Shown: positions 1-64,000 of the stretch, in pieces
Position numbering within the stretch: position 1 is the first letter of the stretch
Layout of the letters: every line of letters begins with the position of its first letter
Program-made: the position numbers and the translations under genes
The notes under the pieces: generated by a model
What the model was told of the DNA's origin: nothing
Seen by the model: the letters and a program-made list of their open reading frames with translations, nothing else
Database searches by the model: none
Source: Phycisphaeraceae bacterium
GTDB taxonomy: Bacteria > Planctomycetota > Phycisphaerae > Phycisphaerales > Phycisphaeraceae
Direction: 5' to 3'
Length of the DNA: 64,000 nt
NCBI GenBank assembly: GCA_029260655.1
Contig: JAJDCU010000016.1
Location: 62,001-126,000 of the forward strand

Positions 1-1
1 T

Positions 2-313
2 TATCAGAGTGGCCGCTTCCCATTGGACACTATGGTCGAATTTGGGTTTCCGTTTCTGTCCATCCTTTTCGTCGGCTTCTTTGCACCATTCAATCGTCAC
101 GTTTCAAGTCTTCACAAGTGGATCAGGAGAATAGTTTTTTCAATTGCTTTCTCCATCGGCGTAGGTGGTGCCTTGCAGTTCCGCATGATGCATCACGCAA
201 GGCCTAATCACGGTCCATATTTGCTCGACACGTTGATCATCATGGGTATGATGCTCCCGCTTACACTGGTATTCGTAGTGTGCGCCGAGCGGATAATTTG
301 TCGGCCCCGGTAA
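2..313 (+). CDS. Membrane protein of unassigned family, 5' end outside window
   Basis: The reading frame is open from base 2, so the start lies upstream of the window; an in-frame TTG at 23 is unlikely to be the true start. About 103 residues are visible. Two hydrophobic stretches can be seen, around FPFLSILFVGFFAPF and near the C-terminus (MGMMLPLTLVFVVCA). The core IGVGGALQF...HARPNHGPYLLDTL matches the protein at 43741-44280, which has IGLGGALQF...HAIPNHGPYLLDTL, and the first visible residues (QSGRFPLD) align with QRGYPPLD there. The two are clear paralogues. I do not recognise the family and assign no function. A terminator-like hairpin follows at 334-376. Confidence 0.7.
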   Translation, partial: YQSGRFPLDTMVEFGFPFLSILFVGFFAPFNRHVSSLHKWIRRIVFSIAFSIGVGGALQFRMMHHARPNHGPYLLDTLIIMGMMLPLTLVFVVCAERIICRPR

Positions 314-333
314 TGGAGAAGAAAAAGTGTCCC

Positions 334-376
334 GCATGCTTGGGGAACAACCCCGATGCCAGGCGCGTGCTTTTTT
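334..376 (+). terminator. Rho-independent terminator after the first gene
   Basis: An outer stem GCATGC (334-339) pairs with GCGTGC (365-370), with an inner GGGG/CCCC stem, followed directly by six T (371-376). It sits 21 bases after the stop of the partial membrane protein and just before the convergent nnrD gene. Confidence 0.6.
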
Positions 377-390
377 GTGGCACCCGCCGC

Positions 391-1263
391 TCACCCGCCG
401 GTGCGGTGCTGGTCGAAGGCGTTGGGCAATTCGTCGGCGAGGTCGGTGGCGGTGAGGCCGCTTCGGCCGTGGCGTTTGGCCCAGCGGTCGCCGGCCAGGC
501 CGTGCAGGTAGACGCCCAGGACGGCGGCGTCGAACGGGAGCATCCCCTGGCCGATCAGCGACGCGATCAGCCCGGTGAGTACATCGCCGGACCCGGCGGT
601 CGCCAGCGCAGGGTTGCCGGTGGTGTTGGTATAGAGCCTTTGGCCGTCGGTGACGATGGTGTGCCTGCCCTTGAGGACGACCACGCCGTGGTGCGCCTGG
701 GCCAGCTTCGCCGCGGCCGAAGGGCGTGTGCCGGGGTCGGTCGGGCAGTCGTCGATCCCAAGGGGTTGCGCCAGGCGTTGAAACTCGCCGGGGTGCGGGG
801 TCAGGACTAGCTCGGCCCCGCCGCGCGGCCTGGCCCGGCCGGTGCGCGCCAGCAGGTTCAACCCGTCGGCATCCAGCACGATCGGCCGACCCCCGCGCAA
901 TAGCGAAAGCACCTTCTGCCCGCCGCCCGTAGCGAGCCCCATCCCCGGCCCCACGGCCAGCACGGCCTGTACATCCGGGTCCGCATTATCAAGCGCCTGA
1001 CGCCAGGCGTCCTCGTCCCCGGCTAACAAGACGCCGGTCGCGCCCGGCTCGATGGTCAGGGCATACGGCAAAACATCCGCGGTCGTGGCGATCTTGGCAA
1101 GGCCCGACCCGCTGCGAAGCGCGCCACGGGCGCACAGCGCAGGCGCCCCGAGCATCGTCGGGCTACCCCCGACCACGATGACCGTCCCGAACGTCCCCTT
1201 GTGCGCTTCGCCGGGACGCATCGGCGGATCGGGGACCCGGTTGACCGTCGTCACATCCTGCAT
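391..1263 (-). CDS. nnrD: ADP-dependent NAD(P)H-hydrate dehydratase (YjeF C-terminal type)
   Basis: Repairs damaged nicotinamide cofactors by dehydrating the S form of NAD(P)HX with ADP or ATP; cytoplasmic. The 290-residue protein is a stand-alone dehydratase domain without the N-terminal epimerase half found in many bacterial fusions. Visible family motifs are VVGGSPTMLGAP near the N-terminus, AVGPGMG, VLDADGLNLLA, LTPHPGEF and TAGSGDVLTG near residue 220, where the aspartate is the expected catalytic residue. I chose the ATG at 1261-1263 because it overlaps the larB stop codon by one base (TGATG), a typical translational coupling; a longer in-frame start at 1311 adds an arginine-rich tail that looks spurious. 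Confidence 0.88.
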   Translation of the reverse strand: MQDVTTVNRVPDPPMRPGEAHKGTFGTVIVVGGSPTMLGAPALCARGALRSGSGLAKIATTADVLPYALTIEPGATGVLLAGDEDAWRQALDNADPDVQAVLAVGPGMGLATGGGQKVLSLLRGGRPIVLDADGLNLLARTGRARPRGGAELVLTPHPGEFQRLAQPLGIDDCPTDPGTRPSAAAKLAQAHHGVVVLKGRHTIVTDGQRLYTNTTGNPALATAGSGDVLTGLIASLIGQGMLPFDAAVLGVYLHGLAGDRWAKRHGRSGLTATDLADELPNAFDQHRTGG

Positions 1264-2063
1264 CAGTTGGCCCCGCCTTCGTCTGTGTTGGTCACGTCCG
1301 CGCCCCCGCACGCCATCTTGTTGATCAGGCAGGCGCTGTACGCGGCGCCGAAGCCGTTGTCGATATTGACCACCGTCACGCCCGAGGCGCAGCTCGTAAG
1401 CATCCCAAGCAAAGCGGTCACGCCCCCAAACGACGCGCCGTACCCCACACTGGTCGGGACCGCGATCACCGGCGCCGAAACCAAACCCCCGATCACGCTG
1501 GGCAGCGCCCCTTCCATCCCCGCGATGCAGATCACCACCTTGGCGCGGCGCAGCACAGGCAGGTGCGGCTCGAGCCGTTGCAGGCCGGCGACCCCCACAT
1601 CGTTGATCGTGGATGTCGGCTGGCCCAGGGCCTTGCAGGTCAATAGCGCCTCCTCGGCGACGGGCAGGTCGCTGGTCCCGGCGGTGATGATCGGGATATC
1701 CGCCGAGCCGACGGCCGGGGCGGGCGGCTCACCCACGATCAGTGTCCCGCCCCGCGAACCAACCTCGATCGGCGCGCCATCCAACCCGCCCCGCAGCGCC
1801 TCGGCGTGATCGCGATCGGCCCGCGTTACCAGCACGCAGCACTCGCGCCCGAGGATCGCGCGGACAATTTCAACGAGTTCTCCAGGGCTCTTGCCCGCGG
1901 CGTAAACCACCTCCGCGAAACCGCAGCGCTGCTTGCGCTCGTGGTCGATCGTGGCGAACCCAAGGGGCTGGGCCCGAAGCGCCAGCAACCGCTGGCGCGC
2001 CTTGGCAGGGTCCAGATCCCCCCGGCTGACCCGGTTGAGGATGTCGCTTAACGCATCTGTCAT
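1263..2063 (-). CDS. larB: LarB, nickel-pincer nucleotide cofactor synthase (AIR carboxylase-like)
   Basis: LarB carboxylates and hydrolyses nicotinate adenine dinucleotide as the first step of nickel-pincer nucleotide synthesis, the cofactor of lactate racemase and related LarA enzymes. The C-terminal two-thirds carries the PurE-like signature: ITAGTSDLPVAEEA, DVGVAGLQRL, CIAGMEGALPSVIGGL, AVPTSVGYGASFGG and VNIDNGFGAAY. The length of about 266 residues fits the family. The ATG at 2061-2063 is preferred; a TTG five codons upstream is possible. No larC, larE or larA lies beside it; its coupled partner is nnrD, another nicotinamide-cofactor gene. A perfect 8-base palindrome lies 50 bases upstream (2112-2131). 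Confidence 0.88.
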   Translation of the reverse strand: MTDALSDILNRVSRGDLDPAKARQRLLALRAQPLGFATIDHERKQRCGFAEVVYAAGKSPGELVEIVRAILGRECCVLVTRADRDHAEALRGGLDGAPIEVGSRGGTLIVGEPPAPAVGSADIPIITAGTSDLPVAEEALLTCKALGQPTSTINDVGVAGLQRLEPHLPVLRRAKVVICIAGMEGALPSVIGGLVSAPVIAVPTSVGYGASFGGVTALLGMLTSCASGVTVVNIDNGFGAAYSACLINKMACGGADVTNTDEGGAN

Positions 2064-2390
2064 GCGGGATAAACCCAAAAAGGAAGAGATTAACCTGATT
2101 CTCCGGTGCTCAGTGCCAAGCAGTTGGCACTAACCGGGCCGGGCATGCCGTACATTGTCCGATACGGTTAGTGGATCGTTTTCCGGGGCGATCCAGGCCG
2201 ACATCCTAACACGCCCCGTGCCGGACGACCCACAGACCGGTCCGCAGCAGGGCGAAACCGGGAGGCCCGAGCGCCGGCCGAGCCGATCCTTCCCCCGGCC
2301 GAGCGCCGCTTCCCGGTTTCCATTCCACAAGACAGCCCCTACGGCTTGGGGTCCGTCCAGATGGACTCACCGAGAGAGACCGGGCCCGCC
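2064..2390. other. Intergenic region upstream of larB and downstream of the transglutaminase gene
   Basis: About 327 bases with no convincing gene; short ORFs here are arginine/proline-rich shadows. Two hairpins stand out: AGTGCCAA/TTGGCACT at 2112-2131 and GGATCG/CGATCC at 2173-2194. Both lie in the probable 5' region of larB. I could not name a clear promoter. Confidence 0.6.
2112..2131. promoter_or_regulatory. Perfect palindrome upstream of larB (operator-like)
   Basis: Two 8-base arms, AGTGCCAA and TTGGCACT, flank a 4-base centre. The position about 50-70 bases before the larB start suits a repressor site or a leader hairpin. No T-run follows, so it is not an obvious terminator. The cognate regulator is unknown. 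Confidence 0.4.
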
Positions 2391-3944
2391 CTATTCTGCC
2401 TGGATAACTTTCACGTCCAGCCGGCCGAATGTCGGGAGCATGGCGATCATGTCGTTGACCATCTGGTCGTCGGCCATCGACGAGACCGATAAGGCGATGT
2501 GGGCCGCGTCGAAATCTTCGGAGGGAAGGACCGCGTCCAGGTCGACCCAACGGCCACCCGTGACGACCCCGGGCCCGGCGGGCCAACCACCCTCCCCGCC
2601 GGTCAGCCAGGCCTGGGTCCACATGTGATAGCCGAACACGCCTTGTTGCCCGAGAAACTCGTCGACATAAAGCAGCCCGGTGACAGTTCGGGCGGGGATG
2701 TCATGGGCCCGCAAGAGCGCCGTGAGCAACACCGCGTGCTCGGTGCAGTCTCCCTGCGCCGTCGACGCGACCTGCCCCGCCGTCGCCAGCCCGACCGACA
2801 GGTCTTTCTCGTCGATGTAGCGGTGGACGAACGCGCGGAGCTGGGACGCTTTCTGGGCGTCCGACATCTCGACATCCGACAAGGGCAGCGCACGATCCAT
2901 CAGCTTGCGGACCGCGTCGCTTTCGTGGTCGATCATGTTCGACGATTCGAGGTCGGCCTGCGTCGGCAGGTCGTCGATCACGTTCACCGGCTGGTCCAGG
3001 TCCAGCACGACCGCGGCGGTGGATTGGTCGTCCCAGACGACCCGCTGGTAACCGGTGCGCGGCAGGGTGATCGGGGGAGCCGGGGTGTTGCCGCCGCCCT
3101 TGATCGAGACCCGGTAAATAGCGCTGCGCGTGGTGCGTGGTGACTCGATCGGCCGATCCGGAACGATCAGGGTCTGCGCCATCACCCTCGGCGGGTCGAC
3201 CCGGGCCTTGGCGAGCTGCTCGTCGGCCTCGATCATCGTGAGGTCCATCCCCGGCATGAATTGCACCGACGTCTTGACCTGTCGGCCCCGTGCGTCGACG
3301 TATTCGCGCATCGTGATGCCTGGCAGATTCGAGGCGGTCGCCTCCCAGACCACCGCCGGGACGACCTTGCCGAACACCTCGACGTTCTCCGGGCCGATCA
3401 CTTTCATCGACACGTCAAACACCGTCACGCCCATGCTCACGTCGATCAGCCCGACAGATATCTCCTGGGCATCGTCGGCGATCTGCCGCTCGACCAACCG
3501 CGCCGCGGCGGCCGGCGGCAGGTATCTCTGATCTATCGGCGGCACGGTCGTGGTCCGCGCCGCAGGGCCCTGCCCGGTCGTCAATTCGATCCCGTCTTCG
3601 TTGAACTTCGCGTGCTGGATGATCGCCAGCGCCCCGGGCTTGACCGTTGACGAAGCCTCGACGGGCCTGCCCTCCAGCGTCTCGACAAACCACATCTCGA
3701 TTTCGATGGTGATCGCCTGGTCACCGCGGCGGACGGAGATCTTTATGTCGTTCTGCGTGATAATCCGATCGCCTTTGCGGCGCTCGGTGCTGTGGGCGTA
3801 CCCGGCGTGTTCACCGGACAACTCAAGCACGTACCACCGATCGAAGGTCATCAACGTGTCATCGGACGCCTGAGTCTGCGCAGAAACCGAAGCAGCGCAC
3901 ACCAAGACCAAGCAACACAGGGCGGATATTTGTTTGGCTTTCAT
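2391..3944 (-). CDS. Secreted transglutaminase-like domain protein
   Basis: A 517-residue protein with an N-terminal signal peptide (KQISALCCLVLVCAASVSAQ), a long beta-rich region and a transglutaminase-like cysteine protease fold near the C-terminus. The expected triad is visible: Cys in GDCTEHA (about 396), His in YHMWTQAW (about 438) and Asp in WVDLDAV (about 465). Such proteins act as proteases or amidases on protein or peptide substrates outside the cytoplasm; the substrate here is unknown. The ATG at 3942-3944 is chosen because it opens the signal peptide and overlaps the stop of the upstream gene by four bases (ATGA). It is the last gene of a three-gene unit. Confidence 0.8.
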   Translation of the reverse strand: MKAKQISALCCLVLVCAASVSAQTQASDDTLMTFDRWYVLELSGEHAGYAHSTERRKGDRIITQNDIKISVRRGDQAITIEIEMWFVETLEGRPVEASSTVKPGALAIIQHAKFNEDGIELTTGQGPAARTTTVPPIDQRYLPPAAAARLVERQIADDAQEISVGLIDVSMGVTVFDVSMKVIGPENVEVFGKVVPAVVWEATASNLPGITMREYVDARGRQVKTSVQFMPGMDLTMIEADEQLAKARVDPPRVMAQTLIVPDRPIESPRTTRSAIYRVSIKGGGNTPAPPITLPRTGYQRVVWDDQSTAAVVLDLDQPVNVIDDLPTQADLESSNMIDHESDAVRKLMDRALPLSDVEMSDAQKASQLRAFVHRYIDEKDLSVGLATAGQVASTAQGDCTEHAVLLTALLRAHDIPARTVTGLLYVDEFLGQQGVFGYHMWTQAWLTGGEGGWPAGPGVVTGGRWVDLDAVLPSEDFDAAHIALSVSSMADDQMVNDMIAMLPTFGRLDVKVIQAE

Positions 3945-5347
3945 GCCGGGTATTGTACCGCCACCCCGGGAGCCGCGGCCAATGCCCCGCGCAGCGTGTG
4001 GAGGCTGTCCGGGGGGTACAGGGCGAAGCACCAGTCGCGCCGGGCGGCGATCCGGGCGTTTCTCACGCCGGCCCGTGCCAGGCCCAGCTCGCGGTCGGCC
4101 AACGCCATCGCCTGGGGATTCTGCTCCACCAGATCGCGGTTGATCTGATGCAGCTCACCGAACGCCGTACGCCGGCGGGCACGGTCGCGGTCGTTGTCCA
4201 TATGCTCGATCAGTTCACGCTTGCGCCGCACCGCTTCACCGCCGAGCCCAAGCACACGGTCGAGGTTGTGCGGCAGGTGGTGTCGATGCCATACCGCGCG
4301 ATCCAGCGCCGTCCGGTCGGTTACGGGGGCGCCTAAGTCCAAGAACACATCCGCGGTCACCCCCGCCATCGGCGCCAGTTCTTCGCCGATCCAGTCGCGC
4401 CACCACGCCTCGGTCACACGGTCGTAGATAAGCCCGCCTGTCCCGTGAACGAACAGGTCGCAGATATCCCCGCGCATCACCGCTGTCAGCAGCAGCGCGC
4501 GCGGCAGCAGCGTCACGGCACCGCGATCGATCGGCTCGCCGTCGTCGTAAACAAACATCGGCGTGGAATCCGCTACATCCACGAACACCCGCCGACGCGA
4601 CCCGCCAAACCTCACCGCCCACAGAGGGAGCTCGACCAGCTCCCGGTTCACCACCATCGGCGTCATCCCCGCCTGCGGGTGGTCGTCGGCCGCACGGTTG
4701 TACGCAGACGCGCACCGGTGCGCCTCGTCGAGCATGCGCGACACAATGGATTCAAACACCTCCAGCCCCGCGAGGTCGCTGACCATCATCACCGCAACGT
4801 CCCCGGCGTAGGGCCGCTTGAGCCTGGCCAACAACACCGCGATTTGCTCGGCAAGGGATTCACACTCGGGTAGGTCGCCTAGCGCCTCTGCCAGCACGCC
4901 GGTCAGCGATGAGTCCAGGCCGGCAAGACGCTCTTGAAGCACACGCACATCGGCAGGCGGTCCAAACCCCGTCGCCGCGCCTGGCTCCTGATCGGCCAGC
5001 AGCACGGTCTTAACCCGAAGCTCCTCGCCATCCACCCACGGGACATCAAGCCGCCAGGCGTCGTTGGCATCCTGATCCACAACCAGGTGCAGCCGCTGCG
5101 CGCCCAGCCTTTCGGCGGCGAGGTCCAGGGCGATATCTTTGGCGAGGATGCCGGGGTGCCAGAGCTGCGCCTGGTGGCCGGTCGCGATCAGATGCGCCGT
5201 CGGGGCTTTTAGTGTCGCGGTCCCCAGGCGTTTGGCGCGGGCGTTGATACGTTCGATCAGGGCGGCGCGGCCCGGCCGTGGGGCTTCACCGGCCGACCAC
5301 GAATCGATCGCCGGCTCGACGCGCACGCTCGGGGATGCCGGCGTCAT
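3941..5347 (-). CDS. Conserved protein distantly resembling BshC (bacillithiol cysteine ligase)
   Basis: A 468-residue soluble protein. The segment ATGHQAQLWHPGILAK followed by VVDQDANDA recalls the nucleotide-binding start of BshC (GQQ.GL..GPLY...K and W.A.EDHD), and LFVHGTGGLIYDRVTEAWW lies where BshC has its GPGE region. These matches are by eye and distant, so the activity is uncertain; it may be a planctomycete-specific relative with another substrate. The gene overlaps both neighbours by the four-base ATGA signal (5344-5347 and 3941-3944), so it is translated with a GT2 glycosyltransferase upstream and a secreted transglutaminase-like protein downstream. I see no bshA or bshB nearby. 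Confidence 0.45.
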   Translation of the reverse strand: MTPASPSVRVEPAIDSWSAGEAPRPGRAALIERINARAKRLGTATLKAPTAHLIATGHQAQLWHPGILAKDIALDLAAERLGAQRLHLVVDQDANDAWRLDVPWVDGEELRVKTVLLADQEPGAATGFGPPADVRVLQERLAGLDSSLTGVLAEALGDLPECESLAEQIAVLLARLKRPYAGDVAVMMVSDLAGLEVFESIVSRMLDEAHRCASAYNRAADDHPQAGMTPMVVNRELVELPLWAVRFGGSRRRVFVDVADSTPMFVYDDGEPIDRGAVTLLPRALLLTAVMRGDICDLFVHGTGGLIYDRVTEAWWRDWIGEELAPMAGVTADVFLDLGAPVTDRTALDRAVWHRHHLPHNLDRVLGLGGEAVRRKRELIEHMDNDRDRARRRTAFGELHQINRDLVEQNPQAMALADRELGLARAGVRNARIAARRDWCFALYPPDSLHTLRGALAAAPGVAVQYPA

Positions 5348-6090
5348 ACCGCGGCGGCGCAGGGTGCGAACTTGTCCGGATGCTTGGCCAGCTCCGCGCG
5401 GAACACCTGCTTGTAGTGCGCCAAGCGGTGGTGCGCGTCGTCCAGCGGCCCGCCGAAGCTGCGGTTGGGGTCGTTGTAGATCAGGTTGATCGGGATCTCG
5501 GTGATCCGAAGCTCCGCCGCCGCCGCCATCACCCAGGCCTGTAACGGCACCGCGTATCCCGATTCGTCGATGTGCATGTGCTTAAGCGCCGAGACGCGGT
5601 AGGCCTTGTACCCGCAGAAGGTGTCGGTCAGCGACAGACCCAGACAGCGGTTAACCATGTCGGTGATCTGCCCGTTGATCGCGCGCCGGTCGGCGGGGGG
5701 CGGGTCGCCGCAGCGCTCATCGAGCAGGTACCGGCTGCCGGAGATGATGTCCGCGTCGTCCTGTGCGATCGCGTCGTAGAAATCCGGCAGGCTCTCGGGC
5801 TCGTGCTGTTCGTCGCAGTCCATCGTGATCAGCCAGTCGTACTTGTAGCACTGGGCGTAGCGGAAGGCGTCACGGATCGATCGGCCGTAGCCTCGGTTCT
5901 CGGCGTGGCGGATCACGTCGACCGGCTGCCTGGCCAACAGCGTCGGCGTGTCGTCGGTCGAGCCATCGTCGATCACCAGGATCTGCTTTGCGTAGTGACG
6001 GACCTCTTCCAGGACCTTGTTTACGTACTTCTGCTCGTTGAACACGGGGATCGTAACAATGATATGGGGGCCGCCTGTGGATGGACGCAT
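5344..6090 (-). CDS. Glycosyltransferase family 2 (dolichol-phosphate mannosyltransferase-like)
   Basis: A 248-residue GT-A enzyme without membrane segments. Motifs in order are TIPVFNEQKYV, VIDDGSTDDTP, the metal-binding MDCDEQHEP, SGSRYL and a FCGYKAYR segment typical of polyprenyl-phosphate hexose transferases. It probably transfers a sugar from a nucleotide donor to a lipid carrier or similar acceptor at the inner face of the membrane. The stop overlaps the next start by ATGA at 5344-5347, making it the first gene of the GT2/BshC-like/transglutaminase unit. The gap to the rsmA stop upstream is 63 bases, so the unit may be read from further upstream. Confidence 0.85.
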   Translation of the reverse strand: MRPSTGGPHIIVTIPVFNEQKYVNKVLEEVRHYAKQILVIDDGSTDDTPTLLARQPVDVIRHAENRGYGRSIRDAFRYAQCYKYDWLITMDCDEQHEPESLPDFYDAIAQDDADIISGSRYLLDERCGDPPPADRRAINGQITDMVNRCLGLSLTDTFCGYKAYRVSALKHMHIDESGYAVPLQAWVMAAAAELRITEIPINLIYNDPNRSFGGPLDDAHHRLAHYKQVFRAELAKHPDKFAPCAAAV

Positions 6091-6153
6091 AAGAACCTCT
6101 GAGTAATAAAAGGGCTTTCTGGTCTAGAAATTTAGGCCCTGAGACCTCGGCGA

Positions 6154-6991
6154 TCAACCCCACCCGCGTGCAAGCTCGATAAATTGCTCGGGCGTGAGGG
6201 ATTCGGGGCGTGCCTGGGGGTCGATCCCGGCCGGCAATGCCCGATCCCTGCCAAGGATCGCTCCAAGCTGCTTACGCCGCTTTTGAAACAGCCGTTGGAG
6301 CAACTGCGACAGGCCGTGGGGGTCATCGGTCAGCGGGTTTGCCCGTCTTACCAGCCGGAGAACCGCCGAGGCGACCTTGGGCCGGGGCCAGAAGCACTCA
6401 GGCGACAGCGTCCCTACCACGTCCACTTGGCACATCGCCTGGAGGATCACGCTCAACGGCCCGTAGTCCTTGCCGCCGGGCGAAGCGGTGATCCGGTCCG
6501 CCACCTCGCGCTGGATCATCACCACCGCCGACGACATCTGCGGGTGATCCACCGCCAGGTTCACCAATAGCGGCGAGGCGATGTTGTATGGCAGGTTGGC
6601 GATGAGTTTGAAAGCTGGGGGTTGGGGATTGGGGATGTGTGTTCAGCAAGTCGATGACACCGGGGCTCAGTGTGTGCTTATTTTCCAGTACGTCCCCGAT
6701 GTGCAGGCGGAACCGATCGCCAAAGACCGACAGCCTGTCGAGGAGGATCGGCTCCATGTCCGGGTCGATCTCGACGGCGACTACAGATGCGCCCGCCTCC
6801 AGCAACCGCTCGCTGAGCGCCCCGGTCCCGGGCCCGACTTCCAGAATCAATTCGCCCTCTGCCACAGCCGCCGCGTCCATGATCCGGCGCATGTGGTTGC
6901 CATCGTGCAGAAAGTTCTGCCCAAACCGCTTCTTGGGGTGCAGGCCGTGCCCGGCCAGGAGGTTCTTGATGTCGGTAAGGGTCTGCGCCAT
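6154..6991 (-). pseudogene. rsmA: rsmA (ksgA) 16S rRNA dimethyladenosine transferase, frameshifted
   Basis: The N-terminal part (FGQNFLHD, EVGPGTGALSERL, VAVEIDPD, IGDVL) reads in one frame from the ATG at 6989-6991. The rest (KLIANLPYNIASPLL, MIQREVADRI, FWPRPKVASAVLRL, FQKRRKQLGAIL) reads in the next frame and stops at 6154. Together they cover a full RsmA, which dimethylates two adenines near the 3' end of 16S rRNA. The switch needs a +1 step between about 6610 and 6640, exactly where a G-rich repeat (GTTGGGGATTGGGGAT on the plus strand) lies inside the gene. A one-base excess in the five-C run would explain it. Real mutation, sequencing error and frameshifting cannot be told apart here; rsmA is usually present in bacteria, so an assembly error is quite possible. 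Confidence 0.85.
6615..6637 (+). repeat. G-rich iterated repeat inside rsmA
   Basis: On the plus strand, GGGTTGGGGATTGGGG units lie inside the coding region of rsmA. The same type of unit (GGGATTAGGGGTTGGGG) forms a longer array at 28371-28417. It encodes a proline-rich linker (HPQSPTPS) absent from ordinary RsmA proteins. Confidence 0.6.
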
Positions 6992-7023
6992 GGACGCACA
7001 GCATACCGCCGACCGGGATCGCG

Positions 7024-8043
7024 TTACGCATGACGCCGTCGCAGCGCCGCGAGCGTGCCGAGAGACATCAAGGCCAAACCGGAGGGCTCGGGAATGACAC
7101 CCCAGATGAATACTCCACCGCCCGGTATCGTCCCGCCACCCATAAAGGTCAAAACGATGTTCATGTCATCCAGCCCGACAAACCCGTCGCCGGAGGGATC
7201 GGACATGCTCCCGGGCGTGACGGCCTGGTGCCATGCGCCGAGTAGAATATTCAGGTCCGTGATCCCGACGAACCCGTCGCCATCCAGATCGCCCGATTGA
7301 CCAACGGGGACGTAGCTCCACGGGCCCTGCGCCGTGCCGGCATTCCAGTCGCCCAGGACTTCGTTGAGGTCTTCGATCCCGACGAACCCGTCGCCGGTCG
7401 GGTCGGAACGCGGGTCGCCCGACCCATCCGTGTTCCATTCCCCAAGTACGAGGTTGAGGTCTTCGATGCCGGTGAAGTTATCGACGTTCAGGTCGCCGGG
7501 CACGAAGTCGGTCAGCAACACGCCGTCGGTCAGCGTCCCGCCGAGAAACTTGACCTGCGCGTTATGCGACTCGATTACACCCAGCGACCAGACCCCTTGC
7601 GCATCATCGCTGAAAACCAAGTTGCCGATCATCTGCGGGTTGCTGCTTTGATCATCGATCCATTCCGCACTGATACCCGTCGGCCCAAGGCTGAATGTGT
7701 CTGAGCCCCCCAGTTCCACCGCACCGCCGGTTGGACTCTCCATCCCGTTAACCCGCCCGACGTAGGTATCAAATAGCAGCGCGGGGTTCGCCTCAATCTC
7801 CGCCTGCGTCGGGGCAAAGTCCCCGCCGCCGCTACCCGGGTCCAGGTTGACCACAAAGCCCTGGGTCAGTTCAACAAAAAGGTTTGCGCCATTCCAGGAA
7901 CTTGATGCGGTGATGCTCAGCGCGTTGGCAACGCTGGGACCGCTGGTCGTGACATCAAGACTGACGCTGATCGTCCCGAAGGCCGGGCAGGTGATCGCCG
8001 CGACGGCCGCGGCCGTGAGGCTTGCTTGCTTCGTGAAGTGCAT
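7024..8043 (-). CDS. Secreted PEP-CTERM protein with dockerin-like repeats (copy 1)
   Basis: A 339-residue exported protein: signal peptide (residues 1-22, AAAVAAITCPAFG), an N-terminal beta-rich domain of unknown role, four dockerin/EF-hand-like segments (GDLNVDNFTGIEDLN, GDGFVGIEDLNEVLG, GDLDGDGFVGITDLN, GDGFVGLDDMNIVL) and a C-terminal PEP-CTERM tail (IPEPSGLALMSLG...RRRHA) recognised by exosortase. It is likely held at the cell surface and binds calcium. A good ribosome site (AAGGGG) precedes the ATG at 8041-8043. It is a tandem paralogue of 8219-9130; the dockerin block is nearly identical at the DNA level. Confidence 0.85.
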   Translation of the reverse strand: MHFTKQASLTAAAVAAITCPAFGTISVSLDVTTSGPSVANALSITASSSWNGANLFVELTQGFVVNLDPGSGGGDFAPTQAEIEANPALLFDTYVGRVNGMESPTGGAVELGGSDTFSLGPTGISAEWIDDQSSNPQMIGNLVFSDDAQGVWSLGVIESHNAQVKFLGGTLTDGVLLTDFVPGDLNVDNFTGIEDLNLVLGEWNTDGSGDPRSDPTGDGFVGIEDLNEVLGDWNAGTAQGPWSYVPVGQSGDLDGDGFVGITDLNILLGAWHQAVTPGSMSDPSGDGFVGLDDMNIVLTFMGGGTIPGGGVFIWGVIPEPSGLALMSLGTLAALRRRHA

Positions 8044-8218
8044 CGCTGTTCCCCTTGGTTACAGTGATCTGACAATCCCCGGTCATGTGCAAGATGAGCA
8101 TAACGCGCGCCCGAGCGCAATACAAGAAAATCCTTCAATCTTTTCAAGACCTCTGCCCTAAGCGGCAACGGCTCGCAGCGACGCCCGGGCCATCAGCCTG
8201 TGGCCGGCGAGGGTCGCG

Positions 8219-9130
8219 TTACGCCCGACGCCGCCGAAGCATCGTAAGCGTGCCCAGTGAAAGCAGCGCCAGGCCCGCCGGCTCGGGGATCAACACCGCA
8301 GGGGGTGTCCCGGTGTGCCAGAAGGTCAAAACAATGTTCATGTCATCCAGCCCGACGAAACCGTCGCCGGAGGGATCACCCGACAGCAGGTCACCTGCGG
8401 GCACGGCCAGGTGCCAGTTGACGAGCAGAAGGTCCAGATCAGATATCCCGACGAACCCGTCGCCATCCAGATCGCCCGATTGACCAACGGGGATGTAGCT
8501 CCACGGGCCCTGCGCCGTGCCGGCGTTCCAGTCGCCGAGGACTTCGTTGAGGTCCTCGATCCCGACCAAGCCGTCGCCGGTCGGGTCGGAACGCGGGTCG
8601 CCCGATCCATCCGTGTTCCATTCCCCGAGTACGATGTTAAGATCCTCGATGCCGGTGAAATTATCGACGTCCAAGTCGCCGGGCACAAAGTCGGTCAGCA
8701 ACACACCGTTGGCCAGCGTCCCGCCGATGAAACTGGCCTGCGCGTTGAATGACTCGAACACAGCGAGCGACCATGTGCCCTGGGCATCGTCGGTAAAGAC
8801 AAAATTACCGATCGTCTGTAAGCCGATGGCTTGATCGCCGTTCCACTCTGCGTTGATGCCGGTCGGCCCCAGGTCCACTACGTCCGGGGCGCCGAGTTCC
8901 ACCGCCCCGTAGCCCACACTGCTGGAACCATTAAAGTCAAGGCCAATCACCGAGCCCTGGGTGAGTGACACCAGTATGTCGGTGCCGATCCAGCCTTCGG
9001 TCGTGGTGACATTCAGCGCGTTGGCAACGCTGCCGACGCTGGTTGAAACATCGACGCCGACGTTGATCGTCCCGAAAGCCGGGCAGGTGATCGCCGCGAC
9101 GGCCGCGGCCGCGAGTGTACTTGTGTACAT
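8219..9130 (-). CDS. Secreted PEP-CTERM protein with dockerin-like repeats (copy 2)
   Basis: A 303-residue paralogue of the gene at 7024-8043 with the same plan: signal peptide (MYTSTLAAAAVAAITCPAFG), a diverged beta-rich N-terminal domain, dockerin-like segments and a PEP-CTERM tail (IPEPAGLALLSLG...RRRRA). The ATG at 9128-9130 is chosen because AGGGG lies just upstream and the signal peptide starts there; an upstream in-frame start would add 35 basic residues. The N-terminal domains differ, with an insertion in copy 1 around QAEIEANPALLFD, while the calcium-binding block is almost unchanged, suggesting gene conversion. The ligand is unknown. Confidence 0.85.
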   Translation of the reverse strand: MYTSTLAAAAVAAITCPAFGTINVGVDVSTSVGSVANALNVTTTEGWIGTDILVSLTQGSVIGLDFNGSSSVGYGAVELGAPDVVDLGPTGINAEWNGDQAIGLQTIGNFVFTDDAQGTWSLAVFESFNAQASFIGGTLANGVLLTDFVPGDLDVDNFTGIEDLNIVLGEWNTDGSGDPRSDPTGDGLVGIEDLNEVLGDWNAGTAQGPWSYIPVGQSGDLDGDGFVGISDLDLLLVNWHLAVPAGDLLSGDPSGDGFVGLDDMNIVLTFWHTGTPPAVLIPEPAGLALLSLGTLTMLRRRRA

Positions 9131-9304
9131 GACGAATCCCCTGGTAAAAAGAAAACGGCTCAGATCACAACGATACGCCCGGATGATAACACGCCGCTGT
9201 CTAAAAAGAAACGGCCTATCGCAAGTTTTTTTCACCTCATATTGTAGCCTGCTTCGGCCCGCGGCCGGGACTTGAGGTCGCTCGGTGTCAGGGCCATACA
9301 GGAG

Positions 9305-9751
9305 GGATCCACAGATGGACAGGATGGGCAGGATTACCAGACAAGGCGCTTGTAGTCCAAGCGTGGGGCTCCGAAGTTAAAGAGTATGGCCCTGTGATGG
9401 CCCGTTGATTTCAAGTAATTGATCACCTGGGCCTGATCCACGCCTGTCAGTTGGCTGACAGCTTTCAATTCCACAACCACATCTTCATACGCAATAAAAT
9501 CCGCCCGATAGGAGGTGTTCAGCAACTGGTCCTTGTAGTGAATGGGGAGTGCCTGCTCGCGGACAAATGGGATTGAGACGCGAGTCATTTCTACCGCCAG
9601 TGCCTCTTGGTACACCGCTTCCAGGAACCCGTGGCCCAACTCACGATGCACCTCCATCGCCGCACCAATGATGGCGTAGGTCTGCGGATCATCTGATGGC
9701 TTCACCAGCGATTCATCCATCCTGCTCATCCTACCCATCTGTGGATAATCC
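9305..9751. mobile_element. GxxExxY gene cassette bounded by inverted repeats
   Basis: The left arm (9305-9336) and the reverse complement of the right arm (9718-9751) share the core TCCACAGATGG followed by AGGATG.GCAGGAT. The arms are about 32-34 bases and enclose only the GxxExxY gene. The GxxExxY stop codon lies in the left arm, its probable ribosome site in the right arm, and the last codons of the GDSL hydrolase (STDG then TAG) also lie in the right arm, as expected if the cassette inserted at that gene's end. No transposase is encoded, so movement would need help from elsewhere. Confidence 0.55.
9334..9720 (-). CDS. GxxExxY protein (PD-(D/E)xK nuclease-like fold)
   Basis: A small protein of 128 residues. 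The name-giving motif reads GHGFLEAVYQEAL, and the nuclease-like core follows as YRADFIAYEDVVVELKAV, giving the D...ExK arrangement of the PD-(D/E)xK superfamily. The biochemical role of the family is not established. The in-frame ATG at 9736-9738 lies within the inverted repeat and would add MGRMSR; the ATG at 9718-9720 is preferred because GCAGG lies just upstream. The gene fills the space between the two inverted-repeat arms, which marks it as a possible passenger or agent of a small mobile cassette. Confidence 0.8.
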   Translation of the reverse strand: MDESLVKPSDDPQTYAIIGAAMEVHRELGHGFLEAVYQEALAVEMTRVSIPFVREQALPIHYKDQLLNTSYRADFIAYEDVVVELKAVSQLTGVDQAQVINYLKSTGHHRAILFNFGAPRLDYKRLVW

Positions 9752-10381
9752 GGTTGCTCTCAGCCATGCCCTTGCCATGAGCATGTGTCCGGCAACGGTC
9801 GGATGCACGCCGTCGGGGGCCCAGTACTCGGCCGGGGCGTCCTTGAGCGCATCGTTGAAGACCTGCTGGTACGGGACCCAGACGGCACGGTACCTCCGGG
9901 CGAGTCCGTGCGCCACTTCCCGGTAGGCGGTGATCCCCTCGATGTGCGCCTCGGTCATGCCCCCGGCTTTAAGTAGGAAGGGCTCGCCGAGGATGATCTT
10001 GACATCAGGCAGCGCGGCGCAGGTGCGCTGAAGCAGGTTGTCGTAGTCGCGCTCGTATTCCGTGATCGTCCCGCCGTAGCCGTGGAGGTGGATGTGGCAG
10101 TAGTCGTTGACACCGACGAGGATGCTCAGCACGTCCGGCTTGATGGCCAGGCAGTCGTCCTCCCAGCGGTCGACGAGCTGGTAGACCTTGTCGCCGCTGA
10201 TCCCGCGGTTATAGATATTCAGCCCCAGCCCGGCGTGACGCCTTAGAAGCTCGGCCCCTGCGTGGAAGGCGTAGCCCTGGCCCAGCGCGGCGGGGTCGTT
10301 GGGGCCGGCCCGCCCCCGGCGGTGGTTGGCGTCGGTGATCGAGTCGCCCTGAAAAAGCAGGGTGTCGTGGGTTTGAAACAT
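9731..10381 (-). CDS. SGNH/GDSL-family hydrolase
   Basis: A 216-residue esterase-fold protein without a signal peptide. The family blocks are visible: block I FQGDSITD (nucleophile Ser near residue 14), block II NRGISGDKV, block III GVNDYCH and block V PDGVHPT with the catalytic Asp and His. It probably hydrolyses an ester, for example an acetylated sugar or lipid; the substrate cannot be read from sequence. The final residues STDG and the TAG stop are encoded by the inverted repeat of the neighbouring cassette, so the original C-terminus may have been replaced. It is divergent from mutL, with 48 bases between the two starts. Confidence 0.82.
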   Translation of the reverse strand: MFQTHDTLLFQGDSITDANHRRGRAGPNDPAALGQGYAFHAGAELLRRHAGLGLNIYNRGISGDKVYQLVDRWEDDCLAIKPDVLSILVGVNDYCHIHLHGYGGTITEYERDYDNLLQRTCAALPDVKIILGEPFLLKAGGMTEAHIEGITAYREVAHGLARRYRAVWVPYQQVFNDALKDAPAEYWAPDGVHPTVAGHMLMARAWLRATGLSTDG

Positions 10382-10429
10382 AGTCTAAAGAGCATACCGC
10401 CGGGGCCCCGGGCCTGCTACGATAGGACG

Positions 10430-12334
10430 ATGCCCATCCGCAAGCTGTCCAAGCTGTTGATCAACCAGATCGCCGCCGGCGAGGTGATCGAGCGCCCCGG
10501 GTCGGTCGTCAAGGAGCTTGTCGAGAACAGCCTGGACGCCCAGGCGACTCGGATCGACGTTGCGGTCGAGGACGGCGGGCGTCAACTGATCCGCATCAGC
10601 GACGACGGGCACGGCATCCCCCCGGACGAACTGCCGCTTTCGGTCGAGCCCCACGCCACGAGTAAGCTCACCGCCGCCGAGCAACTCGCCGCGATCGGAA
10701 CGCTTGGGTTCCGCGGTGAGGCGTTGGCGTCGATCGCCAGTGTCAGCCGGCTGCGCATCACAAGCCGGGCGACGGCGGACGGCAAGGCGGCGGAAGCGGG
10801 CGCGGCGCTTGAGGCAAGCGGCGACACGGTCGGGCAGGTCACGCCGTGGGCGGGCGCGCCCGGGACCGTGCTCGAGGTCCGCGACCTGTTCTTAAATACC
10901 CCCGCGCGGCGCAAGTTTCTCCGAACCGCGCCGACCGAGTTCGGCCACATCAACGACACGCTCAAGCGGATCGCTATGGTCCACCACCAAGTCGCGTTCA
11001 AGCTGTCACACAACGGCAAGACCGTCTTCGACCTCCCGGCCGATCAAGACCAGGCCCTGCGGTGCGTATCGCTTTTGGGTAAGGACCTCGAAGATGAATT
11101 GATGCTTTTCGAACACGAAGACCTGCCCGACCGCGGCGGCGCAAGGCTGTGGGGGTTGGCGGGCCAGCCCTCGATCGCCCGAGCGACCGGCAAAGGCCAG
11201 TACCTGTGCGTCAACGGCCGACCGATCAAGGACCGCAACCTCGCCCACGCGGTCAAGGAAGCCTACCGCGGGCTGATGCCGATGGACCGTTTCCCGGTCG
11301 CGGTCGTGTTCATTGAGATCGACCCGCACGCGGTGGATGTCAACGTCCATCCCGCCAAGGCCGAGGTCCGCTTCCGCAATCCGTCGCACGTCCACGGCCT
11401 GGTCCTCTCGGCCGTGCGCCAGCGCCTGCTCGGCAGCGACCTGACCCCCAGCGCCAGCCTCGCCCGCCAGGGCGGTTTCCAAGATTCAAACTTCCGGGGG
11501 GTAGGCCCCGGGGGCACGCCTCAAGCCCCGGGGGCGGGGGCAGGCCTTTCCCCCAACGTCTCTACCGACGCCTTCGTCGACTTCTTCAAACGCATGGACC
11601 CCAGGGAAAAAGGCTTCGCCTACCAGGAAGTGCGAAAGGCGCTCGCGGCAGAAGACCCGTCGGCGATCGAGTCTGATGAAGCGTCCCTCATGCCGTCGGC
11701 CAACGACTCATCCACGCAAGCCCCGGGGGCAAGCCTCAAGCCTCAAACCGTTTTACAAGTCCACAAAAGTTACCTCGTCACCCAGGATGACGACGGGCTG
11801 GTCATCGTCGATCAGCACGCCCTGCACGAGCGCGTCATGTTCGAGACGCTGCGCAACCGTGTGCTGGGCGAAGGCAAACCGCTGGAGAGCCAGCGCCTCT
11901 TGATGCCCGTGATCGTGGATGCGGATGCCGACCAGCAGGCGACCCTTGAACAAATGCAACCGCTCTTGGAAAAGATCGGGGTCGAGCTCGCGCCGATCGG
12001 CCCGGAGGCTGTCGCGGTCCATGCGTTCCCCAGTTTCCTGTTCGACCGGGGCGTCGAGCCCGACACGTTCATCACCGATCTTGTCACCAAGGCCGACGCC
12101 GGGCAACTGGATCTATCCAACCCCAACGTCCAGGAGTCCGCCCTGCACGAAGTGCTGGACATGATGTCCTGCAAGGCCGCGGTCAAAGCCGGCGATAAGA
12201 TGACAGAAGACGAGCTAAGCGAGCTGCTCGCCAAACGCCACGAGATCGATCGCTCCAGCAACTGCCCCCACGGCCGACCCACCACCCTGCGCCTGACACT
12301 CAAGGATCTGGAAAAGCAGTTCGGGCGGACGTAA
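10430..12334 (+). CDS. mutL: DNA mismatch repair protein MutL
   Basis: A 634-residue MutL. The N-terminal GHKL ATPase shows ELVENSLDA, DDGHGIP and GTLGFRGEALASI. The C-terminal dimerisation domain keeps the endonuclease motif DQHALHERVMFE (DQHA from residue 461) plus SCKAAVKAG and CPHGRP, so it should nick DNA like MutL proteins of bacteria lacking MutH. It couples MutS recognition to strand removal. The ATG at 10430 is chosen because the protein begins there as MPIRKLS, as in the family. The linker (residues about 355-445) carries two near-identical 24-base repeats (11504-11527 and 11719-11742). Confidence 0.95.
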   Translation: MPIRKLSKLLINQIAAGEVIERPGSVVKELVENSLDAQATRIDVAVEDGGRQLIRISDDGHGIPPDELPLSVEPHATSKLTAAEQLAAIGTLGFRGEALASIASVSRLRITSRATADGKAAEAGAALEASGDTVGQVTPWAGAPGTVLEVRDLFLNTPARRKFLRTAPTEFGHINDTLKRIAMVHHQVAFKLSHNGKTVFDLPADQDQALRCVSLLGKDLEDELMLFEHEDLPDRGGARLWGLAGQPSIARATGKGQYLCVNGRPIKDRNLAHAVKEAYRGLMPMDRFPVAVVFIEIDPHAVDVNVHPAKAEVRFRNPSHVHGLVLSAVRQRLLGSDLTPSASLARQGGFQDSNFRGVGPGGTPQAPGAGAGLSPNVSTDAFVDFFKRMDPREKGFAYQEVRKALAAEDPSAIESDEASLMPSANDSSTQAPGASLKPQTVLQVHKSYLVTQDDDGLVIVDQHALHERVMFETLRNRVLGEGKPLESQRLLMPVIVDADADQQATLEQMQPLLEKIGVELAPIGPEAVAVHAFPSFLFDRGVEPDTFITDLVTKADAGQLDLSNPNVQESALHEVLDMMSCKAAVKAGDKMTEDELSELLAKRHEIDRSSNCPHGRPTTLRLTLKDLEKQFGRT

Positions 12335-12392
12335 GCCGGGCATGACATCCCAGAAGATTGAACTCGGATTCATCAGATGGATCGGATAAGAG

Positions 12393-12425
12393 AAAACCCC
12401 ACCAAGGATGGTGGGCTTGGGTTTT
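12393..12425. terminator. Bidirectional terminator between mutL and atpG
   Basis: The core stem CCCACC/GGTGGG encloses AAGGAT, and is flanked by AAAAC on one side and GGGTTTT on the other, giving a T-run in both directions. The two flanking genes converge here. Confidence 0.75.
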
Positions 12426-12452
12426 GTATCGGTGTGGTGTCCGGTGGTCGGC

Positions 12453-13352
12453 CTAATTCAGCGCCGCGGCCCCGGCGATGATCTCGGAAAGCTCGGTGGT
12501 GATCGAGGACTGGCGTGCGCGGTTGAACTTGCGCTTGAGGGTCTTCTGCATCTTGCCGGCGGCGTCGGTCGCGGCCTTCATCGCGACCATCCGCATGAGC
12601 TGTTCGCTGACGGTCGCCTCGTTGAAGCTCTGGAACAGGCTGGTCTTGACGGTGATCGGCAGCAGTTCGCCCAGCAACTCCTGCGGCTCAGGCGAGAAGT
12701 CGTAGACGGTTGCGGGCCCTGCGTCTTTCGCCTGATCGGCCTTGGCGCCCCCGGAGGCTGTCGGTGGCTCCAGCGGAAGTAGCTGCAACACCTTCGGCTC
12801 CTGCCGGGACATCGACACGAACGCGGTGTAGATCACCTTGACAGAGTCGTACTTGCCTTCGGTGAACGCCTGCATGTAGCCCTCGGCGAGCCGTTCGACG
12901 TCGGCGTATTCGGGCTTGTCGGTGAAGTGGCTGTGGAAGGCCTGGACCTCGACGCCGGCGAACTTGAAGTAGCCGCTGGCCTTCTTGCCAACGATTTCCA
13001 GGTCAACCGCGTTGTCGCTGGCTTTGATCTGGGCCATCGCGGTGCGGAGCAGGTTGGCGTTGTACCCGCCGCAGAGCCCGCGGTTGGAGCTGATGACCAG
13101 GATCAGTTGCCTGCCCGCCGCCGGCTTGGGAGCCGACAACAGCGGGTGCGACACCTCCCCGGACTCGCCGAGGTTCGCCGCCAGCTCGCTGACGACCTCA
13201 CCGATGCGTTTCGTGTAGGCCTGAGCGTCGGTCGCCTTTTTCTGCATCGTCTGGAACCGGGCGGTGGCGATCAACTGCATCGTCCGGGTGATGCGCTCGA
13301 TATTGCCCACGGCCTTGATCCGGCCCTTGATATCGCGTGTTCCACTTGGCAT
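12453..13352 (-). CDS. atpG: ATP synthase F1 gamma subunit
   Basis: The gamma subunit is the rotor shaft of F1F0 ATP synthase. The N-terminal helix reads RDIKGRIKAVGNIERITRTMQLIA and the C-terminal helix reads RMVAMKAATDAAGKM then FNRARQSSITTELSEI, both diagnostic. At 299 residues it is of normal size, with a low-complexity insertion (TASGGAKADQAKDAG) in the middle domain. I chose the ATG at 13350-13352, where the family's N-terminus begins. It stands alone: no other atp gene is next to it, whereas atpG normally sits between atpA and atpD. It may be relocated, or belong to a second, dispersed set. Confidence 0.93.
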   Translation of the reverse strand: MPSGTRDIKGRIKAVGNIERITRTMQLIATARFQTMQKKATDAQAYTKRIGEVVSELAANLGESGEVSHPLLSAPKPAAGRQLILVISSNRGLCGGYNANLLRTAMAQIKASDNAVDLEIVGKKASGYFKFAGVEVQAFHSHFTDKPEYADVERLAEGYMQAFTEGKYDSVKVIYTAFVSMSRQEPKVLQLLPLEPPTASGGAKADQAKDAGPATVYDFSPEPQELLGELLPITVKTSLFQSFNEATVSEQLMRMVAMKAATDAAGKMQKTLKRKFNRARQSSITTELSEIIAGAAALN

Positions 13353-13731
13353 AGGCGGGCCATCATAGCGACTGGCCGGTCGGCGGCAACGCGGTCGGCC
13401 CGGGGCCGCTGGGGGCGATAATCTGTGTCCTCTTCGAGCCGTACCCACCCCGCCGCGGCCCCGGCCCCGCATAACCCTCACAACCCCTACAACCGGTGCC
13501 GTTTAACACGACCGCCCGGACCCGTCAGGCGGAAGACCAGGGCGACGGGATGGAGAAAATTGGATAAACCGTTTGGAAACCCGGCCCGTGAATTGGATGA
13601 TTCGTCCAAGCTCGTGGGTGGCGTCGCCGACGCCGGGCGGGCTTCAGTCTGAGGGTGGTCTGAGATACGGCCGGCAGACTGAACAACATAACTGTGCCGG
13701 GATCGGCACATAGCAATGAGGTGGGTTCACC
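13353..13731. other. Intergenic region between divergent atpG and the secreted protein at 13732
   Basis: About 379 bases with no gene I can support. It should hold promoters for both divergent genes. A hairpin TGTGCCG/CGGCACA lies at about 13693-13711, and a ribosome site GAGGTG lies before the ATG at 13732. No confident -35/-10 pair was found. Confidence 0.5.
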
Positions 13732-14418
13732 ATGCTGAAGGCCTCCATGCAGAATGTTCTCCGTAACACGGCGATCGCTATCGCCACGTCTACTGTCTTG
13801 GCCGGCGCCGCCTCGGCGCAGACCTCCATCGACTTCACCATCAGCGATGACCGGGTGGTCCCCACCGAAGACTTTGCCGTGAAGGTATCCGTCCTCGGCG
13901 CAGCGATCTCGTATCAGGGCACCGACTTTCCCGTGACCACCCAGCTGATCGTCGATGGCCAGGTCTACGAGCCCTTCGGCCCGCTGGACGACCCGGTAGC
14001 GGGCGACGTCAACGACCACTCGCCCCCGCGGCATTTTATCGTTCCACAGGTCTTCGACCCGTCCGTTTCTATTGCTGTCGCCAGCACAAGCTGGCATACC
14101 AACATGAGTGAATGGAAGTCACGCAACACGAGTCAGCCGTCTGACATGGTCATGGTTCTGCGTAACGGCGACCCGGTGCCCAACATCGATGGTTTTGGGG
14201 ATCAGGCCGACGCCGCTGATCTGGTAGCCACCTACATCGACACCGACACCAACACGATGGCGCTGGATGTCAACCAGGCCATCTACCTGTTCGAATTGGC
14301 CACGGACAACCTTAACGCCGAAATCGCTGACTTCCAGGACCTGGTCGTCCTGGTGACCCTGGGCAAGAGCCCCAAAGCTTTGGAAGACGCCGAACTGATG
14401 GACGCGATGTACGACTAA
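13732..14418 (+). CDS. Secreted protein of unknown function
   Basis: A 228-residue protein with a signal peptide ending near AGAASAQ (residues 1-30). The mature part starts with a beta-rich domain (TSIDFTISDDRVVPTEDFAVKVSVLG) and ends in an acidic helical region (ALEDAELMDAMYD). I recognise no catalytic motif, membrane anchor, PEP-CTERM tail or dockerin repeat, so it is probably periplasmic or released. A GAGGTG ribosome site lies nine bases before the ATG, and a strong terminator follows at 14451-14482, so it is a single-gene transcript. Function unknown. Confidence 0.7.
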   Translation: MLKASMQNVLRNTAIAIATSTVLAGAASAQTSIDFTISDDRVVPTEDFAVKVSVLGAAISYQGTDFPVTTQLIVDGQVYEPFGPLDDPVAGDVNDHSPPRHFIVPQVFDPSVSIAVASTSWHTNMSEWKSRNTSQPSDMVMVLRNGDPVPNIDGFGDQADAADLVATYIDTDTNTMALDVNQAIYLFELATDNLNAEIADFQDLVVLVTLGKSPKALEDAELMDAMYD

Positions 14419-14450
14419 GACGACGGATATCACCCACAACTCTGCCAAGG

Positions 14451-14482
14451 AACCCACGGTCATCGATCGTGGGTTCTTTTTT
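14451..14482 (+). terminator. Rho-independent terminator, member of a repeated hairpin family
   Basis: AACCCACG (14451-14458) pairs with CGTGGGTT (14468-14475), followed by CTTTTTT. The hairpin core is nearly the same as the one at 39543-39570, which follows acs. Confidence 0.85.
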
Positions 14483-14571
14483 GTGCCCACGCAGTGGGAG
14501 ACAAAAACAGGTGGCTTTCAACCGTAAATACGGATATAGTGATCTTAACATATTTCTCGTGGAGGCCCGCC

Positions 14572-15180
14572 ATGCACGCCACCGCCGCCATCAAGCCAGG
14601 ACCCGGATCGGATCAAGATGCGCTGGGGACGTTCCGTGCCCCGCCTGGCGCCGGGACGCTGGGGCTGGTGCTGTTCATCGCCGGTCTGGCGGTCGCGTTC
14701 GTCTGGCTGCTGGTTGGATACGCGTTGACCCGTGCGCGCGGCCCGGCCGAGGCCTTGTCGGTTCCGGTGTGGTTCTGGTTCAGCACGTTCGTGATCCTGG
14801 TCAGCGGGGTATCGCTTCAGGGATCGTACCTGTGGGCGAAGGCGGGACGGATCGCGATCTCCGGCCGGGCGCTGCTGGTAAGCACGATCCTGGGCGTTGG
14901 GTTCTTGCTGCTGCAAGTGCCGGGGCTGATCCAACTGCTGAACTCCCACCGGGAGATGGCGGACAGCCCCACCGCGTTGTACCTGCTGGCGCTGGTGCTG
15001 GTGTCGCTGCACGGGTTTCACGTGCTCGGCGGTCTGGGGCGGATGCTGGTGCTGAATCGCCGAAACCACAAGGATGCCGCGGAGGCTAACGGCGGGGCCC
15101 ACCTCAAACAGATGTGCTTGTACTGGCACTTCCTGGCGATCGTCTGGCTGGCGATGTTCGGCGTGATCCTTTGGGCGTAA
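14572..15180 (+). CDS. Cytochrome c oxidase subunit III-like membrane protein
   Basis: A 202-residue protein with about five membrane segments. The family's marks are SLHGFHVLGG in the penultimate helix and WHFLAIVWLAMFGVIL in the last. Subunit III of haem-copper oxidases stabilises the catalytic subunit and does not bind redox centres itself. The ATG at 14572 is chosen because GGAGG lies seven bases upstream; a longer start at 14494 lies just beyond the preceding terminator and has no such site. No subunit I or II gene is nearby, so it acts with subunits encoded elsewhere or belongs to the related NorE-like group. Confidence 0.75.
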   Translation: MHATAAIKPGPGSDQDALGTFRAPPGAGTLGLVLFIAGLAVAFVWLLVGYALTRARGPAEALSVPVWFWFSTFVILVSGVSLQGSYLWAKAGRIAISGRALLVSTILGVGFLLLQVPGLIQLLNSHREMADSPTALYLLALVLVSLHGFHVLGGLGRMLVLNRRNHKDAAEANGGAHLKQMCLYWHFLAIVWLAMFGVILWA

Positions 15181-15219
15181 AGCTCACAAGATCCAGAAGG
15201 ACTCACAGGCGCGACAACA

Positions 15220-15325
15220 TACGGAACAGAGATGGACACTGATGAACGCGGATTTGAAGCCGATGCGTTCAACCGTTTCTACGTTTCACGCATCAGCGTT
15301 TATCTGCGTTTATCCCTGTTAGATG
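15220..15325. repeat. Dispersed inverted repeat downstream of the oxidase subunit III gene
   Basis: The left side reads ACAGAGATGGACACTGATGA then ACGCGGAT; the right side, reverse-complemented, reads ACAGGGATAAACGCAGATAA then ACGCTGATG. It resembles the repeats at 20910-20993 in style (CAGAT and GCGGAT units) and separates convergent genes. No ORF fits it. Confidence 0.5.
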
Positions 15326-15331
15326 AAACCC

Positions 15332-16687
15332 CTACCCGCGCCGCGTGCGGAATTTACCGCCCAGGCCGCGTTTGGGCAGGTTCTTGGGGATGTTGCCGTC
15401 GGGGAACATGGCCTTGAGTTCTTCCTCGGAGTAGCCCGACGTATCGATGGCACCGGCGACCCGCGACTCAAGTGTCCTTGCCGGCGCTTCAGCACGCCGG
15501 CGCTCTGCCGCGCGGTCATCACGGATATCCGACGGGACCGGGCCGGGCTTGAATTTGGGGTAGTCCATCTTCTCGATCATCGCGCCGGAGAGCTTTTCGA
15601 TCTCGGTCAGGAGTTGGCCCTGGTCCGGGGTCACGAACGACCAGGCGATGCCCTGCCGCCCGGCGCGGGCGGTGCGACCGATGCGGTGGACGTAGACCTC
15701 CGGGTCCTCCGGCAGGTCGTAGTTGATCACGTGGGTGATGTGCTCGACGTCCAGGCCGCGCGCCGCCAGGTCCGAGGCGATCAGCACGTCGAGCTTGCCC
15801 TGGCGCATCGACTCCATGACCTGGGTGCGCTTCCGCTGGTGCAGGTCGCCGTGGATCTCCCTGGCGGTGATGCCCTTGTCCTGGATGTACTTGGTGATCT
15901 TGTGGACGGTAGCCTTGGTCTTGCAGAAGACCAAGGTGGTGTCCGGGTCTTCGTGGCGCAGCATGTGCAGCAGCAGCGCCCGTTTGTCCCAAGGCTCTAC
16001 GGGTAAATACTTCTGGTCGACCATCGACACGGTCAGCGAGCCGGACACGGTCGTGATCTTCTTGGCGTCCTTCTTCATGAACGACCGGGCGAGCGACTCG
16101 ATCTGGCGGTCGATGGTGGCCGAGACGAAGACGGTCTGGTGCTCGCCCCTGACGTTGCGGAGGATCTTCTTGATGTCATCGCGGAAGCCGATGTCGAGCA
16201 TCCGGTCGACCTCGTCCAGAACGGCGAAGCGGATGTTGTCGAAGTGGATCTGTCTTCGTCCGTGCAGGTCCATGACCCGGCCGGGTGTGCCGACGATGAT
16301 GTGCCCGCCGCGTTCGACGGACTTTTGCTGGGCACGCATGGACTCGCCGCCGATGATGCATGAGGTGCGTATCCCGGTGTGCTTGCCCAGGGAATCGAGC
16401 TCGGCGGCGACCTGGGTCGCCAACTCGCGTGTGGGGGTGAGGATCAGCGCCTGCATCTGGACGTTGGGGTCGGCGAGGTGGAAAATCGGCAGGCCGAACG
16501 CCGCGGTCTTGCCCGTGCCGGTGCGCGCCTGGCCGATCACATCCTTGCCGGCAAGGATCGCGGGGATCAACTGTGCCTGGATGTCGGTGGGGTATTCGAA
16601 GCCTGCTTCGGTGACGCCCTGAGCCACGCTTTCGCTTAGGCCCATACCGCTGAATGTAACTGTTTTGTCGAAAAGATCCTGGCTCAT
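15332..16687 (-). CDS. DEAD-box family ATP-dependent RNA helicase
   Basis: A 451-residue helicase that unwinds short RNA duplexes in ribosome assembly or RNA decay. The motifs run in order: Q motif (YPTDIQAQLIP), motif I ARTGTGKT, PTRELA, GTPGR, motif II DEVD, motif III SAT, then ARGLD and HRIGRTARAGR. Motif II reads DEVD rather than DEAD, a variant that keeps the metal-binding D and E. The short basic C-terminal tail ends in KFRTRRG. A 5' region of over 200 bases with an AT-rich palindrome (16877-16900) lies upstream, which would suit cold or growth control; that is inference. Confidence 0.9.
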   Translation of the reverse strand: MSQDLFDKTVTFSGMGLSESVAQGVTEAGFEYPTDIQAQLIPAILAGKDVIGQARTGTGKTAAFGLPIFHLADPNVQMQALILTPTRELATQVAAELDSLGKHTGIRTSCIIGGESMRAQQKSVERGGHIIVGTPGRVMDLHGRRQIHFDNIRFAVLDEVDRMLDIGFRDDIKKILRNVRGEHQTVFVSATIDRQIESLARSFMKKDAKKITTVSGSLTVSMVDQKYLPVEPWDKRALLLHMLRHEDPDTTLVFCKTKATVHKITKYIQDKGITAREIHGDLHQRKRTQVMESMRQGKLDVLIASDLAARGLDVEHITHVINYDLPEDPEVYVHRIGRTARAGRQGIAWSFVTPDQGQLLTEIEKLSGAMIEKMDYPKFKPGPVPSDIRDDRAAERRRAEAPARTLESRVAGAIDTSGYSEEELKAMFPDGNIPKNLPKRGLGGKFRTRRG

Positions 16688-17109
16688 GATGGGTCGCCGT
16701 GGTTGGCCCCGCCCAGAGAGGGCGAGTCCGGGGTCTAGCTGGTGCGGGCGGCGGCCGACGGCCGCGCAGAGCCCGCGCTGACGCCGGAAAACTCGCCCGA
16801 CGTCCGGCAGCCGACCGATGACGATCCATGAACGAAACAGGGACAGGCGCTGCGGGATGAGCGGCCGGCGCGAGATTAAGTCATTAAAATAAACGACTTA
16901 TGTAGAATTCACACCCGCGCCGGGGGCTCGTCACGCAGCACCTTCCCCGCCTTGTTGCCGGCCAGACCCATCAACACCCCCCAGGGTTAGGCCCAAACCG
17001 GCAGGCGGCAAGGAAAGCGGCTGCTGACAAGATGTTAACGGAGAGCCCACCCGTGGTACAACTACGTGGACCTTTGACCGTATCCACCCCCGTCCGAGTC
17101 GAGGCCCCC
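16688..17109. other. Divergent intergenic region between the helicase and alr
   Basis: About 420 bases with no supported gene. The striking element is a 24-base AT-rich palindrome at 16877-16900 with arms TAAGTC and GACTTA around an AT-only centre, in otherwise GC-rich DNA. It may hold the promoter and operator of the helicase. If alr starts at the upstream ATG (17032) the region is shorter. Confidence 0.5.
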
Positions 17110-18372
17110 ATGGCTTGCGATATCAGTTGGCTCGAGATCGACCTGACCTGTGTAGAGCGCAATCTCCTGGCGCTGCGCCGGCTGATCGAGCCGGACCAGG
17201 ACGGGCCGAGCGATGGGTCTGATGCCTCTGCGCCAGGCGGGCAAGCCGCGGGGTCGGGGCCGCCGGCCAGGCCGATGATCTGCGCGGTGGTGAAGAAAGA
17301 CGCCTACGGCTTGGGCGCGCCGGCGGTAGCGCATCGCCTGGCCAAGGCCGGCTGCGACATACTCGGGGTCTACAGCCCACAAGAAGCCGAGCTGTTGATC
17401 CACAAGGCGGTGACCTGCCCGATCCTGCTGCTGGCGCCGTTGCGTGAACTAAACCGGACCGATGCGCTGTACCGCCCGGCCGTCGCCGGCTCGCTGCACA
17501 TCTCGATCCACGACCCCCAGCAACTTCAAACCGTCAACCAGATCGGCCGAACGTTCGGGATCAAGGTGCCGATCCATCTGTACCTGGACACCGGGATGAG
17601 CCGATCCGGGCTCAACGGCGAGCAGTTCGCACAGATGGTCCAAGGCATGGATAAGACCCCGCACGTCCGCATCGCCGGGGTCTACACCCACCTGGCGACC
17701 GCCGACGACCAACCCGACTTCGCCTTCGAGCAGCTTGAGCAGCTTGAGTCCGCGGTTGCCCAACAAGCCCAGCACCTGCCCGCCGACTGCGTCGTCCATA
17801 TCGCCAACAGCTTCGCCACCCTGCGCGACAGGCGATTCCACCTGGGCATGATCCGGCCGGGACTGGCGCTGTACGGGTACGGCCCGGAGCTGCTGGCGCC
17901 CGGGCCGGTCCTCCAGGATGCGCCCGTGCTCGAACACACCGTCCGATGGGTCACGCGCATCAACCACGTCCAGCGCTACCCACGCTGGACCCCGGTCGGG
18001 TACGGCAGCACACACAAACTCAAACGCAACAGCGTCGTCGGCGTGATCCCGATCGGGTACGGCGACGGGTACCCCCTTGCGCTGGGCAACCAGGCAAGCG
18101 TCCGGGTGATCCTCGATGAAGCCGGCGCCACCCTCGATGCGCCCGTTCTGGGCCGGGTCAACATGGACCAGCTCTCGATCGACCTGACCGACGCCCCAGG
18201 CTTTGCCGACGGTGGCGACATCCACACACTCATGAACGCAGCCGTCCACATCATCAGTGACGACCCCGACGCCCCCAACAGCGTGCCCAACCTCGCCCGC
18301 CTGTCCAACTCGCACTCCTACGAAGTCCTCTGCCGGCTGTCCAAAGACCTCCCGCGCAAGTACAAGCATTGA
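17110..18372 (+). CDS. alr: Alanine racemase
   Basis: A PLP enzyme making D-alanine for peptidoglycan. The PLP lysine lies in VVKKDAYGLGA, the barrel carries LDTGMSRSGL, and the second domain holds PIGYGDGYP with the catalytic tyrosine and NMDQLSIDLTD. The ATG at 17110 (420 residues) puts the protein start at MACDISWLEIDL, close to the family's N-terminus; an ATG at 17032 would add 26 residues. A low-complexity insertion (SDGSDASAPGGQAAGSG) lies between the first helix and the PLP strand, making the enzyme longer than usual. A dispersed repeat follows directly at 18373-18458. Confidence 0.92.
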   Translation: MACDISWLEIDLTCVERNLLALRRLIEPDQDGPSDGSDASAPGGQAAGSGPPARPMICAVVKKDAYGLGAPAVAHRLAKAGCDILGVYSPQEAELLIHKAVTCPILLLAPLRELNRTDALYRPAVAGSLHISIHDPQQLQTVNQIGRTFGIKVPIHLYLDTGMSRSGLNGEQFAQMVQGMDKTPHVRIAGVYTHLATADDQPDFAFEQLEQLESAVAQQAQHLPADCVVHIANSFATLRDRRFHLGMIRPGLALYGYGPELLAPGPVLQDAPVLEHTVRWVTRINHVQRYPRWTPVGYGSTHKLKRNSVVGVIPIGYGDGYPLALGNQASVRVILDEAGATLDAPVLGRVNMDQLSIDLTDAPGFADGGDIHTLMNAAVHIISDDPDAPNSVPNLARLSNSHSYEVLCRLSKDLPRKYKH

Positions 18373-18458
18373 TTGTGGATATTCAATCTGCAATGTTTGA
18401 TGTTCAATGTATTCAGAATCCAGATTGAACATTGCACATCGAACATAGGACATTAACT
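18373..18458. repeat. Dispersed repeat of the GATTGAACATT family (copy 1)
   Basis: Contains CAGATTGAACATTGCACATC then GAACATAGGACAT, preceded by an inverted, diverged version (CAATCTGCAATG, TGATGTTCAATG). Copies of the same unit occur at 28421-28475 and, inverted, at 32611-32660. It fills the gap between convergent alr and the kinase-like gene. Confidence 0.65.
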
Positions 18459-19508
18459 TTACCCCACCGCGCGCTCGAGGACTTCCAGTGCGCCGTGGAC
18501 GTATTGGGCGTTGCCGTCCAGGTCCAGCTTGGCGGGGGTGCTCATCGCCAACAAAGCGCGCTTGGCGTTGGCTAAGCGTGACCAGTCCTTGTCGACCGGC
18601 AGGCCCAGCTTCTTGCGGTGGTGCGCCAGTTCCTTGCAGAGCTTGTGCCCGTCGAGCTTGTCGCGCCTGCCCCAGTACAGGTGTTCGAGGTAGACCCCGT
18701 CCTGCACCCAGTGGCTGACGCAGACCTTGGCCAGGTCGAACAACACCGCCGGGCCATCGGGCGGGGCGCTTCGGGTCATCGCGTTGCCCAGGTGCAGGTC
18801 GCCGTGGCACCAGTCGTTAAGCGGGCGGTCGTCCCAGACCTTGACCCAGTCTTTGCGTTTGCGGTGCGCTTTTTTCAGGGCCTTGTTCCACCGCTGCGCT
18901 TCGGGCAGGGCGTGGTCGTGCACGCTTTGCCTTGCGTGCTGGTAGATGCTGTCCCAGTCGCGGTGTCGGTGTTGGCCGTTAGCTGGGATCGAGTTGGCGG
19001 CGGCGTAGAACCGGCCGGCGGCCTCGATCAACAGGGCAAACTCCTCGCCGCCCCATAACGCGCCCAACGGCCCGTGCACGAGACGCTCCATCACGACCCA
19101 GGCCATGTCATAACCGCCGAGCACCTCGCCCCCGGCGTAGAGCTTGGGCACCACATCATCAAATCCCTGAAGCGCGGTCAGCCACTGCAACTCACACGGC
19201 GGCACCGGCATCTTCACGACAACAGGCCGATCCTCCCCGGCGTCATCTTTGTAGGTCGCGTACCCCGTCGCCGCCCCGCCTCGCTGCCAATCGGTGCGGA
19301 ACCAGCCCACCTCCGACAGCCTGCCGCCGCAAACCGACCGCAGCACCGGCTCGAGCATCGTCCCGAAAGGCCCCTCCGATATCGCGCCGGGGATCTCGGC
19401 GGCTTGGTGCGCCGCGGGGGTGTCGATCGGAGTCGACGTAGCCCCGCCATTGATCGGCCCGTCCGAATCAGGCCCCGTCTCGCTGGCTGTGTCGTGATGG
19501 TCGGTCAT
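18459..19508 (-). CDS. Aminoglycoside phosphotransferase-fold protein (small-molecule kinase-like)
   Basis: A 349-residue protein of the APH/choline kinase superfamily. The catalytic loop reads WCHGDLHLGNAM near residue 235 and the metal-binding aspartate follows in LFDLAKV; the N-lobe has VVVKMPVPP and VVMERL. The first 45 residues are low-complexity. The substrate is unknown: the family covers antibiotic, sugar and amino-alcohol kinases, and nothing in the context points to resistance. The start ATG at 19506-19508 is the only reasonable one. It diverges from the M29 peptidase gene with about 175 bases between. Confidence 0.75.
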   Translation of the reverse strand: MTDHHDTASETGPDSDGPINGGATSTPIDTPAAHQAAEIPGAISEGPFGTMLEPVLRSVCGGRLSEVGWFRTDWQRGGAATGYATYKDDAGEDRPVVVKMPVPPCELQWLTALQGFDDVVPKLYAGGEVLGGYDMAWVVMERLVHGPLGALWGGEEFALLIEAAGRFYAAANSIPANGQHRHRDWDSIYQHARQSVHDHALPEAQRWNKALKKAHRKRKDWVKVWDDRPLNDWCHGDLHLGNAMTRSAPPDGPAVLFDLAKVCVSHWVQDGVYLEHLYWGRRDKLDGHKLCKELAHHRKKLGLPVDKDWSRLANAKRALLAMSTPAKLDLDGNAQYVHGALEVLERAVG

Positions 19509-19683
19509 GGAGCTTACTACAACCTAGGCCGACAACGCCCCCGGGGCAAGGCCCGCCCGGGTCCACGACCCGATAAACCCAAAACTTGTAAGCCCGGCCC
19601 CCATGCCTACGATGGGGCGTCTTTCGCCGACACAACCGGCCAGACGGGAAGGAACAGCGAATCGCCCCCATCGGAGACCTGCC

Positions 19684-20862
19684 TTGCGTGACCCACGACT
19701 GGATAAACTTGCCCGCGTCCTGGTTGAATACGCTACGGCGGTCAAGCCCGGGCAACTGGTGCGTCTGACCGGTGCGCCGGTGTCGGCTCCGCTGCTGGAG
19801 GCGCTGTATGAGGCCGTCGTCAAGGCCGGGGCGCACCCCTACGTCAAGAGCGCGCCGGAGGGCCTGAGCAACATCCTCTTTGAGCACGGCGGCGATGAGC
19901 AGTTGCGGTACGTCAGCCCGCTGGCGCTTCAGGAGATCGAGACGATCGACGTGTCGATCGGTCTGTGGGCGGAGACGAACACCAAGAGCCTGTCGCGCGT
20001 CGATCCTAAGCGTCAGGGGATCGCGTCCTCAGCTCGCAAGCCCATCATGAAGGTGTTTATGGAACGCGCCGCCGCGGCGAGCGACCCATCTGCGAATCCC
20101 GGCGTTAAGCCATTGAAGTGGTCGGGCACGCAGTACCCCACACTCGCCAGTGCGCAGGACGCCGAGATGAGCCTCACCGAGTACGAAGACTTCGTCTTTA
20201 ATGCCGGGCATTTGGATAAGGACGACCCCGTCGCCGAGTGGGTCAAGATCAAGGACCGCCAGCAGAAGGTCGTCGACTATCTCAACGGCAAGAAGGTCAT
20301 CCACTTCAAGACCCCCCGCGGGACGGACCTGACCGTGAACGTCGAGGGTATGACGTGGATCAACTGCTGCGGCCACGAGAACTTCCCCGACGGCGAGGTC
20401 TTCACCGGGCCGAACCTCAAGGCCGACTGCGGCGGTGTTAACGGCGTGGTGAAGTACTCCTTCCCCGCGGTGCACCACGGGCGAGAGGTCCACGACATCG
20501 AGCTGACTTTTGAAAATGGCCGGGTCGTCGACGCCAAGGCCGGCAAGAACCAGGCGTTCCTGATCGACATGCTCGACCAGGACCCCGGCGCACGCAGCCT
20601 CGGCGAGATCGCGGTCGGGACCAACTACCAGATCACCGAGTACACCAAGAACACCTTGTTCGACGAGAAGATCGGCGGGACCTTCCACGCGGCGGTCGGG
20701 GCGGGGTATCCCGAGACCGGTAACGCCAACGAGTCCGGGCTTCACTGGGACATGGTCTGCGACCTGCGCCCCGATGCCAGCGGCGGGACCATCACCGTCG
20801 ATGGCGAAGTGATCTCCAAGGACGGCAAGTTCGTCTTCGACGGCTGGCCGGGCAACGGCTGA
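19684..20862 (+). CDS. M29-family aminopeptidase (thermophilic metalloaminopeptidase)
   Basis: A 392-residue cytoplasmic metalloaminopeptidase that trims N-terminal residues from peptides. Expected metal-ligand regions are visible: DGEVFTGP, GEIAVGTN, GTFHAAVGAGYPETG and LHWDMVCDLR, in family order. The start is set at the TTG at 19684-19686, because the protein then begins LRDPRLDKLARVLV, as relatives begin with (M)RDPRLEKLA, and GGAGAC lies about five bases upstream. The upstream ATG at 19603 would add 27 residues of proline/arginine-rich sequence. Length fits the family. Confidence 0.9.
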   Translation: MRDPRLDKLARVLVEYATAVKPGQLVRLTGAPVSAPLLEALYEAVVKAGAHPYVKSAPEGLSNILFEHGGDEQLRYVSPLALQEIETIDVSIGLWAETNTKSLSRVDPKRQGIASSARKPIMKVFMERAAAASDPSANPGVKPLKWSGTQYPTLASAQDAEMSLTEYEDFVFNAGHLDKDDPVAEWVKIKDRQQKVVDYLNGKKVIHFKTPRGTDLTVNVEGMTWINCCGHENFPDGEVFTGPNLKADCGGVNGVVKYSFPAVHHGREVHDIELTFENGRVVDAKAGKNQAFLIDMLDQDPGARSLGEIAVGTNYQITEYTKNTLFDEKIGGTFHAAVGAGYPETGNANESGLHWDMVCDLRPDASGGTITVDGEVISKDGKFVFDGWPGNG

Positions 20863-20909
20863 GCGGCCTCATGGATCAGGCGGAACCACCAAGCCACGGA
20901 GAAGAGGCT

Positions 20910-20993
20910 ATCCGCGGATTGCGCAGATGACGCAGATTAGGAATCTTAGGGTTTACCTGATCTAAATCTGTGTCCTCTGCGCAATCTGCGGAT
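20910..20993. repeat. Long imperfect inverted repeat downstream of the aminopeptidase gene
   Basis: Two 29-base arms (20910-20938 and 20965-20993) begin ATCCGC.GATTGCGCAGA and end CAGATT; by eye about 24 of 29 positions pair. The loop is 26 bases. Repeats with GCGCAGATGACGCAGATT-like units are often dispersed in environmental genomes; no gene is present. Confidence 0.65.
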
Positions 20994-21160
20994 CACTTCT
21001 TCCCTTTTCTCACTGCCCTGCCACGTGAATATGCCCTGGCGACCGGTCCCAAGCCCCGTCCCAGATACGGGAACACCCCCCGCCGCTTCCCCGGCCCGGA
21101 GACAGGCTATCGTGTAAAATTGCGGTAACGTCCGACACCCGGACGAGCAGGAGTGTTGCG

Positions 21161-21652
21161 ATGCTGACCAAGACGCTAAACCGGATGATCCAGCGCAAGC
21201 AGACCACGGCCCGTGAGATCGCGGAGATGGCGGGGGTGTCGACCTCGACGGTGTACCGGTGGATCGCCGGGCAGAGCCAGCCGGACTTTGATTCGATCCG
21301 GCTGCTGGTGCGGCACCTGCCGAACAAGAAGGCGCAGGAGTCGCTCCTGGGTGTGTTTACGATGGGGACGGCCTGGCAATTCGCCTGCCCGGACCTGGAA
21401 CTGGATGTGAACGCCGACGGTAAGATCGACGCCGCAGACGCCTTGGACGCTTCGATCGGAGCGGTCCACAGCTCGGCGAAGAACCTCAAGCAACTCCGCA
21501 TGGCCTTCCGCGACGGGATGGCTAATTCCGAGCAGATACTGGAGTTGGTCCACCTGCTGCAACACACCGCCGGGCAGTGCATGATCACACAGCAGGTCCT
21601 GGTCCACCTCAGCGAGAAGAACAAGCGGCGCAAACTCAAGCTCGTGCGCTGA
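21161..21652 (+). CDS. HTH protein with an EF-hand-like loop
   Basis: A 163-residue protein. Residues 1-55 form a Cro/CI-like helix-turn-helix (TAREIAEMAGVSTSTVYRWI). Around residues 86-97 lies DVNADGKIDAAD, which fits the 12-residue EF-hand consensus at positions 1, 3, 5, 6, 8 and 12. The rest is helical and ends in a basic tail (KNKRRKLKLVR). This suggests a DNA-binding regulator that may respond to calcium; the calcium part is inference. It could instead be a relative of phage CII-type regulators whose loop only looks like an EF-hand. A good AGGAG lies at 21149-21153. It stands between unrelated genes. Confidence 0.7.
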   Translation: MLTKTLNRMIQRKQTTAREIAEMAGVSTSTVYRWIAGQSQPDFDSIRLLVRHLPNKKAQESLLGVFTMGTAWQFACPDLELDVNADGKIDAADALDASIGAVHSSAKNLKQLRMAFRDGMANSEQILELVHLLQHTAGQCMITQQVLVHLSEKNKRRKLKLVR

Positions 21653-21744
21653 TCGCATCGCAAAGTAGCGCGTCCCGGGAACAACCTGCGGTATCATGGG
21701 GTTGCATCCATGGGTAACTGCCCCGGCCGGCGAGGACGCGCACA

Positions 21745-22992
21745 ATGAATCGGCTCGCAACCCTCACGTTATGGACGCTAATGGCGGCCTACGGCGTCAG
21801 CCAAGCCCAGGAAACCTCTCCCGCCACACAGCCGGATACCCCGCTAAAGTCCGGGCAATTCACCGTCACTTTCAGCGAACGCAGCCCGTTGAGCACGGTC
21901 AAGGCGGTGACCCAGCGCTTCCTCGCCGAACTTCGGAACCCCCCGGACGATTACACGCTCGAAGATGAATCCTTCATCGTCTACGTCCCTGAAAGCTACG
22001 ACGGCGCCGAGGCCTACGGCCTGATCGTCTGGATCAACGCGGGACCCAACGGCTGGCCCCCCAGGCAGTACATGCCCCTGCTCGATAAGCACAAACTGAT
22101 CTGGGTCGGCGCAAACAACTCCGGCAACAAACGGAGCTTCTGGCACCGTACCGGGCTGGCGCTTGATGGGCTGCACAACATCTCTAAGCGGTACAACATC
22201 GACCCGATGCGCACCTACATCAGCGGGTTCTCCGGCGGGGGCCGGTCCAGTTCGCGTGTCGGGCTGACCTACCCCGATCTCTTCGCGGGGACGTTCCCGC
22301 TGGACGGCGTCGACTACTTCACACGCCTGCCCCACCCCAACAACACCGATACCATCCTGCGGTACTGGGGGCCGTCCTTCCGCGCCCCGCCGCGCAAACT
22401 CCTGGAGCACGCCAAGAGCGACTGCCGGTTCGTCCTGATGACCGGCGAACACGACGGCAACAAACCCCAGACACTGGCGACCTACCAGTACGGGCTCAAA
22501 CGCGGCAAGTTCGAGCACGTGACCTATCTGGAGGTCCCCGGGAAGGGCCACGCCCTCCCCCCCGCCGAATGGTTCGAGCGCGGGATCGTGGCGCTGGACG
22601 CACCGATCGAACTGATCCTCCAGAGCCGGGAGGAGTCGGCCGACAAAGCGATGAAGATCGCGATGGCCCGGCTCAAGCGCAGCACGAAAGCGGGCTACCT
22701 GGCGCTTGAGCAAGTCATCAACGACTACCCCCAGACCGCCGCCGCGCAGCAGGCCGCCAGCGAGGTGAAGCGCATCCGGGATGACCCCGAACTAAGCAAG
22801 TCATTACAAGACGCAACACCCTCCGGGCAGGACAAGCTCCGCGGACGCCTGGCCTTGGCCAAAGGCTACCTCCAGGCCGACATGCCCGACGACGCCCGCC
22901 CCCTGCTGCAAAGCGTGATCGACGACGCCCCCGACTCCGAAGAGGCCGATGAGGCGCGGGCGCTGTTAGAGGGGATGAGCGCAACAGAATAA
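21745..22992 (+). CDS. Secreted alpha/beta-hydrolase (esterase/depolymerase-like) with TPR-like tail
   Basis: A 415-residue exported protein. A signal peptide (MNRLATLTLWTLMAAYGVSQA) is followed by an alpha/beta-hydrolase domain with the nucleophile elbow GFSGGGR near residue 165, TGEHDGN (acid) and GKGHALP (histidine). The fold is like polyhydroxyalkanoate depolymerases and feruloyl esterases. The C-terminal 120 residues are helical and repeat-like (AQQAASEVKRI, ALAKGYLQADMPDDARPLL), similar to tetratricopeptide repeats. It likely cleaves an ester in a polymer or glycan outside the cytoplasm; the substrate is unknown. Stand-alone gene, followed by the REP cluster. Confidence 0.78.
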   Translation: MNRLATLTLWTLMAAYGVSQAQETSPATQPDTPLKSGQFTVTFSERSPLSTVKAVTQRFLAELRNPPDDYTLEDESFIVYVPESYDGAEAYGLIVWINAGPNGWPPRQYMPLLDKHKLIWVGANNSGNKRSFWHRTGLALDGLHNISKRYNIDPMRTYISGFSGGGRSSSRVGLTYPDLFAGTFPLDGVDYFTRLPHPNNTDTILRYWGPSFRAPPRKLLEHAKSDCRFVLMTGEHDGNKPQTLATYQYGLKRGKFEHVTYLEVPGKGHALPPAEWFERGIVALDAPIELILQSREESADKAMKIAMARLKRSTKAGYLALEQVINDYPQTAAAQQAASEVKRIRDDPELSKSLQDATPSGQDKLRGRLALAKGYLQADMPDDARPLLQSVIDDAPDSEEADEARALLEGMSATE

Positions 22993-23012
22993 GCGCCGTG
23001 CCACGCTTCACC

Positions 23013-23117
23013 CGTTTAGCGCCGCCCCGGCACACCGGACGTTCAGCGCCGCCCTGCGCTCCGTCCGTTCAGCGCCGCACTCTGCACGTTTAGCGCCACC
23101 CCGCAGGGGCGGGCTCC
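23013..23117. repeat. REP-like repeat cluster 5' of the RAYT gene
   Basis: Four copies of CGTTTAGCGCCGCC or close variants start at about 23013, 23040, 23066 and 23087, roughly 21-27 bases apart. The last runs into the hairpin CCCCGCAGGGGCGGGCTC. The same units flank the other side of the RAYT gene, including one inverted copy. Confidence 0.8.
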
Positions 23118-23135
23118 TGCCGATATACTGCCCCC

Positions 23136-23761
23136 ATGATCCGGGCCAATCATCTGATCTTCACCGCCTACGGCTTCTGGCTCCCAAACGATCCGCGGGG
23201 CTCTTGGTCGAACTACGTCCGCGCCTACGAACTGTACCAGGCTGGGCCCGCCACAAAACTACAACCCGCCGCTCCGTCGCAGGCCGGACCCATAACCGAA
23301 GCGATCGAGAGAGCGCCAAGCGTCAACTGATGTTCCCTCCTGTCGTGATGGACGGACAACAGGCCCGCGCGGTGGCACGGGGTATCGCCGCGCAGACTAC
23401 GGCCAGCGGCTACCGCATCCACGCATGCGCCATCCTTCCGGACCATGTGCATCTTGTGGTGGCCCGGCACCGCTATCACGCCGAACAGGTGATGAACCTG
23501 TTGAAGGGAGCAGCGACACGGCAGTTGCTTGACGAGGGCCTGCATCCGCTCGCCGGATACCGTGACGCGAAAGGCCGAACCCCCTCGCCCTGGGCCGTCG
23601 GTGGCTGGAAGGTGTTTCTGGATTCCGACCAGGCAGTAAAAAGGGCGACCCGCTACGTACAGCAAAACCCGATCAAGGCGGGACTGAAACGTCAGGCGTG
23701 GTCGTTTATCGAACCGATGAGTTCGAACGGTGAGAAGCCCGGCCCTACGGGCAGGCGCTAA
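23136..23761 (+). pseudogene. REP-associated tyrosine transposase (RAYT, IS200-like), frameshifted
   Basis: A Y1 transposase of about 208 codons. The start (MIRANHLIFTAYGFWLPNDPRGSW) reads from 23136; after about 23305 the frame changes and continues as KRQLMFPPVVM, then the HUH motif in PDHVHLVVARH and the C-terminal YVQQNPIKAGL to a stop at 23759-23761. The shift falls at a GAGAGAG run; removing one GA restores a continuous frame (EAIESAKRQLMFPP). RAYTs nick and mobilise the REP hairpins that flank them. The stop codon lies within an inverted REP copy at 23755-23767. The break may be a real decay event, a reversible slippage, or an error. Confidence 0.82.
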
Positions 23762-23825
23762 ACGTGGGGCGCGGTGACAAACAGAGCGGGGGTGCGTCCC
23801 GCCCGTTTCGTGCGCCCCGCATTTC

Positions 23826-23909
23826 ACACGTTTAGCGCCGCCAGTCCCTATTCGTGCAACACCGCCCCGCGCATTGTCCGTTTAGCGCCGCCCCGCAGGG
23901 GCGGGCTCG
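23826..23909. repeat. REP-like repeats 3' of the RAYT gene
   Basis: Two further units begin at about 23829 (CGTTTAGCGCCGCC) and 23879 (same core, followed by the hairpin CCCCGCAGGGGCGGGCTC). With the inverted copy at 23755-23767 they form the right border of a RAYT/REP element and lie immediately beside the end of mqnC. Confidence 0.75.
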
Positions 23910-23911
23910 TT

Positions 23912-25399
23912 TTACCCCCGTTGTCCGATTTCCTTGCCTCCACCCCCCACCGACAACGGCACCGCCGCGCCTTCGTCGCCGGGGGATATTCCGGGGGCGC
24001 CTTCGATGTGCAGTTTCTTTGCCCGGTGCTGGGACCAGTCGGTGACTTGCAGGTCGGGCGCGTCCTTGCCGTCGTGGATATTTAACAGGTTGTAGCCGTT
24101 GTCTCGCTGGGCGGGGACGAAGCCGGAGTCGCGGATCAGTTGGCACAGCACCGGCTCGTTCAGGCAGTAAGTCGTGCCGGCGGCGCTGACGACGTTCTCT
24201 TCCATCATCACGCTGCCCATGTCGTTAGCGCCGTAGAACAGGCCGAGCTGGCCGATCTTCGGGCCCATCGTGACCCAGGACGCGCCGATCGAGTGGATGT
24301 TGTCGAGGAACAAACGGCTAAGCGCCTGCATCCGAAGGTACTCGCTCGCCCCGGCCATCCTGACTAACTTCCCGGCCTTGGGGATCGCCTTGTCGCAGGC
24401 GGCCTTGTCGTGCGGGTCGACTTTACCTGAGAAAACAAGGTCCGCCAGCACATCACCCGGGAACGGATCGCCCGAGGTTTCATCCCAGTCTGGCACACGG
24501 CCAAGCGGGGTGTTCTCGCGCTGGAAAGGCCAACTGATGAAGCTGACGTATCGCCCTAGCCAGTTTTTTTGGATCGCCTCGTCCTGACGGTCGCGCACCG
24601 CCGCCATGTGCATGACACGGTCGGCGACGCCTTCGATGTGACCGAACATCATCGTCGCGCTGGTCTGCATCCCAAGCCGGTGCCCGGCGGCCATCACGTC
24701 CAGCCACTGAGCGCCATCCGCCTTGCCCGGCCCGATCCGCCGACGGACGTGCTCAGGAAAAATCTCGCCGCCGCCGCCCGGAATGGTGTCGAGCCCCGCC
24801 GCCATCAAACGCTTCAAGATGGCTTCAAGTTTCGCGTTCCACACATCCGCCGCCAGCTCGTGACTCTTGCCGGGGGCGGTGGTGGGGAAGCCTTCAATAT
24901 CAAACACCGCGACAAACTCCACGAACTCCGGCGGGCTGAACCCGTGGATATGCACCCCAGGAAAATTTTCTTTGATCCCTCGAAGCATGTCCTCATAAAA
25001 CCCGATCGCCAGGTCCGGGTGCATCCCCCCCTGCAAGAGCACCTGCGTCCCGCCGATGTCGACAAGCTCCCGGATCTTCTGATGAAGCTGCTCGGTGCTC
25101 AGCGTGTAAGCATCTTTTTCATCCCCATCCCGCCGAAACGCGCAGAACGTGCAGCGGGCCGAGCAGACGTTGGTGTAATTGACGTTGCGGTCGATGACGT
25201 AGGTGCGTGATGCTTCATCACCCCCGCCGTGGATCCGGTCACACACCGCCGACGCCCACCTGCCAAGGTCGTGCATCGACGCTTCGTGATACAGCCGCAG
25301 CGCATCGGCAGGCGACAGCCGGGCCTTACCCGCGATCACCGCATCGATATTCAACTCCCGGGCCAGCGTCTTGGAATCAGTCGTTTGAGTCGTCGTCAT
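23912..25399 (-). CDS. mqnC: Cyclic dehypoxanthinyl futalosine synthase, radical SAM
   Basis: Radical SAM enzyme of the futalosine route to menaquinone. The cluster motif reads CSARCTFCAF, followed by GGTQVLLQGGMHPDL, FSPPEF, DTIPGGGGEI and MMEENVVSAAGT; the GGGGEI and EENVVSAAG blocks favour MqnC over MqnE. The ATG at 25397-25399 gives 495 residues, well above the usual length near 370: there is an extra segment around DPFPGDVLADLVFSG and a C-terminal tail of about 45 residues ending in a glycine-rich stretch next to the REP cluster. The other mqn genes are not in this window. MqnE is the main alternative. Confidence 0.82.
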   Translation of the reverse strand: MTTTQTTDSKTLARELNIDAVIAGKARLSPADALRLYHEASMHDLGRWASAVCDRIHGGGDEASRTYVIDRNVNYTNVCSARCTFCAFRRDGDEKDAYTLSTEQLHQKIRELVDIGGTQVLLQGGMHPDLAIGFYEDMLRGIKENFPGVHIHGFSPPEFVEFVAVFDIEGFPTTAPGKSHELAADVWNAKLEAILKRLMAAGLDTIPGGGGEIFPEHVRRRIGPGKADGAQWLDVMAAGHRLGMQTSATMMFGHIEGVADRVMHMAAVRDRQDEAIQKNWLGRYVSFISWPFQRENTPLGRVPDWDETSGDPFPGDVLADLVFSGKVDPHDKAACDKAIPKAGKLVRMAGASEYLRMQALSRLFLDNIHSIGASWVTMGPKIGQLGLFYGANDMGSVMMEENVVSAAGTTYCLNEPVLCQLIRDSGFVPAQRDNGYNLLNIHDGKDAPDLQVTDWSQHRAKKLHIEGAPGISPGDEGAAVPLSVGGGGKEIGQRG

Positions 25400-25468
25400 G
25401 GGCGGGATTGTAGGGGGTTCCGGCGTTGAGGTCACGACCAGCGGTCGGTGCAGGGATCATGATCAGGC

Positions 25469-25816
25469 TCAATACACCGGCAACGACGGGTCGATTTCTT
25501 TTGCCCATGCGTTGATGCCGCCGGCGAGGTTGAGGGCGTTGAAGTCTTGTTCGCGCAGGAAGGCGACGGCCATCGCGCTGCGGTTGCCGATGCGGCAGAT
25601 CACGACCTGGGTTTTGTCGGGGTCGAGGTCGTCGAGGTGTTGAGGCAGATCTTTCAGGGGGATCAGCCTGGCCTGGGGCAGACAAACTCGTTGATGCTCG
25701 TCCGGCTCGCGGACGTCGATCAGCTCGAAGTCGTCGCCGCGGTCGAGCATGGCTTTGAGTTCGTGGACGGTGATCGTCGGGATCGCCTGATCGTGTGCGG
25801 GTTGGGTCGGGTCCAT
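25469..25816 (-). CDS. Single-domain rhodanese-like protein
   Basis: A 115-residue cytoplasmic rhodanese domain that could move sulfane sulfur. The active-site loop is CRIGNRS with Cys74, matching the CxxGxRS form of GlpE/PspE-like proteins, preceded by ELIDVREPDEH. No signal peptide is present. It lies between the metallopeptidase gene (58 bases downstream) and mqnC (about 70 bases on the other side of its stop), all on the minus strand. Sulfur donor and acceptor are unknown. Confidence 0.88.
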   Translation of the reverse strand: MDPTQPAHDQAIPTITVHELKAMLDRGDDFELIDVREPDEHQRVCLPQARLIPLKDLPQHLDDLDPDKTQVVICRIGNRSAMAVAFLREQDFNALNLAGGINAWAKEIDPSLPVY

Positions 25817-25874
25817 GTGGGGTACCGGGCGTCGTCGGTTTGGGCGATGAATGTTCTGCGCGAGTGTAACCGAT

Positions 25875-27311
25875 TCACCTGCGCCGACCGGTGCGCGGCC
25901 ACAGCAGGCCCAGGACGATCAGCGTGCAAGCCGCGCCGGGCTCGGGGATGTTCGCAGCAATGCCGGGCGGGGGCCCCGGAGGTGTACCGGCGTTCCAGTT
26001 GCCCAATACGAGGTTGATATCCTCGATGCCGACGAACCCGTCGCCGGAAGGGTCGCCCAGCAAGAGATCGCCCGGGGTGGCGGGTTGGTTCCACCTGGCC
26101 AACACGAGACCTAAATCTTCGACCCCGACAAACCCGTCGGCGTTGAGGTCGCCGATCAATGGGATGAGGGTCGAGACAAACGTGTGGGACCAGTCGGCGG
26201 TGTTGCCGACGCTGTTGGTCACGCGCAGGTCGAGGGTGTGTTCGCCGGCGGGCAGGTCTGACAAACCAAAGGCCAGGTCTTCGGTGTATCCATCGAACAC
26301 GCCATCGAGTGCGGGCAAGGATTCCCAGGGTTGGCCGTCCAGACGGAACTTGGCATCACTGATCGTGTTGATCGTGATCGCCAGCCCCAGGCTCTCAAGC
26401 GGGTCGACGCTCAGGGCCCCGTCGAAAGAAAACGCGCCGTCGGTCGGGCTTGCCTGCACCAAGGTCGGCAGGATCAACGGGAGCGTATCGAGGATATCGG
26501 GGATGGTATCGCCGTCGGTGTCGGCCGTGCCGATCTGGCCGTGGGTGAAGGGGTTGACGCTCGTGCTACCGAAGGTGTGCATGAGCGAATCGGTATTGAG
26601 CGCGGGGTTGACGGTGACGCCGTCGGGGAGGAAGTGCGCGTTGCCGTTTGGGAAGTTCAGGTACCCGCCGGTGTCGTCGGTGAAGGAGTTGAACTCGTCG
26701 ATCGCGCCGAACTGGTGTGCCCACTCGTGTGTGTAGGTCCAGGCCAGGTCGTTTTCGAACCCGACGGAGAACGGGCCGTTGAGGTAGCTGTACGCCCCGC
26801 CGGTGGTCGGCTTGATGAACTGTGTGAACGACCAGTGTGTCTGGTTTAGGGTGCGCTGGTCGTGGTTGAATTGGGCGACGTTATTGAACGGGTCGGGGTC
26901 GAGATAGCCCAGGTCGGCCATGACCTGGTTGACGAACAGCTCGCTGCCTGGATCGCCCAGCCCGCCGCCGACGCTGTCGACCGCCACGGGCTGGCCGGCG
27001 TTTAGGAAGTTAAGACTCATCGAAAGCTGCGCAGTCGGGTGCAGGGCCGACGTCTGCGACTGCCACCAGGAAGCGGCGTTGGCGAGCTCGGCCGTCCGGC
27101 CGGTAAGGTCCCCGGGCGACCAGGTGTTCACGGCGTCTTCGATGAAGATGACGTTGACGGTGTAGCTGCCCAGTGCGTAGCTTCCGGTGTCTAGCAGCGG
27201 GTCTGCGCCGAAGGGGATCGGTGGGGTGTTGGCACGGACATCACCGACCGCGGCGCAAAGAACAAACGCCACGGCCATCGCGCTTCGTGAAGTTCGGACA
27301 CCAGAGAACAA
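25875..27311 (-). CDS. Secreted HExxH metallopeptidase with dockerin-like repeats and PEP-CTERM tail
   Basis: A 478-residue exported protein. After a signal peptide (AMAVAFVLCAAVGDVRA) comes a zinc-peptidase-like domain with THEWAHQFGAIDE near residue 195, where HEWAH fits HExxH. A beta-sandwich-like segment follows (DLPAGEHTLDLRVTNSVGN), then two dockerin-like units (GDLNADGFVGVEDLG, GDGFVGIEDINLVLG) and a PEP-CTERM end (IPEPGAACTLIVLGLL, GRRR). It is probably surface-anchored by exosortase and binds calcium. The dockerin units match those of the pair at 7024-9130, so they share an assembly or anchoring system. Substrate unknown. Confidence 0.85.
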   Translation of the reverse strand: MFSGVRTSRSAMAVAFVLCAAVGDVRANTPPIPFGADPLLDTGSYALGSYTVNVIFIEDAVNTWSPGDLTGRTAELANAASWWQSQTSALHPTAQLSMSLNFLNAGQPVAVDSVGGGLGDPGSELFVNQVMADLGYLDPDPFNNVAQFNHDQRTLNQTHWSFTQFIKPTTGGAYSYLNGPFSVGFENDLAWTYTHEWAHQFGAIDEFNSFTDDTGGYLNFPNGNAHFLPDGVTVNPALNTDSLMHTFGSTSVNPFTHGQIGTADTDGDTIPDILDTLPLILPTLVQASPTDGAFSFDGALSVDPLESLGLAITINTISDAKFRLDGQPWESLPALDGVFDGYTEDLAFGLSDLPAGEHTLDLRVTNSVGNTADWSHTFVSTLIPLIGDLNADGFVGVEDLGLVLARWNQPATPGDLLLGDPSGDGFVGIEDINLVLGNWNAGTPPGPPPGIAANIPEPGAACTLIVLGLLWPRTGRRR

Positions 27312-27350
27312 AACCCCACCTCCCGCGCGATGAGAAAAACATGCGCCCGC

Positions 27351-28355
27351 TTACCCGCCTGTGAGGATCGGCTTGAGCAGGTCGACCTTGGCGAACAGGG
27401 CCGGTGTCCCGCCGGTATGGACGAAGACGATGCTGTCACCGTCGCTGTATAACCCCGCCCGGATGTCGGCGATCATGCCGGCGAACGCCTTAGAAGAATA
27501 CACCGGGTCCAGCAGGATGGCCTGCTCGTTAGCCAATAATTTTATCGCTTCCAGGGCCGCGGGCGTGGGGATGCCGTAACCCGAGCCAAACTGGGTGTCG
27601 TCGCAGACGACCAGGGCGGGGTCGACAGGGTTTTCACCGATGCGCTTAGCGGTCTGATCCGCCAGCACCAGGGTGTCCTGGGTGATTTCAGCGGCGCTGC
27701 CGGGCACGACGGTGAAGCCCTTGATCGCGTAGCCCCCGCCGAACATGGCGACGCCCAGGATCATCCCCGCCTGCGTGCCGGCGCTGCCGTTGGCGACGTA
27801 GACGCATTTAGGGTTCACGCCCTGGTCGGCTAGCTGCTGGTTCATCTCAAGGATCATCGCGACGTAGCCCAGCGCGCCGACCGCGTCTGACCCGCCGGAG
27901 ACCACGACATAGGGCACCCCGCCATCTGCCTTGATGCGCTCGGCAAGCTCGGCCATCTTCGGCTTACGGTCCGGCCCGGTCGGGACGTAGTGGCGGTGCG
28001 CCCCCAACAAGTCGTCTACAAGTAAGTTCCCCTGCAAGGGCACATCATCGTCCGTCGTGTTCAGCACCAACTCGGCCTGCATCCCGCCTAAGCGCGCGGC
28101 GGCGGCGGCCTGACGGACGTGGTTGGACTGCACCCCCCCTTCGGTGATGAAGTGGGTCACGCCCTTTTGCATCGCATCGGCGAGGAGGTATTCGAGCTTG
28201 CGCGTTTTGTTCCCACCGAACGCCAGACCGGTCAGGTCGTCGCGCTTGAGGTAGATGCGCGGGCCACCGAGCAACCCGGTGAGGCGCGGCATGAACTCAA
28301 GCGGTGTCGGAAGTGTGGCGATACGTTCACGGGGCTGGCTGAAGAAGTTGGGCAT
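27351..28355 (-). CDS. D-cysteine desulfhydrase / ACC deaminase-like PLP enzyme
   Basis: A 334-residue fold-type II PLP enzyme. The PLP lysine lies in LAFGGNKTRKLEYL, preceded by IYLKRDDLTG; QSNHVRQAAAAA and the C-terminal VFVHTGGTPALF are also typical. Members split D-cysteine into pyruvate, sulfide and ammonia, or act on 1-aminocyclopropane-1-carboxylate; sequence alone leans to D-cysteine desulfhydrase. The length is normal. It is followed on the minus strand, after 39 bases, by the metallopeptidase gene. A repeat array lies just upstream of its start. Confidence 0.85.
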   Translation of the reverse strand: MPNFFSQPRERIATLPTPLEFMPRLTGLLGGPRIYLKRDDLTGLAFGGNKTRKLEYLLADAMQKGVTHFITEGGVQSNHVRQAAAAARLGGMQAELVLNTTDDDVPLQGNLLVDDLLGAHRHYVPTGPDRKPKMAELAERIKADGGVPYVVVSGGSDAVGALGYVAMILEMNQQLADQGVNPKCVYVANGSAGTQAGMILGVAMFGGGYAIKGFTVVPGSAAEITQDTLVLADQTAKRIGENPVDPALVVCDDTQFGSGYGIPTPAALEAIKLLANEQAILLDPVYSSKAFAGMIADIRAGLYSDGDSIVFVHTGGTPALFAKVDLLKPILTGG

Positions 28356-28370
28356 GGTGGAAGTTGGGGA

Positions 28371-28475
28371 TTAGGGATTAGGGGTTGGGGATTAGGGGTT
28401 GGGGGTTGGGAAAATGCAGGAATGTCGAAAATCAGATTGAACATTTCAGATCGAACATTGGACATACGTCTGATC
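28371..28475. repeat. Composite repeat: G-rich array followed by a GATTGAACATT unit
   Basis: From 28371 to about 28417 the sequence iterates GGGATTAGGGGTTGGGG units. From about 28430 it continues with CAGATTGAACATTTCAGATC then GAACATTGGACAT, the second copy of the family seen at 18373-18458. Two repeat families are therefore stacked between two same-strand genes. Confidence 0.7.
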
Positions 28476-28491
28476 CCTGTACCCCCCCATT

Positions 28492-31400
28492 CTACCGCGC
28501 GACGGCGAGGATGCCGTTGGCGAGGAGCTTGCGGGCGGATTCGCTGTCGTAGCCGAATACCTGCCAGTGTCCGACGCCGGCGAGCGCGGCGGTGAGGTCT
28601 TCGGGGGAATAGATCACGGCAGGTCGGCCGTCGATCAAGACCGCCTGGAGGCGCGGCGTGTGGACCGGGCCCATCTGCCGCTTAGCGAACCGGCTGAAAC
28701 CCACCCTCCGGGCGTCGTGGGCATCCGGCCCGAGCCCGACGCCGGTGATGATCGGCGAGTCATCCGCAAGCGGGACCGCAGTGCGATCGGGGAACAGCTT
28801 CAACAGCATCGCGTGGGCCGACTGCACGGCCTTGGGCGATCCCCCCGCGGCGTCCAGCCAGAGCGTCCCACCCGACTCAACCCAGTCCCGGATCGCCAAA
28901 GCCTGCTCGTCGCTTAGCCCGCCCTCACCGGTCGTGGTCAGCAGCGCGAACTGATGGCCAGCGAGCTCTGCCGGGCCGACCGTTTCAACCGCCAGATCGA
29001 TCCCGTGGTCACGCGCAAACACCGCCCGCAGTTGCGTCACTGCTCCGGGCTCGGGGTCGAACGCCCCGGCGTAATGGATGCGCGCGACGGACAGTTTTTC
29101 GGATGGCCAGCGCTTCGGCGGCGCGACATAGTGGGTCTGCAGGCGGACACGGTGCGGCTCCAGGCTTACAGCAAAAAGATAGAGGTTCGACATCGCCACG
29201 AAACTGTCGGGCCGCTTGTCGGGGTCGTTGACCTGCAGGCCCCTGCCGATGTCCTTGTTAAACGCGACGATCAGCGGGCGGACGCCGTTGTGAACCATCC
29301 GCATCTGCACGGCCGGGCGGAGCTGGGTGTGCAGGCTGTAGAACGGATGGTCCTCCGCAACAGGCTGAAGCGCGCGCCCGGGGAACAGGGCCTCGACAAG
29401 CTCATCCACACTGGCGGACAGCTTGGGCCAAGAAGCCTCGGGGTTAAAGACCAGCATGCCCCCGGCGTGGATGTATTCGCGCAACCGGTCGACTTCGCCG
29501 TCCGTAAGCGTAAACGGCTTGTGGGTCGCCAGGTACAGGATCGGGCTCTGGGTCAACTGGTACACCGGCTGGTTCAGGCCGACGATCTGCCAGGCGGTGT
29601 CAACCTCGTACTTATCCGAGGCGTAGTCAACGAAGTTCCACAGGTCGTTTGGCCGGTTGTCCCACGGCCCATCGAAACGGATCTTAGATACGGCGATCGG
29701 GTCTAATGCATTGGCCAGGTACAGCAGCGCAAACCCGGTGGACAGGAGTTTGCCCTGGTTGCCGGTGGTGTCCTGCCACAGCCCGTCGGGGCGTTGGCGG
29801 TTGAGCATCTCGGCGGTGACATGGCGGAACCAGTCGACGCCGTTGAAGGTGCGCCGCCCGGTCGCCTGCCCGACGCGCTGGGTGGTCCACATGTAGTAGA
29901 ACCAGTCGGAGCCTCGGCTCTGGGCGGGGTCGAAGTTTTCATCGAGCCAGCGCAGGCCCTTGCGCAGTTCGCGTGAGACGTTATCTCGGCCGGGCTCGGT
30001 GAGCCTGGGGCCGTTTAGGGCGCGCTCGGTGAGTGTGAGTGTGGCGACCCCGCCGGCGGTCATCGGGCCGTTGGCCTTGGTATAGAACGAACCGGTACGG
30101 GTCCGGCGTGGATCGGCTTTGAGTTGTGTGCCTCGGGCTCCTTTGCCGGGGGCATCAAGCATCCCGATCGTCCAGCCGGCGGCCCGATCGCCGGGGGTTT
30201 GCTCCTGTGTGGTACGCCAGTGCTGATCGATCGGCGCCCAGGTCTTCTTGCTTGGCAGGTCAACGCCCATTGTCTGTGCGCCCCACAGACCCAGCACGCC
30301 GTAGAGCCCGCTGCCGTGGTCGCCCAGGCCCTCGCTGGCCCCGCCGAAATACGCTTCGTTGAAGTTGCCCCGGTCGGTGATGGCTAAGGTCAACCACGCG
30401 GCGTCGCGCTTGGCAAGGGGGCCCCACCGATCAAGCGAGAGCCTGGACAGCATCATCAGCCGCATCCCCCGGTCGTAGGTATAGGGGCTGTCGCTTGCCA
30501 GGACCCAGCTGATCCGCCGGTGCAATCGCGGGTCCTGGTACGACTGGCCCGAAGCGAGTAGCGCCCAGCAGACCAGGGCGTGGTTGCCGTGCTCGTAGAC
30601 GACCTCCTGATAAAGCGGGGTGTTCTTCTTGTAGAGGCCGAGGTACCAGTATTCGCTGTCGTGGTGGATGTCTTCGTGCGGCAGGACGGCGTCGGCGTGG
30701 TCGCCTTGGCGCCGCGCGGTGTAGAGTTCATCGACCGCTGCGAGGATCGCGGCCCGGATGTCCTCGATCGCCAGATTTTCTGCATCAAAAGATCCGTCGG
30801 GCTTGCGCGGCGCAGGGGCGCTATCGCTGCCGGCATCCATGCGATCCGGCGCAAACTGCCGGACGTTGCCCGGCTCATCCAGCAACCCAACCATGTGCAT
30901 GGCGTACTGCCCGAAGCTGCGCATCTTCGGTTGGATGTGCGCGGGCAGCGGCTTCTCTCCGCGGTGATACCTCTCGTAGCCCTTGGCCGAAGCCGCGACC
31001 TTGCGTAGCTTTGCCCGAAAGGCCTTGAGGTCACGGTCGCCGTATAGCGCAAGATACCCGTCGTGCATGGCGATGTAGGTGTACTGCATCAGGTCGAACC
31101 CGGCCCGCTGCCGCTGGCGGATCAGCCGGCCTATCGCGGATCCCAGCTCGCTAAGCGCTCGGTTGTCACCGGTCTGCAAAAGCGTGTAGGTCAGATCGCA
31201 TCGGTACTCGCGCAGCACCTTGGACATTTCCTTGTAGCGCTCGTTGCGCCGCTCGACGGCGGGGTCCTTCATCCGTTTTTGCTTGGCCTTTAGCGCCTCG
31301 ATTTGTTCGACCAGCGGCTCGGCCTCGCGCCGGGCCCGGGGGGTCATGTGCGGCAGCGCCGCTCGGCCCGAGTAGGTCTTCTCGAAAGGCGGGACACCGA

Positions 31401-31941
31401 CCTTGATCCGGGTCTTGGCATACAACTTGGCGAGTTGAGCGCCGATCTTCCGGCCCTCTTCGGTACTTGGGTTCTGCCAGCGGCTCTCGGCCTCGGGGGG
31501 CATGTCCTCAAACAACGAACGAAAACCCCGGCCGACGCCGTTTGACAACTCAGGAACCGACCCGCCCTGTGCCTGGATCATCCGCTCGCGCAGCCAATCC
31601 CGGACGGTCGGCATCAGGTGCCAGCGGATATACGTGTCGCTATAGATGTCACCCGTGAGCCTGCCGATCATCCGTCGGGCGACCTCGGGGCCGTCTTGCG
31701 TTTTGAGAGCCCGGACCACCCGGTGGGGCCGGGTGAACACCGCCGGATGCTGTAGCTCCGTGAGGCTGTCAAGCTCCCGGGCTTCGGCGATCAACTGCTT
31801 CAGCGCCGCGTCGACCCGAGCCGTATCCGAGCCCTCGCCCGGCTGCTGCGCAGACAACAACGGGCCTTGCATCAGGCAGATCAATATTCCCAAAAATGTA
31901 ACGCGACGCACGAACGCCGCCCACAAACGATGTGAACCCAT
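28492..31941 (-). CDS. Large exported protein with two DUF4159 domains
   Basis: A 1149-residue protein. The signal sequence (FLGILICLMQGPLLSAQQ) starts from the ATG at 31939-31941, which has GGGGAG about eight bases upstream; the longer frame to 32004 is less likely. The first 740 residues are mainly helical, and residues about 500-740 look like an alpha-toroid (GFALLYLANALDP, RRTFNGVDWF). Two DUF4159 (GATase1-like) units follow: about 750-925 (KIRFDGPWDNRP...YIHAGGMLVF) and 947-1149 (VARIHYAGAFDPEPG...VESGGTLWLDAAGG). DUF4159 proteins are common in planctomycetes, and their role is unknown. It is the largest gene here and single on its strand. Confidence 0.75.
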   Translation of the reverse strand: MGSHRLWAAFVRRVTFLGILICLMQGPLLSAQQPGEGSDTARVDAALKQLIAEARELDSLTELQHPAVFTRPHRVVRALKTQDGPEVARRMIGRLTGDIYSDTYIRWHLMPTVRDWLRERMIQAQGGSVPELSNGVGRGFRSLFEDMPPEAESRWQNPSTEEGRKIGAQLAKLYAKTRIKVGVPPFEKTYSGRAALPHMTPRARREAEPLVEQIEALKAKQKRMKDPAVERRNERYKEMSKVLREYRCDLTYTLLQTGDNRALSELGSAIGRLIRQRQRAGFDLMQYTYIAMHDGYLALYGDRDLKAFRAKLRKVAASAKGYERYHRGEKPLPAHIQPKMRSFGQYAMHMVGLLDEPGNVRQFAPDRMDAGSDSAPAPRKPDGSFDAENLAIEDIRAAILAAVDELYTARRQGDHADAVLPHEDIHHDSEYWYLGLYKKNTPLYQEVVYEHGNHALVCWALLASGQSYQDPRLHRRISWVLASDSPYTYDRGMRLMMLSRLSLDRWGPLAKRDAAWLTLAITDRGNFNEAYFGGASEGLGDHGSGLYGVLGLWGAQTMGVDLPSKKTWAPIDQHWRTTQEQTPGDRAAGWTIGMLDAPGKGARGTQLKADPRRTRTGSFYTKANGPMTAGGVATLTLTERALNGPRLTEPGRDNVSRELRKGLRWLDENFDPAQSRGSDWFYYMWTTQRVGQATGRRTFNGVDWFRHVTAEMLNRQRPDGLWQDTTGNQGKLLSTGFALLYLANALDPIAVSKIRFDGPWDNRPNDLWNFVDYASDKYEVDTAWQIVGLNQPVYQLTQSPILYLATHKPFTLTDGEVDRLREYIHAGGMLVFNPEASWPKLSASVDELVEALFPGRALQPVAEDHPFYSLHTQLRPAVQMRMVHNGVRPLIVAFNKDIGRGLQVNDPDKRPDSFVAMSNLYLFAVSLEPHRVRLQTHYVAPPKRWPSEKLSVARIHYAGAFDPEPGAVTQLRAVFARDHGIDLAVETVGPAELAGHQFALLTTTGEGGLSDEQALAIRDWVESGGTLWLDAAGGSPKAVQSAHAMLLKLFPDRTAVPLADDSPIITGVGLGPDAHDARRVGFSRFAKRQMGPVHTPRLQAVLIDGRPAVIYSPEDLTAALAGVGHWQVFGYDSESARKLLANGILAVAR

Positions 31942-32035
31942 GCCCGGTCTCCCCGGCATTTCAAGATGCCATGTCGCCCCGCCCACCGGAGCACCTTCCA
32001 TCATAACCGACGCCGCGACCGGGCCACAGCCCCGG

Positions 32036-32602
32036 TCAGACCGCCTGGACCTCTTTGGACTTGGCGGAAATCAGCTCGTCTACCTTGGCCTCGTACTTCT
32101 TAAGCAGCTTCTGGACGTCGTCCTTGGCCGAGTCCACCGCGTCCTCGCTGAGGTGGTTGGACTTGTCCTTGCCGGCCTGATCGATGTGCTTGTTGGCGTC
32201 TCGGCGCGCGTTGCGCATCGTGACCTTGGCCTGCTCGCCCATGTGCTTGACCGAGTGGATCAATTGCGTCCGCCGCTCCCCGGACAGCGACGGGAGGTTA
32301 AGGCGGATCTGCTTGGCCTCGACCATCGGATTCAACCCAAGCCCCGAGGCCTCGATCGCCTTGCCGATCTCCTTGGTGCACGAAGCGTCGAACGGCTTGA
32401 TCAGGATCTGCGTCGGCTCGGGGACGTTGATCAGAGCCAACTGACGAAGCTCGGTCGGCGAACCGTAGTAATCCACCTTGATAAACTCGACCAGCGCGGT
32501 GGACGCACGTCCGGTTCTGACACCGCGCAGCTCGCTCTTGAGGTATTCCTCGGCCTTGTCCATCGCCTCTTCGCAAACCAGCATGGTCTCGTCCAGATCC
32601 AT
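32036..32602 (-). CDS. frr: Ribosome recycling factor
   Basis: Splits the post-termination ribosome with EF-G. The 188-residue protein is of typical size and carries SELRGVRTGRAST, NVPEPTQILIKPFD, GLGLNPMVE and LPSLSGERR in family order. I chose the ATG at 32600-32602 because GGAG lies nine bases upstream; an alternative start at 32617 adds five residues. The ribosome site sits at the edge of a dispersed GATTGAACATT-type repeat (32611-32660). It follows pyrH on the same strand with an 84-base gap, the usual bacterial order. Confidence 0.96.
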   Translation of the reverse strand: MDLDETMLVCEEAMDKAEEYLKSELRGVRTGRASTALVEFIKVDYYGSPTELRQLALINVPEPTQILIKPFDASCTKEIGKAIEASGLGLNPMVEAKQIRLNLPSLSGERRTQLIHSVKHMGEQAKVTMRNARRDANKHIDQAGKDKSNHLSEDAVDSAKDDVQKLLKKYEAKVDELISAKSKEVQAV

Positions 32603-32610
32603 CGTTATGA

Positions 32611-32680
32611 TCTCCAATGTTCAATCTGCGATGTGCAATGTGTTGTCGTTGAAGTAGATTGCAGATTGTACAGCACGCAC
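32611..32680. repeat. GATTGAACATT-family repeat between pyrH and frr
   Basis: On the minus strand it reads CACATTGCACATCGCAGATT then GAACATTGGAG, an inverted and rearranged copy of the units at 18373-18458 and 28421-28475. It fills most of the pyrH-frr gap and overlaps the frr ribosome-binding site, so it could affect frr translation. Confidence 0.6.
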
Positions 32681-32686
32681 CGCCCA

Positions 32687-33445
32687 TCAATCCACCATCA
32701 CCCGTGTTCCGTGGGGCTTGCCGGAGACGACCTCGGCGATGTGGCCGGGCTCTTTCATGTTGAACACGATGATCGGGATCCCGCGCTTACGGCACATGTC
32801 AAACGCCGTGAGGTCCATCACCTTCAGGTCCCGCTCGATCGCATCCTTGAATCGCAGTGTGTCGAACCGGGTCGCGTCGTCGTGCTTCATCGGGTCCTTG
32901 TCGTAGATCCCATCGACCTTGGTGGCCTTGAGCAGGACGTCGGCGTTGATCTCGGCGGCGCGCAGCGACGCGGCGGAGTCGGTCGTAAAAAACGGGTTGC
33001 CGGTCCCGGCGACGAAGATGACGACCCGGCCCTTTTCCAGGTGCCTTAGCGCCCGGCCGCGGATGAACGTCTCGGCGACCGCCGAGAGGTTGATCGCGCT
33101 AAGCACCCGCGCCGGCTGGCCCAGCTTTTCGAGGGTCTCCTTCAGCGCCAGGCCGTTGATCACCGTCCCGAGCATGCCCATCGTGTCGGCGGTGGTCTGG
33201 GCGATCCCGCCGGCGCTGGCAAGCGTTGCGCCGCGGATGATGTTGCCCCCGCCGACCACGACCGCCAGCTCCGTGCCGAGCTTCGCGGCCTGGGCGATCT
33301 CGCGAGCGATCACGTCCAGCTCATCGCTGTCGATCCCAAAGCCCCCGGGCTTGCACATCGCCTCGCCGCTGATCTTCAGGAGCACACGCCGGTAGGTCGG
33401 CTTGCCCAAATCGGTGGCGGTCTGGCTCTCGCGGGTTTGGGTCAT
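32687..33445 (-). CDS. pyrH: UMP kinase
   Basis: Phosphorylates UMP to UDP in pyrimidine supply. The 252-residue amino-acid-kinase-fold protein shows RVLLKISGEAM, VVVGGGNIIRG, FVAGTGNPFFTTDSAA and ATKVDGIYDKDP. The ATG at 33443-33445 is preferred over the adjacent GTG because AGGGA lies seven bases upstream. With frr downstream it keeps part of the usual rpsB-tsf-pyrH-frr order, but rpsB and tsf are not upstream here; a NYN-domain gene is. Confidence 0.96.
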   Translation of the reverse strand: MTQTRESQTATDLGKPTYRRVLLKISGEAMCKPGGFGIDSDELDVIAREIAQAAKLGTELAVVVGGGNIIRGATLASAGGIAQTTADTMGMLGTVINGLALKETLEKLGQPARVLSAINLSAVAETFIRGRALRHLEKGRVVIFVAGTGNPFFTTDSAASLRAAEINADVLLKATKVDGIYDKDPMKHDDATRFDTLRFKDAIERDLKVMDLTAFDMCRKRGIPIIVFNMKEPGHIAEVVSGKPHGTRVMVD

Positions 33446-33527
33446 CACGGTTCCCTGAGGTTCGGTTGATCGCTGGGCTCAGGCGGGCATCGTACACCAC
33501 TTGCCCGGGTTGGCCCACCGCCCGGGC

Positions 33528-34034
33528 CTATCGCGGTTTGCGGGGGTCCGGCCCGTCCGCCGGGTCGATGCCAAAGAGGTCAAGCCACTGGTCGACCTGC
33601 TGTTTAGGCAGCGGGCCGGTGGCGGGCTTACCCCCGCCGGATCGGCCTGGGCCCGGGCCGCGCGGGGCCTGGGCGAGCTTGTTGACGAAATCTTCCGAGG
33701 ACATATCCCGCGCCCGCCGACGACGCGCGGCCTTGCGGATCGCCCGGTCGCTGGACACCACCGTCAGCCGCCGCGGCGCGGTGTCCTGCTCGATCAACGC
33801 GATAATCACATCGTCGGCCGAACGCGAAGGCCCCGAGAAGATCAGGTCGACCCCGGCAACCGAATCCGGGTCCGGCGAGTGCGGCTTGGGCGACCCGTCA
33901 CACACCACCGTCACCCCCCCGCGTGCCCACGGGCTCTGCGCCAACAACCCACACAGCGACGCCTCACCCAGCCCCGCCAGGGACGCCGGCATCTGAGCGT
34001 GCAGCACGTTGTAGCAGTCGATGATTAGGGGCAT
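33528..34034 (-). CDS. NYN-domain (YacP-like) endoribonuclease
   Basis: A 168-residue PIN-like nuclease of the NYN/YacP group, whose best-known member, Rae1 of Bacillus, cuts mRNA in the ribosomal A site. Visible are IIDCYNVLH at the start, VVCDGSPKPH, IFSGPSRSADD and VVSSDRAIRKAARRR; the spaced aspartates form the expected metal site. A proline/glycine-rich linker precedes the C-terminal PKQQVDQWLDLFG. The ATG at 34032-34034 puts the protein start at MPLIIDCYNVL; the longer frame to 34085 runs into a simple-repeat leader. Same strand as pyrH and frr, 80 bases upstream of pyrH. Confidence 0.85.
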   Translation of the reverse strand: MPLIIDCYNVLHAQMPASLAGLGEASLCGLLAQSPWARGGVTVVCDGSPKPHSPDPDSVAGVDLIFSGPSRSADDVIIALIEQDTAPRRLTVVSSDRAIRKAARRRRARDMSSEDFVNKLAQAPRGPGPGRSGGGKPATGPLPKQQVDQWLDLFGIDPADGPDPRKPR

Positions 34035-34234
34035 AGGTTCAGGTATCTGGTATCGGGGTTCGGGTATCGGGGGAAAGTGTAGCACGCCGGTTCTGAGCGA
34101 AGCGAAGGGCCGGGTTTCTACAGGGCTCCCGTGATATCGAGCCCGACAGTTGCCGTATCAGCCTGTCTCGAACCATGTGTATGTACTGAGCCGGGGAAAC
34201 ACCCGCTGGACATCATGCGTGGTAGAATATCGCG

Positions 34235-34840
34235 GTGTCCGGGTACCACAACAACCTGCTGAGCTACTGCCTGGACGGGGCCGGGGCTGTGTATCTGCTG
34301 GGCCTGGGCCTGGCCGTTTCTCTTGCGCTGGGGTCGTTTGTGGGCGTGATGATCGTAGCCGGCTCCGCCCATCACCTGACGGTGATCTCAGCGATCTTCT
34401 GGATCGGCGGGGTGCTGTTTGGGCTGGCTCAGGTCTGGGGGTTTCTGTCGTACATACTCATCAGCCTGGAGGTGATCGCCCTGTTCCGCGTGGAATCGCA
34501 GCGATGGCTGATCCTGCTGACGATCATGCTGGTGCAGACATGCGAGACGGCCCGGATGTTGCTCGATGCACAAGACAGGAGCCCGTGGCTGCAGGCCGCC
34601 GCGGTGTCGGGCGTATTGATCTTCCCGATCCTGGGCCTGGCAGCCTACCGCTACCTCGATCGAACGCCGGCCACCGACGACGCGCCGTACACCGACTGCC
34701 GCGCGTGCGGGTACAACCTCACCGGCACGCTGGCGGCGTCCAGAACCAGTTGCCCGGAGTGCGGCGAAGCGATCACGCAGTACCAGCAGGTCAAATCAAT
34801 GGTCGACCAGCGGAAACTCGGCGGGCAGTCAACGCGGTAG
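34235..34840 (+). CDS. Membrane protein with C-terminal zinc ribbon, unknown function
   Basis: A 201-residue protein with about four hydrophobic segments (residues 15-45, 47-85, 90-105, 115-140) and a C-terminal zinc ribbon CRACGYNLTG...CPECGE. This ribbon type is very common in planctomycete membrane proteins and is thought to be structural. It starts with GTG at 34235; no clear ribosome site is seen, so the start is uncertain. Function unknown. It is a single-gene unit divergent from the NYN gene. Confidence 0.65.
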   Translation: MSGYHNNLLSYCLDGAGAVYLLGLGLAVSLALGSFVGVMIVAGSAHHLTVISAIFWIGGVLFGLAQVWGFLSYILISLEVIALFRVESQRWLILLTIMLVQTCETARMLLDAQDRSPWLQAAAVSGVLIFPILGLAAYRYLDRTPATDDAPYTDCRACGYNLTGTLAASRTSCPECGEAITQYQQVKSMVDQRKLGGQSTR

Positions 34841-34984
34841 CGGGCTGGGGCTGTTGTTCCTGGTCTGGCGCTTGGCCCGACGATGGAGCGTTGATGCTAC
34901 ACCGACCAATACAGCGTCAGATCATCCGGTGATACATAAATCAACCTGACCGGCCCCGCCCGGTAACGGCGTGTGCAGATGCGC

Positions 34985-35019
34985 AAAAAAAGATCGGCCG
35001 GGTGTGACGCCGGCCGATC
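34985..35019 (-). terminator. Strong rho-independent terminator of the chemoreceptor gene
   Basis: A perfect 10-base stem, GATCGGCCGG (34992-35001) with CCGGCCGATC (35010-35019), is followed on the minus strand by seven T (34985-34991). It lies 32 bases after the chemoreceptor stop. Confidence 0.88.
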
Positions 35020-35051
35020 GGGGGTTTGTTGGTTATGTCGTCCGGCGGTTG

Positions 35052-37073
35052 TCAGAGCTTGAACCGGCTGACCAGTGCCTGGAGCTCTTCGGCCTTGGAT
35101 GACAGTTGGGAGGCCGCCATCGCAGACTGGCTTGCGCCCTCGGCGCTCTGGTTGGTCACAGCGCTGACGGACTGGACGCCGCGGCTGACCTGCTCGCTAG
35201 CGGCGGACTGCTCTTCGGCGGCGGCGGCGATCGACTGGATCATGCTCGACACCTCGTTAGCCCCGGCGACGATCTGCTCGAGGCTCTGGCCGGCCTGGGT
35301 CGCCTTCTCGACGCCGACCTGGACCTGCTCGGTCCCGGCGTTCATCCGCTCAACGGCCTGATTCGTCTCGGTCTGGATCGCCGTGATCGACCCGGCGATC
35401 TCCTCGGTGGCCTTGGTCGTTCGGTCGGCGAGTTTGCGGACCTCATCAGCGACGACCGCGAAGCCGCGGCCATGTTCACCGGCACGCGCCGCTTCGATCG
35501 CGGCGTTGAGCGCCAGCAGGTTGGTCTGGTCGGCGATGTCGTTGATGACCTCGATGATCTGACCGATCTGCTCACCGCGCTTGCCCAGTTCGGACACGCT
35601 AGCGGCGCTGGCTGTGACGGCCTCGGAGATCGCGCTCATCCCCGTGATCGTTTCGGTGACGACCTGTCCGCCATCGGAGGCGAGCTTGCCGGAATCCTGG
35701 GCGCTGTTGGCGGCCTCGGCGCTCTTACGGGCAACCTCGATCACGCTGGCGGACATCTCTTCGATCGCGGCGGAGATCTGCGTGACCTGCTGGTTCTGCT
35801 CGCCCATCCCCTGGGCCATCTGCTCGCTGCTGGCGGCGATCTGTGTGGCCGCGCCCGCAACCTCGCGAGATGTGGAGCCGACCTGCGAGATCACGCCGTG
35901 GATCTTCTCGACGAACGTGTTGAACCATTTGCCCAACTCACCCAGTTCATCCTTGCGGTCCTGATCGACGCGCTGGGTCAGATCGCCCTCGCCCTCGGCG
36001 ATGTCCTTGAGCCGGTCCACGATGCTTCTGATGCCCCCGGCCGTGCTCCTGCCGATCACCACCGCGACAAAGATCCCGAGGATCGTGGCGACCAGGGTGA
36101 TGACGATGAGCGTGAAGTTTGCCTTGTCGGTGGTGGTTTTTAGTACCTGCCTGTCGTCTGCCATCAACTTTTTCTGTGACTCGGCCATCTCACCCAGCGC
36201 CGCTTTGATCGCACGCGCCCTGGGGGCGGCCTTGGCGCCCAGCCAGTGGTTAGCCAGGTTCCAGTCCGCCGCCGACCGCAGATCAAACATCTTCGTCGGC
36301 AGCGGGGCAAAGCCCTTACGGTTGGCCGCGTAGATGTCCCACTGCTCACGCTGCGTCGCGGTGAACAGATCCAGCTTCCCGCCGATGACCTGGAACACCT
36401 TCTCGTTGACGGCCCATTTCTTCTCGAAGTTGCCCCGGAACTTCTCGTCCCCGGAAAGCAGGTACGCACGGATGTTCGCCAGGCCCACCGCGAAAGATCC
36501 ACGTGTGTCGGCCAGATTTTTCAACAGGGCCTTGCGGTCGGCGGTCGCATCAAGCCCGCTTTCCTCGTCGATGATCGCCGTCACGGCGGTCAGCATCTTC
36601 CCCGCGCGGGGGGCCGCTTCGTTCAGCAGCACCGAGTAGGAGGGGATGTTTTCTGGTGATTGAGCGATGTCCTCGACTTCCTGCTGCGCGACGCGGAACT
36701 GTTCGACCTCGTCGGTGAGCGCCTGGAGGCGCTCGACGTTGGCCGGGACGGTCCAGTTCTTGGAAAATGCCTGCATCTGCCCCAGCGCGCTGTCGATCCC
36801 TTCCCACGCGGTCTGGCGGTCTTTCTTGAAGAACTCGCCCTTGGCGGGGTCGGCCCCCAGGATGATGTACCCGCGCAGCGCCGCCAACGAGTGGTTCATC
36901 CCGTTGAGCAACTCATCGCCAGCCCGGACGGTCGGGACGCGCAGGTTGATCACCCGGTCCTGTACCTGACTGACTTTCAAGCTCGCCCGGTAAGTAACCA
37001 CCGAACTGCCGATCATCAGCATCAGGATAGCGCCAAACGAAAAGCCCAGTTTCTTGCCGATCGTAAGTTTCAT
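35052..37073 (-). CDS. Methyl-accepting chemotaxis protein
   Basis: A 673-residue transmembrane chemoreceptor. TM1 is at about residues 10-30, a large helical sensory domain runs to about 318, TM2 ([20 protein letters not shown]) at about 320-343, then HAMP ([20 protein letters not shown]) and the cytoplasmic signalling domain with the hairpin tip [19 protein letters not shown]. It signals to CheA via CheW. The ligand is unknown; the helical domain is of the HBM/4-helix type by appearance. No che genes are adjacent. It has a strong terminator (34985-35019) and an AT-rich 436-base upstream region. Confidence 0.93.
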
Positions 37074-37509
37074 GACTTAAGCTCCACACTCGATTTCCGG
37101 GGCGAGACCCGCCCGCGGAGAAAATATTTGTGATGTAATGAGCACGAGGTCCAAACACGAACTAAGGATCTGGGCCGAGAAGTCGCTCTCGGTGTTCGTG
37201 TCCACTGCCACCCACCTTCAACAATATAAATATCGACTTGTGATGTGGCCGAATAAACACTCAACCGTGATAAATACAAAATACACCTGTATTTAATTTG
37301 TTCTCAAAACCGCGAAAAACCTAGGGCCAAGACAGGGCTAGAGCGCTGTCATTATCGGAGGGGATGGCCGGCGAGGTCGGCCGTTCGGCTTGTCGGCGAG
37401 CCGGGGTGAAACTAAGCTATGAAACCGTGCGCAATCCTTATTCGTCGAGGATGGGATTCTCCCTAACATCTGCTGACTTAAAAGACTTAGATAAATCAGG
37501 AACGACCCA
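37074..37509. other. AT-rich divergent intergenic region between the chemoreceptor and acs
   Basis: About 436 bases, clearly richer in A+T than its surroundings, especially 37200-37320. A perfect palindrome with arms AAATACA and TGTATTT around CC lies at 37279-37294, suited to a regulator site for one or both divergent genes. A possible acs promoter is TTGTCG then TAAGCT with 17 bases between, near 37392-37420, but it is weak. No small gene is supported. Confidence 0.5.
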
Positions 37510-39507
<1,998 letters not shown>

Positions 39508-39542
39508 GACTCCCCGCAAAGACAACTCTCACACACTCCAAA

Positions 39543-39570
39543 TCCCACTTTCATCGAACGTGGGACTTTC
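39543..39570. terminator. Terminator hairpin between acs and the first diguanylate cyclase
   Basis: TCCCAC (39543-39548) pairs with GTGGGA (39560-39565), followed by CTTTC. The core between the arms matches the hairpin at 14451-14482 except for a few bases. The genes on both sides converge here; the T-run is short. Confidence 0.6.
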
Positions 39571-39590
39571 ATGGTGAGAAAAACAGCCCC

Positions 39591-40547
39591 TCAGTCATCA
39601 AACGTAACACAGTTGCGGCCCGATTCTTTGGATTGATACAGCAATTGATTGACGCGCTCCGTCAATGAGTGCGTGTCATCTCCCGGCCGAACCACCGTCG
39701 CCCCGAAGGACGCGGTAACACTTAGGACTTGACCATCGACGGTCAGGCTGGACTTCTCCACCAACACCCGCAGGATTTCGGCCAGCTCTTGAATACCCTC
39801 CCCCTTGGAGCGTCCGACCACGATCAGAAACTCCTCGCCGCCCCACCGACCCACCGTGTCGAACGATCGACAGTTCTTGCTGATCGTGCGGGCAACCATC
39901 TCAAGCACCTGTTCCCCCGTCTCGTGCCCGTACTCGTCGTTGAACCTCTTGAAGTGGTCTACGTCGAGCATGATCAGGCCGAACCTGCCATGATCATCCC
40001 CCCCCTCGGCGAACCGGGAACTCAACGTGTTATCCAGATAACGTCGATTGGCGATGCCGGTCAGGCTGTCAAGGAAAACCAACTGTTTGAGCTCGCAGAT
40101 CCGATGAAGGTCCGCCTGCTGCAACGACCCGTCGCGGAACGTTTCGACCCCGCCGATGATCCGGCCGCTGCTGTCACGCACCGCCGAGGCCCGAACGTTG
40201 ACCGGCACACGATGGCCGTCCTTATGATGCAGGAATACGTTCACGCTCCTGTGCTTGCCGGTCTTCATAGTGGAAACCAGCGGGCACCCCGACGTGCATA
40301 GGCACTTTCCCTTGTCGTCCACATGCATCAGGATGTTGTCGGCACAAGAGCACCCGACAACCTCGGCCGCCGAGTACCCCGTGATCCGTTCGGCGCCTTG
40401 GTTCCAGAATGTGATGCGCCGCATCGGGTCCACAAAGTACACCCCGTCATCCAACCCATTCAGCAGCTCCTCGTAAAAGCCGCCTTCTCCCTGCACCACT
40501 ATGTCCGGCGCCTCTTGACCGACCGGCAAACCGTCACCGTTTAACAT
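39591..40547 (-). CDS. PAS-GGDEF diguanylate cyclase, copy 1
   Basis: A 318-residue soluble protein: a PAS domain (YEELLNGLDDGVYFVD...ITFWNQGAERITGY) with a cysteine-rich segment (CLCTSGCPL), then a GGDEF domain with the active motif GGEEF near residue 235 and the allosteric site RSFD five residues before it. It should make cyclic di-GMP and be inhibited by its product. AGGAGG lies before the ATG at 40545-40547, supporting this start over 40613. It is one of three tandem copies whose upstream regions and 3' flanks are also partly copied. The signal sensed by the PAS domain is unknown; the cysteines could bind metal or sense redox. Confidence 0.93.
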   Translation of the reverse strand: MLNGDGLPVGQEAPDIVVQGEGGFYEELLNGLDDGVYFVDPMRRITFWNQGAERITGYSAAEVVGCSCADNILMHVDDKGKCLCTSGCPLVSTMKTGKHRSVNVFLHHKDGHRVPVNVRASAVRDSSGRIIGGVETFRDGSLQQADLHRICELKQLVFLDSLTGIANRRYLDNTLSSRFAEGGDDHGRFGLIMLDVDHFKRFNDEYGHETGEQVLEMVARTISKNCRSFDTVGRWGGEEFLIVVGRSKGEGIQELAEILRVLVEKSSLTVDGQVLSVTASFGATVVRPGDDTHSLTERVNQLLYQSKESGRNCVTFDD

Positions 40548-40834
40548 CGCTGGCCCTCCTGTGCAGCAACCAACCCATGGATTCGGACAGACCACCTCCC
40601 AAAGCACGACCACACCTGATTAAATCGGCGTGATATCGCGGTGATATAATCGAAACCAACCGCCGTCCGGAAAATACCCCGCGATCTGTTATTGGACCGC
40701 GCCCGGCCCCCCGCCCAGACCGGGACCAACCCCCTCGAACATGGGCTTTTTCTCTGGATTTCCCGCCAAACGGCTATCCGGCCATAATCCGCCATGGCGA
40801 CCCTACATCTAATTTACGGTATGCGGGAGCCGGC
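40548..40834. other. Duplicated upstream region of diguanylate cyclase copy 1, with kinase-start relic
   Basis: The sequence matches the region upstream of copy 3 (42924-43265) in patches: CCCATGGAT, the double GTGATAT motif near 40632, and 40750-40793 against 43175-43220. At 40794-40834 it reads MATLHLIYGM in one frame, a relic of the kinase gene start (MATLHLICGM at 43221), after which the frame is lost. The promoter of copy 1 must lie here. Confidence 0.75.
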
Positions 40835-40862
40835 ACGCCAACCGGCGCCAAACCGATGATCA

Positions 40863-40893
40863 AAAGCATCGTCGAGAAGCTGCAGCGCGGGTG
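40863..40893 (+). pseudogene. Relic of the acs 3' end (junction of copies 1 and 2)
   Basis: Reads KSIVEKLQRG then TGA, matching the last residues of acetyl-CoA synthetase (GIVEKLQRG). It lies eight bases before the end of diguanylate cyclase copy 2, in the same relation as intact acs and copy 1, and so marks a tandem duplication join. Confidence 0.85.
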
Positions 40894-40901
40894 ATCGGCC
40901 A

Positions 40902-41861
40902 TCATTCCTGAAACGTCACACGGTTGCGGCCCGATTCTTTGGATTGATAGAGCGATTCATCGGCGCGGGCTGTCAGTGAGTGAGCGTCATCTCCCGGCCG
41001 AACCATCGTCGCCCCGAAGGACGCGGTGACGCTTAGGGGTTGACCGTCAACGGTCAGGCTGGACTTCTCCACCAGCGCCCGCAGGGTCTCGGCCAGCGCC
41101 TGGATGTCCTCCCCCTTGGCGCGCCCAACCACGATCAGAAACTCCTCGCCGCCCCACCGCCCTACCGTGTCGAACGGTCGGCAGTTGTGGCTGAGGGTGC
41201 GGGCAACCATCTGGAGGACCTCGTCCCCGGTCTCGTGCCCATACGTGTCGTTGAACTTCTTGAAACGATCCACGTCGAGCATGATCAGCCCGAACCCGCC
41301 CAAGGCTCGATCCACCCCGGCAAACCGCGAGCCCAGCGAGTTATCCAGGTAACGCCGGTTGGCGATCCCGGTCAGGCTGTCCAGGAAAGCCATCTGCTCA
41401 AGTTCTCGGATCCGCTGAAGATCAGCCTGCTGGGACGACCCGTCGTGGAACGTCTCGACCCCGCCGATGATCCGGCCGGTCCGGTCGTGCACCGCCGAGG
41501 CCCGTACGGTGATCGGCACGCGGTGGCCGTCCTTGTGGTGCAGAAACAGGTCCGCGCTGCGGTGCTCGCCGTCCTTCATCGTGGCCGCGAGCGGGCACCC
41601 CGACTTGCACAGACACTTGCCCTTGTCGTCCACGTGCATAAGGATATTGTCAGAACAACAGGACCCGACGACATCGACCGCCTTGTACCCGGTGATCCGC
41701 TCAGCGCCCTGGCTCCAGAAAGTGATGCGCCGCTGCGGGTCCACGAAATAGATGCCGTCATCCAAACCGTCCAGCAGTTCCTCGTAGAAGCTGCCGTCGC
41801 CTTGTAGCATCGCGGCGTTCTGCGCTTCTTTGGCGGCCGACAAAACGTTATTACTTGACAT
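40902..41861 (-). CDS. PAS-GGDEF diguanylate cyclase, copy 2
   Basis: A 319-residue paralogue of the genes on either side. PAS (YEELLDGLDDGIYFVDPQRR), the Cys segment CLCKSGCPL, the I-site RPFD and the active GGEEF motif are all intact, so it should be catalytic. AGGAGA lies before the ATG at 41859-41861. Its upstream region is different from copies 1 and 3: only 15 bases separate its start from the acs-tail relic at 41877, so the original promoter appears to be lost. It may be expressed by read-through from copy 3 on the same strand. Confidence 0.93.
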   Translation of the reverse strand: MSSNNVLSAAKEAQNAAMLQGDGSFYEELLDGLDDGIYFVDPQRRITFWSQGAERITGYKAVDVVGSCCSDNILMHVDDKGKCLCKSGCPLAATMKDGEHRSADLFLHHKDGHRVPITVRASAVHDRTGRIIGGVETFHDGSSQQADLQRIRELEQMAFLDSLTGIANRRYLDNSLGSRFAGVDRALGGFGLIMLDVDRFKKFNDTYGHETGDEVLQMVARTLSHNCRPFDTVGRWGGEEFLIVVGRAKGEDIQALAETLRALVEKSSLTVDGQPLSVTASFGATMVRPGDDAHSLTARADESLYQSKESGRNRVTFQE

Positions 41862-41876
41862 CGCTGGTTCTCCTAT

Positions 41877-41957
41877 GCAGCCGCTGGCGTCGAGAGTACC
41901 TCCGACACCACCACCTTCGAAGACAAGGGCATCGTCGAAAAACTGCAACGCGGGTAA
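41877..41957 (+). pseudogene. Relic of the acs 3' end (junction of copies 2 and 3)
   Basis: Reads AAGVESTSDTTTFEDKG then IVEKLQRG and a TAA stop; intact acs ends AAGVEITSDITTLEDKG then IVEKLQRG. Over about 80 bases only a handful differ. It lies seven bases before the end of diguanylate cyclase copy 3, again copying the acs/cyclase junction. Confidence 0.9.
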
Positions 41958-41963
41958 CGGCCA

Positions 41964-42923
41964 TCAATCCTCAAACGTCACACGGTTCCGGCCCGATTCC
42001 TTGGACTTATATAGCAATCCATCCACACGCTCCGCCAGTGAGTGCGCATCGTCTTCCGGCCGAACCATCGTCGCCCCGAAGGACGCGGTGACACTCAGGG
42101 ATTGACCCTCGACCGTCAGCCCAGATTTCTCCAACAACGCCCGCAGGGTCTCGGCCAACTCCTGGATGTCCTCCTTCTTGGAACGTCCGACCACGATCAA
42201 GAACTCCTCGCCGCCCCACCGGCCTACCGTGTCAAACGGTCGGCAGTTGAGGCTGATGGTTTGGGCAACCATCTGAAGTACCTGGTCCCCCGTATCGTGC
42301 CCATACGTGTCGTTGAACTTCTTGAAACGATCCACGTCGAGCATGATCAGCCCGAACCCGCCTTGAGCTTGACTCACATCGGTGAACCGGGAACTCAACG
42401 AGTTATCCAGAAAACGCCGGTTGGCGATCCCGGTCAGGCTGTCAATGTAAGCCATCTGCTCAAGTTCGCGGATCCGCTGAAGGTCCGACTGCTGCGACGA
42501 TCGGTTGTTAAACGTCTCGACCCCACCGATGATCCGGCCGGTCCGGTCATGCACCGGCGCGACCCGCACGGTGACCGGCACCCGGTGGCCGTCCTTATGG
42601 TGCAGAAACACGTCCGCACTCCTGTTTTCGCCGTCCTTTATCGTGGCCTCGAGCGGGCACCCCGTCGTGCACAGGCACCTGCCCGTGTCGTCCACGTGCA
42701 TCAGGATGTTGTCGGCACAAGAGGACCCGACAACCTCGGCCGACTTGAACCCCGTGATCCGTTCAGCGCCCTTGCTCCAGAAGGTGATGCGCCGCATTGG
42801 ATCCACGAAGTAAACCCCGTCATCCAACCCGTCCAGCAACTCCTCGTAGAAGCCACCTTTACCTTCCAGCATCGCGGCGCCCTGCGCCTTGAGGTCGACA
42901 GACAAAACGTCACCGCTTGACAT
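41964..42923 (-). CDS. PAS-GGDEF diguanylate cyclase, copy 3
   Basis: A 319-residue paralogue with the same PAS (YEELLDGLDDGVYFVDPMRR), Cys segment CLCTTGCPL, I-site RPFD and GGEEF. AAAGGAGA lies before the ATG at 42921-42923. It keeps the full upstream region shared with copy 1 and faces away from the intact kinase gene at 43221, so it is probably closest to the ancestral arrangement acs, cyclase, kinase. Differences from copies 1 and 2 are concentrated in the first 25 residues and the PAS domain, which could mean different signals with the same output. Confidence 0.93.
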   Translation of the reverse strand: MSSGDVLSVDLKAQGAAMLEGKGGFYEELLDGLDDGVYFVDPMRRITFWSKGAERITGFKSAEVVGSSCADNILMHVDDTGRCLCTTGCPLEATIKDGENRSADVFLHHKDGHRVPVTVRVAPVHDRTGRIIGGVETFNNRSSQQSDLQRIRELEQMAYIDSLTGIANRRFLDNSLSSRFTDVSQAQGGFGLIMLDVDRFKKFNDTYGHDTGDQVLQMVAQTISLNCRPFDTVGRWGGEEFLIVVGRSKKEDIQELAETLRALLEKSGLTVEGQSLSVTASFGATMVRPEDDAHSLAERVDGLLYKSKESGRNRVTFED

Positions 42924-43220
42924 CGTTCATTCTCCTTTGCAACCGCTAACCCATGGATACGGACAGCTCGCCCCAAGACGCGCCTAGCCTGAATAATCGA
43001 CCGTATATCGTGGCGGTATAACCGACACCAACCAACATCAGGCAAATATACCCAGCGATCAGCTGTTGGCCCATACCCATACCACAGTGAAAACCTGAAA
43101 CGCCCATGCGCAGCCAAGGTTTTCACTATCAGGGTAGCCTGCCCGTCCGGTAGCCCACACCGAAAGGTGTGGGTTTCTCTCCGGATTTCCCACCAGGCGG
43201 CTAACCGGCCATAATCCGAC
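42924..43220. promoter_or_regulatory. Divergent promoter region of cyclase copy 3 and the P-loop kinase
   Basis: About 297 bases shared in part with the region before copy 1. Conserved blocks include GGATTTCCCACCAGGCGGCT and CCGGCCATAATCCG just before the kinase ATG. A possible hairpin from ACCCATACC to GGTGTGGGT also occurs. Exact -35/-10 boxes are not clear. Confidence 0.5.
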
Positions 43221-43694
43221 ATGGCAACTCTACACCTCATTTGCGGCATGGCGGGGGCCGGAAAAACCACGCGAGCAAAACAGATCGAAGCTGAAACGTC
43301 CGCCGTTAGATTCTCGCCCGACGAATGGATCGGCAGACTACTGGCGGACCCCGGTGACCGTAAGGAAAACGAACGGTTGCGCGACATCGTTGAGGCGATT
43401 CAGTGGGAGTTGGCTCAACGATTGCTTTCCGCCGGACTGAGTGTCATCCTTGAAAACGGCTTCTGGGGCAAGGGCGAGCGGGAGAGCTACCGTGACACCG
43501 CGCGAAGGCTCGGGACGAAAGTGCAACTGCATTTCCTGGATGTCCCCGACGACGAACTGTGGCGGCGCATCGACCAGCGGAACAAGAACCTCCCCGAAGG
43601 CTCATTTACCGTGACCAAAGATGAGTTGCGGGAATGGCTGACGTGGTTCCAAAAACCCGATGCCCAAGAGTTGAAAGCCTACGATAACGCCTGA
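43221..43694 (+). CDS. P-loop ATPase/kinase of the AAA_33 (zeta-toxin-like) type
   Basis: A 157-residue nucleotide kinase-like protein. The Walker A motif is GMAGAGKTT at the N-terminus, followed by a FSPDEWIG segment, VILENGFWGKGERESY and a lid-like arginine region (RRIDQRN). Such small proteins phosphorylate nucleosides, sugars or other small molecules; the substrate is unknown. There is no antitoxin beside it, which speaks against a toxin role. A truncated copy of its start lies at 40794-40834 as part of the tandem duplication. It is divergent from cyclase copy 3. Confidence 0.78.
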   Translation: MATLHLICGMAGAGKTTRAKQIEAETSAVRFSPDEWIGRLLADPGDRKENERLRDIVEAIQWELAQRLLSAGLSVILENGFWGKGERESYRDTARRLGTKVQLHFLDVPDDELWRRIDQRNKNLPEGSFTVTKDELREWLTWFQKPDAQELKAYDNA

Positions 43695-43711
43695 TCAACC
43701 CTACCCCCAAT

Positions 43712-43734
43712 GCCCACATTCGCCGAGAGTGGGC
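43712..43734. terminator. Hairpin after the kinase gene, terminator-like
   Basis: GCCCAC pairs with GTGGGC across an 11-base loop, 17 bases after the kinase stop. It resembles the CCCAC/GTGGG terminator family in this window but is followed by A rather than T, so termination would be weak. Confidence 0.4.
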
Positions 43735-43740
43735 TAAAAA

Positions 43741-44280
43741 ATGGAAATTGATATTTACGAAGGGTATCATCAACGGTGGCGTTGGCTTACTCCCCTCGGA
43801 ACCAACATGCGATACGCACGCACCATTAACTACCTGCTGCTAACCACCGCCATATCCACCCACATCTACTTATGTATGCCGGCAACAAATCAACGCGGAT
43901 ACCCCCCGCTTGATCCTTTCCTGGAATTCATAGCCCCCTATCCTTCAATCTTCCTGATCTTCTTCTTAGCACCTCTGAATCGGCACCTGCCCCGAACCGA
44001 CATATGGACTAGGCGCATTGGCTTCGCGCTGTTCTACAGTATTGGCCTGGGCGGCGCACTTCAATTCCAGGTGTTTGGACACGCCATCCCGAACCATGGC
44101 CCCTACCTGTTGGACACACTGACCATCGCATTGATCGTGTTCCTGCCAACCATCGTCGTGATGAGATTAGTCGATAGACTGGCTAACAAGTTGGTGTCAC
44201 GTTGGCGATCGGGCAACTCATCTACCCCAGAACCAACAACGGTATCAGCGACCTCAAACCTGATTACCCCTCCCGACTAA
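43741..44280 (+). CDS. Membrane protein of unassigned family (paralogue of the first gene)
   Basis: Up to 179 residues with about four hydrophobic segments (INYLLLTTAISTHIYLCM, YPSIFLIFFLAPL, IGFALFYSIGLGG, LTIALIVFLPTIVVM) and a polar C-terminal tail. The conserved block GGALQF...HAIPNHGPYLLDTL is shared with the partial protein at 2-313, about 43 kb away. The start is uncertain: the ATG at 43741 abuts a hairpin and lacks a ribosome site, and the ATG at 43807 would begin just before the first membrane segment. I do not recognise the family. The 3' end overlaps the convergent metXW gene by 17 bases. Confidence 0.65.
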   Translation: MEIDIYEGYHQRWRWLTPLGTNMRYARTINYLLLTTAISTHIYLCMPATNQRGYPPLDPFLEFIAPYPSIFLIFFLAPLNRHLPRTDIWTRRIGFALFYSIGLGGALQFQVFGHAIPNHGPYLLDTLTIALIVFLPTIVVMRLVDRLANKLVSRWRSGNSSTPEPTTVSATSNLITPPD

Positions 44281-46045
44281 TCACCAGCACCGCCGTATCC
44301 GCATTGAGGTTCGGGTCGTGGTCGTCGGAAATGATTTTGCCTTCGTGGGTGTTCAGGTAGATACCTTGGTGGATCGTTGCGCCTTTGGCGGTGAGCAGGT
44401 CCTGCACATCGGCGATCGAGGGGAAGCGGCGGTTGGGGGTGTCGTACCAGTCGTAGCTGTATTCGCCCTTGGCCTTGGGGCTTCGGCCCTGCTTGGCGTA
44501 CATATCGCGCAGCTCGCGGTAGGCGAAGTTGGCGAAGCTGACCACGCACCGTTTGCCGACGCGGAGCATCTCGTCGAACAGCGTGTCGATGTGATCGATC
44601 GCCTGGAGCGTTGCGGACAGGACCACGACGTCGAAGCTGTCGTCGGAGAACTCGGGCAGCCCCTTATTCAGGTCGTAGTCCAGCACCGGCAAACCGCGCT
44701 GTGCGGTGGCGACGATCGATCGCTCCTTGACCTCCACGCCGCACAGACGCCCCGCCGAACGCTCGCGCAGGGCAGATAGCAGACGCCCGCCGCCGCAACC
44801 AAGGTCCAGCACCGACTCGCCTGGCTTGATTAGCTCCACGATACGCCGATCGATCAGGCTCAATGCTTGCGCCTGGGCACCCTCCGACGGATCAACTTCC
44901 GGGTCGGGCCCGATTGTCGCGCGCACCAGCGGGCCAAACCGCTGCACATCCGAGTCGATCAGGAACCCGTCGTGCCCCGACTGCGTGCGCAGCTCGGCGT
45001 AGGTCACCGCCTGATCGCGGGCTGTCAGCGCCGCCACCACCTCGCGCGACTGGCTGGGGAGGAACAGCCAGTCACTTGAAAAACTCAACACCAGCCATCG
45101 GCACGTCGCCGGGCTGAAGCGCTCGACCCGCTGATCGTGCGTCTGCCCCAGGTCGATCAGATCCATCGCCATCGACAGGGTGACGTAGCTGTTGGCGTCG
45201 AACCGGCCGACGAAGCGCTGGCCCTGATGCGCGAGGTACGACCCGACGGAAAACTTGCTCTCGAAGTCGGTGTCCAGTTGCCGGGGCTCGTGGCGGTCGA
45301 TGTCGAAGCGCTCGGCCATACCCTTGGATGAAAGATAGGTGATGTGCCCGAGCATCCGCGCAATGGCGAGCCCGGTATTGGGTTTGGTCGGCTTGTCGTA
45401 GTACTGCCCGGCGTGGAAGTCGGGGTCGGTCTGGATGGCGTTGCGCGCCACGACGTCGAACGCCAGCGCCTGGCTGGTCAATCGGGTAGACGTCGCCAGC
45501 GCGCAGCAGGCGGCGACACGGTCGGGGAAGCGCGTCGCCCAGACCATCGCCTGGTGCCCGCCCAACGAGCCGCCGATCACCCCCGCGAGTTTCTTGACCC
45601 CCAGGTGATCAAGCAGCTTCGCCTGCACGTCGACCATGTCCTCAACGCTGACATCCGGAAACCCCGGGCCGTAAGGCTTATGGGTCTTGGGATCGATCGA
45701 CCCCGGCCCGGTACTGCCCCGGCAGCCGCCTAAAACATTCGCGCAGATCACGAAGTGCGTATCCGTATCGATCGCCTTGCCCGGGCCGACCAGGGTGTCC
45801 CACCAGCCCGGCTCGTCATCGGGGTCGTGCCTGGCCACGTGCGAATCCCCCGAGATCGCGTGGCAGACAAGCACCGCGTTGGACGCATCGCCGTTGAGCG
45901 AGCCGTACGTCTCATACGCGCAGACCACCCCCGGCAGCTCACCGCCGAGGCGCATCTTAAACGGCGCATCAAATACTACCGTCTGCAGGTGCCGCAACGG
46001 CGAACCCGATCGGACCGCGTCGGTGCTGTCAAACGTGTCGGTCAT
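44264..46045 (-). CDS. metX: Homoserine O-acetyltransferase fused to MetW methyltransferase-like domain
   Basis: A 593-residue fusion. Residues 1-375 are MetX, an alpha/beta-hydrolase that acylates homoserine for methionine synthesis: nucleophile elbow GGSLGG near 158, acid in SSDWLF near 324, histidine in SGHDGFL near 355. Residues 395-593 are MetW, a small SAM-methyltransferase-like protein with VLDLGCGGGRLL. MetX and MetW are often neighbouring genes, and MetW is known to support MetX activity in some bacteria; here they are one chain. Whether the acyl group is acetyl or succinyl cannot be read. It lies downstream of metY on the same strand, with a terminator between. Confidence 0.9.
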   Translation of the reverse strand: MTDTFDSTDAVRSGSPLRHLQTVVFDAPFKMRLGGELPGVVCAYETYGSLNGDASNAVLVCHAISGDSHVARHDPDDEPGWWDTLVGPGKAIDTDTHFVICANVLGGCRGSTGPGSIDPKTHKPYGPGFPDVSVEDMVDVQAKLLDHLGVKKLAGVIGGSLGGHQAMVWATRFPDRVAACCALATSTRLTSQALAFDVVARNAIQTDPDFHAGQYYDKPTKPNTGLAIARMLGHITYLSSKGMAERFDIDRHEPRQLDTDFESKFSVGSYLAHQGQRFVGRFDANSYVTLSMAMDLIDLGQTHDQRVERFSPATCRWLVLSFSSDWLFLPSQSREVVAALTARDQAVTYAELRTQSGHDGFLIDSDVQRFGPLVRATIGPDPEVDPSEGAQAQALSLIDRRIVELIKPGESVLDLGCGGGRLLSALRERSAGRLCGVEVKERSIVATAQRGLPVLDYDLNKGLPEFSDDSFDVVVLSATLQAIDHIDTLFDEMLRVGKRCVVSFANFAYRELRDMYAKQGRSPKAKGEYSYDWYDTPNRRFPSIADVQDLLTAKGATIHQGIYLNTHEGKIISDDHDPNLNADTAVLVISREG

Positions 46046-46065
46046 GGGGGTACATGTTACCTATG

Positions 46066-46090
46066 AAAAACCCCGCCCTCTCGGGCAGGG
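46066..46090 (-). terminator. Terminator between metY and metXW
   Basis: On the minus strand CCCTGCCC pairs with GGGCGGGG around a four-base loop, followed by TTTTT (46066-46070). It lies 40 bases after the metY stop and about 20 before the metXW start, so metXW is expressed by read-through or from its own promoter. Confidence 0.75.
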
Positions 46091-46129
46091 CTGTTGGATA
46101 TCAACGTAGCGGCTGGAGCTTGGTCAAAC

Positions 46130-47446
46130 TCACTTAGCCACCGCGGCCGCGAGCGCCTGGTCGATGTCGGCGATGATGTCGTCGGCGTCTTCGATGCCGA
46201 CCGAGATACGGATATAGTCCGGGGTCACGCCGGTTTCGGCCTGTTCTTCGGTGGTCAACTGCTGATGGGTGGTCGACGCGGGGTGGATGACCAGGGTCTT
46301 GGCGTCGCCGATGTTGGCAAGGTGTGAGCAGAGCTGGGTCGCGTTGATGAACGCCTTGCCCGCTTCCATCGCCTTGTCGCCTTCGGCCTTGATGCCAAAG
46401 CCCAGGATCGCGCCCTGGCCGTCGGGCAGGTATTTCTTCGCGCTGCCGTGGTCCTTGTGCGACGCGAGCCCGGGGTAGTTGACCCAGGCTACCGCCGGGT
46501 GCGATTCCAGGTGCTTGGCGACCGCCAGCGCGTTCTCGCAGTGACGGGGCATGCGCAGGTGCAGCGTCTCGATCCCCTGGAGGAACAGGAACGCGGCGAA
46601 CGGGCTCATCGAGGCGCCGGTATCGCGGAGCCAGTGCGTGCGGACGTGCAGCAGGTAGGCGATATTCCCCATCGGCCTAAGGTGTTCCTCGAACACCGCC
46701 CCGTGGTACGAAGGGGAAGGGCCGCAGAACTCGGGCCAACGCTCAGGGTTGTCCGCCCACTTGAAGTTGCCGCTGTCGATCAGCACCCCGCCGATGTGCG
46801 TGCCGTGCCCGCCGATGAACTTGGTCGTCGAGTAGACGACGATGTCGATCCCGTGCTCGATCGGCCTAAGAAGTATCGGGGTCATCACCGTGTTGTCGCA
46901 GATCACCGGCACACCGCAGGCGTGCGCCGCGTCGGCGATGCCCTTGAAGTCGGGCACATCGTTCCTGGGATTCCCAATCGACTCCATGTACACGCAGCGC
47001 GTGTTTTCGTCGGCAAGCTCTTTGATCTGCTCGGGCTTGTCCGCTTCGAAGAAACGGACCTCGATGCCCAGGTTCTTGAACGTCTGGGTGAACAGCGTCC
47101 ACGTCCCTCCGTAGAGGCTGGTCGCGGAGATGATGTTCTGCCCGGCGTGCGCGATGGTCAGGATCGAAGCGGTGATCGCCGCCTGCCCTGAAGCGAAGCA
47201 CAGGCCCGTCACCCCGCCGTCCATCGCCGCCAGACGTTTTTCCAATACGTCGTTCGTCGGGTTCATCAGCCGAGAGTAGATGTTGCCGAACTCGGTTAGC
47301 CCGAACAGGGCGGCCGCGTGGTCGGTGTCTCGGAAGACATAGCTGGTGGTGGCGTGGATCGGCACGGCCCGTGAGCCGGTGGTCGGGTCCGGCTCCTGGC
47401 CGGCGTGAAGGGCCTTGGTGCCTAATCGGTGTTCGGTGTCTGCCAT
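46130..47446 (-). CDS. metY: O-acetylhomoserine sulfhydrylase
   Basis: A 438-residue PLP enzyme of the Cys/Met metabolism family that turns O-acetylhomoserine and sulfide into homocysteine. The PLP lysine lies in [11 protein letters not shown] near residue 206; [21 protein letters not shown] and [10 protein letters not shown] also fit MetY rather than cystathionine gamma-synthase. The ATG at 47444-47446 is chosen because AAAGGA lies upstream. With metXW it gives direct sulfhydrylation of acetylhomoserine. I saw no SAM riboswitch in the 154-base upstream region. Confidence 0.94.
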
Positions 47447-47537
47447 ATTCGTGTTCCTTTTGATCGATTTTCGGAGCCCGGCATTATATGGAACACCCCA
47501 ACCATCCGCCACGGCCCCGACCCGCCTCAGAATTTAC

Positions 47538-47588
47538 TTGACATCCGGGCCGGGATCGCCGATACTGTATTAGTCGTACTAGTACAGT
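47538..47588 (+). promoter_or_regulatory. Promoter and palindromic operator of the GntR/ABC operon
   Basis: A consensus -35 TTGACA (47538-47543) is 17 bases from GATACT (47561-47566). Overlapping the -10 is a palindrome at 47564-47588 with arms ACTGTATTAGT and ACTAGTACAGT around CGT, ten of eleven positions pairing. YtrA-type GntR regulators are known to bind palindromes of this kind, so autorepression by the gene just downstream is the natural reading. Confidence 0.8.
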
Positions 47589-47600
47589 TGTGAGGTTGTG

Positions 47601-48005
47601 ATGGCACTGCGGATCAAGATCCAAACCGGCTGCGACACGCCGATCTACCGGCAGATCGTGGACCAGGTCCACCTGGCGGCGGCGACGGGTACGGCCAAAC
47701 CGGGGGAGGCCGTGCCCAGTATCCGCGGGCTGGCCGAGCAGCTGGTCGTCAACCCCAACACGGTCGCCAAGGCCTACGCCGAGCTGCGCAATGAGGGGCT
47801 GATCGAATCCCAGCAGGGGCGGGGGATGACCCTGTGCGATCGCCGGGAGGTCCTCACGGACAGCGAGCGGATGAGGCGGGTCCGGCCGCTGCTGAGCGAC
47901 CTGGCCAAACAGGCCGTCATGCTGGGGTTCAATGCCCAAGAGCTTAGCCGGATGCTCAAAGATGAATGCAAGGCGCTTGGGCAACGTCCTAGTAAGGGAG
48001 CGTAG
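47601..48005 (+). CDS. GntR-family transcriptional regulator (YtrA subfamily)
   Basis: A 134-residue regulator: N-terminal winged HTH (PIYRQIVDQVHLAAATG, PSIRGLAEQLVVNPNTVAKA, LIESQQGRG) and a short helical tail without a ligand domain, the YtrA layout. It probably represses its own operon through the palindrome at 47564-47588. The ATG at 47601 is preferred to the GTG at 47598; GAGG lies about five bases upstream. The stop is two bases from the start of the ABC ATPase gene, so regulator, ATPase and permease form one operon. Confidence 0.9.
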   Translation: MALRIKIQTGCDTPIYRQIVDQVHLAAATGTAKPGEAVPSIRGLAEQLVVNPNTVAKAYAELRNEGLIESQQGRGMTLCDRREVLTDSERMRRVRPLLSDLAKQAVMLGFNAQELSRMLKDECKALGQRPSKGA

Positions 48006-48007
48006 AC

Positions 48008-48934
48008 ATGACCGATGCGGTGATACAGACCGACAAGCTGACGAAGTACTACCGGGGCCAGCCGGCGGTGGAGGACCTCTCCATGTCGGTGCCCCAAGGC
48101 AGCGTGTTCGGGTTCCTGGGGCGCAACGGCTCGGGCAAGACCACGACGATCCGGCTGCTGCTGGGGCTGACGGCCCCGACGCGCGGCGGATCAACGCTGC
48201 TGGGCCACGACAGCCAGCACCTGCCCCCGCAGCTGCGCGCTCAGATCGGCTACATGCCCGAGGGTCACCCGGCCTACGGCTGGATGAAGGCCCGCGAGGC
48301 CGAACGCTTCCACAAAAGCTTCTACACCCACTGGAACGGCGACCTGTTCCACGCGGTGCTGGAGCACTTCCGGATCACGCCCAACACCAAGGCCAAGCAC
48401 CTGTCCCGGGGGATGCGGGCCGGACTTTGCCTGGCGCTGACGCTGGCGACGGAGCCGAAGCTTCTGATCCTCGACGACCCGGCGCTGGGGCTGGACCCGG
48501 TCGCCCGGCACTCGTTCCTGGAATCGATGGTCTACGTCACCCGGGAGCACAACTGTACGATCCTCTTCTCGTCGCACCTGCTGTCGGACGTCGAGCGCGT
48601 CGCCGACCGTATCGCGGTGCTGGACCACAGCGTGCTGCGTGCCTGCTGCTCGGTCGAGACGTTCCGCCAGCAGGTGCGGCAGGTGGTCATGCGATTCGAC
48701 GGCGAGCCCCCGGCCCTGCCGGCCGTGCCCGGCCTGCTGACCTCGCTGCGGATGGGTAACGAACTGAGGCTGACGCTGGTCAACGCCAACGGCGAGGTGG
48801 ACCAGGCGATGAAACAGGTCGGCGCCGCATCGGTCGAGACCGTGCCGATCGGCCTGGAAGAAGCGTTCCTGGCCTACCTCGACGACCGCGGCGAACGGAC
48901 ATCCTTCTTCGATCACGTGGGGGCCAAGTCATGA
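48008..48934 (+). CDS. ABC transporter ATP-binding protein (YtrB-like)
   Basis: A 308-residue ATPase. Walker A is GRNGSGKTT (38-46), the signature is LSRGM (132-136) and Walker B is LLILDDP (152-158), with Asp where the catalytic Glu usually stands. The H-loop is in LFSSHLLSD. An ATPase with the LDDP form may hydrolyse ATP slowly or in an altered way. The C-terminal 90 residues form an accessory domain. It overlaps the permease gene by ATGA (48931-48934). The transported substrate is unknown; YtrA-type operons often respond to cell-envelope antibiotics. Confidence 0.9.
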   Translation: MTDAVIQTDKLTKYYRGQPAVEDLSMSVPQGSVFGFLGRNGSGKTTTIRLLLGLTAPTRGGSTLLGHDSQHLPPQLRAQIGYMPEGHPAYGWMKAREAERFHKSFYTHWNGDLFHAVLEHFRITPNTKAKHLSRGMRAGLCLALTLATEPKLLILDDPALGLDPVARHSFLESMVYVTREHNCTILFSSHLLSDVERVADRIAVLDHSVLRACCSVETFRQQVRQVVMRFDGEPPALPAVPGLLTSLRMGNELRLTLVNANGEVDQAMKQVGAASVETVPIGLEEAFLAYLDDRGERTSFFDHVGAKS

Positions 48935-50925
48935 GAGCGATCATCTGGAAAGAACTGCGCGAGAACGTCCTGTGGGCGCTGATCGGGATGGTCGTGGTCT
49001 CGTTAGCGATGGTGTACGCCCTTGAGTTGGAATCAAAGCAGGGCCAGTCGCTGGCCAGTAACCGGTTCCTGATGGCGACGATGTTCTTAGGGCCCGTGCT
49101 GGCCGCGGCGATTGGATTCTTGCAAATCACGTTCGATGCCCGCCAGGGGTACTGGGCTCTATTGGTGCATCGGCCGATCAGCCGGTCGCGCCTGTTTATG
49201 GGCAAGGTGCTGGCGGGGCTGGCGCTGTACTTCGCCGCGATGCTCTTGCCCTTCACGGCGTCTGCCATCTGGTCGGCGATGCCCGGCCACATCGCCGGTC
49301 CGTTCAGATGGGAAGTGGCCTTACCGGGGCTCGTCGACATCCTCACGGGCGTCGTCTACTACTTCGCCGGCATGATCGTGGCGCGCCGCGCGGCTCGCTG
49401 GTACGGTAGCCGGGGGCTGGTGCTGGTCACGGCTATCGGCTGCTCGGGCCTCGTGGTCGGGATACCCTTGTTGATCGGCGCGCTGATCGCGATCGCCCTG
49501 GCCGGGGCCCTGCTCTTTCTCGCCGCACGGGGCGCATTTATCCATAACGGCGAATACACCCCCCAGCCCGCGCCGGCCAAGGCGTCCCTTGGGCTTGTGC
49601 AGTTGGTCGGGATCATGCTCGTCGGCGGTATGCTGGCCGCGTTCGCCGGCTCGCTGGCCGTCACCAGGGACTTCCGTTACAAAAACTATGCCGTGCTCAG
49701 AGACGGACGCGTCGTGGTCCAGCAGCAGCTCAACGGCAACCTTGTCAGCATCCACGACCGGGACGGCACACCCCTGCCGCAGTTCGACAAACCGCCGATC
49801 GACACCGATGAGTTAGAGAAAATCAAGGCGCCCTTCGCCTGGCTGTTGCTGGCCCCGCCCGAGCAATTTACCGGACAGTACCGAAGGCCCGCCACGGCGA
49901 TGTCGTTGCACACGTACCGGGACCGGGCTGTCTACTGGTATTTCACAAGCGACACCGGACGGGTCGAAGGATACGACACCGTCTCGCGGCGGCTTATCGG
50001 GAGCTTCGGCCCAAGCGGTTTTGTCACCGCCGATCAACAACCCACTGACCGTTTCGAGGGCGAGCTGGCCAACCGCTGGGGCTCTGTGATCGACGGGCTG
50101 TTCACGATGACGAGCGGGGTGTACAGGATCGATTCGCTGCACCGCACGGTTAAGCCGGTCTTCCTGCCGAAGCCCGGGGAGGATGTGCTGGCCGCCGCAC
50201 CCTTCAACTCTTCGCAGGAGAGACGGTCCAAACGAACCGCGATCGTTTCCGGCGAAACAATCCACGTGCTGGATCACGAAGACAAGCCGTTGATGACCTT
50301 CACCCCCGAATACGATGCGCAGATCTACAGCCGGCTGTATTTGTATCTGCTTGACGAACCCAACGGTTTCGGGCTGTGGTATGAGCCGCTTTGGCGCCGT
50401 GACATCAACGTCTTCACGCTGCCGCGTTACCTGGTCACCTACGGGTCGGATGGCCAGCGGCTGGCGGCTGAGGAAATCCCGGCGTTCGTGCGCGATTACC
50501 GGGGCCCATCGATCGCTGAAGGGATGTTGGGGCTGGTCTTCCCCCCGGGTGCGGCCGTAGTGGCAGCCTCTATTTCAACGTTCACCGTCCAAGGACGTGC
50601 CGAATTTAGCAGGATGTATGAGAACCGAGCATCTACCGCTAGCCTCGTGGTGAGCTTTCTGCTTTCAGCTGTGATCAGCTTGGTGATCAATCTCCGACTG
50701 GCGCGGCGAAACGCGATGGCGCGTAGTCGGCGTATCATGTGGGCAACCCTCGGCCTACTCCTTGGCCCATCGGGTGTGCTGCTGATGCTGTGCATGCAAA
50801 CGTGGCCAGCGCGGCTGTGCTGTGACGGCTGCGGTGTCGCCAGACTGGTCAGCCGATTGAACTGCGAGCACTGTGGCGCCGCGTGCGCCCCGCCTGCGCC
50901 CAACGGCACCGAGATCTTCGATTAA
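48931..50925 (+). CDS. ABC transporter permease with large outer domain and zinc ribbon
   Basis: A 664-residue membrane protein. Residues 1-245 carry about six membrane segments of the ABC-2 permease type (starting AIIWKELRENVLWALIG). Residues about 250-560 form a long non-membrane domain with beta-repeat character (VLRDGRVVVQQQLNG, YWYFTSDTGRVEGYD). Two more hydrophobic segments follow (ASLVVSFLLSAVISLVI, ATLGLLLGPSGVLLMLCM), then a zinc ribbon CCDGCG...CEHCGAAC. This is much larger than simple YtrC/YtrD permeases. It partners the ATPase upstream. The role of the large domain is unknown. Confidence 0.78.
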   Translation: MRAIIWKELRENVLWALIGMVVVSLAMVYALELESKQGQSLASNRFLMATMFLGPVLAAAIGFLQITFDARQGYWALLVHRPISRSRLFMGKVLAGLALYFAAMLLPFTASAIWSAMPGHIAGPFRWEVALPGLVDILTGVVYYFAGMIVARRAARWYGSRGLVLVTAIGCSGLVVGIPLLIGALIAIALAGALLFLAARGAFIHNGEYTPQPAPAKASLGLVQLVGIMLVGGMLAAFAGSLAVTRDFRYKNYAVLRDGRVVVQQQLNGNLVSIHDRDGTPLPQFDKPPIDTDELEKIKAPFAWLLLAPPEQFTGQYRRPATAMSLHTYRDRAVYWYFTSDTGRVEGYDTVSRRLIGSFGPSGFVTADQQPTDRFEGELANRWGSVIDGLFTMTSGVYRIDSLHRTVKPVFLPKPGEDVLAAAPFNSSQERRSKRTAIVSGETIHVLDHEDKPLMTFTPEYDAQIYSRLYLYLLDEPNGFGLWYEPLWRRDINVFTLPRYLVTYGSDGQRLAAEEIPAFVRDYRGPSIAEGMLGLVFPPGAAVVAASISTFTVQGRAEFSRMYENRASTASLVVSFLLSAVISLVINLRLARRNAMARSRRIMWATLGLLLGPSGVLLMLCMQTWPARLCCDGCGVARLVSRLNCEHCGAACAPPAPNGTEIFD

Positions 50926-50988
50926 TACGCGTGACGACGCCACAGCTCCCGGTTGTGCCGGGGTATCGTCGACGAAGGTTGAATTTAT

Positions 50989-51007
50989 CCTCCGGCAAAG
51001 CCGGGGG
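50989..51007. terminator. Hairpin between the permease and bacteriohemerythrin genes
   Basis: CCTCCGGC pairs with GCCGGGGG across AAA. It lies between convergent genes. No good T-run follows on either strand, so its strength as a terminator is doubtful. Confidence 0.45.
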
Positions 51008-51078
51008 CTGTGGGACGATGCAACACTAACAGAAAGCACGGTGCGTAAAAGTCGTGTACCGCCGACAGACTGGGAGGC

Positions 51079-51486
51079 TCAGTTCTCCCCCGGATTGACG
51101 CAGTTCCGCAGGTGGATATCCACGAAGCAGATGTGCTCCATCAGAGTGGACCCGGCCGTCTGGTGGAAGTCGGCGAGCGAGTCGAGCGATTTTTCCATGC
51201 TGAACGCGCGTTGAAAGTCCAGGTAGAGCTGAAGGAACTGGTCGTGCTCCTGCTTGTTTTTCTCGGCCATCGGGCAGCAGCGCCGGGACATGCAGCCTTC
51301 CTCGTGGGCGAAATGCTGTTGGACCACGGTGCCCAGAGACTCAAGCAAGGCATCGACCTCCGGGCTGTCGTAAACCCCTTGGTCGATCAGCCGGCCCAAG
51401 TCATTGAACAACGAGAAAAGGTGCCGGTGCTGGTCATCCAGTTCCGTGACACCCGTGGTGTAGCCGACTTTCCATTCCAGTTGCAT
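51079..51486 (-). CDS. Bacteriohemerythrin
   Basis: A 135-residue four-helix O2-binding di-iron protein. Ligands in the expected spacing are H20, H58, E62 (HFAHEE), H81 (QEHDQF), H118 and D123 (HICFVD). Bacteriohemerythrins store or carry oxygen, or serve as oxygen sensors when fused to chemoreceptors; this one is a single domain. It contains an unusual cluster of cysteines (CMSRRCC, residues 65-71). It is single and faces the ABC operon. Confidence 0.92.
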   Translation of the reverse strand: MQLEWKVGYTTGVTELDDQHRHLFSLFNDLGRLIDQGVYDSPEVDALLESLGTVVQQHFAHEEGCMSRRCCPMAEKNKQEHDQFLQLYLDFQRAFSMEKSLDSLADFHQTAGSTLMEHICFVDIHLRNCVNPGEN

Positions 51487-51928
51487 CGCCCGGTCACTTT
51501 CCCCCGCGGCTTAGGTGTCCCCCAAGAATGCCGGCGCCGGACATGAGGTGCAACAAGCGTCGGCGTTCGGCGGGGGTGCGCGGGTCTGTCACGTGTCATG
51601 CTGCGCAAAACGAACCGGCCACACAGCGTCGGTTGGTTCTCGCCATAGCCCCCGTTATGAGAAACAATCGCCACTACACGGCCGGCTCACGCGTTATCAG
51701 CCCTCCGCTCGTTGCGTCGGGCCGTCCATCAGGCCCGTTCCGGTCGGCCTCTCCGCTTGTGCTTACGCGGGCGGGGGCCGGTCATCCCGGTCGGCCTTTA
51801 ACATCTATCTGTACTCTACTATCGGTCCGGCCAGATGTAAAGATAAATATGTACTAAATATCACCCCGCCCAAGCGCCCCCGCCGTACTGCGTCGCTAGG
51901 ATAGGCCTAACACGCCCTAAGCCAGCAG
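51487..51928. other. Divergent intergenic region between bacteriohemerythrin and pdxJ
   Basis: About 442 bases. Short frames here lack protein character. The part at 51800-51870 is AT-rich (for example AAAGATAAATATGTACTAAA) and is the likeliest promoter zone for pdxJ. No riboswitch or repeat was recognised. Confidence 0.5.
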
Positions 51929-52702
51929 ATGGACATGCAACAGAACCCGCCCCCCACCAAGCTAAGTGTCAACGTCAACAAGGTAGCCCTATTGCGCAAC
52001 GCCCGGCCGGGCGAGGTCCCCGGCGTGGTGGACGCGGCACGGGCATCGCTTGACGCGGGCTGCGCAGGCATCACCGTCCACCCCCGGCCGGACGAAAGGC
52101 ACATACGCCATCACGACGTCGACGACATGGTCCAACTGCTTGCCGAGCCTGCTTACCAAGACAAGGAATTCAACATCGAGGGCAACCCGTTCCTCGGCGA
52201 GTTCCTCAACCACGCCCGACGCACCCAACCCGACCAGTGCACCCTCGTCCCGGACGACCCGAATCAATCCACCTCCGACCACGGCTGGGACATCGCGGCG
52301 AACCTCGACCGGCTCAAGCCGATCGTCGACGAGTTGAGATCCCTGGGCATCCGCGTCAGCCTGTTCATGGACCCGGACCCGGCGATGATCGAGCGCGTCC
52401 CTCAGACCGGCGCTGACCGGGTCGAGCTGTACACCGAGAGCTACGCCACCGCTCATGCCCAAGGCGGCGAAGCGCTAAAGAAGTCTTATCAACAGTTCGC
52501 CGCCGCCGCCACATGCGCAACCAACCTGGGCCTGGGCTTGAACGCCGGGCACGACCTGAACCTCGACAACCTCGGCCACTTCATCACGATCCCCGGCATC
52601 CTGGAAGTCTCGATCGGCCACGCCCTGGTCGCCGACGCCCTGGAGCTTGGCATGGCCGGCGCGGTGAGAGCATACCTTGAGGTATTGACGCGGCAAGGTT
52701 AG
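51929..52702 (+). CDS. pdxJ: Pyridoxine 5'-phosphate synthase
   Basis: Closes the pyridine ring of vitamin B6 from deoxyxylulose 5-phosphate and 3-amino-1-hydroxyacetone phosphate. The 257-residue TIM-barrel shows KLSVNVNKVALLRNAR, AGITVHPRPDERHI, FNIEGNP, VPDDP, ELYTESYA, GLGLNAGHDLNLDNL and VSIGHALVADAL. The length is normal. Two in-frame ATG (51929 and 51935) are possible and neither has a strong ribosome site. No acpS or pdxA is adjacent. Confidence 0.96.
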   Translation: MDMQQNPPPTKLSVNVNKVALLRNARPGEVPGVVDAARASLDAGCAGITVHPRPDERHIRHHDVDDMVQLLAEPAYQDKEFNIEGNPFLGEFLNHARRTQPDQCTLVPDDPNQSTSDHGWDIAANLDRLKPIVDELRSLGIRVSLFMDPDPAMIERVPQTGADRVELYTESYATAHAQGGEALKKSYQQFAAAATCATNLGLGLNAGHDLNLDNLGHFITIPGILEVSIGHALVADALELGMAGAVRAYLEVLTRQG

Positions 52703-52785
52703 CTGCTTCGGATATGTGTATTGAGGGCATGGCCGATGGCGCCGAGCAAGATGCCGGGTACAACCCGGCCGATCCAAGTATTCGG

Positions 52786-55200
52786 CTAATCGGTCTGGCC
52801 GACCGGTTCAATCACCATCGGCTCGATGATGCGCCCCGGCCTGTCCAGCTCAACCGCCTGGGCCTTTTCATCGGTGGGCCCAACGGTGTTGTTCCGCAGC
52901 AGTGTCCAGTTCGCGGGCGCGCCGACCAGCAGGCCACGGTCGACGTTTAGGAACGTATTGTTCTCGATCACGCTCATCACCAGGCCGCGGTCGTGCCCGG
53001 GCTCAAACTCCCGATCGGGCTGGTCGCTGAACCTCCGCCAGCCGACAGACGTTGCCGCCGGTGCGCCGCTTCCGTGGTTAGACCGGAAGATGTTCCCAAC
53101 GCCGACCCAGTGCTTCACCCCGCTGCGCGACTTAGGCCAAGTCCCCCGGCTGTTCTCGCTGTAAAAGATCGGGCCGAACGCCGCATCCCCCGCGCCGGCG
53201 AGCATGTCCGCAAACACGTTGTCCCGGACCAGGTTCCAGGCGCTGGGCGAGGCCGGGTCCGCCGAAATCGACACGCCCACCCCCAGGTGCTTCATCGTGT
53301 TGTTGGCGATGACGTTGGCGAACGAGGCGTGGAACAGGTAAACGCCCACGGCCTTGTACCTCGGGTCGATCTGCGCGGGGTCGGGGGACGCATCCACCGT
53401 GTTGCCGTAGACGATGTTGTGACGGAACGCCTGCTGCACGACCGCCACCGAGGTCGCGTCCGGGGTGACGCGCCAGGGCCTATCAACTACCAGCCCGCGT
53501 GCTTGGTTGACATCTTCAATCACGCGCCACTGCCCGGCGCCTTGGCCCCTGGCGATGAAGACGATCCAGTCTCGCTCCAAACCATACCGCGGATCGTGCC
53601 CGGCCCGGTCTTGCAAAAGCAGCGACCGATCGTCGGCCCGCTCAACCTCGAACACGCCGCCGCCTTCGTTGCGGTGGTGGAACAGGTACTGCTCCCCGAC
53701 GTTGCGCTCTATCCCCGGGACACTGGGGTGCGACCCGACAGACGTGCTGCGGTTGTTCGCCATGTAGCAGTCACGGATCGAACTCTTGTAGAGCAGGCAG
53801 GTGCGGACCACGACCTTGCCATGCGCGCGGTCCACGCTTTGGACATCGCAGTTTTCAAGGATCATCTGGTTGCCGCCCCAGTTGACGACGGCGTCGACGA
53901 GTGTCCCCCGCCCCAACGAGAAATAGCCCCGCATCTGACAGTCGACGATCCGTACAAAATCCGTCTTGGGAGCGATCCGCACGCAGTGGTTGAACATGTA
54001 CATCGAACAGCCGGTGATCTGGTGGTTGGCGCGACCGACGTAGTCGCTCATGATGCATGCGGAGATCTGATACGGCGCAACGCAGACCACGACCGTATCG
54101 GTAACGCTCTGGTCCGGCCCGGCCAGTCGGATCCCCGTATGCTGATCCTTGCCGCCGAAGATCAATGCCAGGTCTCTGATCGATGAGCCGGCGCCATACA
54201 CCTCGATCGCCGATGTGCCCTTGATGTTAAAGGTTGTTTCCAGGATGGTCGCCTTGCCGACCACCTGGCTATCTGACGCGTCCCACCGGCCGGCGCCTGC
54301 GCCGCGCAGGGTGATCGGCGTGTCTTTGGGCAACACGATCGGGCGGGAGATCCTGTACCGCCTGGCCGAGAACAGCATCGTCCCGCCGCCTAGGCGCTGC
54401 AGGTCCTCCACCGCAGCGGCGATAGCGCCTGCGGTGTCGAGCCCCTTCGCCATGTAGTCGTCGACCCGCGCGATGTGTTGGCGCGGCGCTTCGCCGGACA
54501 CGACCTGGAACCCGGCCGGTTCGCTCCAGCCCAACGATCCGCCAGACGTGTTGTGGACCCAGACCCGGTATGCGCCCGGCGTCAGGTCGTCGGGGAGTTT
54601 GGCCTCGACGGCGTAAGAATGGGCTCCGACCAGCTCAAGCCGGCGCGGCGGACCCTCGCCTTGCAGCATCACGACCGGGGGAGCCGTAGCCAACGAGAGA
54701 TTCTGCCCGAAGACACGGACCGTCTGCCCGCCTCGCTGAGCGACCGCCCGACAAGGCCAGGCCCACCATGCGGTCGCGGCGTTGAGTCGGATCGGCCGAC
54801 CGACCGCCTCGCCACGCACCGGCCAGATCAGCATCGTCCCGGGGTCAACCAGCGATTCGGGGATCACCGCCTGCATCCGGTCGCCTAAGGTCCTTAGCGG
54901 CTGGACATCGATCAACTTACCGCCCGCCCAGAGGCGCAACGTCGCGTCCTTGAGGTTGTCGCCCGTGATGACCAGGGTCTCGCCGGGGAGCGTTGACCGG
55001 CTGATCTCACTGATCTGTGGGGCCAGCGGGGAATCATCGCTGACAAAATCAGGCGGCGTCGGGCCCGAAGGCGCGTCCACACCAACGGGGCCGGCGGGCA
55101 AGTCGATCGGCGCGGGCAGGCCGGCAAAGACGGCGGTCGCCGCCAACACTACGGCGAACCAGACGGCCATCGGCATCGGATGGGTTCGGCGACCGGTCAT
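52786..55200 (-). CDS. Secreted parallel beta-helix protein (pectate-lyase-like fold)
   Basis: An 804-residue exported protein. After a signal peptide (AVWFAVVLAATAVFAGLPA) come two IPT/TIG-like domains (ISRSTLPGETLVITGDNL; GGQTVRVFGQNLSL), then from about residue 255 a right-handed beta-helix starting with AIAAAVEDLQRLGGGTMLF and full of short coils (NHQITGCSMYMFNHCVRI, VIENNTFLNVDRGLLVG). Such proteins bind or cleave acidic polysaccharides. No catalytic residues can be assigned. It faces away from the methyltransferase gene and may process the glycan made by the following genes. No PEP-CTERM or dockerin is present. Confidence 0.8.
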   Translation of the reverse strand: MTGRRTHPMPMAVWFAVVLAATAVFAGLPAPIDLPAGPVGVDAPSGPTPPDFVSDDSPLAPQISEISRSTLPGETLVITGDNLKDATLRLWAGGKLIDVQPLRTLGDRMQAVIPESLVDPGTMLIWPVRGEAVGRPIRLNAATAWWAWPCRAVAQRGGQTVRVFGQNLSLATAPPVVMLQGEGPPRRLELVGAHSYAVEAKLPDDLTPGAYRVWVHNTSGGSLGWSEPAGFQVVSGEAPRQHIARVDDYMAKGLDTAGAIAAAVEDLQRLGGGTMLFSARRYRISRPIVLPKDTPITLRGAGAGRWDASDSQVVGKATILETTFNIKGTSAIEVYGAGSSIRDLALIFGGKDQHTGIRLAGPDQSVTDTVVVCVAPYQISACIMSDYVGRANHQITGCSMYMFNHCVRIAPKTDFVRIVDCQMRGYFSLGRGTLVDAVVNWGGNQMILENCDVQSVDRAHGKVVVRTCLLYKSSIRDCYMANNRSTSVGSHPSVPGIERNVGEQYLFHHRNEGGGVFEVERADDRSLLLQDRAGHDPRYGLERDWIVFIARGQGAGQWRVIEDVNQARGLVVDRPWRVTPDATSVAVVQQAFRHNIVYGNTVDASPDPAQIDPRYKAVGVYLFHASFANVIANNTMKHLGVGVSISADPASPSAWNLVRDNVFADMLAGAGDAAFGPIFYSENSRGTWPKSRSGVKHWVGVGNIFRSNHGSGAPAATSVGWRRFSDQPDREFEPGHDRGLVMSVIENNTFLNVDRGLLVGAPANWTLLRNNTVGPTDEKAQAVELDRPGRIIEPMVIEPVGQTD

Positions 55201-55532
55201 GGCTTGGGTATCGCGGCGGCCGGGGACGTTTCGCTTTCATGTACACCTGCCATAGCACGATACGATACACTGGCGCCGCTGACAGTGCGTAAATGGACAA
55301 GAAAATCAGCGACTTTATGGGCTTGACAGTCCACTTAAAGATCGCCCGTCCGACGAGGGATCTGAGAGCCCATGCCCGACATCGAGAAGTAGTACGGGCA
55401 GTACTGGGCGTCCCTGGAAGACTAGAACGACCCCTAAGGGCCCGCGGAGGCAGGCTTGGCAGCGCCGCTGGATCAGCCCGGCGGCATCAACACAACTACC
55501 GAGTTCTCCGATCTGTGGGATGCGAGATATCC
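55201..55532. other. Region between the beta-helix and methyltransferase genes
   Basis: About 332 bases. The second half holds the decayed ORF at 55372-55536. The first half should hold the two divergent promoters; TTGACA occurs at about 55323-55328 without a clear -10. The long frame from 55293 through this region is arginine-rich and is not accepted as the methyltransferase N-terminus. Confidence 0.45.
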
Positions 55533-55536
55533 ATGA
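55372..55536 (+). pseudogene. Decayed small ORF overlapping the methyltransferase start
   Basis: From the ATG at 55372 the frame reads like protein (MPDIEK, YGQYWASLED, NDP, GPAEAGLAAPLDQPGG, EFSDLWDARYP) but is broken by in-frame stops at codons 7 (TAG), 18 (TAG) and 22 (TAA). Its last codon and TGA overlap the methyltransferase ATG in the ATGA pattern of coupled genes. The probable reading is a former upstream gene, or the 3' part of one, that has been lost. It is not recognised as a known family. Confidence 0.4.
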
Positions 55537-56354
55537 CTAAGAACCGAAACTTCGACTGGTCCACCTGGGCGATCCCACGGGGGATCAATGACATCTCAAT
55601 GGACGACCGCGCCCGGGACTTCGACGCCTTCGAGGGCAACTTCAACGACCGGATCGATACCTCGGCCCAGCCCATCTTCTCGCTGATCCTCCTGAAGGCG
55701 CTGCTGGCCCACGAGGCGCCGCGCGTACTCGACGTCGGCTGCGGACACGGGATCGGGGCCATGGACGAGTACCAGCGCATGCTCTCTGAACTGTCCGGCG
55801 AGTACTTCGGCATCGAGCCGGATAAGGACGTCCCGATCGACGAGCGGATCGTCCCGAATGTGCAGCGCTGCCTATTGGAGCAAGCGGACCTTCCCGAGAA
55901 CCACTTTGACGTCGTGTTCGCAATGTTTGTGGTCGAGCATGTCGAGGACCCGGCCGGCTTCCTCCGCGCGGCGGCGCGGTGCCTCAAGCCCGGGGGGCAG
56001 TTCATCTTCCTGACATCCAACGGCTCATCGTTCTTCACGGTCGGCACCAAATGGCTCAAGCGCCTCGGGCTGGTCGAGATCATCCACACCCTGTTACGCC
56101 GGGCTCAGGAGCTGACGGTCGAACACTACCCGGTGTTCTACCGGATGAATAAGCCCAGACAGATCACCAAAGCGGCCCGACAAGCCGGCCTGTCCGACCC
56201 GGAATTCGCTTTCTTCCAGTTCGATGGCACGAACAGATACTTTCCCGGGCCATTTCAGATCATCTACAAAATGCTTATGGCCATAAGACGGATGCGGGGC
56301 AACCCCGCGTGCCTGGACAGCGTGATATGCCGAATCACCAAACCGGCCTCATGA
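55533..56354 (+). CDS. Class I SAM-dependent methyltransferase
   Basis: A 273-residue methyltransferase. Motif I is VLDVGCGHGIG, followed by GIEPD, an acidic post-motif and FDVVFAMFVVEHVEDPAGFL, then CLKPGGQFIFLT (UbiE/Ubie_11-type fold). The ATG at 55533 is chosen because the N-terminus becomes MTKNRNFDWSTW and the upstream extension is not protein-like. In this setting it most likely methylates a sugar or lipid intermediate of the glycan locus; that is inference. A gap of 268 bases separates it from the aldo/keto reductase gene. Confidence 0.85.
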   Translation: MTKNRNFDWSTWAIPRGINDISMDDRARDFDAFEGNFNDRIDTSAQPIFSLILLKALLAHEAPRVLDVGCGHGIGAMDEYQRMLSELSGEYFGIEPDKDVPIDERIVPNVQRCLLEQADLPENHFDVVFAMFVVEHVEDPAGFLRAAARCLKPGGQFIFLTSNGSSFFTVGTKWLKRLGLVEIIHTLLRRAQELTVEHYPVFYRMNKPRQITKAARQAGLSDPEFAFFQFDGTNRYFPGPFQIIYKMLMAIRRMRGNPACLDSVICRITKPAS

Positions 56355-56622
56355 GCATTCGGGATAGTCCTGATACGTACCAACGGCCGTATGTTCAGCG
56401 AGCCGCCTAAACGTGGCGCGTACGGCGAGTTGCGGTGAAACCCTGCCGCTGCCTGACCTACAGACCGACTGCGAGCAGTACCGGGAATCCCCGAGAGGTA
56501 CAACGGCCCAACGGGCCCGCAGCGGCAGGAGAGGCATGTTACACTGGCCCCTTGGGCGGTAAGCCACGGACTGGCGATAAACTATAAAGGACACTCAGGA
56601 TAGACATAAGGCTTGCCTGATT

Positions 56623-57591
56623 ATGGAACAGCGCACTCTCGGATCCACCGGCCTGACCCTTGCACCGCTTGCGTTTGGATGCGCGCCCGTGGGATCAATC
56701 GCCAGCATACGCCAATCGACCAAGGCGATGGAAAAAGCCTTTGATCTAGGCATTAACCTCTTTGACACCGCCGACATGTACGGGCTTGGAGCCAGCGAGA
56801 AGGTGCTGGGCCAGGTATTTCGTAGCCGACGGGATCGGGTCATAATCACCACGAAGTGCGGCTATGTGTACTCGACAAAGCTAAAGCTGGTATCCAAGCT
56901 AAAACCGCTCCTTCGCCCCCTGGTCAAGAGAATTTCGGGTGTTAAAAACGCCGCCGCCCGGACAATCAAGTCCGAAACCAATCAAAACTTTGAGCCCCAG
57001 TACATCAGAGAGTCCGTAGAATCCAGCCTCATAAAGCTCGGAACAGACTACATAGATATTTTTTTCCTGCATGACCCGCCGCGTACGATTATCGAGCGAG
57101 ATGATGTGTTCCAGATGCTTGGAACGCTCAGAGATCAGGGGAAGATCCGATTCATTGGCGTATCAGGAGAATGGGATGTTTGCCTTGAATTGATGCGGCC
57201 GGAGAAAAGCGGTCTTGGGGTTTCCGTCCTACAAATTGAGATGAACCTTCTCAAGCAGGAGGCCATGGATCGGATCCTTCCACTGGCCAAGGATTCTCCT
57301 ATCGGTCTCATCGCCAGACAGCCCTTCGGTCACGGCACGGTGCTTCCTGCTTTGCGTGGCTCGGATCGACTTACGCGATTCAAATTACAGGATGATCCGC
57401 GAAGACTAGCCCAGCTTGCGATCAGGTATGTGCTTCAATCACCCCAGATCACCTCGCTGGTAACAAGCATGATCTCACCGCAGCACATCGGCTGTAATCT
57501 TGAGGCGTTAGAGATGGGGCCACTGTCCGACACCGAACAGCGTTTCTGTCGATCCTGGGCCGACGAGGCGGAGTCGTCAAATGCTAGTTGA
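56623..57591 (+). CDS. Aldo/keto reductase
   Basis: A 322-residue NAD(P)H-dependent reductase with the AKR tetrad D48, Y53 (LFDTADMYG), K78 (TTKCGY) and H150 (FFLHDPP). A basic segment of about 40 residues between K78 and H150 is longer than usual. Base use is visibly lower in G+C than in flanking housekeeping genes, which hints at transfer. The stop overlaps the start of the GMC oxidoreductase gene by 11 bases, so the two are co-translated and probably act in sequence on a carbonyl/hydroxyl pair, perhaps a sugar. A possible promoter with TATAAA lies near 56580. Confidence 0.9.
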   Translation: MEQRTLGSTGLTLAPLAFGCAPVGSIASIRQSTKAMEKAFDLGINLFDTADMYGLGASEKVLGQVFRSRRDRVIITTKCGYVYSTKLKLVSKLKPLLRPLVKRISGVKNAAARTIKSETNQNFEPQYIRESVESSLIKLGTDYIDIFFLHDPPRTIIERDDVFQMLGTLRDQGKIRFIGVSGEWDVCLELMRPEKSGLGVSVLQIEMNLLKQEAMDRILPLAKDSPIGLIARQPFGHGTVLPALRGSDRLTRFKLQDDPRRLAQLAIRYVLQSPQITSLVTSMISPQHIGCNLEALEMGPLSDTEQRFCRSWADEAESSNAS

Positions 57592-59263
57592 AACCGGATC
57601 GCTCCAAGACGGGGAGCAAATTGAATCCGAAGTTACTATCGTTGGCGCGGGTGCCGCGGGGATTGTCATCGCCATCGAGCTCGCGAAAGCGGGCATGGAT
57701 GTCGTGCTCGTCGAAAGCGGAGACAAAGGGCCTTCGCCTGATATCCAGGCTCTGGCGGACGCTCACGATCTTGGCAAGAATTATCACCCCCCCATAGACG
57801 AATGTACACGGCTTCAGCTGGGGGGCGCCTCGGTGATCTGGGGCGGCCGATGCATCCCGTTCGACCCGATCGACTTTGCAAAGAGGGAATATATCCCTCA
57901 CTCAGAATGGCCGGTCCAATATAGTGAACTGGCTCAATATTTTGAAGCGGTCTGCGGCTACCTCCGATGCGGCGAGGCCGAGTTCGACATCCGTAACATA
58001 CCCGGCATATCACAGATCTCGATCGTTCCTGGCCTGAACGACGGCGGCGTTTTGACGTCACGTATTGAGCGATGGTCCGTAATTGATTTCGGGAAGGAAT
58101 ACGCCCGGGAACTCGCCGAATCACCGCATATACGGCTGCTTTGTGGTGTTAGCTGTACGGAGATCGAATGCTCCGGAAATAGCGGCGCGGTTTCGTCTAT
58201 CTGCGGCAAGACCTTGTCGGGCAAGTCTATCAAGCTGGCATCGAAAAAGTATGTATTAACCGCGGGCGGACTCAACACGACCCGCTTACTGCTTAATTCA
58301 GATCGCGTTCACCCGGGCGGCATCGGCAACCACAGCGGGTTACTGGGCCGGTTCTATACGGGCCACATCTCGGGGCGCATTGCAAAGGTTGCCTTTTCGA
58401 CCGACCCAAAGAAGACCGCCTACGGATTCGGCCGTGACAAGGACGGCGTTTATCTCAGGCAAAGATTTTCCTTTGACTCTGAAACACTCAACAGACATAA
58501 GATCGGAAATATCGTTGGCTGGCTTGTCAACCCACAACTCAGCGACCCCTCGCATGGCAACGGCGTGCTGTCCTTCGCCTACCTTGTACTCAGCTCGCCT
58601 TTCGGTCGATTTCTCGTCTCCGAGGCGATCCGGAAGGCGGCCGTCACCGGGGCGAAAGGCTCCTCGATACACCACATCAGAAACATGTTTTGCGACCTGC
58701 CGAGAACCCTGCATTTTATGGGATCCTTCGGATACGGAAGATACCTGGCAAAACCCAGAACCCCGGGCTTCTTCCAGTACAGCAAAGCCAATCAATACGA
58801 CCTGCACTACTTCGGCGAGCAAACCCCGAACCCCGACAGCCGGGTATCCATTACTGACCACCGGGACAAGCTTGGCATGCGGCGGATCCACATTGAACAC
58901 CGATACCTCCAACAAGACATCGACAATGTGATTGAGGCGCATAAGCTATGGGACGCACACCTGCGGCAACAGGGGTGCGGGGCACTGGAGTACCTCGACG
59001 GCGATCTGCCCTCAACCATCGGAGAAAATGCGAACGATGGCTTTCATCAGATCGGAACCACTCGGATGTCCGACAAGCCGGAGGAGGGCGTCGTAGACAA
59101 ACATGGCAAAGTACATCATATTGACAATTTATACATAGCCAGCAGTTCTACATTCGTAACAGCGAGCCAGGCCAACTCGATGTTCACCATACTCGCTTTC
59201 GCGGCACGGCTCTCCCGGCACTTGGCCGGCGAATCGAAGTCAGATTCTACGTCTATGTCATAA
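57581..59263 (+). CDS. GMC-family FAD oxidoreductase
   Basis: A 560-residue flavoprotein. The FAD site is VGAGAAGIVIA (residues 21-31), followed by RLQLGGASVIWGGRC and the C-terminal GMC block FHQIGTTRMSD near 487 and TASQANSM near 530, which hold the catalytic His and Asn. GMC enzymes oxidise alcohols or sugars. It overlaps the aldo/keto reductase gene by 11 bases and the FkbM methyltransferase follows after 11 bases, so all three are one operon. Base use is lower in G+C than the surroundings. Substrate unknown; a nucleotide- or lipid-linked sugar is a reasonable guess from context. Confidence 0.9.
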   Translation: MLVETGSLQDGEQIESEVTIVGAGAAGIVIAIELAKAGMDVVLVESGDKGPSPDIQALADAHDLGKNYHPPIDECTRLQLGGASVIWGGRCIPFDPIDFAKREYIPHSEWPVQYSELAQYFEAVCGYLRCGEAEFDIRNIPGISQISIVPGLNDGGVLTSRIERWSVIDFGKEYARELAESPHIRLLCGVSCTEIECSGNSGAVSSICGKTLSGKSIKLASKKYVLTAGGLNTTRLLLNSDRVHPGGIGNHSGLLGRFYTGHISGRIAKVAFSTDPKKTAYGFGRDKDGVYLRQRFSFDSETLNRHKIGNIVGWLVNPQLSDPSHGNGVLSFAYLVLSSPFGRFLVSEAIRKAAVTGAKGSSIHHIRNMFCDLPRTLHFMGSFGYGRYLAKPRTPGFFQYSKANQYDLHYFGEQTPNPDSRVSITDHRDKLGMRRIHIEHRYLQQDIDNVIEAHKLWDAHLRQQGCGALEYLDGDLPSTIGENANDGFHQIGTTRMSDKPEEGVVDKHGKVHHIDNLYIASSSTFVTASQANSMFTILAFAARLSRHLAGESKSDSTSMS

Positions 59264-59274
59264 GGATGACGAAC

Positions 59275-59994
59275 ATGATGTCAGAACTCTACCTCTTCGC
59301 GAGAAGCTTGGGGCGGAAACTGGGGATCAATCGAGCCATTGCCCGGCTGCTTCAACTAAGAAGTAAATACGAACAAAGCTTCTCCGAAGTTATGTTTGAG
59401 ACGATCAAAGAAGGGGACACGGTCTGGGATGTCGGTGCGAATGTAGGCGAATACACCGTTCGGTTTCGAGAGGCGGTCGCGGACTCCGGACAAGTCATCG
59501 CATTCGAACCCGCGCCAAGCTGCTTCGAGCAATTGGCTGAAAGAACCCAATCCCTGGGAGACAATGTAAAACTCATGAACTTGGGCCTGAGCGATAAAGA
59601 CGGCGAGATGGTGTTCCAGACGGGTGATACCCCCGATTCGACGATCGGTCGGTTCTTGGACGATGCCGGGAGCGTTTCATCGGCCGGCGGCCGACTGGCC
59701 TTGCCTATCACAACAGCCGATAGCTTAATTCGAGATAATCGCGTCGACTCCCCGGATGTAATCAAGATTGATGTCGAAGGCTTCGAACTGGAAGTGATTA
59801 AAGGGATGCGGGAACTGCTCCTATCTCCGAAATGCATGGATATCTTTATCGAAATCCACTATGCCATATTGGAAAATCGCGGCAGAAAACACGCGCCGAA
59901 GGAAATATGCCGCCGCCTGGCGGAAAACGGCCTTCGCGTCCGGTGGATTGATTCTTCACACCTCCACGCGACGAGGCGATCTGATCCAAAATAA
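59275..59994 (+). CDS. FkbM-family methyltransferase
   Basis: A 239-residue methyltransferase of the FkbM type, which O-methylates hydroxyls of polyketides or sugars. Motif I is DVGANVGEYT, then IAFEPAP, and IKIDVEGFELEVIKG is the family mark. The ATG at 59275 is chosen over the one at 59266 because AAGGA (59262-59266) is then correctly spaced. It is the third gene of the AKR-GMC-FkbM operon and ends 65 bases before the acetyltransferase gene. Together with the class I enzyme at 55533 it suggests a methylated surface glycan. Confidence 0.88.
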   Translation: MMSELYLFARSLGRKLGINRAIARLLQLRSKYEQSFSEVMFETIKEGDTVWDVGANVGEYTVRFREAVADSGQVIAFEPAPSCFEQLAERTQSLGDNVKLMNLGLSDKDGEMVFQTGDTPDSTIGRFLDDAGSVSSAGGRLALPITTADSLIRDNRVDSPDVIKIDVEGFELEVIKGMRELLLSPKCMDIFIEIHYAILENRGRKHAPKEICRRLAENGLRVRWIDSSHLHATRRSDPK

Positions 59995-60059
59995 ACACGG
60001 GGCCAGGACCATCCATGCTCTAAGCTGGTGAATACGCACCCCTCATTACCCCTAGATCC

Positions 60060-60698
60060 ATGAACTCTCTCAAAACTGGGCCTCATCGCGTGAACAACGA
60101 CCCAAACGCCACAGAACCGACGAAGCTTGATATCAGCAGCTACGACAATCGCTTTTCACTGGGCAACAAACTTGCCCGTGTTGCTTGGGCCATTGTCTGG
60201 AGCACGCTCTACCGAACCAGCCCGCGCCCCTGCCATCGATGGCGATGCCTGTTGCTTCGTCTTTTTGGCGCCAAGACCGGGGCTGGCGCACGCCCCTATC
60301 CAACCACACGGATCTGGGCTCCGTGGAACTTGACGATGGGTGACTACAGCTGTCTGGGCGATGATGTCAACTGCTACAATGTGGCCCCAATTCATATCGG
60401 GCCGCACACGACTGTCAGCCAGTACAGCTATCTTTGTACCGCCACGCACGACACCGCCGACTCCCACATGGTGCTGTTGACCTCGCCAATCGTGATAGAG
60501 GGCCAGGCGTGGGTATGCGCCGATGTCTTCGTGGGTCCGGGTATCACGATCCACGAAGGCGCGGTGATTGGAGCACGATCCAGTGTTTACAAAGATGTGC
60601 CGGCCTGGAAGATCTGCGTAGGCAACCCCGCGACACCCATCAAGGACAGGGTGCTGAATCAAGATGAAGCCCAGGCCGACACTAATCGATCCGTGTAA
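60060..60698 (+). CDS. WcaF-like sugar O-acetyltransferase (left-handed beta-helix)
   Basis: A 212-residue hexapeptide-repeat acetyltransferase resembling WcaF/colanic-acid type enzymes: N-terminal YDNRFSLGNKLARVAW and LLLRLFGAKTGAGARPYPTT, then hexapeptide turns (IHIGPHTTVSQYSYLC), the active histidine region TATHDTADSHM, IVIEGQAWVCADVFVGPGI and VPAWKICVGNPA. It should move acetyl from acetyl-CoA to a sugar of the surface polymer. Two in-frame starts are possible (60060 and a GTG near 60090). It ends the lower-G+C segment. Confidence 0.88.
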   Translation: MNSLKTGPHRVNNDPNATEPTKLDISSYDNRFSLGNKLARVAWAIVWSTLYRTSPRPCHRWRCLLLRLFGAKTGAGARPYPTTRIWAPWNLTMGDYSCLGDDVNCYNVAPIHIGPHTTVSQYSYLCTATHDTADSHMVLLTSPIVIEGQAWVCADVFVGPGITIHEGAVIGARSSVYKDVPAWKICVGNPATPIKDRVLNQDEAQADTNRSV

Positions 60699-60856
60699 TA
60701 GAGTTTTTTCGCTAAGATCATTTATGTACTCAAAATGATGAATCTAAACATACTGCCCATCATCTGCCGAACGGCTGCACCCCCGTTTCAACACCAAATA
60801 AAGTGCTTGCCTTTAGGCTTCTGTGAAAGACGGCGCCTGACGCTAAGATACGCCAC

Positions 60857-62632
60857 ATGAACGTATCCATCCTCATCCTCACCCTCAACGAAGAGCAGGA
60901 CCTGGCCGGCTGCCTCGAATCGGTCCGCTTCAGCGACGACGTGGTCGTGTTTGACTCGTACAGCAGCGACCGCACCGTGGACATCGCCCGGGAATACGGC
61001 GCGCGCGTGATCCAGCGGAAGTTCGACAACTGGTCGGCGCACCAGAACTGGGCCATGGAGAACGTCGACTTCAAGCACGACTGGGTGTTCTACCTCGACG
61101 CGGATGAGCGGATGACGCCCGAGCTTGAGGCGGCGATCCAGAAAGTCGCCGCAGACCCCGACGAGCACCGGGTCGCCTTCTACGCCGGCCGGAAAAACTA
61201 TTTCTTGGATCGCTGGTGCCGCAGGGCCATGGCGCCCGGCACGATCATGCGGTTCTTCAAACCCACGAACATCCGCTTCGAGCGGCTGGTCAACCCCACC
61301 CCCGTGATCGACGGGGCGTACGGGTATTTCGACGAGTTGTTCATCCACTACGGGTTCAGCAAGGGGCTGCGCCCCTGGCTCGACAAGCACAACGGTTACT
61401 CGAACATGGAGGCGGAGGAGGGCTTCCAGGTCCGCCGGGGATCGCTGGCCCACAGCCTACGTAATATCTTTACCCACGACCGCGCCAAGCGGTGGCAGGC
61501 TGTCAAGAACACCAGCTTCTTCCTGCCGGCGCGATCCTCGAACCGATTCCTGTATATCTACCTCGGGCAGCTGGGCGTGTTCGACGGGCTGGCGGGGTTT
61601 CACTATAGCTGGATGATCTCGATGTACGAGTCGTGGATCGGGATGAAGATCCGCGAGCTGGAGAGCGACTGCCGGATTGATCCCGAGGACTTCGTGTCGA
61701 GCATCTCGAACGAGGCCGCGCCGACGAACGGCCCGAAGATCGACGTGATCATCCCGACACGGAACGAGGCCCGCCACATCGCGATGACGGTGCGCTCGGC
61801 AAAGACGCTGGGCCGGGTGTTCGTGCTGGACTCGCAAAGCACGGACGACACGCAACAATTAGCGCGTGAAGCCGGGGCCGAGGTCTACGAGAACCCATTC
61901 GTCAGCTACGCCCAGCAGAAAAACTGGGGGCTGGAGAACCTGCCGCTGACCGGGGACTGGGTCTACATCCTCGACGCCGACGAGTTGATCCCCGCCGCAC
62001 TGCGCGACGAGGTCTTCCGCGTCACCGCCAACCCCGGGCAGACCACCGGGTACTACATCAACCGCCGGCTGTTCCTCTTCGGCCGGTCGGTCCGCTTCGG
62101 GGGGCTGTACCCGTCGTGGAACCTCAGGCTGTTCCGCAGGGGCAAGGCCCGGTATGAAGATCGGTCGGTCCACGAGCACATGATCTGCGAGGGGCCGACG
62201 ACCTACCTGAAAAACGCGATGCTGCACATCCGGCTGGACACGGTTCAGCGGTTCATCGGCAAGCACATCCACTACGCCGACCTCGAGAGTGATGAGTGGG
62301 TCCGGCACCGCTTCGGTGTCGGGGGCGGGGCGAAGGTCGAGAGGCTGTTCCGCGATTCGCTGCGCGCCAGGCAGTGGCTGCGCCGCAACGCCTGGCCCCG
62401 CATGCCGTTCCGTCCGATGCTGCGGTTCTTCTACATGTACGTGCTGCGGCTGGGTATCCTCGACGGGAGGATCGGCCTGCATCTGGCGATCCTGATGAGC
62501 CAGTACGAATACATGATCAGCCTGCTGTACCGGGAGAAGGTCAGTGCGATCCGCGCCGGCAAGGTCAATCAGCCCGAGACCAACAGCGCGGCTAAGACCA
62601 CGACCCAAGACGCGCCCAAACCCGACGGTTAA
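60857..62632 (+). CDS. Double-domain GT2 glycosyltransferase (WaaE/KdtX-like halves)
   Basis: A 591-residue protein made of two related GT-A domains. Domain 1 (residues 1-280) has ILILTLNEEQDL, VFDSYSSDRT and the metal motif YLDADERMTP; domain 2 (about 294-565) has VIIPTRNEARH, VLDSQSTDDT and ILDADELIPA. Both end in similar helical tails (FLYIYLGQLGVFDGLAG; FFYMYVLRLGILDGRIG), so it arose by duplication and fusion. It could add two sugars in a row, in lipid or polysaccharide synthesis. Base use returns to the GC-rich average here. Followed after 172 bases by a GT4 gene. Confidence 0.9.
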   Translation: MNVSILILTLNEEQDLAGCLESVRFSDDVVVFDSYSSDRTVDIAREYGARVIQRKFDNWSAHQNWAMENVDFKHDWVFYLDADERMTPELEAAIQKVAADPDEHRVAFYAGRKNYFLDRWCRRAMAPGTIMRFFKPTNIRFERLVNPTPVIDGAYGYFDELFIHYGFSKGLRPWLDKHNGYSNMEAEEGFQVRRGSLAHSLRNIFTHDRAKRWQAVKNTSFFLPARSSNRFLYIYLGQLGVFDGLAGFHYSWMISMYESWIGMKIRELESDCRIDPEDFVSSISNEAAPTNGPKIDVIIPTRNEARHIAMTVRSAKTLGRVFVLDSQSTDDTQQLAREAGAEVYENPFVSYAQQKNWGLENLPLTGDWVYILDADELIPAALRDEVFRVTANPGQTTGYYINRRLFLFGRSVRFGGLYPSWNLRLFRRGKARYEDRSVHEHMICEGPTTYLKNAMLHIRLDTVQRFIGKHIHYADLESDEWVRHRFGVGGGAKVERLFRDSLRARQWLRRNAWPRMPFRPMLRFFYMYVLRLGILDGRIGLHLAILMSQYEYMISLLYREKVSAIRAGKVNQPETNSAAKTTTQDAPKPDG

Positions 62633-62804
62633 GCAGCGCCCGCGGCCATCGCTGATCCGCCTTTCCTCTCGGATCGGGTGAACCCGGGCCGGCCCCAGAC
62701 GGTACTATCTTGGCAAGGTCTATCTCGGCCACCATCCGCCGCTCAGCTACGCTACGCGGCGCGCCGATGTATCGTGAGCCGTTTACCGTCGATACGGGAA
62801 TCCC

Positions 62805-64000
62805 ATGCGGATCATTCTTCTGAATCAAGCCTTTTATCCGGACCACGCCGCGACCGCTCAGCACGCGCACGACCTGGCCAAGCACCTGGTCACACAGGGG
62901 CACCAGGTCGCGGTTGTCGCCTCGCGGTCGATCTACGGGTCCAAGGGCGCGGCATTGCCCAGGCGTGAAACCGTCGACGGGATCGAGGTCCACCGGGTCG
63001 GCAAGAGCATCTTCGGCAAGGCGTCGATCCTGGCGCGGATGTTCGACTTCGCGTTGTTCTACCTGCTGGCGCTGGTGAAGGTGATGCGTCTGAAGCGGCC
63101 GGATGTGATCGTCCCGTTTAGCACCCCCCCGTTCATCGCGCTGGTCGGATGGGCGCTCAAGACGGTCAAGCGTTGCCGGTACGTTTACTGGGTGATGGAC
63201 CTGTACCCGGACGTCCCGATCGCGTTCGGGATCATGAAGGCCGATGGTTTCGGCGCCCGGCTGCTGGAGCGGGTGCACCGGTTTTGTTTCCGCCGCGCAG
63301 ATAAGGTGGTGGTGCTCGGGCGTTGCATGCGTGACCGGTTGATCGGCAAGGGGACCCCGCCAGAGAGGATTGTTCTGATCCCGCCGTGGGCCGATGTCGA
63401 CGAACTCGAACCGCTGCCGCGTGATGAGAATCCGCTGCGCAAAGAATGGGGGCTTGAAGACAAGCTCGTGGTGATGTACTCAGGAAACCTGGGGCTGGCG
63501 CACGACATCGATACGCTCCGCGGCGCGATCGTCAAGCTCAAGGATCGAGATGACATCCGCTTCGTCTTCGTCGGCGGAGGCAAGCTGATGGCTCAGATGC
63601 AGGCGTTCTGTGAGCAACAGAAGCTGCCCAACACGGTGTTCAAACCGTACCAGCCTCGCGAGTCGATCCGAGCGTCTCTGGGCCTGGCGGACCTGCACCT
63701 GATCAGCCAGGCAAACGCGATGACCGGGCTGCTGGTGCCGTCGAAGCTTTATGGGATCATGGCGGCGGGTCGTGCGTCGGTGTTTGTCGGGCAACCGGAT
63801 GCAGAGGTCGGGCGTGTGATCGAGGAGACCGGCTGTGGCCGGGTCGTATCGATCGGAGACATCGATGCGCTGGCTGGAACGATTGTCGAGTTGGCGGGTG
63901 ATCGACAGGCTTGTGAGCGGATGGGTCAGGCGGCGCGCGACGCGATGATAGCGACCTTAGATCGGCGTCACGCCTGCGAGGCCTGGGAGCAACTGCTAGG
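62805..64000 (+). CDS. Glycosyltransferase family 4 (WcaI/WbuB-like), 3' end outside window
   Basis: The frame opens at the ATG at 62805 (MRIILLNQAFYPDHAATAQH) and stays open to the window end, giving at least 398 residues. The N-lobe has LAKHLVTQGHQVAVVAS and STPPFIALVGW, and the C-lobe has VVMYSGNLGLAHDIDTL, FVGGGK and VPSKLYGIMAAGR with the donor-binding GT-B features. This resembles WcaI/WbuB-type fucosyl or GlcNAc transferases of exopolysaccharide loci. It continues the glycan locus beyond the window. The donor sugar cannot be read. Confidence 0.9.
   Translation, partial: MRIILLNQAFYPDHAATAQHAHDLAKHLVTQGHQVAVVASRSIYGSKGAALPRRETVDGIEVHRVGKSIFGKASILARMFDFALFYLLALVKVMRLKRPDVIVPFSTPPFIALVGWALKTVKRCRYVYWVMDLYPDVPIAFGIMKADGFGARLLERVHRFCFRRADKVVVLGRCMRDRLIGKGTPPERIVLIPPWADVDELEPLPRDENPLRKEWGLEDKLVVMYSGNLGLAHDIDTLRGAIVKLKDRDDIRFVFVGGGKLMAQMQAFCEQQKLPNTVFKPYQPRESIRASLGLADLHLISQANAMTGLLVPSKLYGIMAAGRASVFVGQPDAEVGRVIEETGCGRVVSIGDIDALAGTIVELAGDRQACERMGQAARDAMIATLDRRHACEAWEQLL

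Follow-up and report, generated by a model that had tools for sequence, protein, structure and literature searches.

A Cro/CI-type regulator of Phycisphaeraceae with a conserved EF-hand loop in its predicted hinge, and its relatives in Mu-like phages

The window analysed here is a stretch of 64,000 nucleotides from a Phycisphaeraceae bacterium (contig JAJDCU010000016.1, positions 62,001 to 126,000). On its forward strand, the gene under study (21161..21652) starts with ATG behind an AGGAG at 21149-21153 and encodes 163 aa followed by a stop codon, an assignment supported by the open reading frame, the orthologues and dN/dS. An earlier note, made from the sequence alone, had described the product as a small Cro/CI-like protein with an EF-hand loop. 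The reading frame and a Pfam match to HTH_3 (32.1 bits against a cut-off of 23, E 1.2e-7, aa 12-53) confirm this description and place the protein in the Cro/CI (XRE) type. As delimited by HTH_3 and AlphaFold, the DNA-binding domain covers aa 1-67 (21161..21361, forward strand) with five predicted helices (2-11, 17-24, 28-35, 43-52 and 56-67), and its structural matches are P22 c2, DdrO and SinR-type proteins. The regulator bears no sign of an export signal, and its family is represented by one copy in the source genome, a 3.5 Mb bin from a group of Phycisphaeraceae bins (OFTM355/41/374).

Behind this domain, and on the same strand, the chain continues with a hinge (aa 68-81, 21362..21403), predicted to lack regular secondary structure, and with the loop DVNADGKIDAAD (aa 82-93, 21404..21439), which is of the EF-hand, dockerin type, as indicated by ligand conservation and a genome pattern match (C16:83404). 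D1, N3, D5, G6, I8, D9 and D12 are all in place, so that the earlier claim of a loop with every key EF-hand position (D1, N3, D5, G6, I8, D12) holds for aa 82-93. Judged by its sequence, DVNADGKIDAAD fits the 12-residue definition of EF-hand loop proteins (D or N at positions 1, 3 and 5, G at 6, a hydrophobic residue at 8, D or E at 12). A predicted helical hairpin follows, made of a first helix at aa 91-115 (21431..21505) and a second at aa 123-157 (21527..21631); the AlphaFold model, hairpin matches and a whole-chain match to phage 186 CII suggest that it is a probable oligomerisation hairpin. The protein ends in a conserved basic tail, SEKNKRRKLKLVR (21611..21649), a K/R-rich end common to the chromosomal and phage members of the family.

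The AlphaFold2 model, built with 50 homologues, has a mean pLDDT of 90, with ~92 in the loop block 81-90 and a dip to 76 in the hinge block 71-80. Residues 68-90 are modelled as non-helical, which puts the loop in a hinge between the HTH domain and the hairpin; the first hairpin helix has its start at loop position 10, where the outgoing helix (F helix) of an EF-hand would also start. The chain has neither an incoming helix, 68-90 being helix-free, nor a paired second EF-hand, there being one loop only. Because the incoming helix is absent, we regard the site as a dockerin-like half site. Type I dockerins (PF00404) likewise have a D-x-N-x-D-G-x-[IV]-x-x-x-D loop that runs straight into a helix without an incoming one; they differ in carrying a duplicated pair of loops, whereas the regulator has one, is fused to an HTH and lacks an export signal. 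In the structure prediction, which the earlier note had proposed as a check, the loop leads straight into a helix, a predicted setting that fits metal binding.

In whole-chain structural comparison, phage 186 CII scores best (6vli_D; Z 9.3 over 131 residues, rmsd 4.4), although helical matches in such a range can reflect common arrangements. CII, a phage regulator (PF06892, Phage_CP76; PDB 6vli and 6vpe), has ~165 aa, an N-terminal HTH and a C-terminal helical hairpin, a layout that the model of the window protein resembles, but the hinge of CII is without an EF-hand loop. Aligning the family with 186 CII by hhalign gave a non-significant result (E 0.17, probability 0.4%) that left the loop unmatched, and Phage_CP76 was not among the matches listed for the window protein. 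Since the sequence comparison is not significant, the resemblance is one of architecture and not of membership; in this architectural sense only, the model points to a one-component regulator that resembles CII and has an EF-hand in its hinge. For the C-terminal model, Foldseek and VIA yielded generic helical hairpins only, with no EF-hand chain among the matches listed.

The gene lies between an M29 aminopeptidase gene (19603..20862, forward strand; PF02073, E 2e-85), found upstream on the same strand in 13 other loci from several genera, and a convergent gene for an MqnC-like radical SAM enzyme (23912..25435, reverse strand), whose TIGR03699 score of 405.8 bits falls just under the cut-off of 428.1. 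The MqnC-like gene is downstream of the orthologue in 15 loci, and 7 loci have both neighbours. The window's clade thus behaves as a stable chromosomal gene between these two, and the idea of a prophage gene in the window was rejected on this housekeeping synteny and on the lack of a MuA of this kind in the source genome. The next gene downstream, at 21745..22992 on the forward strand, encodes an alpha/beta hydrolase of PHB-depolymerase-like type with a signal peptide (weak esterase_phb matches); it adjoins the regulator in few loci only and is possibly a co-transcribed or target gene in some genera. Further on, at 23136-23761, lies a REP-associated tyrosine transposase, seemingly split over two reading frames and possibly tied to palindromic repeats.

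Upstream of the regulator, a block at 21107..21123 (forward strand), CTATCGTGTAAAATTGC, is near-identical in three congeners and has one genome copy at up to 2 mismatches; it is probably the gene's own promoter. An operator search upstream of the regulator across genera found nothing in common, and neither the upstream comparisons nor the genome search with the genus-level block revealed a regulated promoter, operator or target gene. The gap upstream of the regulator holds a 38-nt inverted repeat (20901-21002; 84%), whose half-site GCGCAATCTGCGGAT has 32 genome copies at up to 1 mismatch, against 0 in the control.

The homologue searches covered 294 genomes from the phylum, 400 from the order and a wider collection with genomes for 84,980 species. 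Apart from the window protein, they returned 32 orthologue-like proteins (33 with it) of 40-94% identity from 18 genera, and ~25 divergent ones besides. The earlier note had asked whether homologues keep the loop, and all 33 orthologue-like proteins (at least 40% identity to the window protein) have it in full. In a C-terminal alignment of 24 sequences, the invariant columns are G69, D82, N84, D86, G87, D93, A94, L109 and L133, mostly EF ligands. The ligand codons drift synonymously (D82 is GAT in 14 and GAC in 18 orthologues, and G87 uses all four codons), while dN/dS within the genus is 0.05-0.11; together these indicate that the invariant ligand residues are held by selection. The earlier interpretation is supported in part: the product is an HTH protein without sign of export, its loop is kept by selection and the predicted setting fits metal binding, and as a calcium-responsive regulator it is a candidate.

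Among the 47 loop-bearing homologues, loop positions 4, 7, 10 and 11 are free to vary and position 12 is D in every one. The ligands behave as all or none: 46 of the 47 have 5/5 key positions, and 11 loopless paralogues have 1-3. When the tree is built with the loop columns left out, the loop state maps to a single change (SH-aLRT 94); the most distant loop-bearing proteins (L068, L074-L076), which are marginal with the loop masked, were excluded from the second tree. When 51 genomes of the window's family were searched with the HTH region alone, the loop was present in 35 and absent in 6 of the 41 matches at E up to 1e-7; being blind to the loop, this search is largely free of the bias that a query containing the loop would bring. 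Random position sets were as conserved as the loop positions of the orthologues in 625 of 200,000 draws. For 12 divergent loop-bearing proteins the figure was 0/200,000, but it is partly circular, as these were grouped by having the loop, and the fair figures are those of the orthologues and of the loop-blind search. One loopless paralogue clade of the same HTH family (L109-L114, e.g. L110:9701-10210) has HTH similarity stronger than that of the phage members and no MuA nearby. Another loopless relative with a similar basic tail (L091:520-1011) belongs to a different family of the class (G699), which hints that the HTH-hairpin family may predate the loop.

Two branches make up the family: a chromosomal one, in Phycisphaeraceae and a sister family, and one that lies upstream of a Mu-type transposase in Mu-like phages or prophages of these hosts. 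A tblastn search of the window protein against phages and plasmids gave no match. Among viral contigs, a scan turned up a relative with the loop (LDINGDGDVDVSDAM, 177 aa) in IMGVR_UViG_3300023283_000396, where it is the first of a run of overlapping genes ending in the MuA transposase. Seven divergent loop-bearing proteins of the homologue set are encoded upstream of MuA, at a distance of 0.75-1.6 kb and in the same orientation; in total, eight divergent relatives and the one in the viral contig sit just upstream of Mu-type transposases. An inverse search, which took MuA in the order's 400 genomes as its starting point, gives the fairer count. In hosts from the window's family and the sister family, upstream DNA was readable for 11 MuA genes, and the EF-loop regulator is present at 6 of these, L120 being a new one. 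The count is 0/9 in other families of the order, where some have loopless HTH proteins of similar length and layout at the same place. In the viral contig, this Mu-like early region (L094:4782-9615) opens with the EF-loop HTH regulator, after which come four small genes that overlap, and then MuA; seven prophages contain relatives of a 112-aa gene located between the regulator and MuA.

Even after removal or masking of the loops, a search with the phage-clade profile recovers the window protein at E 2.4e-23, and in 94% of bootstrap trees the phage members group as a single clade. Loop-masked L120 and L067 match the chromosomal profile weakly (0.7 and 2.8e-4), their kinship deriving mostly from the phage clade and from position. 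In phage Mu, this place upstream of MuA belongs to Ner. The divergent members resemble the Ner- or repressor-position regulators of Mu-like phages in being HTH proteins just upstream of MuA on the same strand; they differ in being longer (~160-180 aa) and in having the hairpin and the EF loop. Adjacency to MuA holds for this sister clade and not for the window gene, whose genome (G000) has no MuA. The two branches may be related by domestication of a phage gene or by capture of a host gene, the outgroup being distant.

The source of the loop and its role may be read in several ways. The loop pattern occurs 124 times in the source genome, against 0 in the reversed control. One could therefore suppose that a secreted-proteome dockerin loop was copied by chance, and to no use, into an HTH gene of this lineage. 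The genome's loops are nearly all of the form D-x-N/D-x-D-G-F-V-G-I-E-D, with F7 and G9, whereas the regulator has K7 and D9, position 9 being usually G in the former. The loop is moreover retained across two families and among phages, its codons varying synonymously. We consider such a copy very improbable, and a copy of a local dockerin loop was rejected on loop type and conservation. Nor does the loop look like a chance pattern, given the 124 to 0 ratio, its keeping across genera with only synonymous ligand change and the dN/dS of 0.05-0.11. Dockerin_1 itself matches the regulator below its cut-off and in one segment (16.0 bits against 22.9, E 0.014, aa 81-95), which does not make it a type I dockerin. 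The earlier note had stated that secreted proteins of the window use similar dockerin loops; such loops are real, but their type differs at positions 7 and 9, so the link between the regulator and these proteins is weak. One secreted protein (25875-27311) combines a zincin-like motif (HEWAHQFGAID) with two loops of dockerin type and has a PEP-CTERM-like end; a Pfam search gave it no match at E 0.01.

A loop that binds no metal, its D, N and G residues serving as helix N-cap and hinge or as an acidic surface for protein contacts, would agree with the position of D93 within the first turn of the modelled hairpin helix. Invariant ligands around free positions 4, 7, 10 and 11 are instead the signature of an EF-hand, not of a capping box, and of 50 members scanned singly, 29 match Dockerin_1 and 7 match EF-hand_5 (E up to 0.1); this alternative appears improbable, if less so than the chance copy. 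The strong rival is a constitutive structural metal site, occupied by Mg2+ at cytoplasmic levels or by tightly bound Ca2+, that would hold the hinge together without ever serving as a sensor. It owes its strength to the invariant D12 and the single unpaired loop. In calmodulin-type loops, D12 reduces the affinity for Ca2+ and favours Mg2+, although dockerins use D12 with Ca2+; EF-hands are usually paired. All-or-none conservation is expected of a structural site too, and the loopless paralogues imply that the architecture can do without the loop. The wholesale loss in one clade, set against retention in phage and chromosomal clades, suggests, if weakly, more than scaffold stability, and we give the structural site a substantial chance that stays short of even.

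We favour a one-component regulator composed of HTH, hinge, cation-binding loop, hairpin and basic tail, whose DNA binding depends on the ion, and put this joint reading at a probability of about 0.5. The loop is most likely a real divalent-metal site and the ion probably supports or controls the DNA grip of these regulators; by loop type, Ca2+ is the likelier ion. In the mechanism that we infer, the hairpin (aa 91-157) would probably serve oligomerisation, and the loop (aa 82-93) would bind one divalent cation, most likely Ca2+. Binding would order the hinge and anchor the start of the first hairpin helix; in a dimer, this would set the angle or spacing of the two HTH domains and so make DNA binding dependent on the bound ion. 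The source genome encodes a protein of the Na+/Ca2+-exchanger family, which is compatible with low cytoplasmic Ca2+, although such proteins are common. Against an ion-responsive regulator stand a position 12 that is never E (47/47), a single loop without incoming helix, the failure to find a regulated promoter or operator and the 11-member group of loopless paralogues.

A bolder proposal is that of a one-component family gated directly by Ca2+ through an EF-hand in a CII-like hinge, with which Mu-like phages would couple lysis-lysogeny to host cytoplasmic Ca2+, the Phycisphaeraceae copy being domesticated, chromosomal and Ca2+-responsive. We hold it to be rather unlikely in this full form. If true, direct EF-hand sensing of Ca2+ by a bacterial or phage DNA-binding protein would provide a simple, testable output for the long-debated Ca2+ signalling of bacteria, and the phage link would offer prophage induction as a second test bed.

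Our search of the open-access literature, which was not exhaustive and is no proof of novelty, came upon no account of a bacterial HTH regulator with a fused EF-hand. Canonical EF-hand loops are known in bacteria from EfhP, calerythrin and CabC (PMC9132961, PMC10574481), which resemble the regulator in this respect; they have two or more EF-hands, and in the parts of these sources that we consulted none is described as an HTH DNA-binding protein. Two distant HTH proteins with an EF-like loop, whose kinship to the family is marginal once the loop is masked, were also observed (L107:6944-7447 and L108:9375-9902); they lie near a RecE-like exonuclease gene, in a region that is probably mobile.
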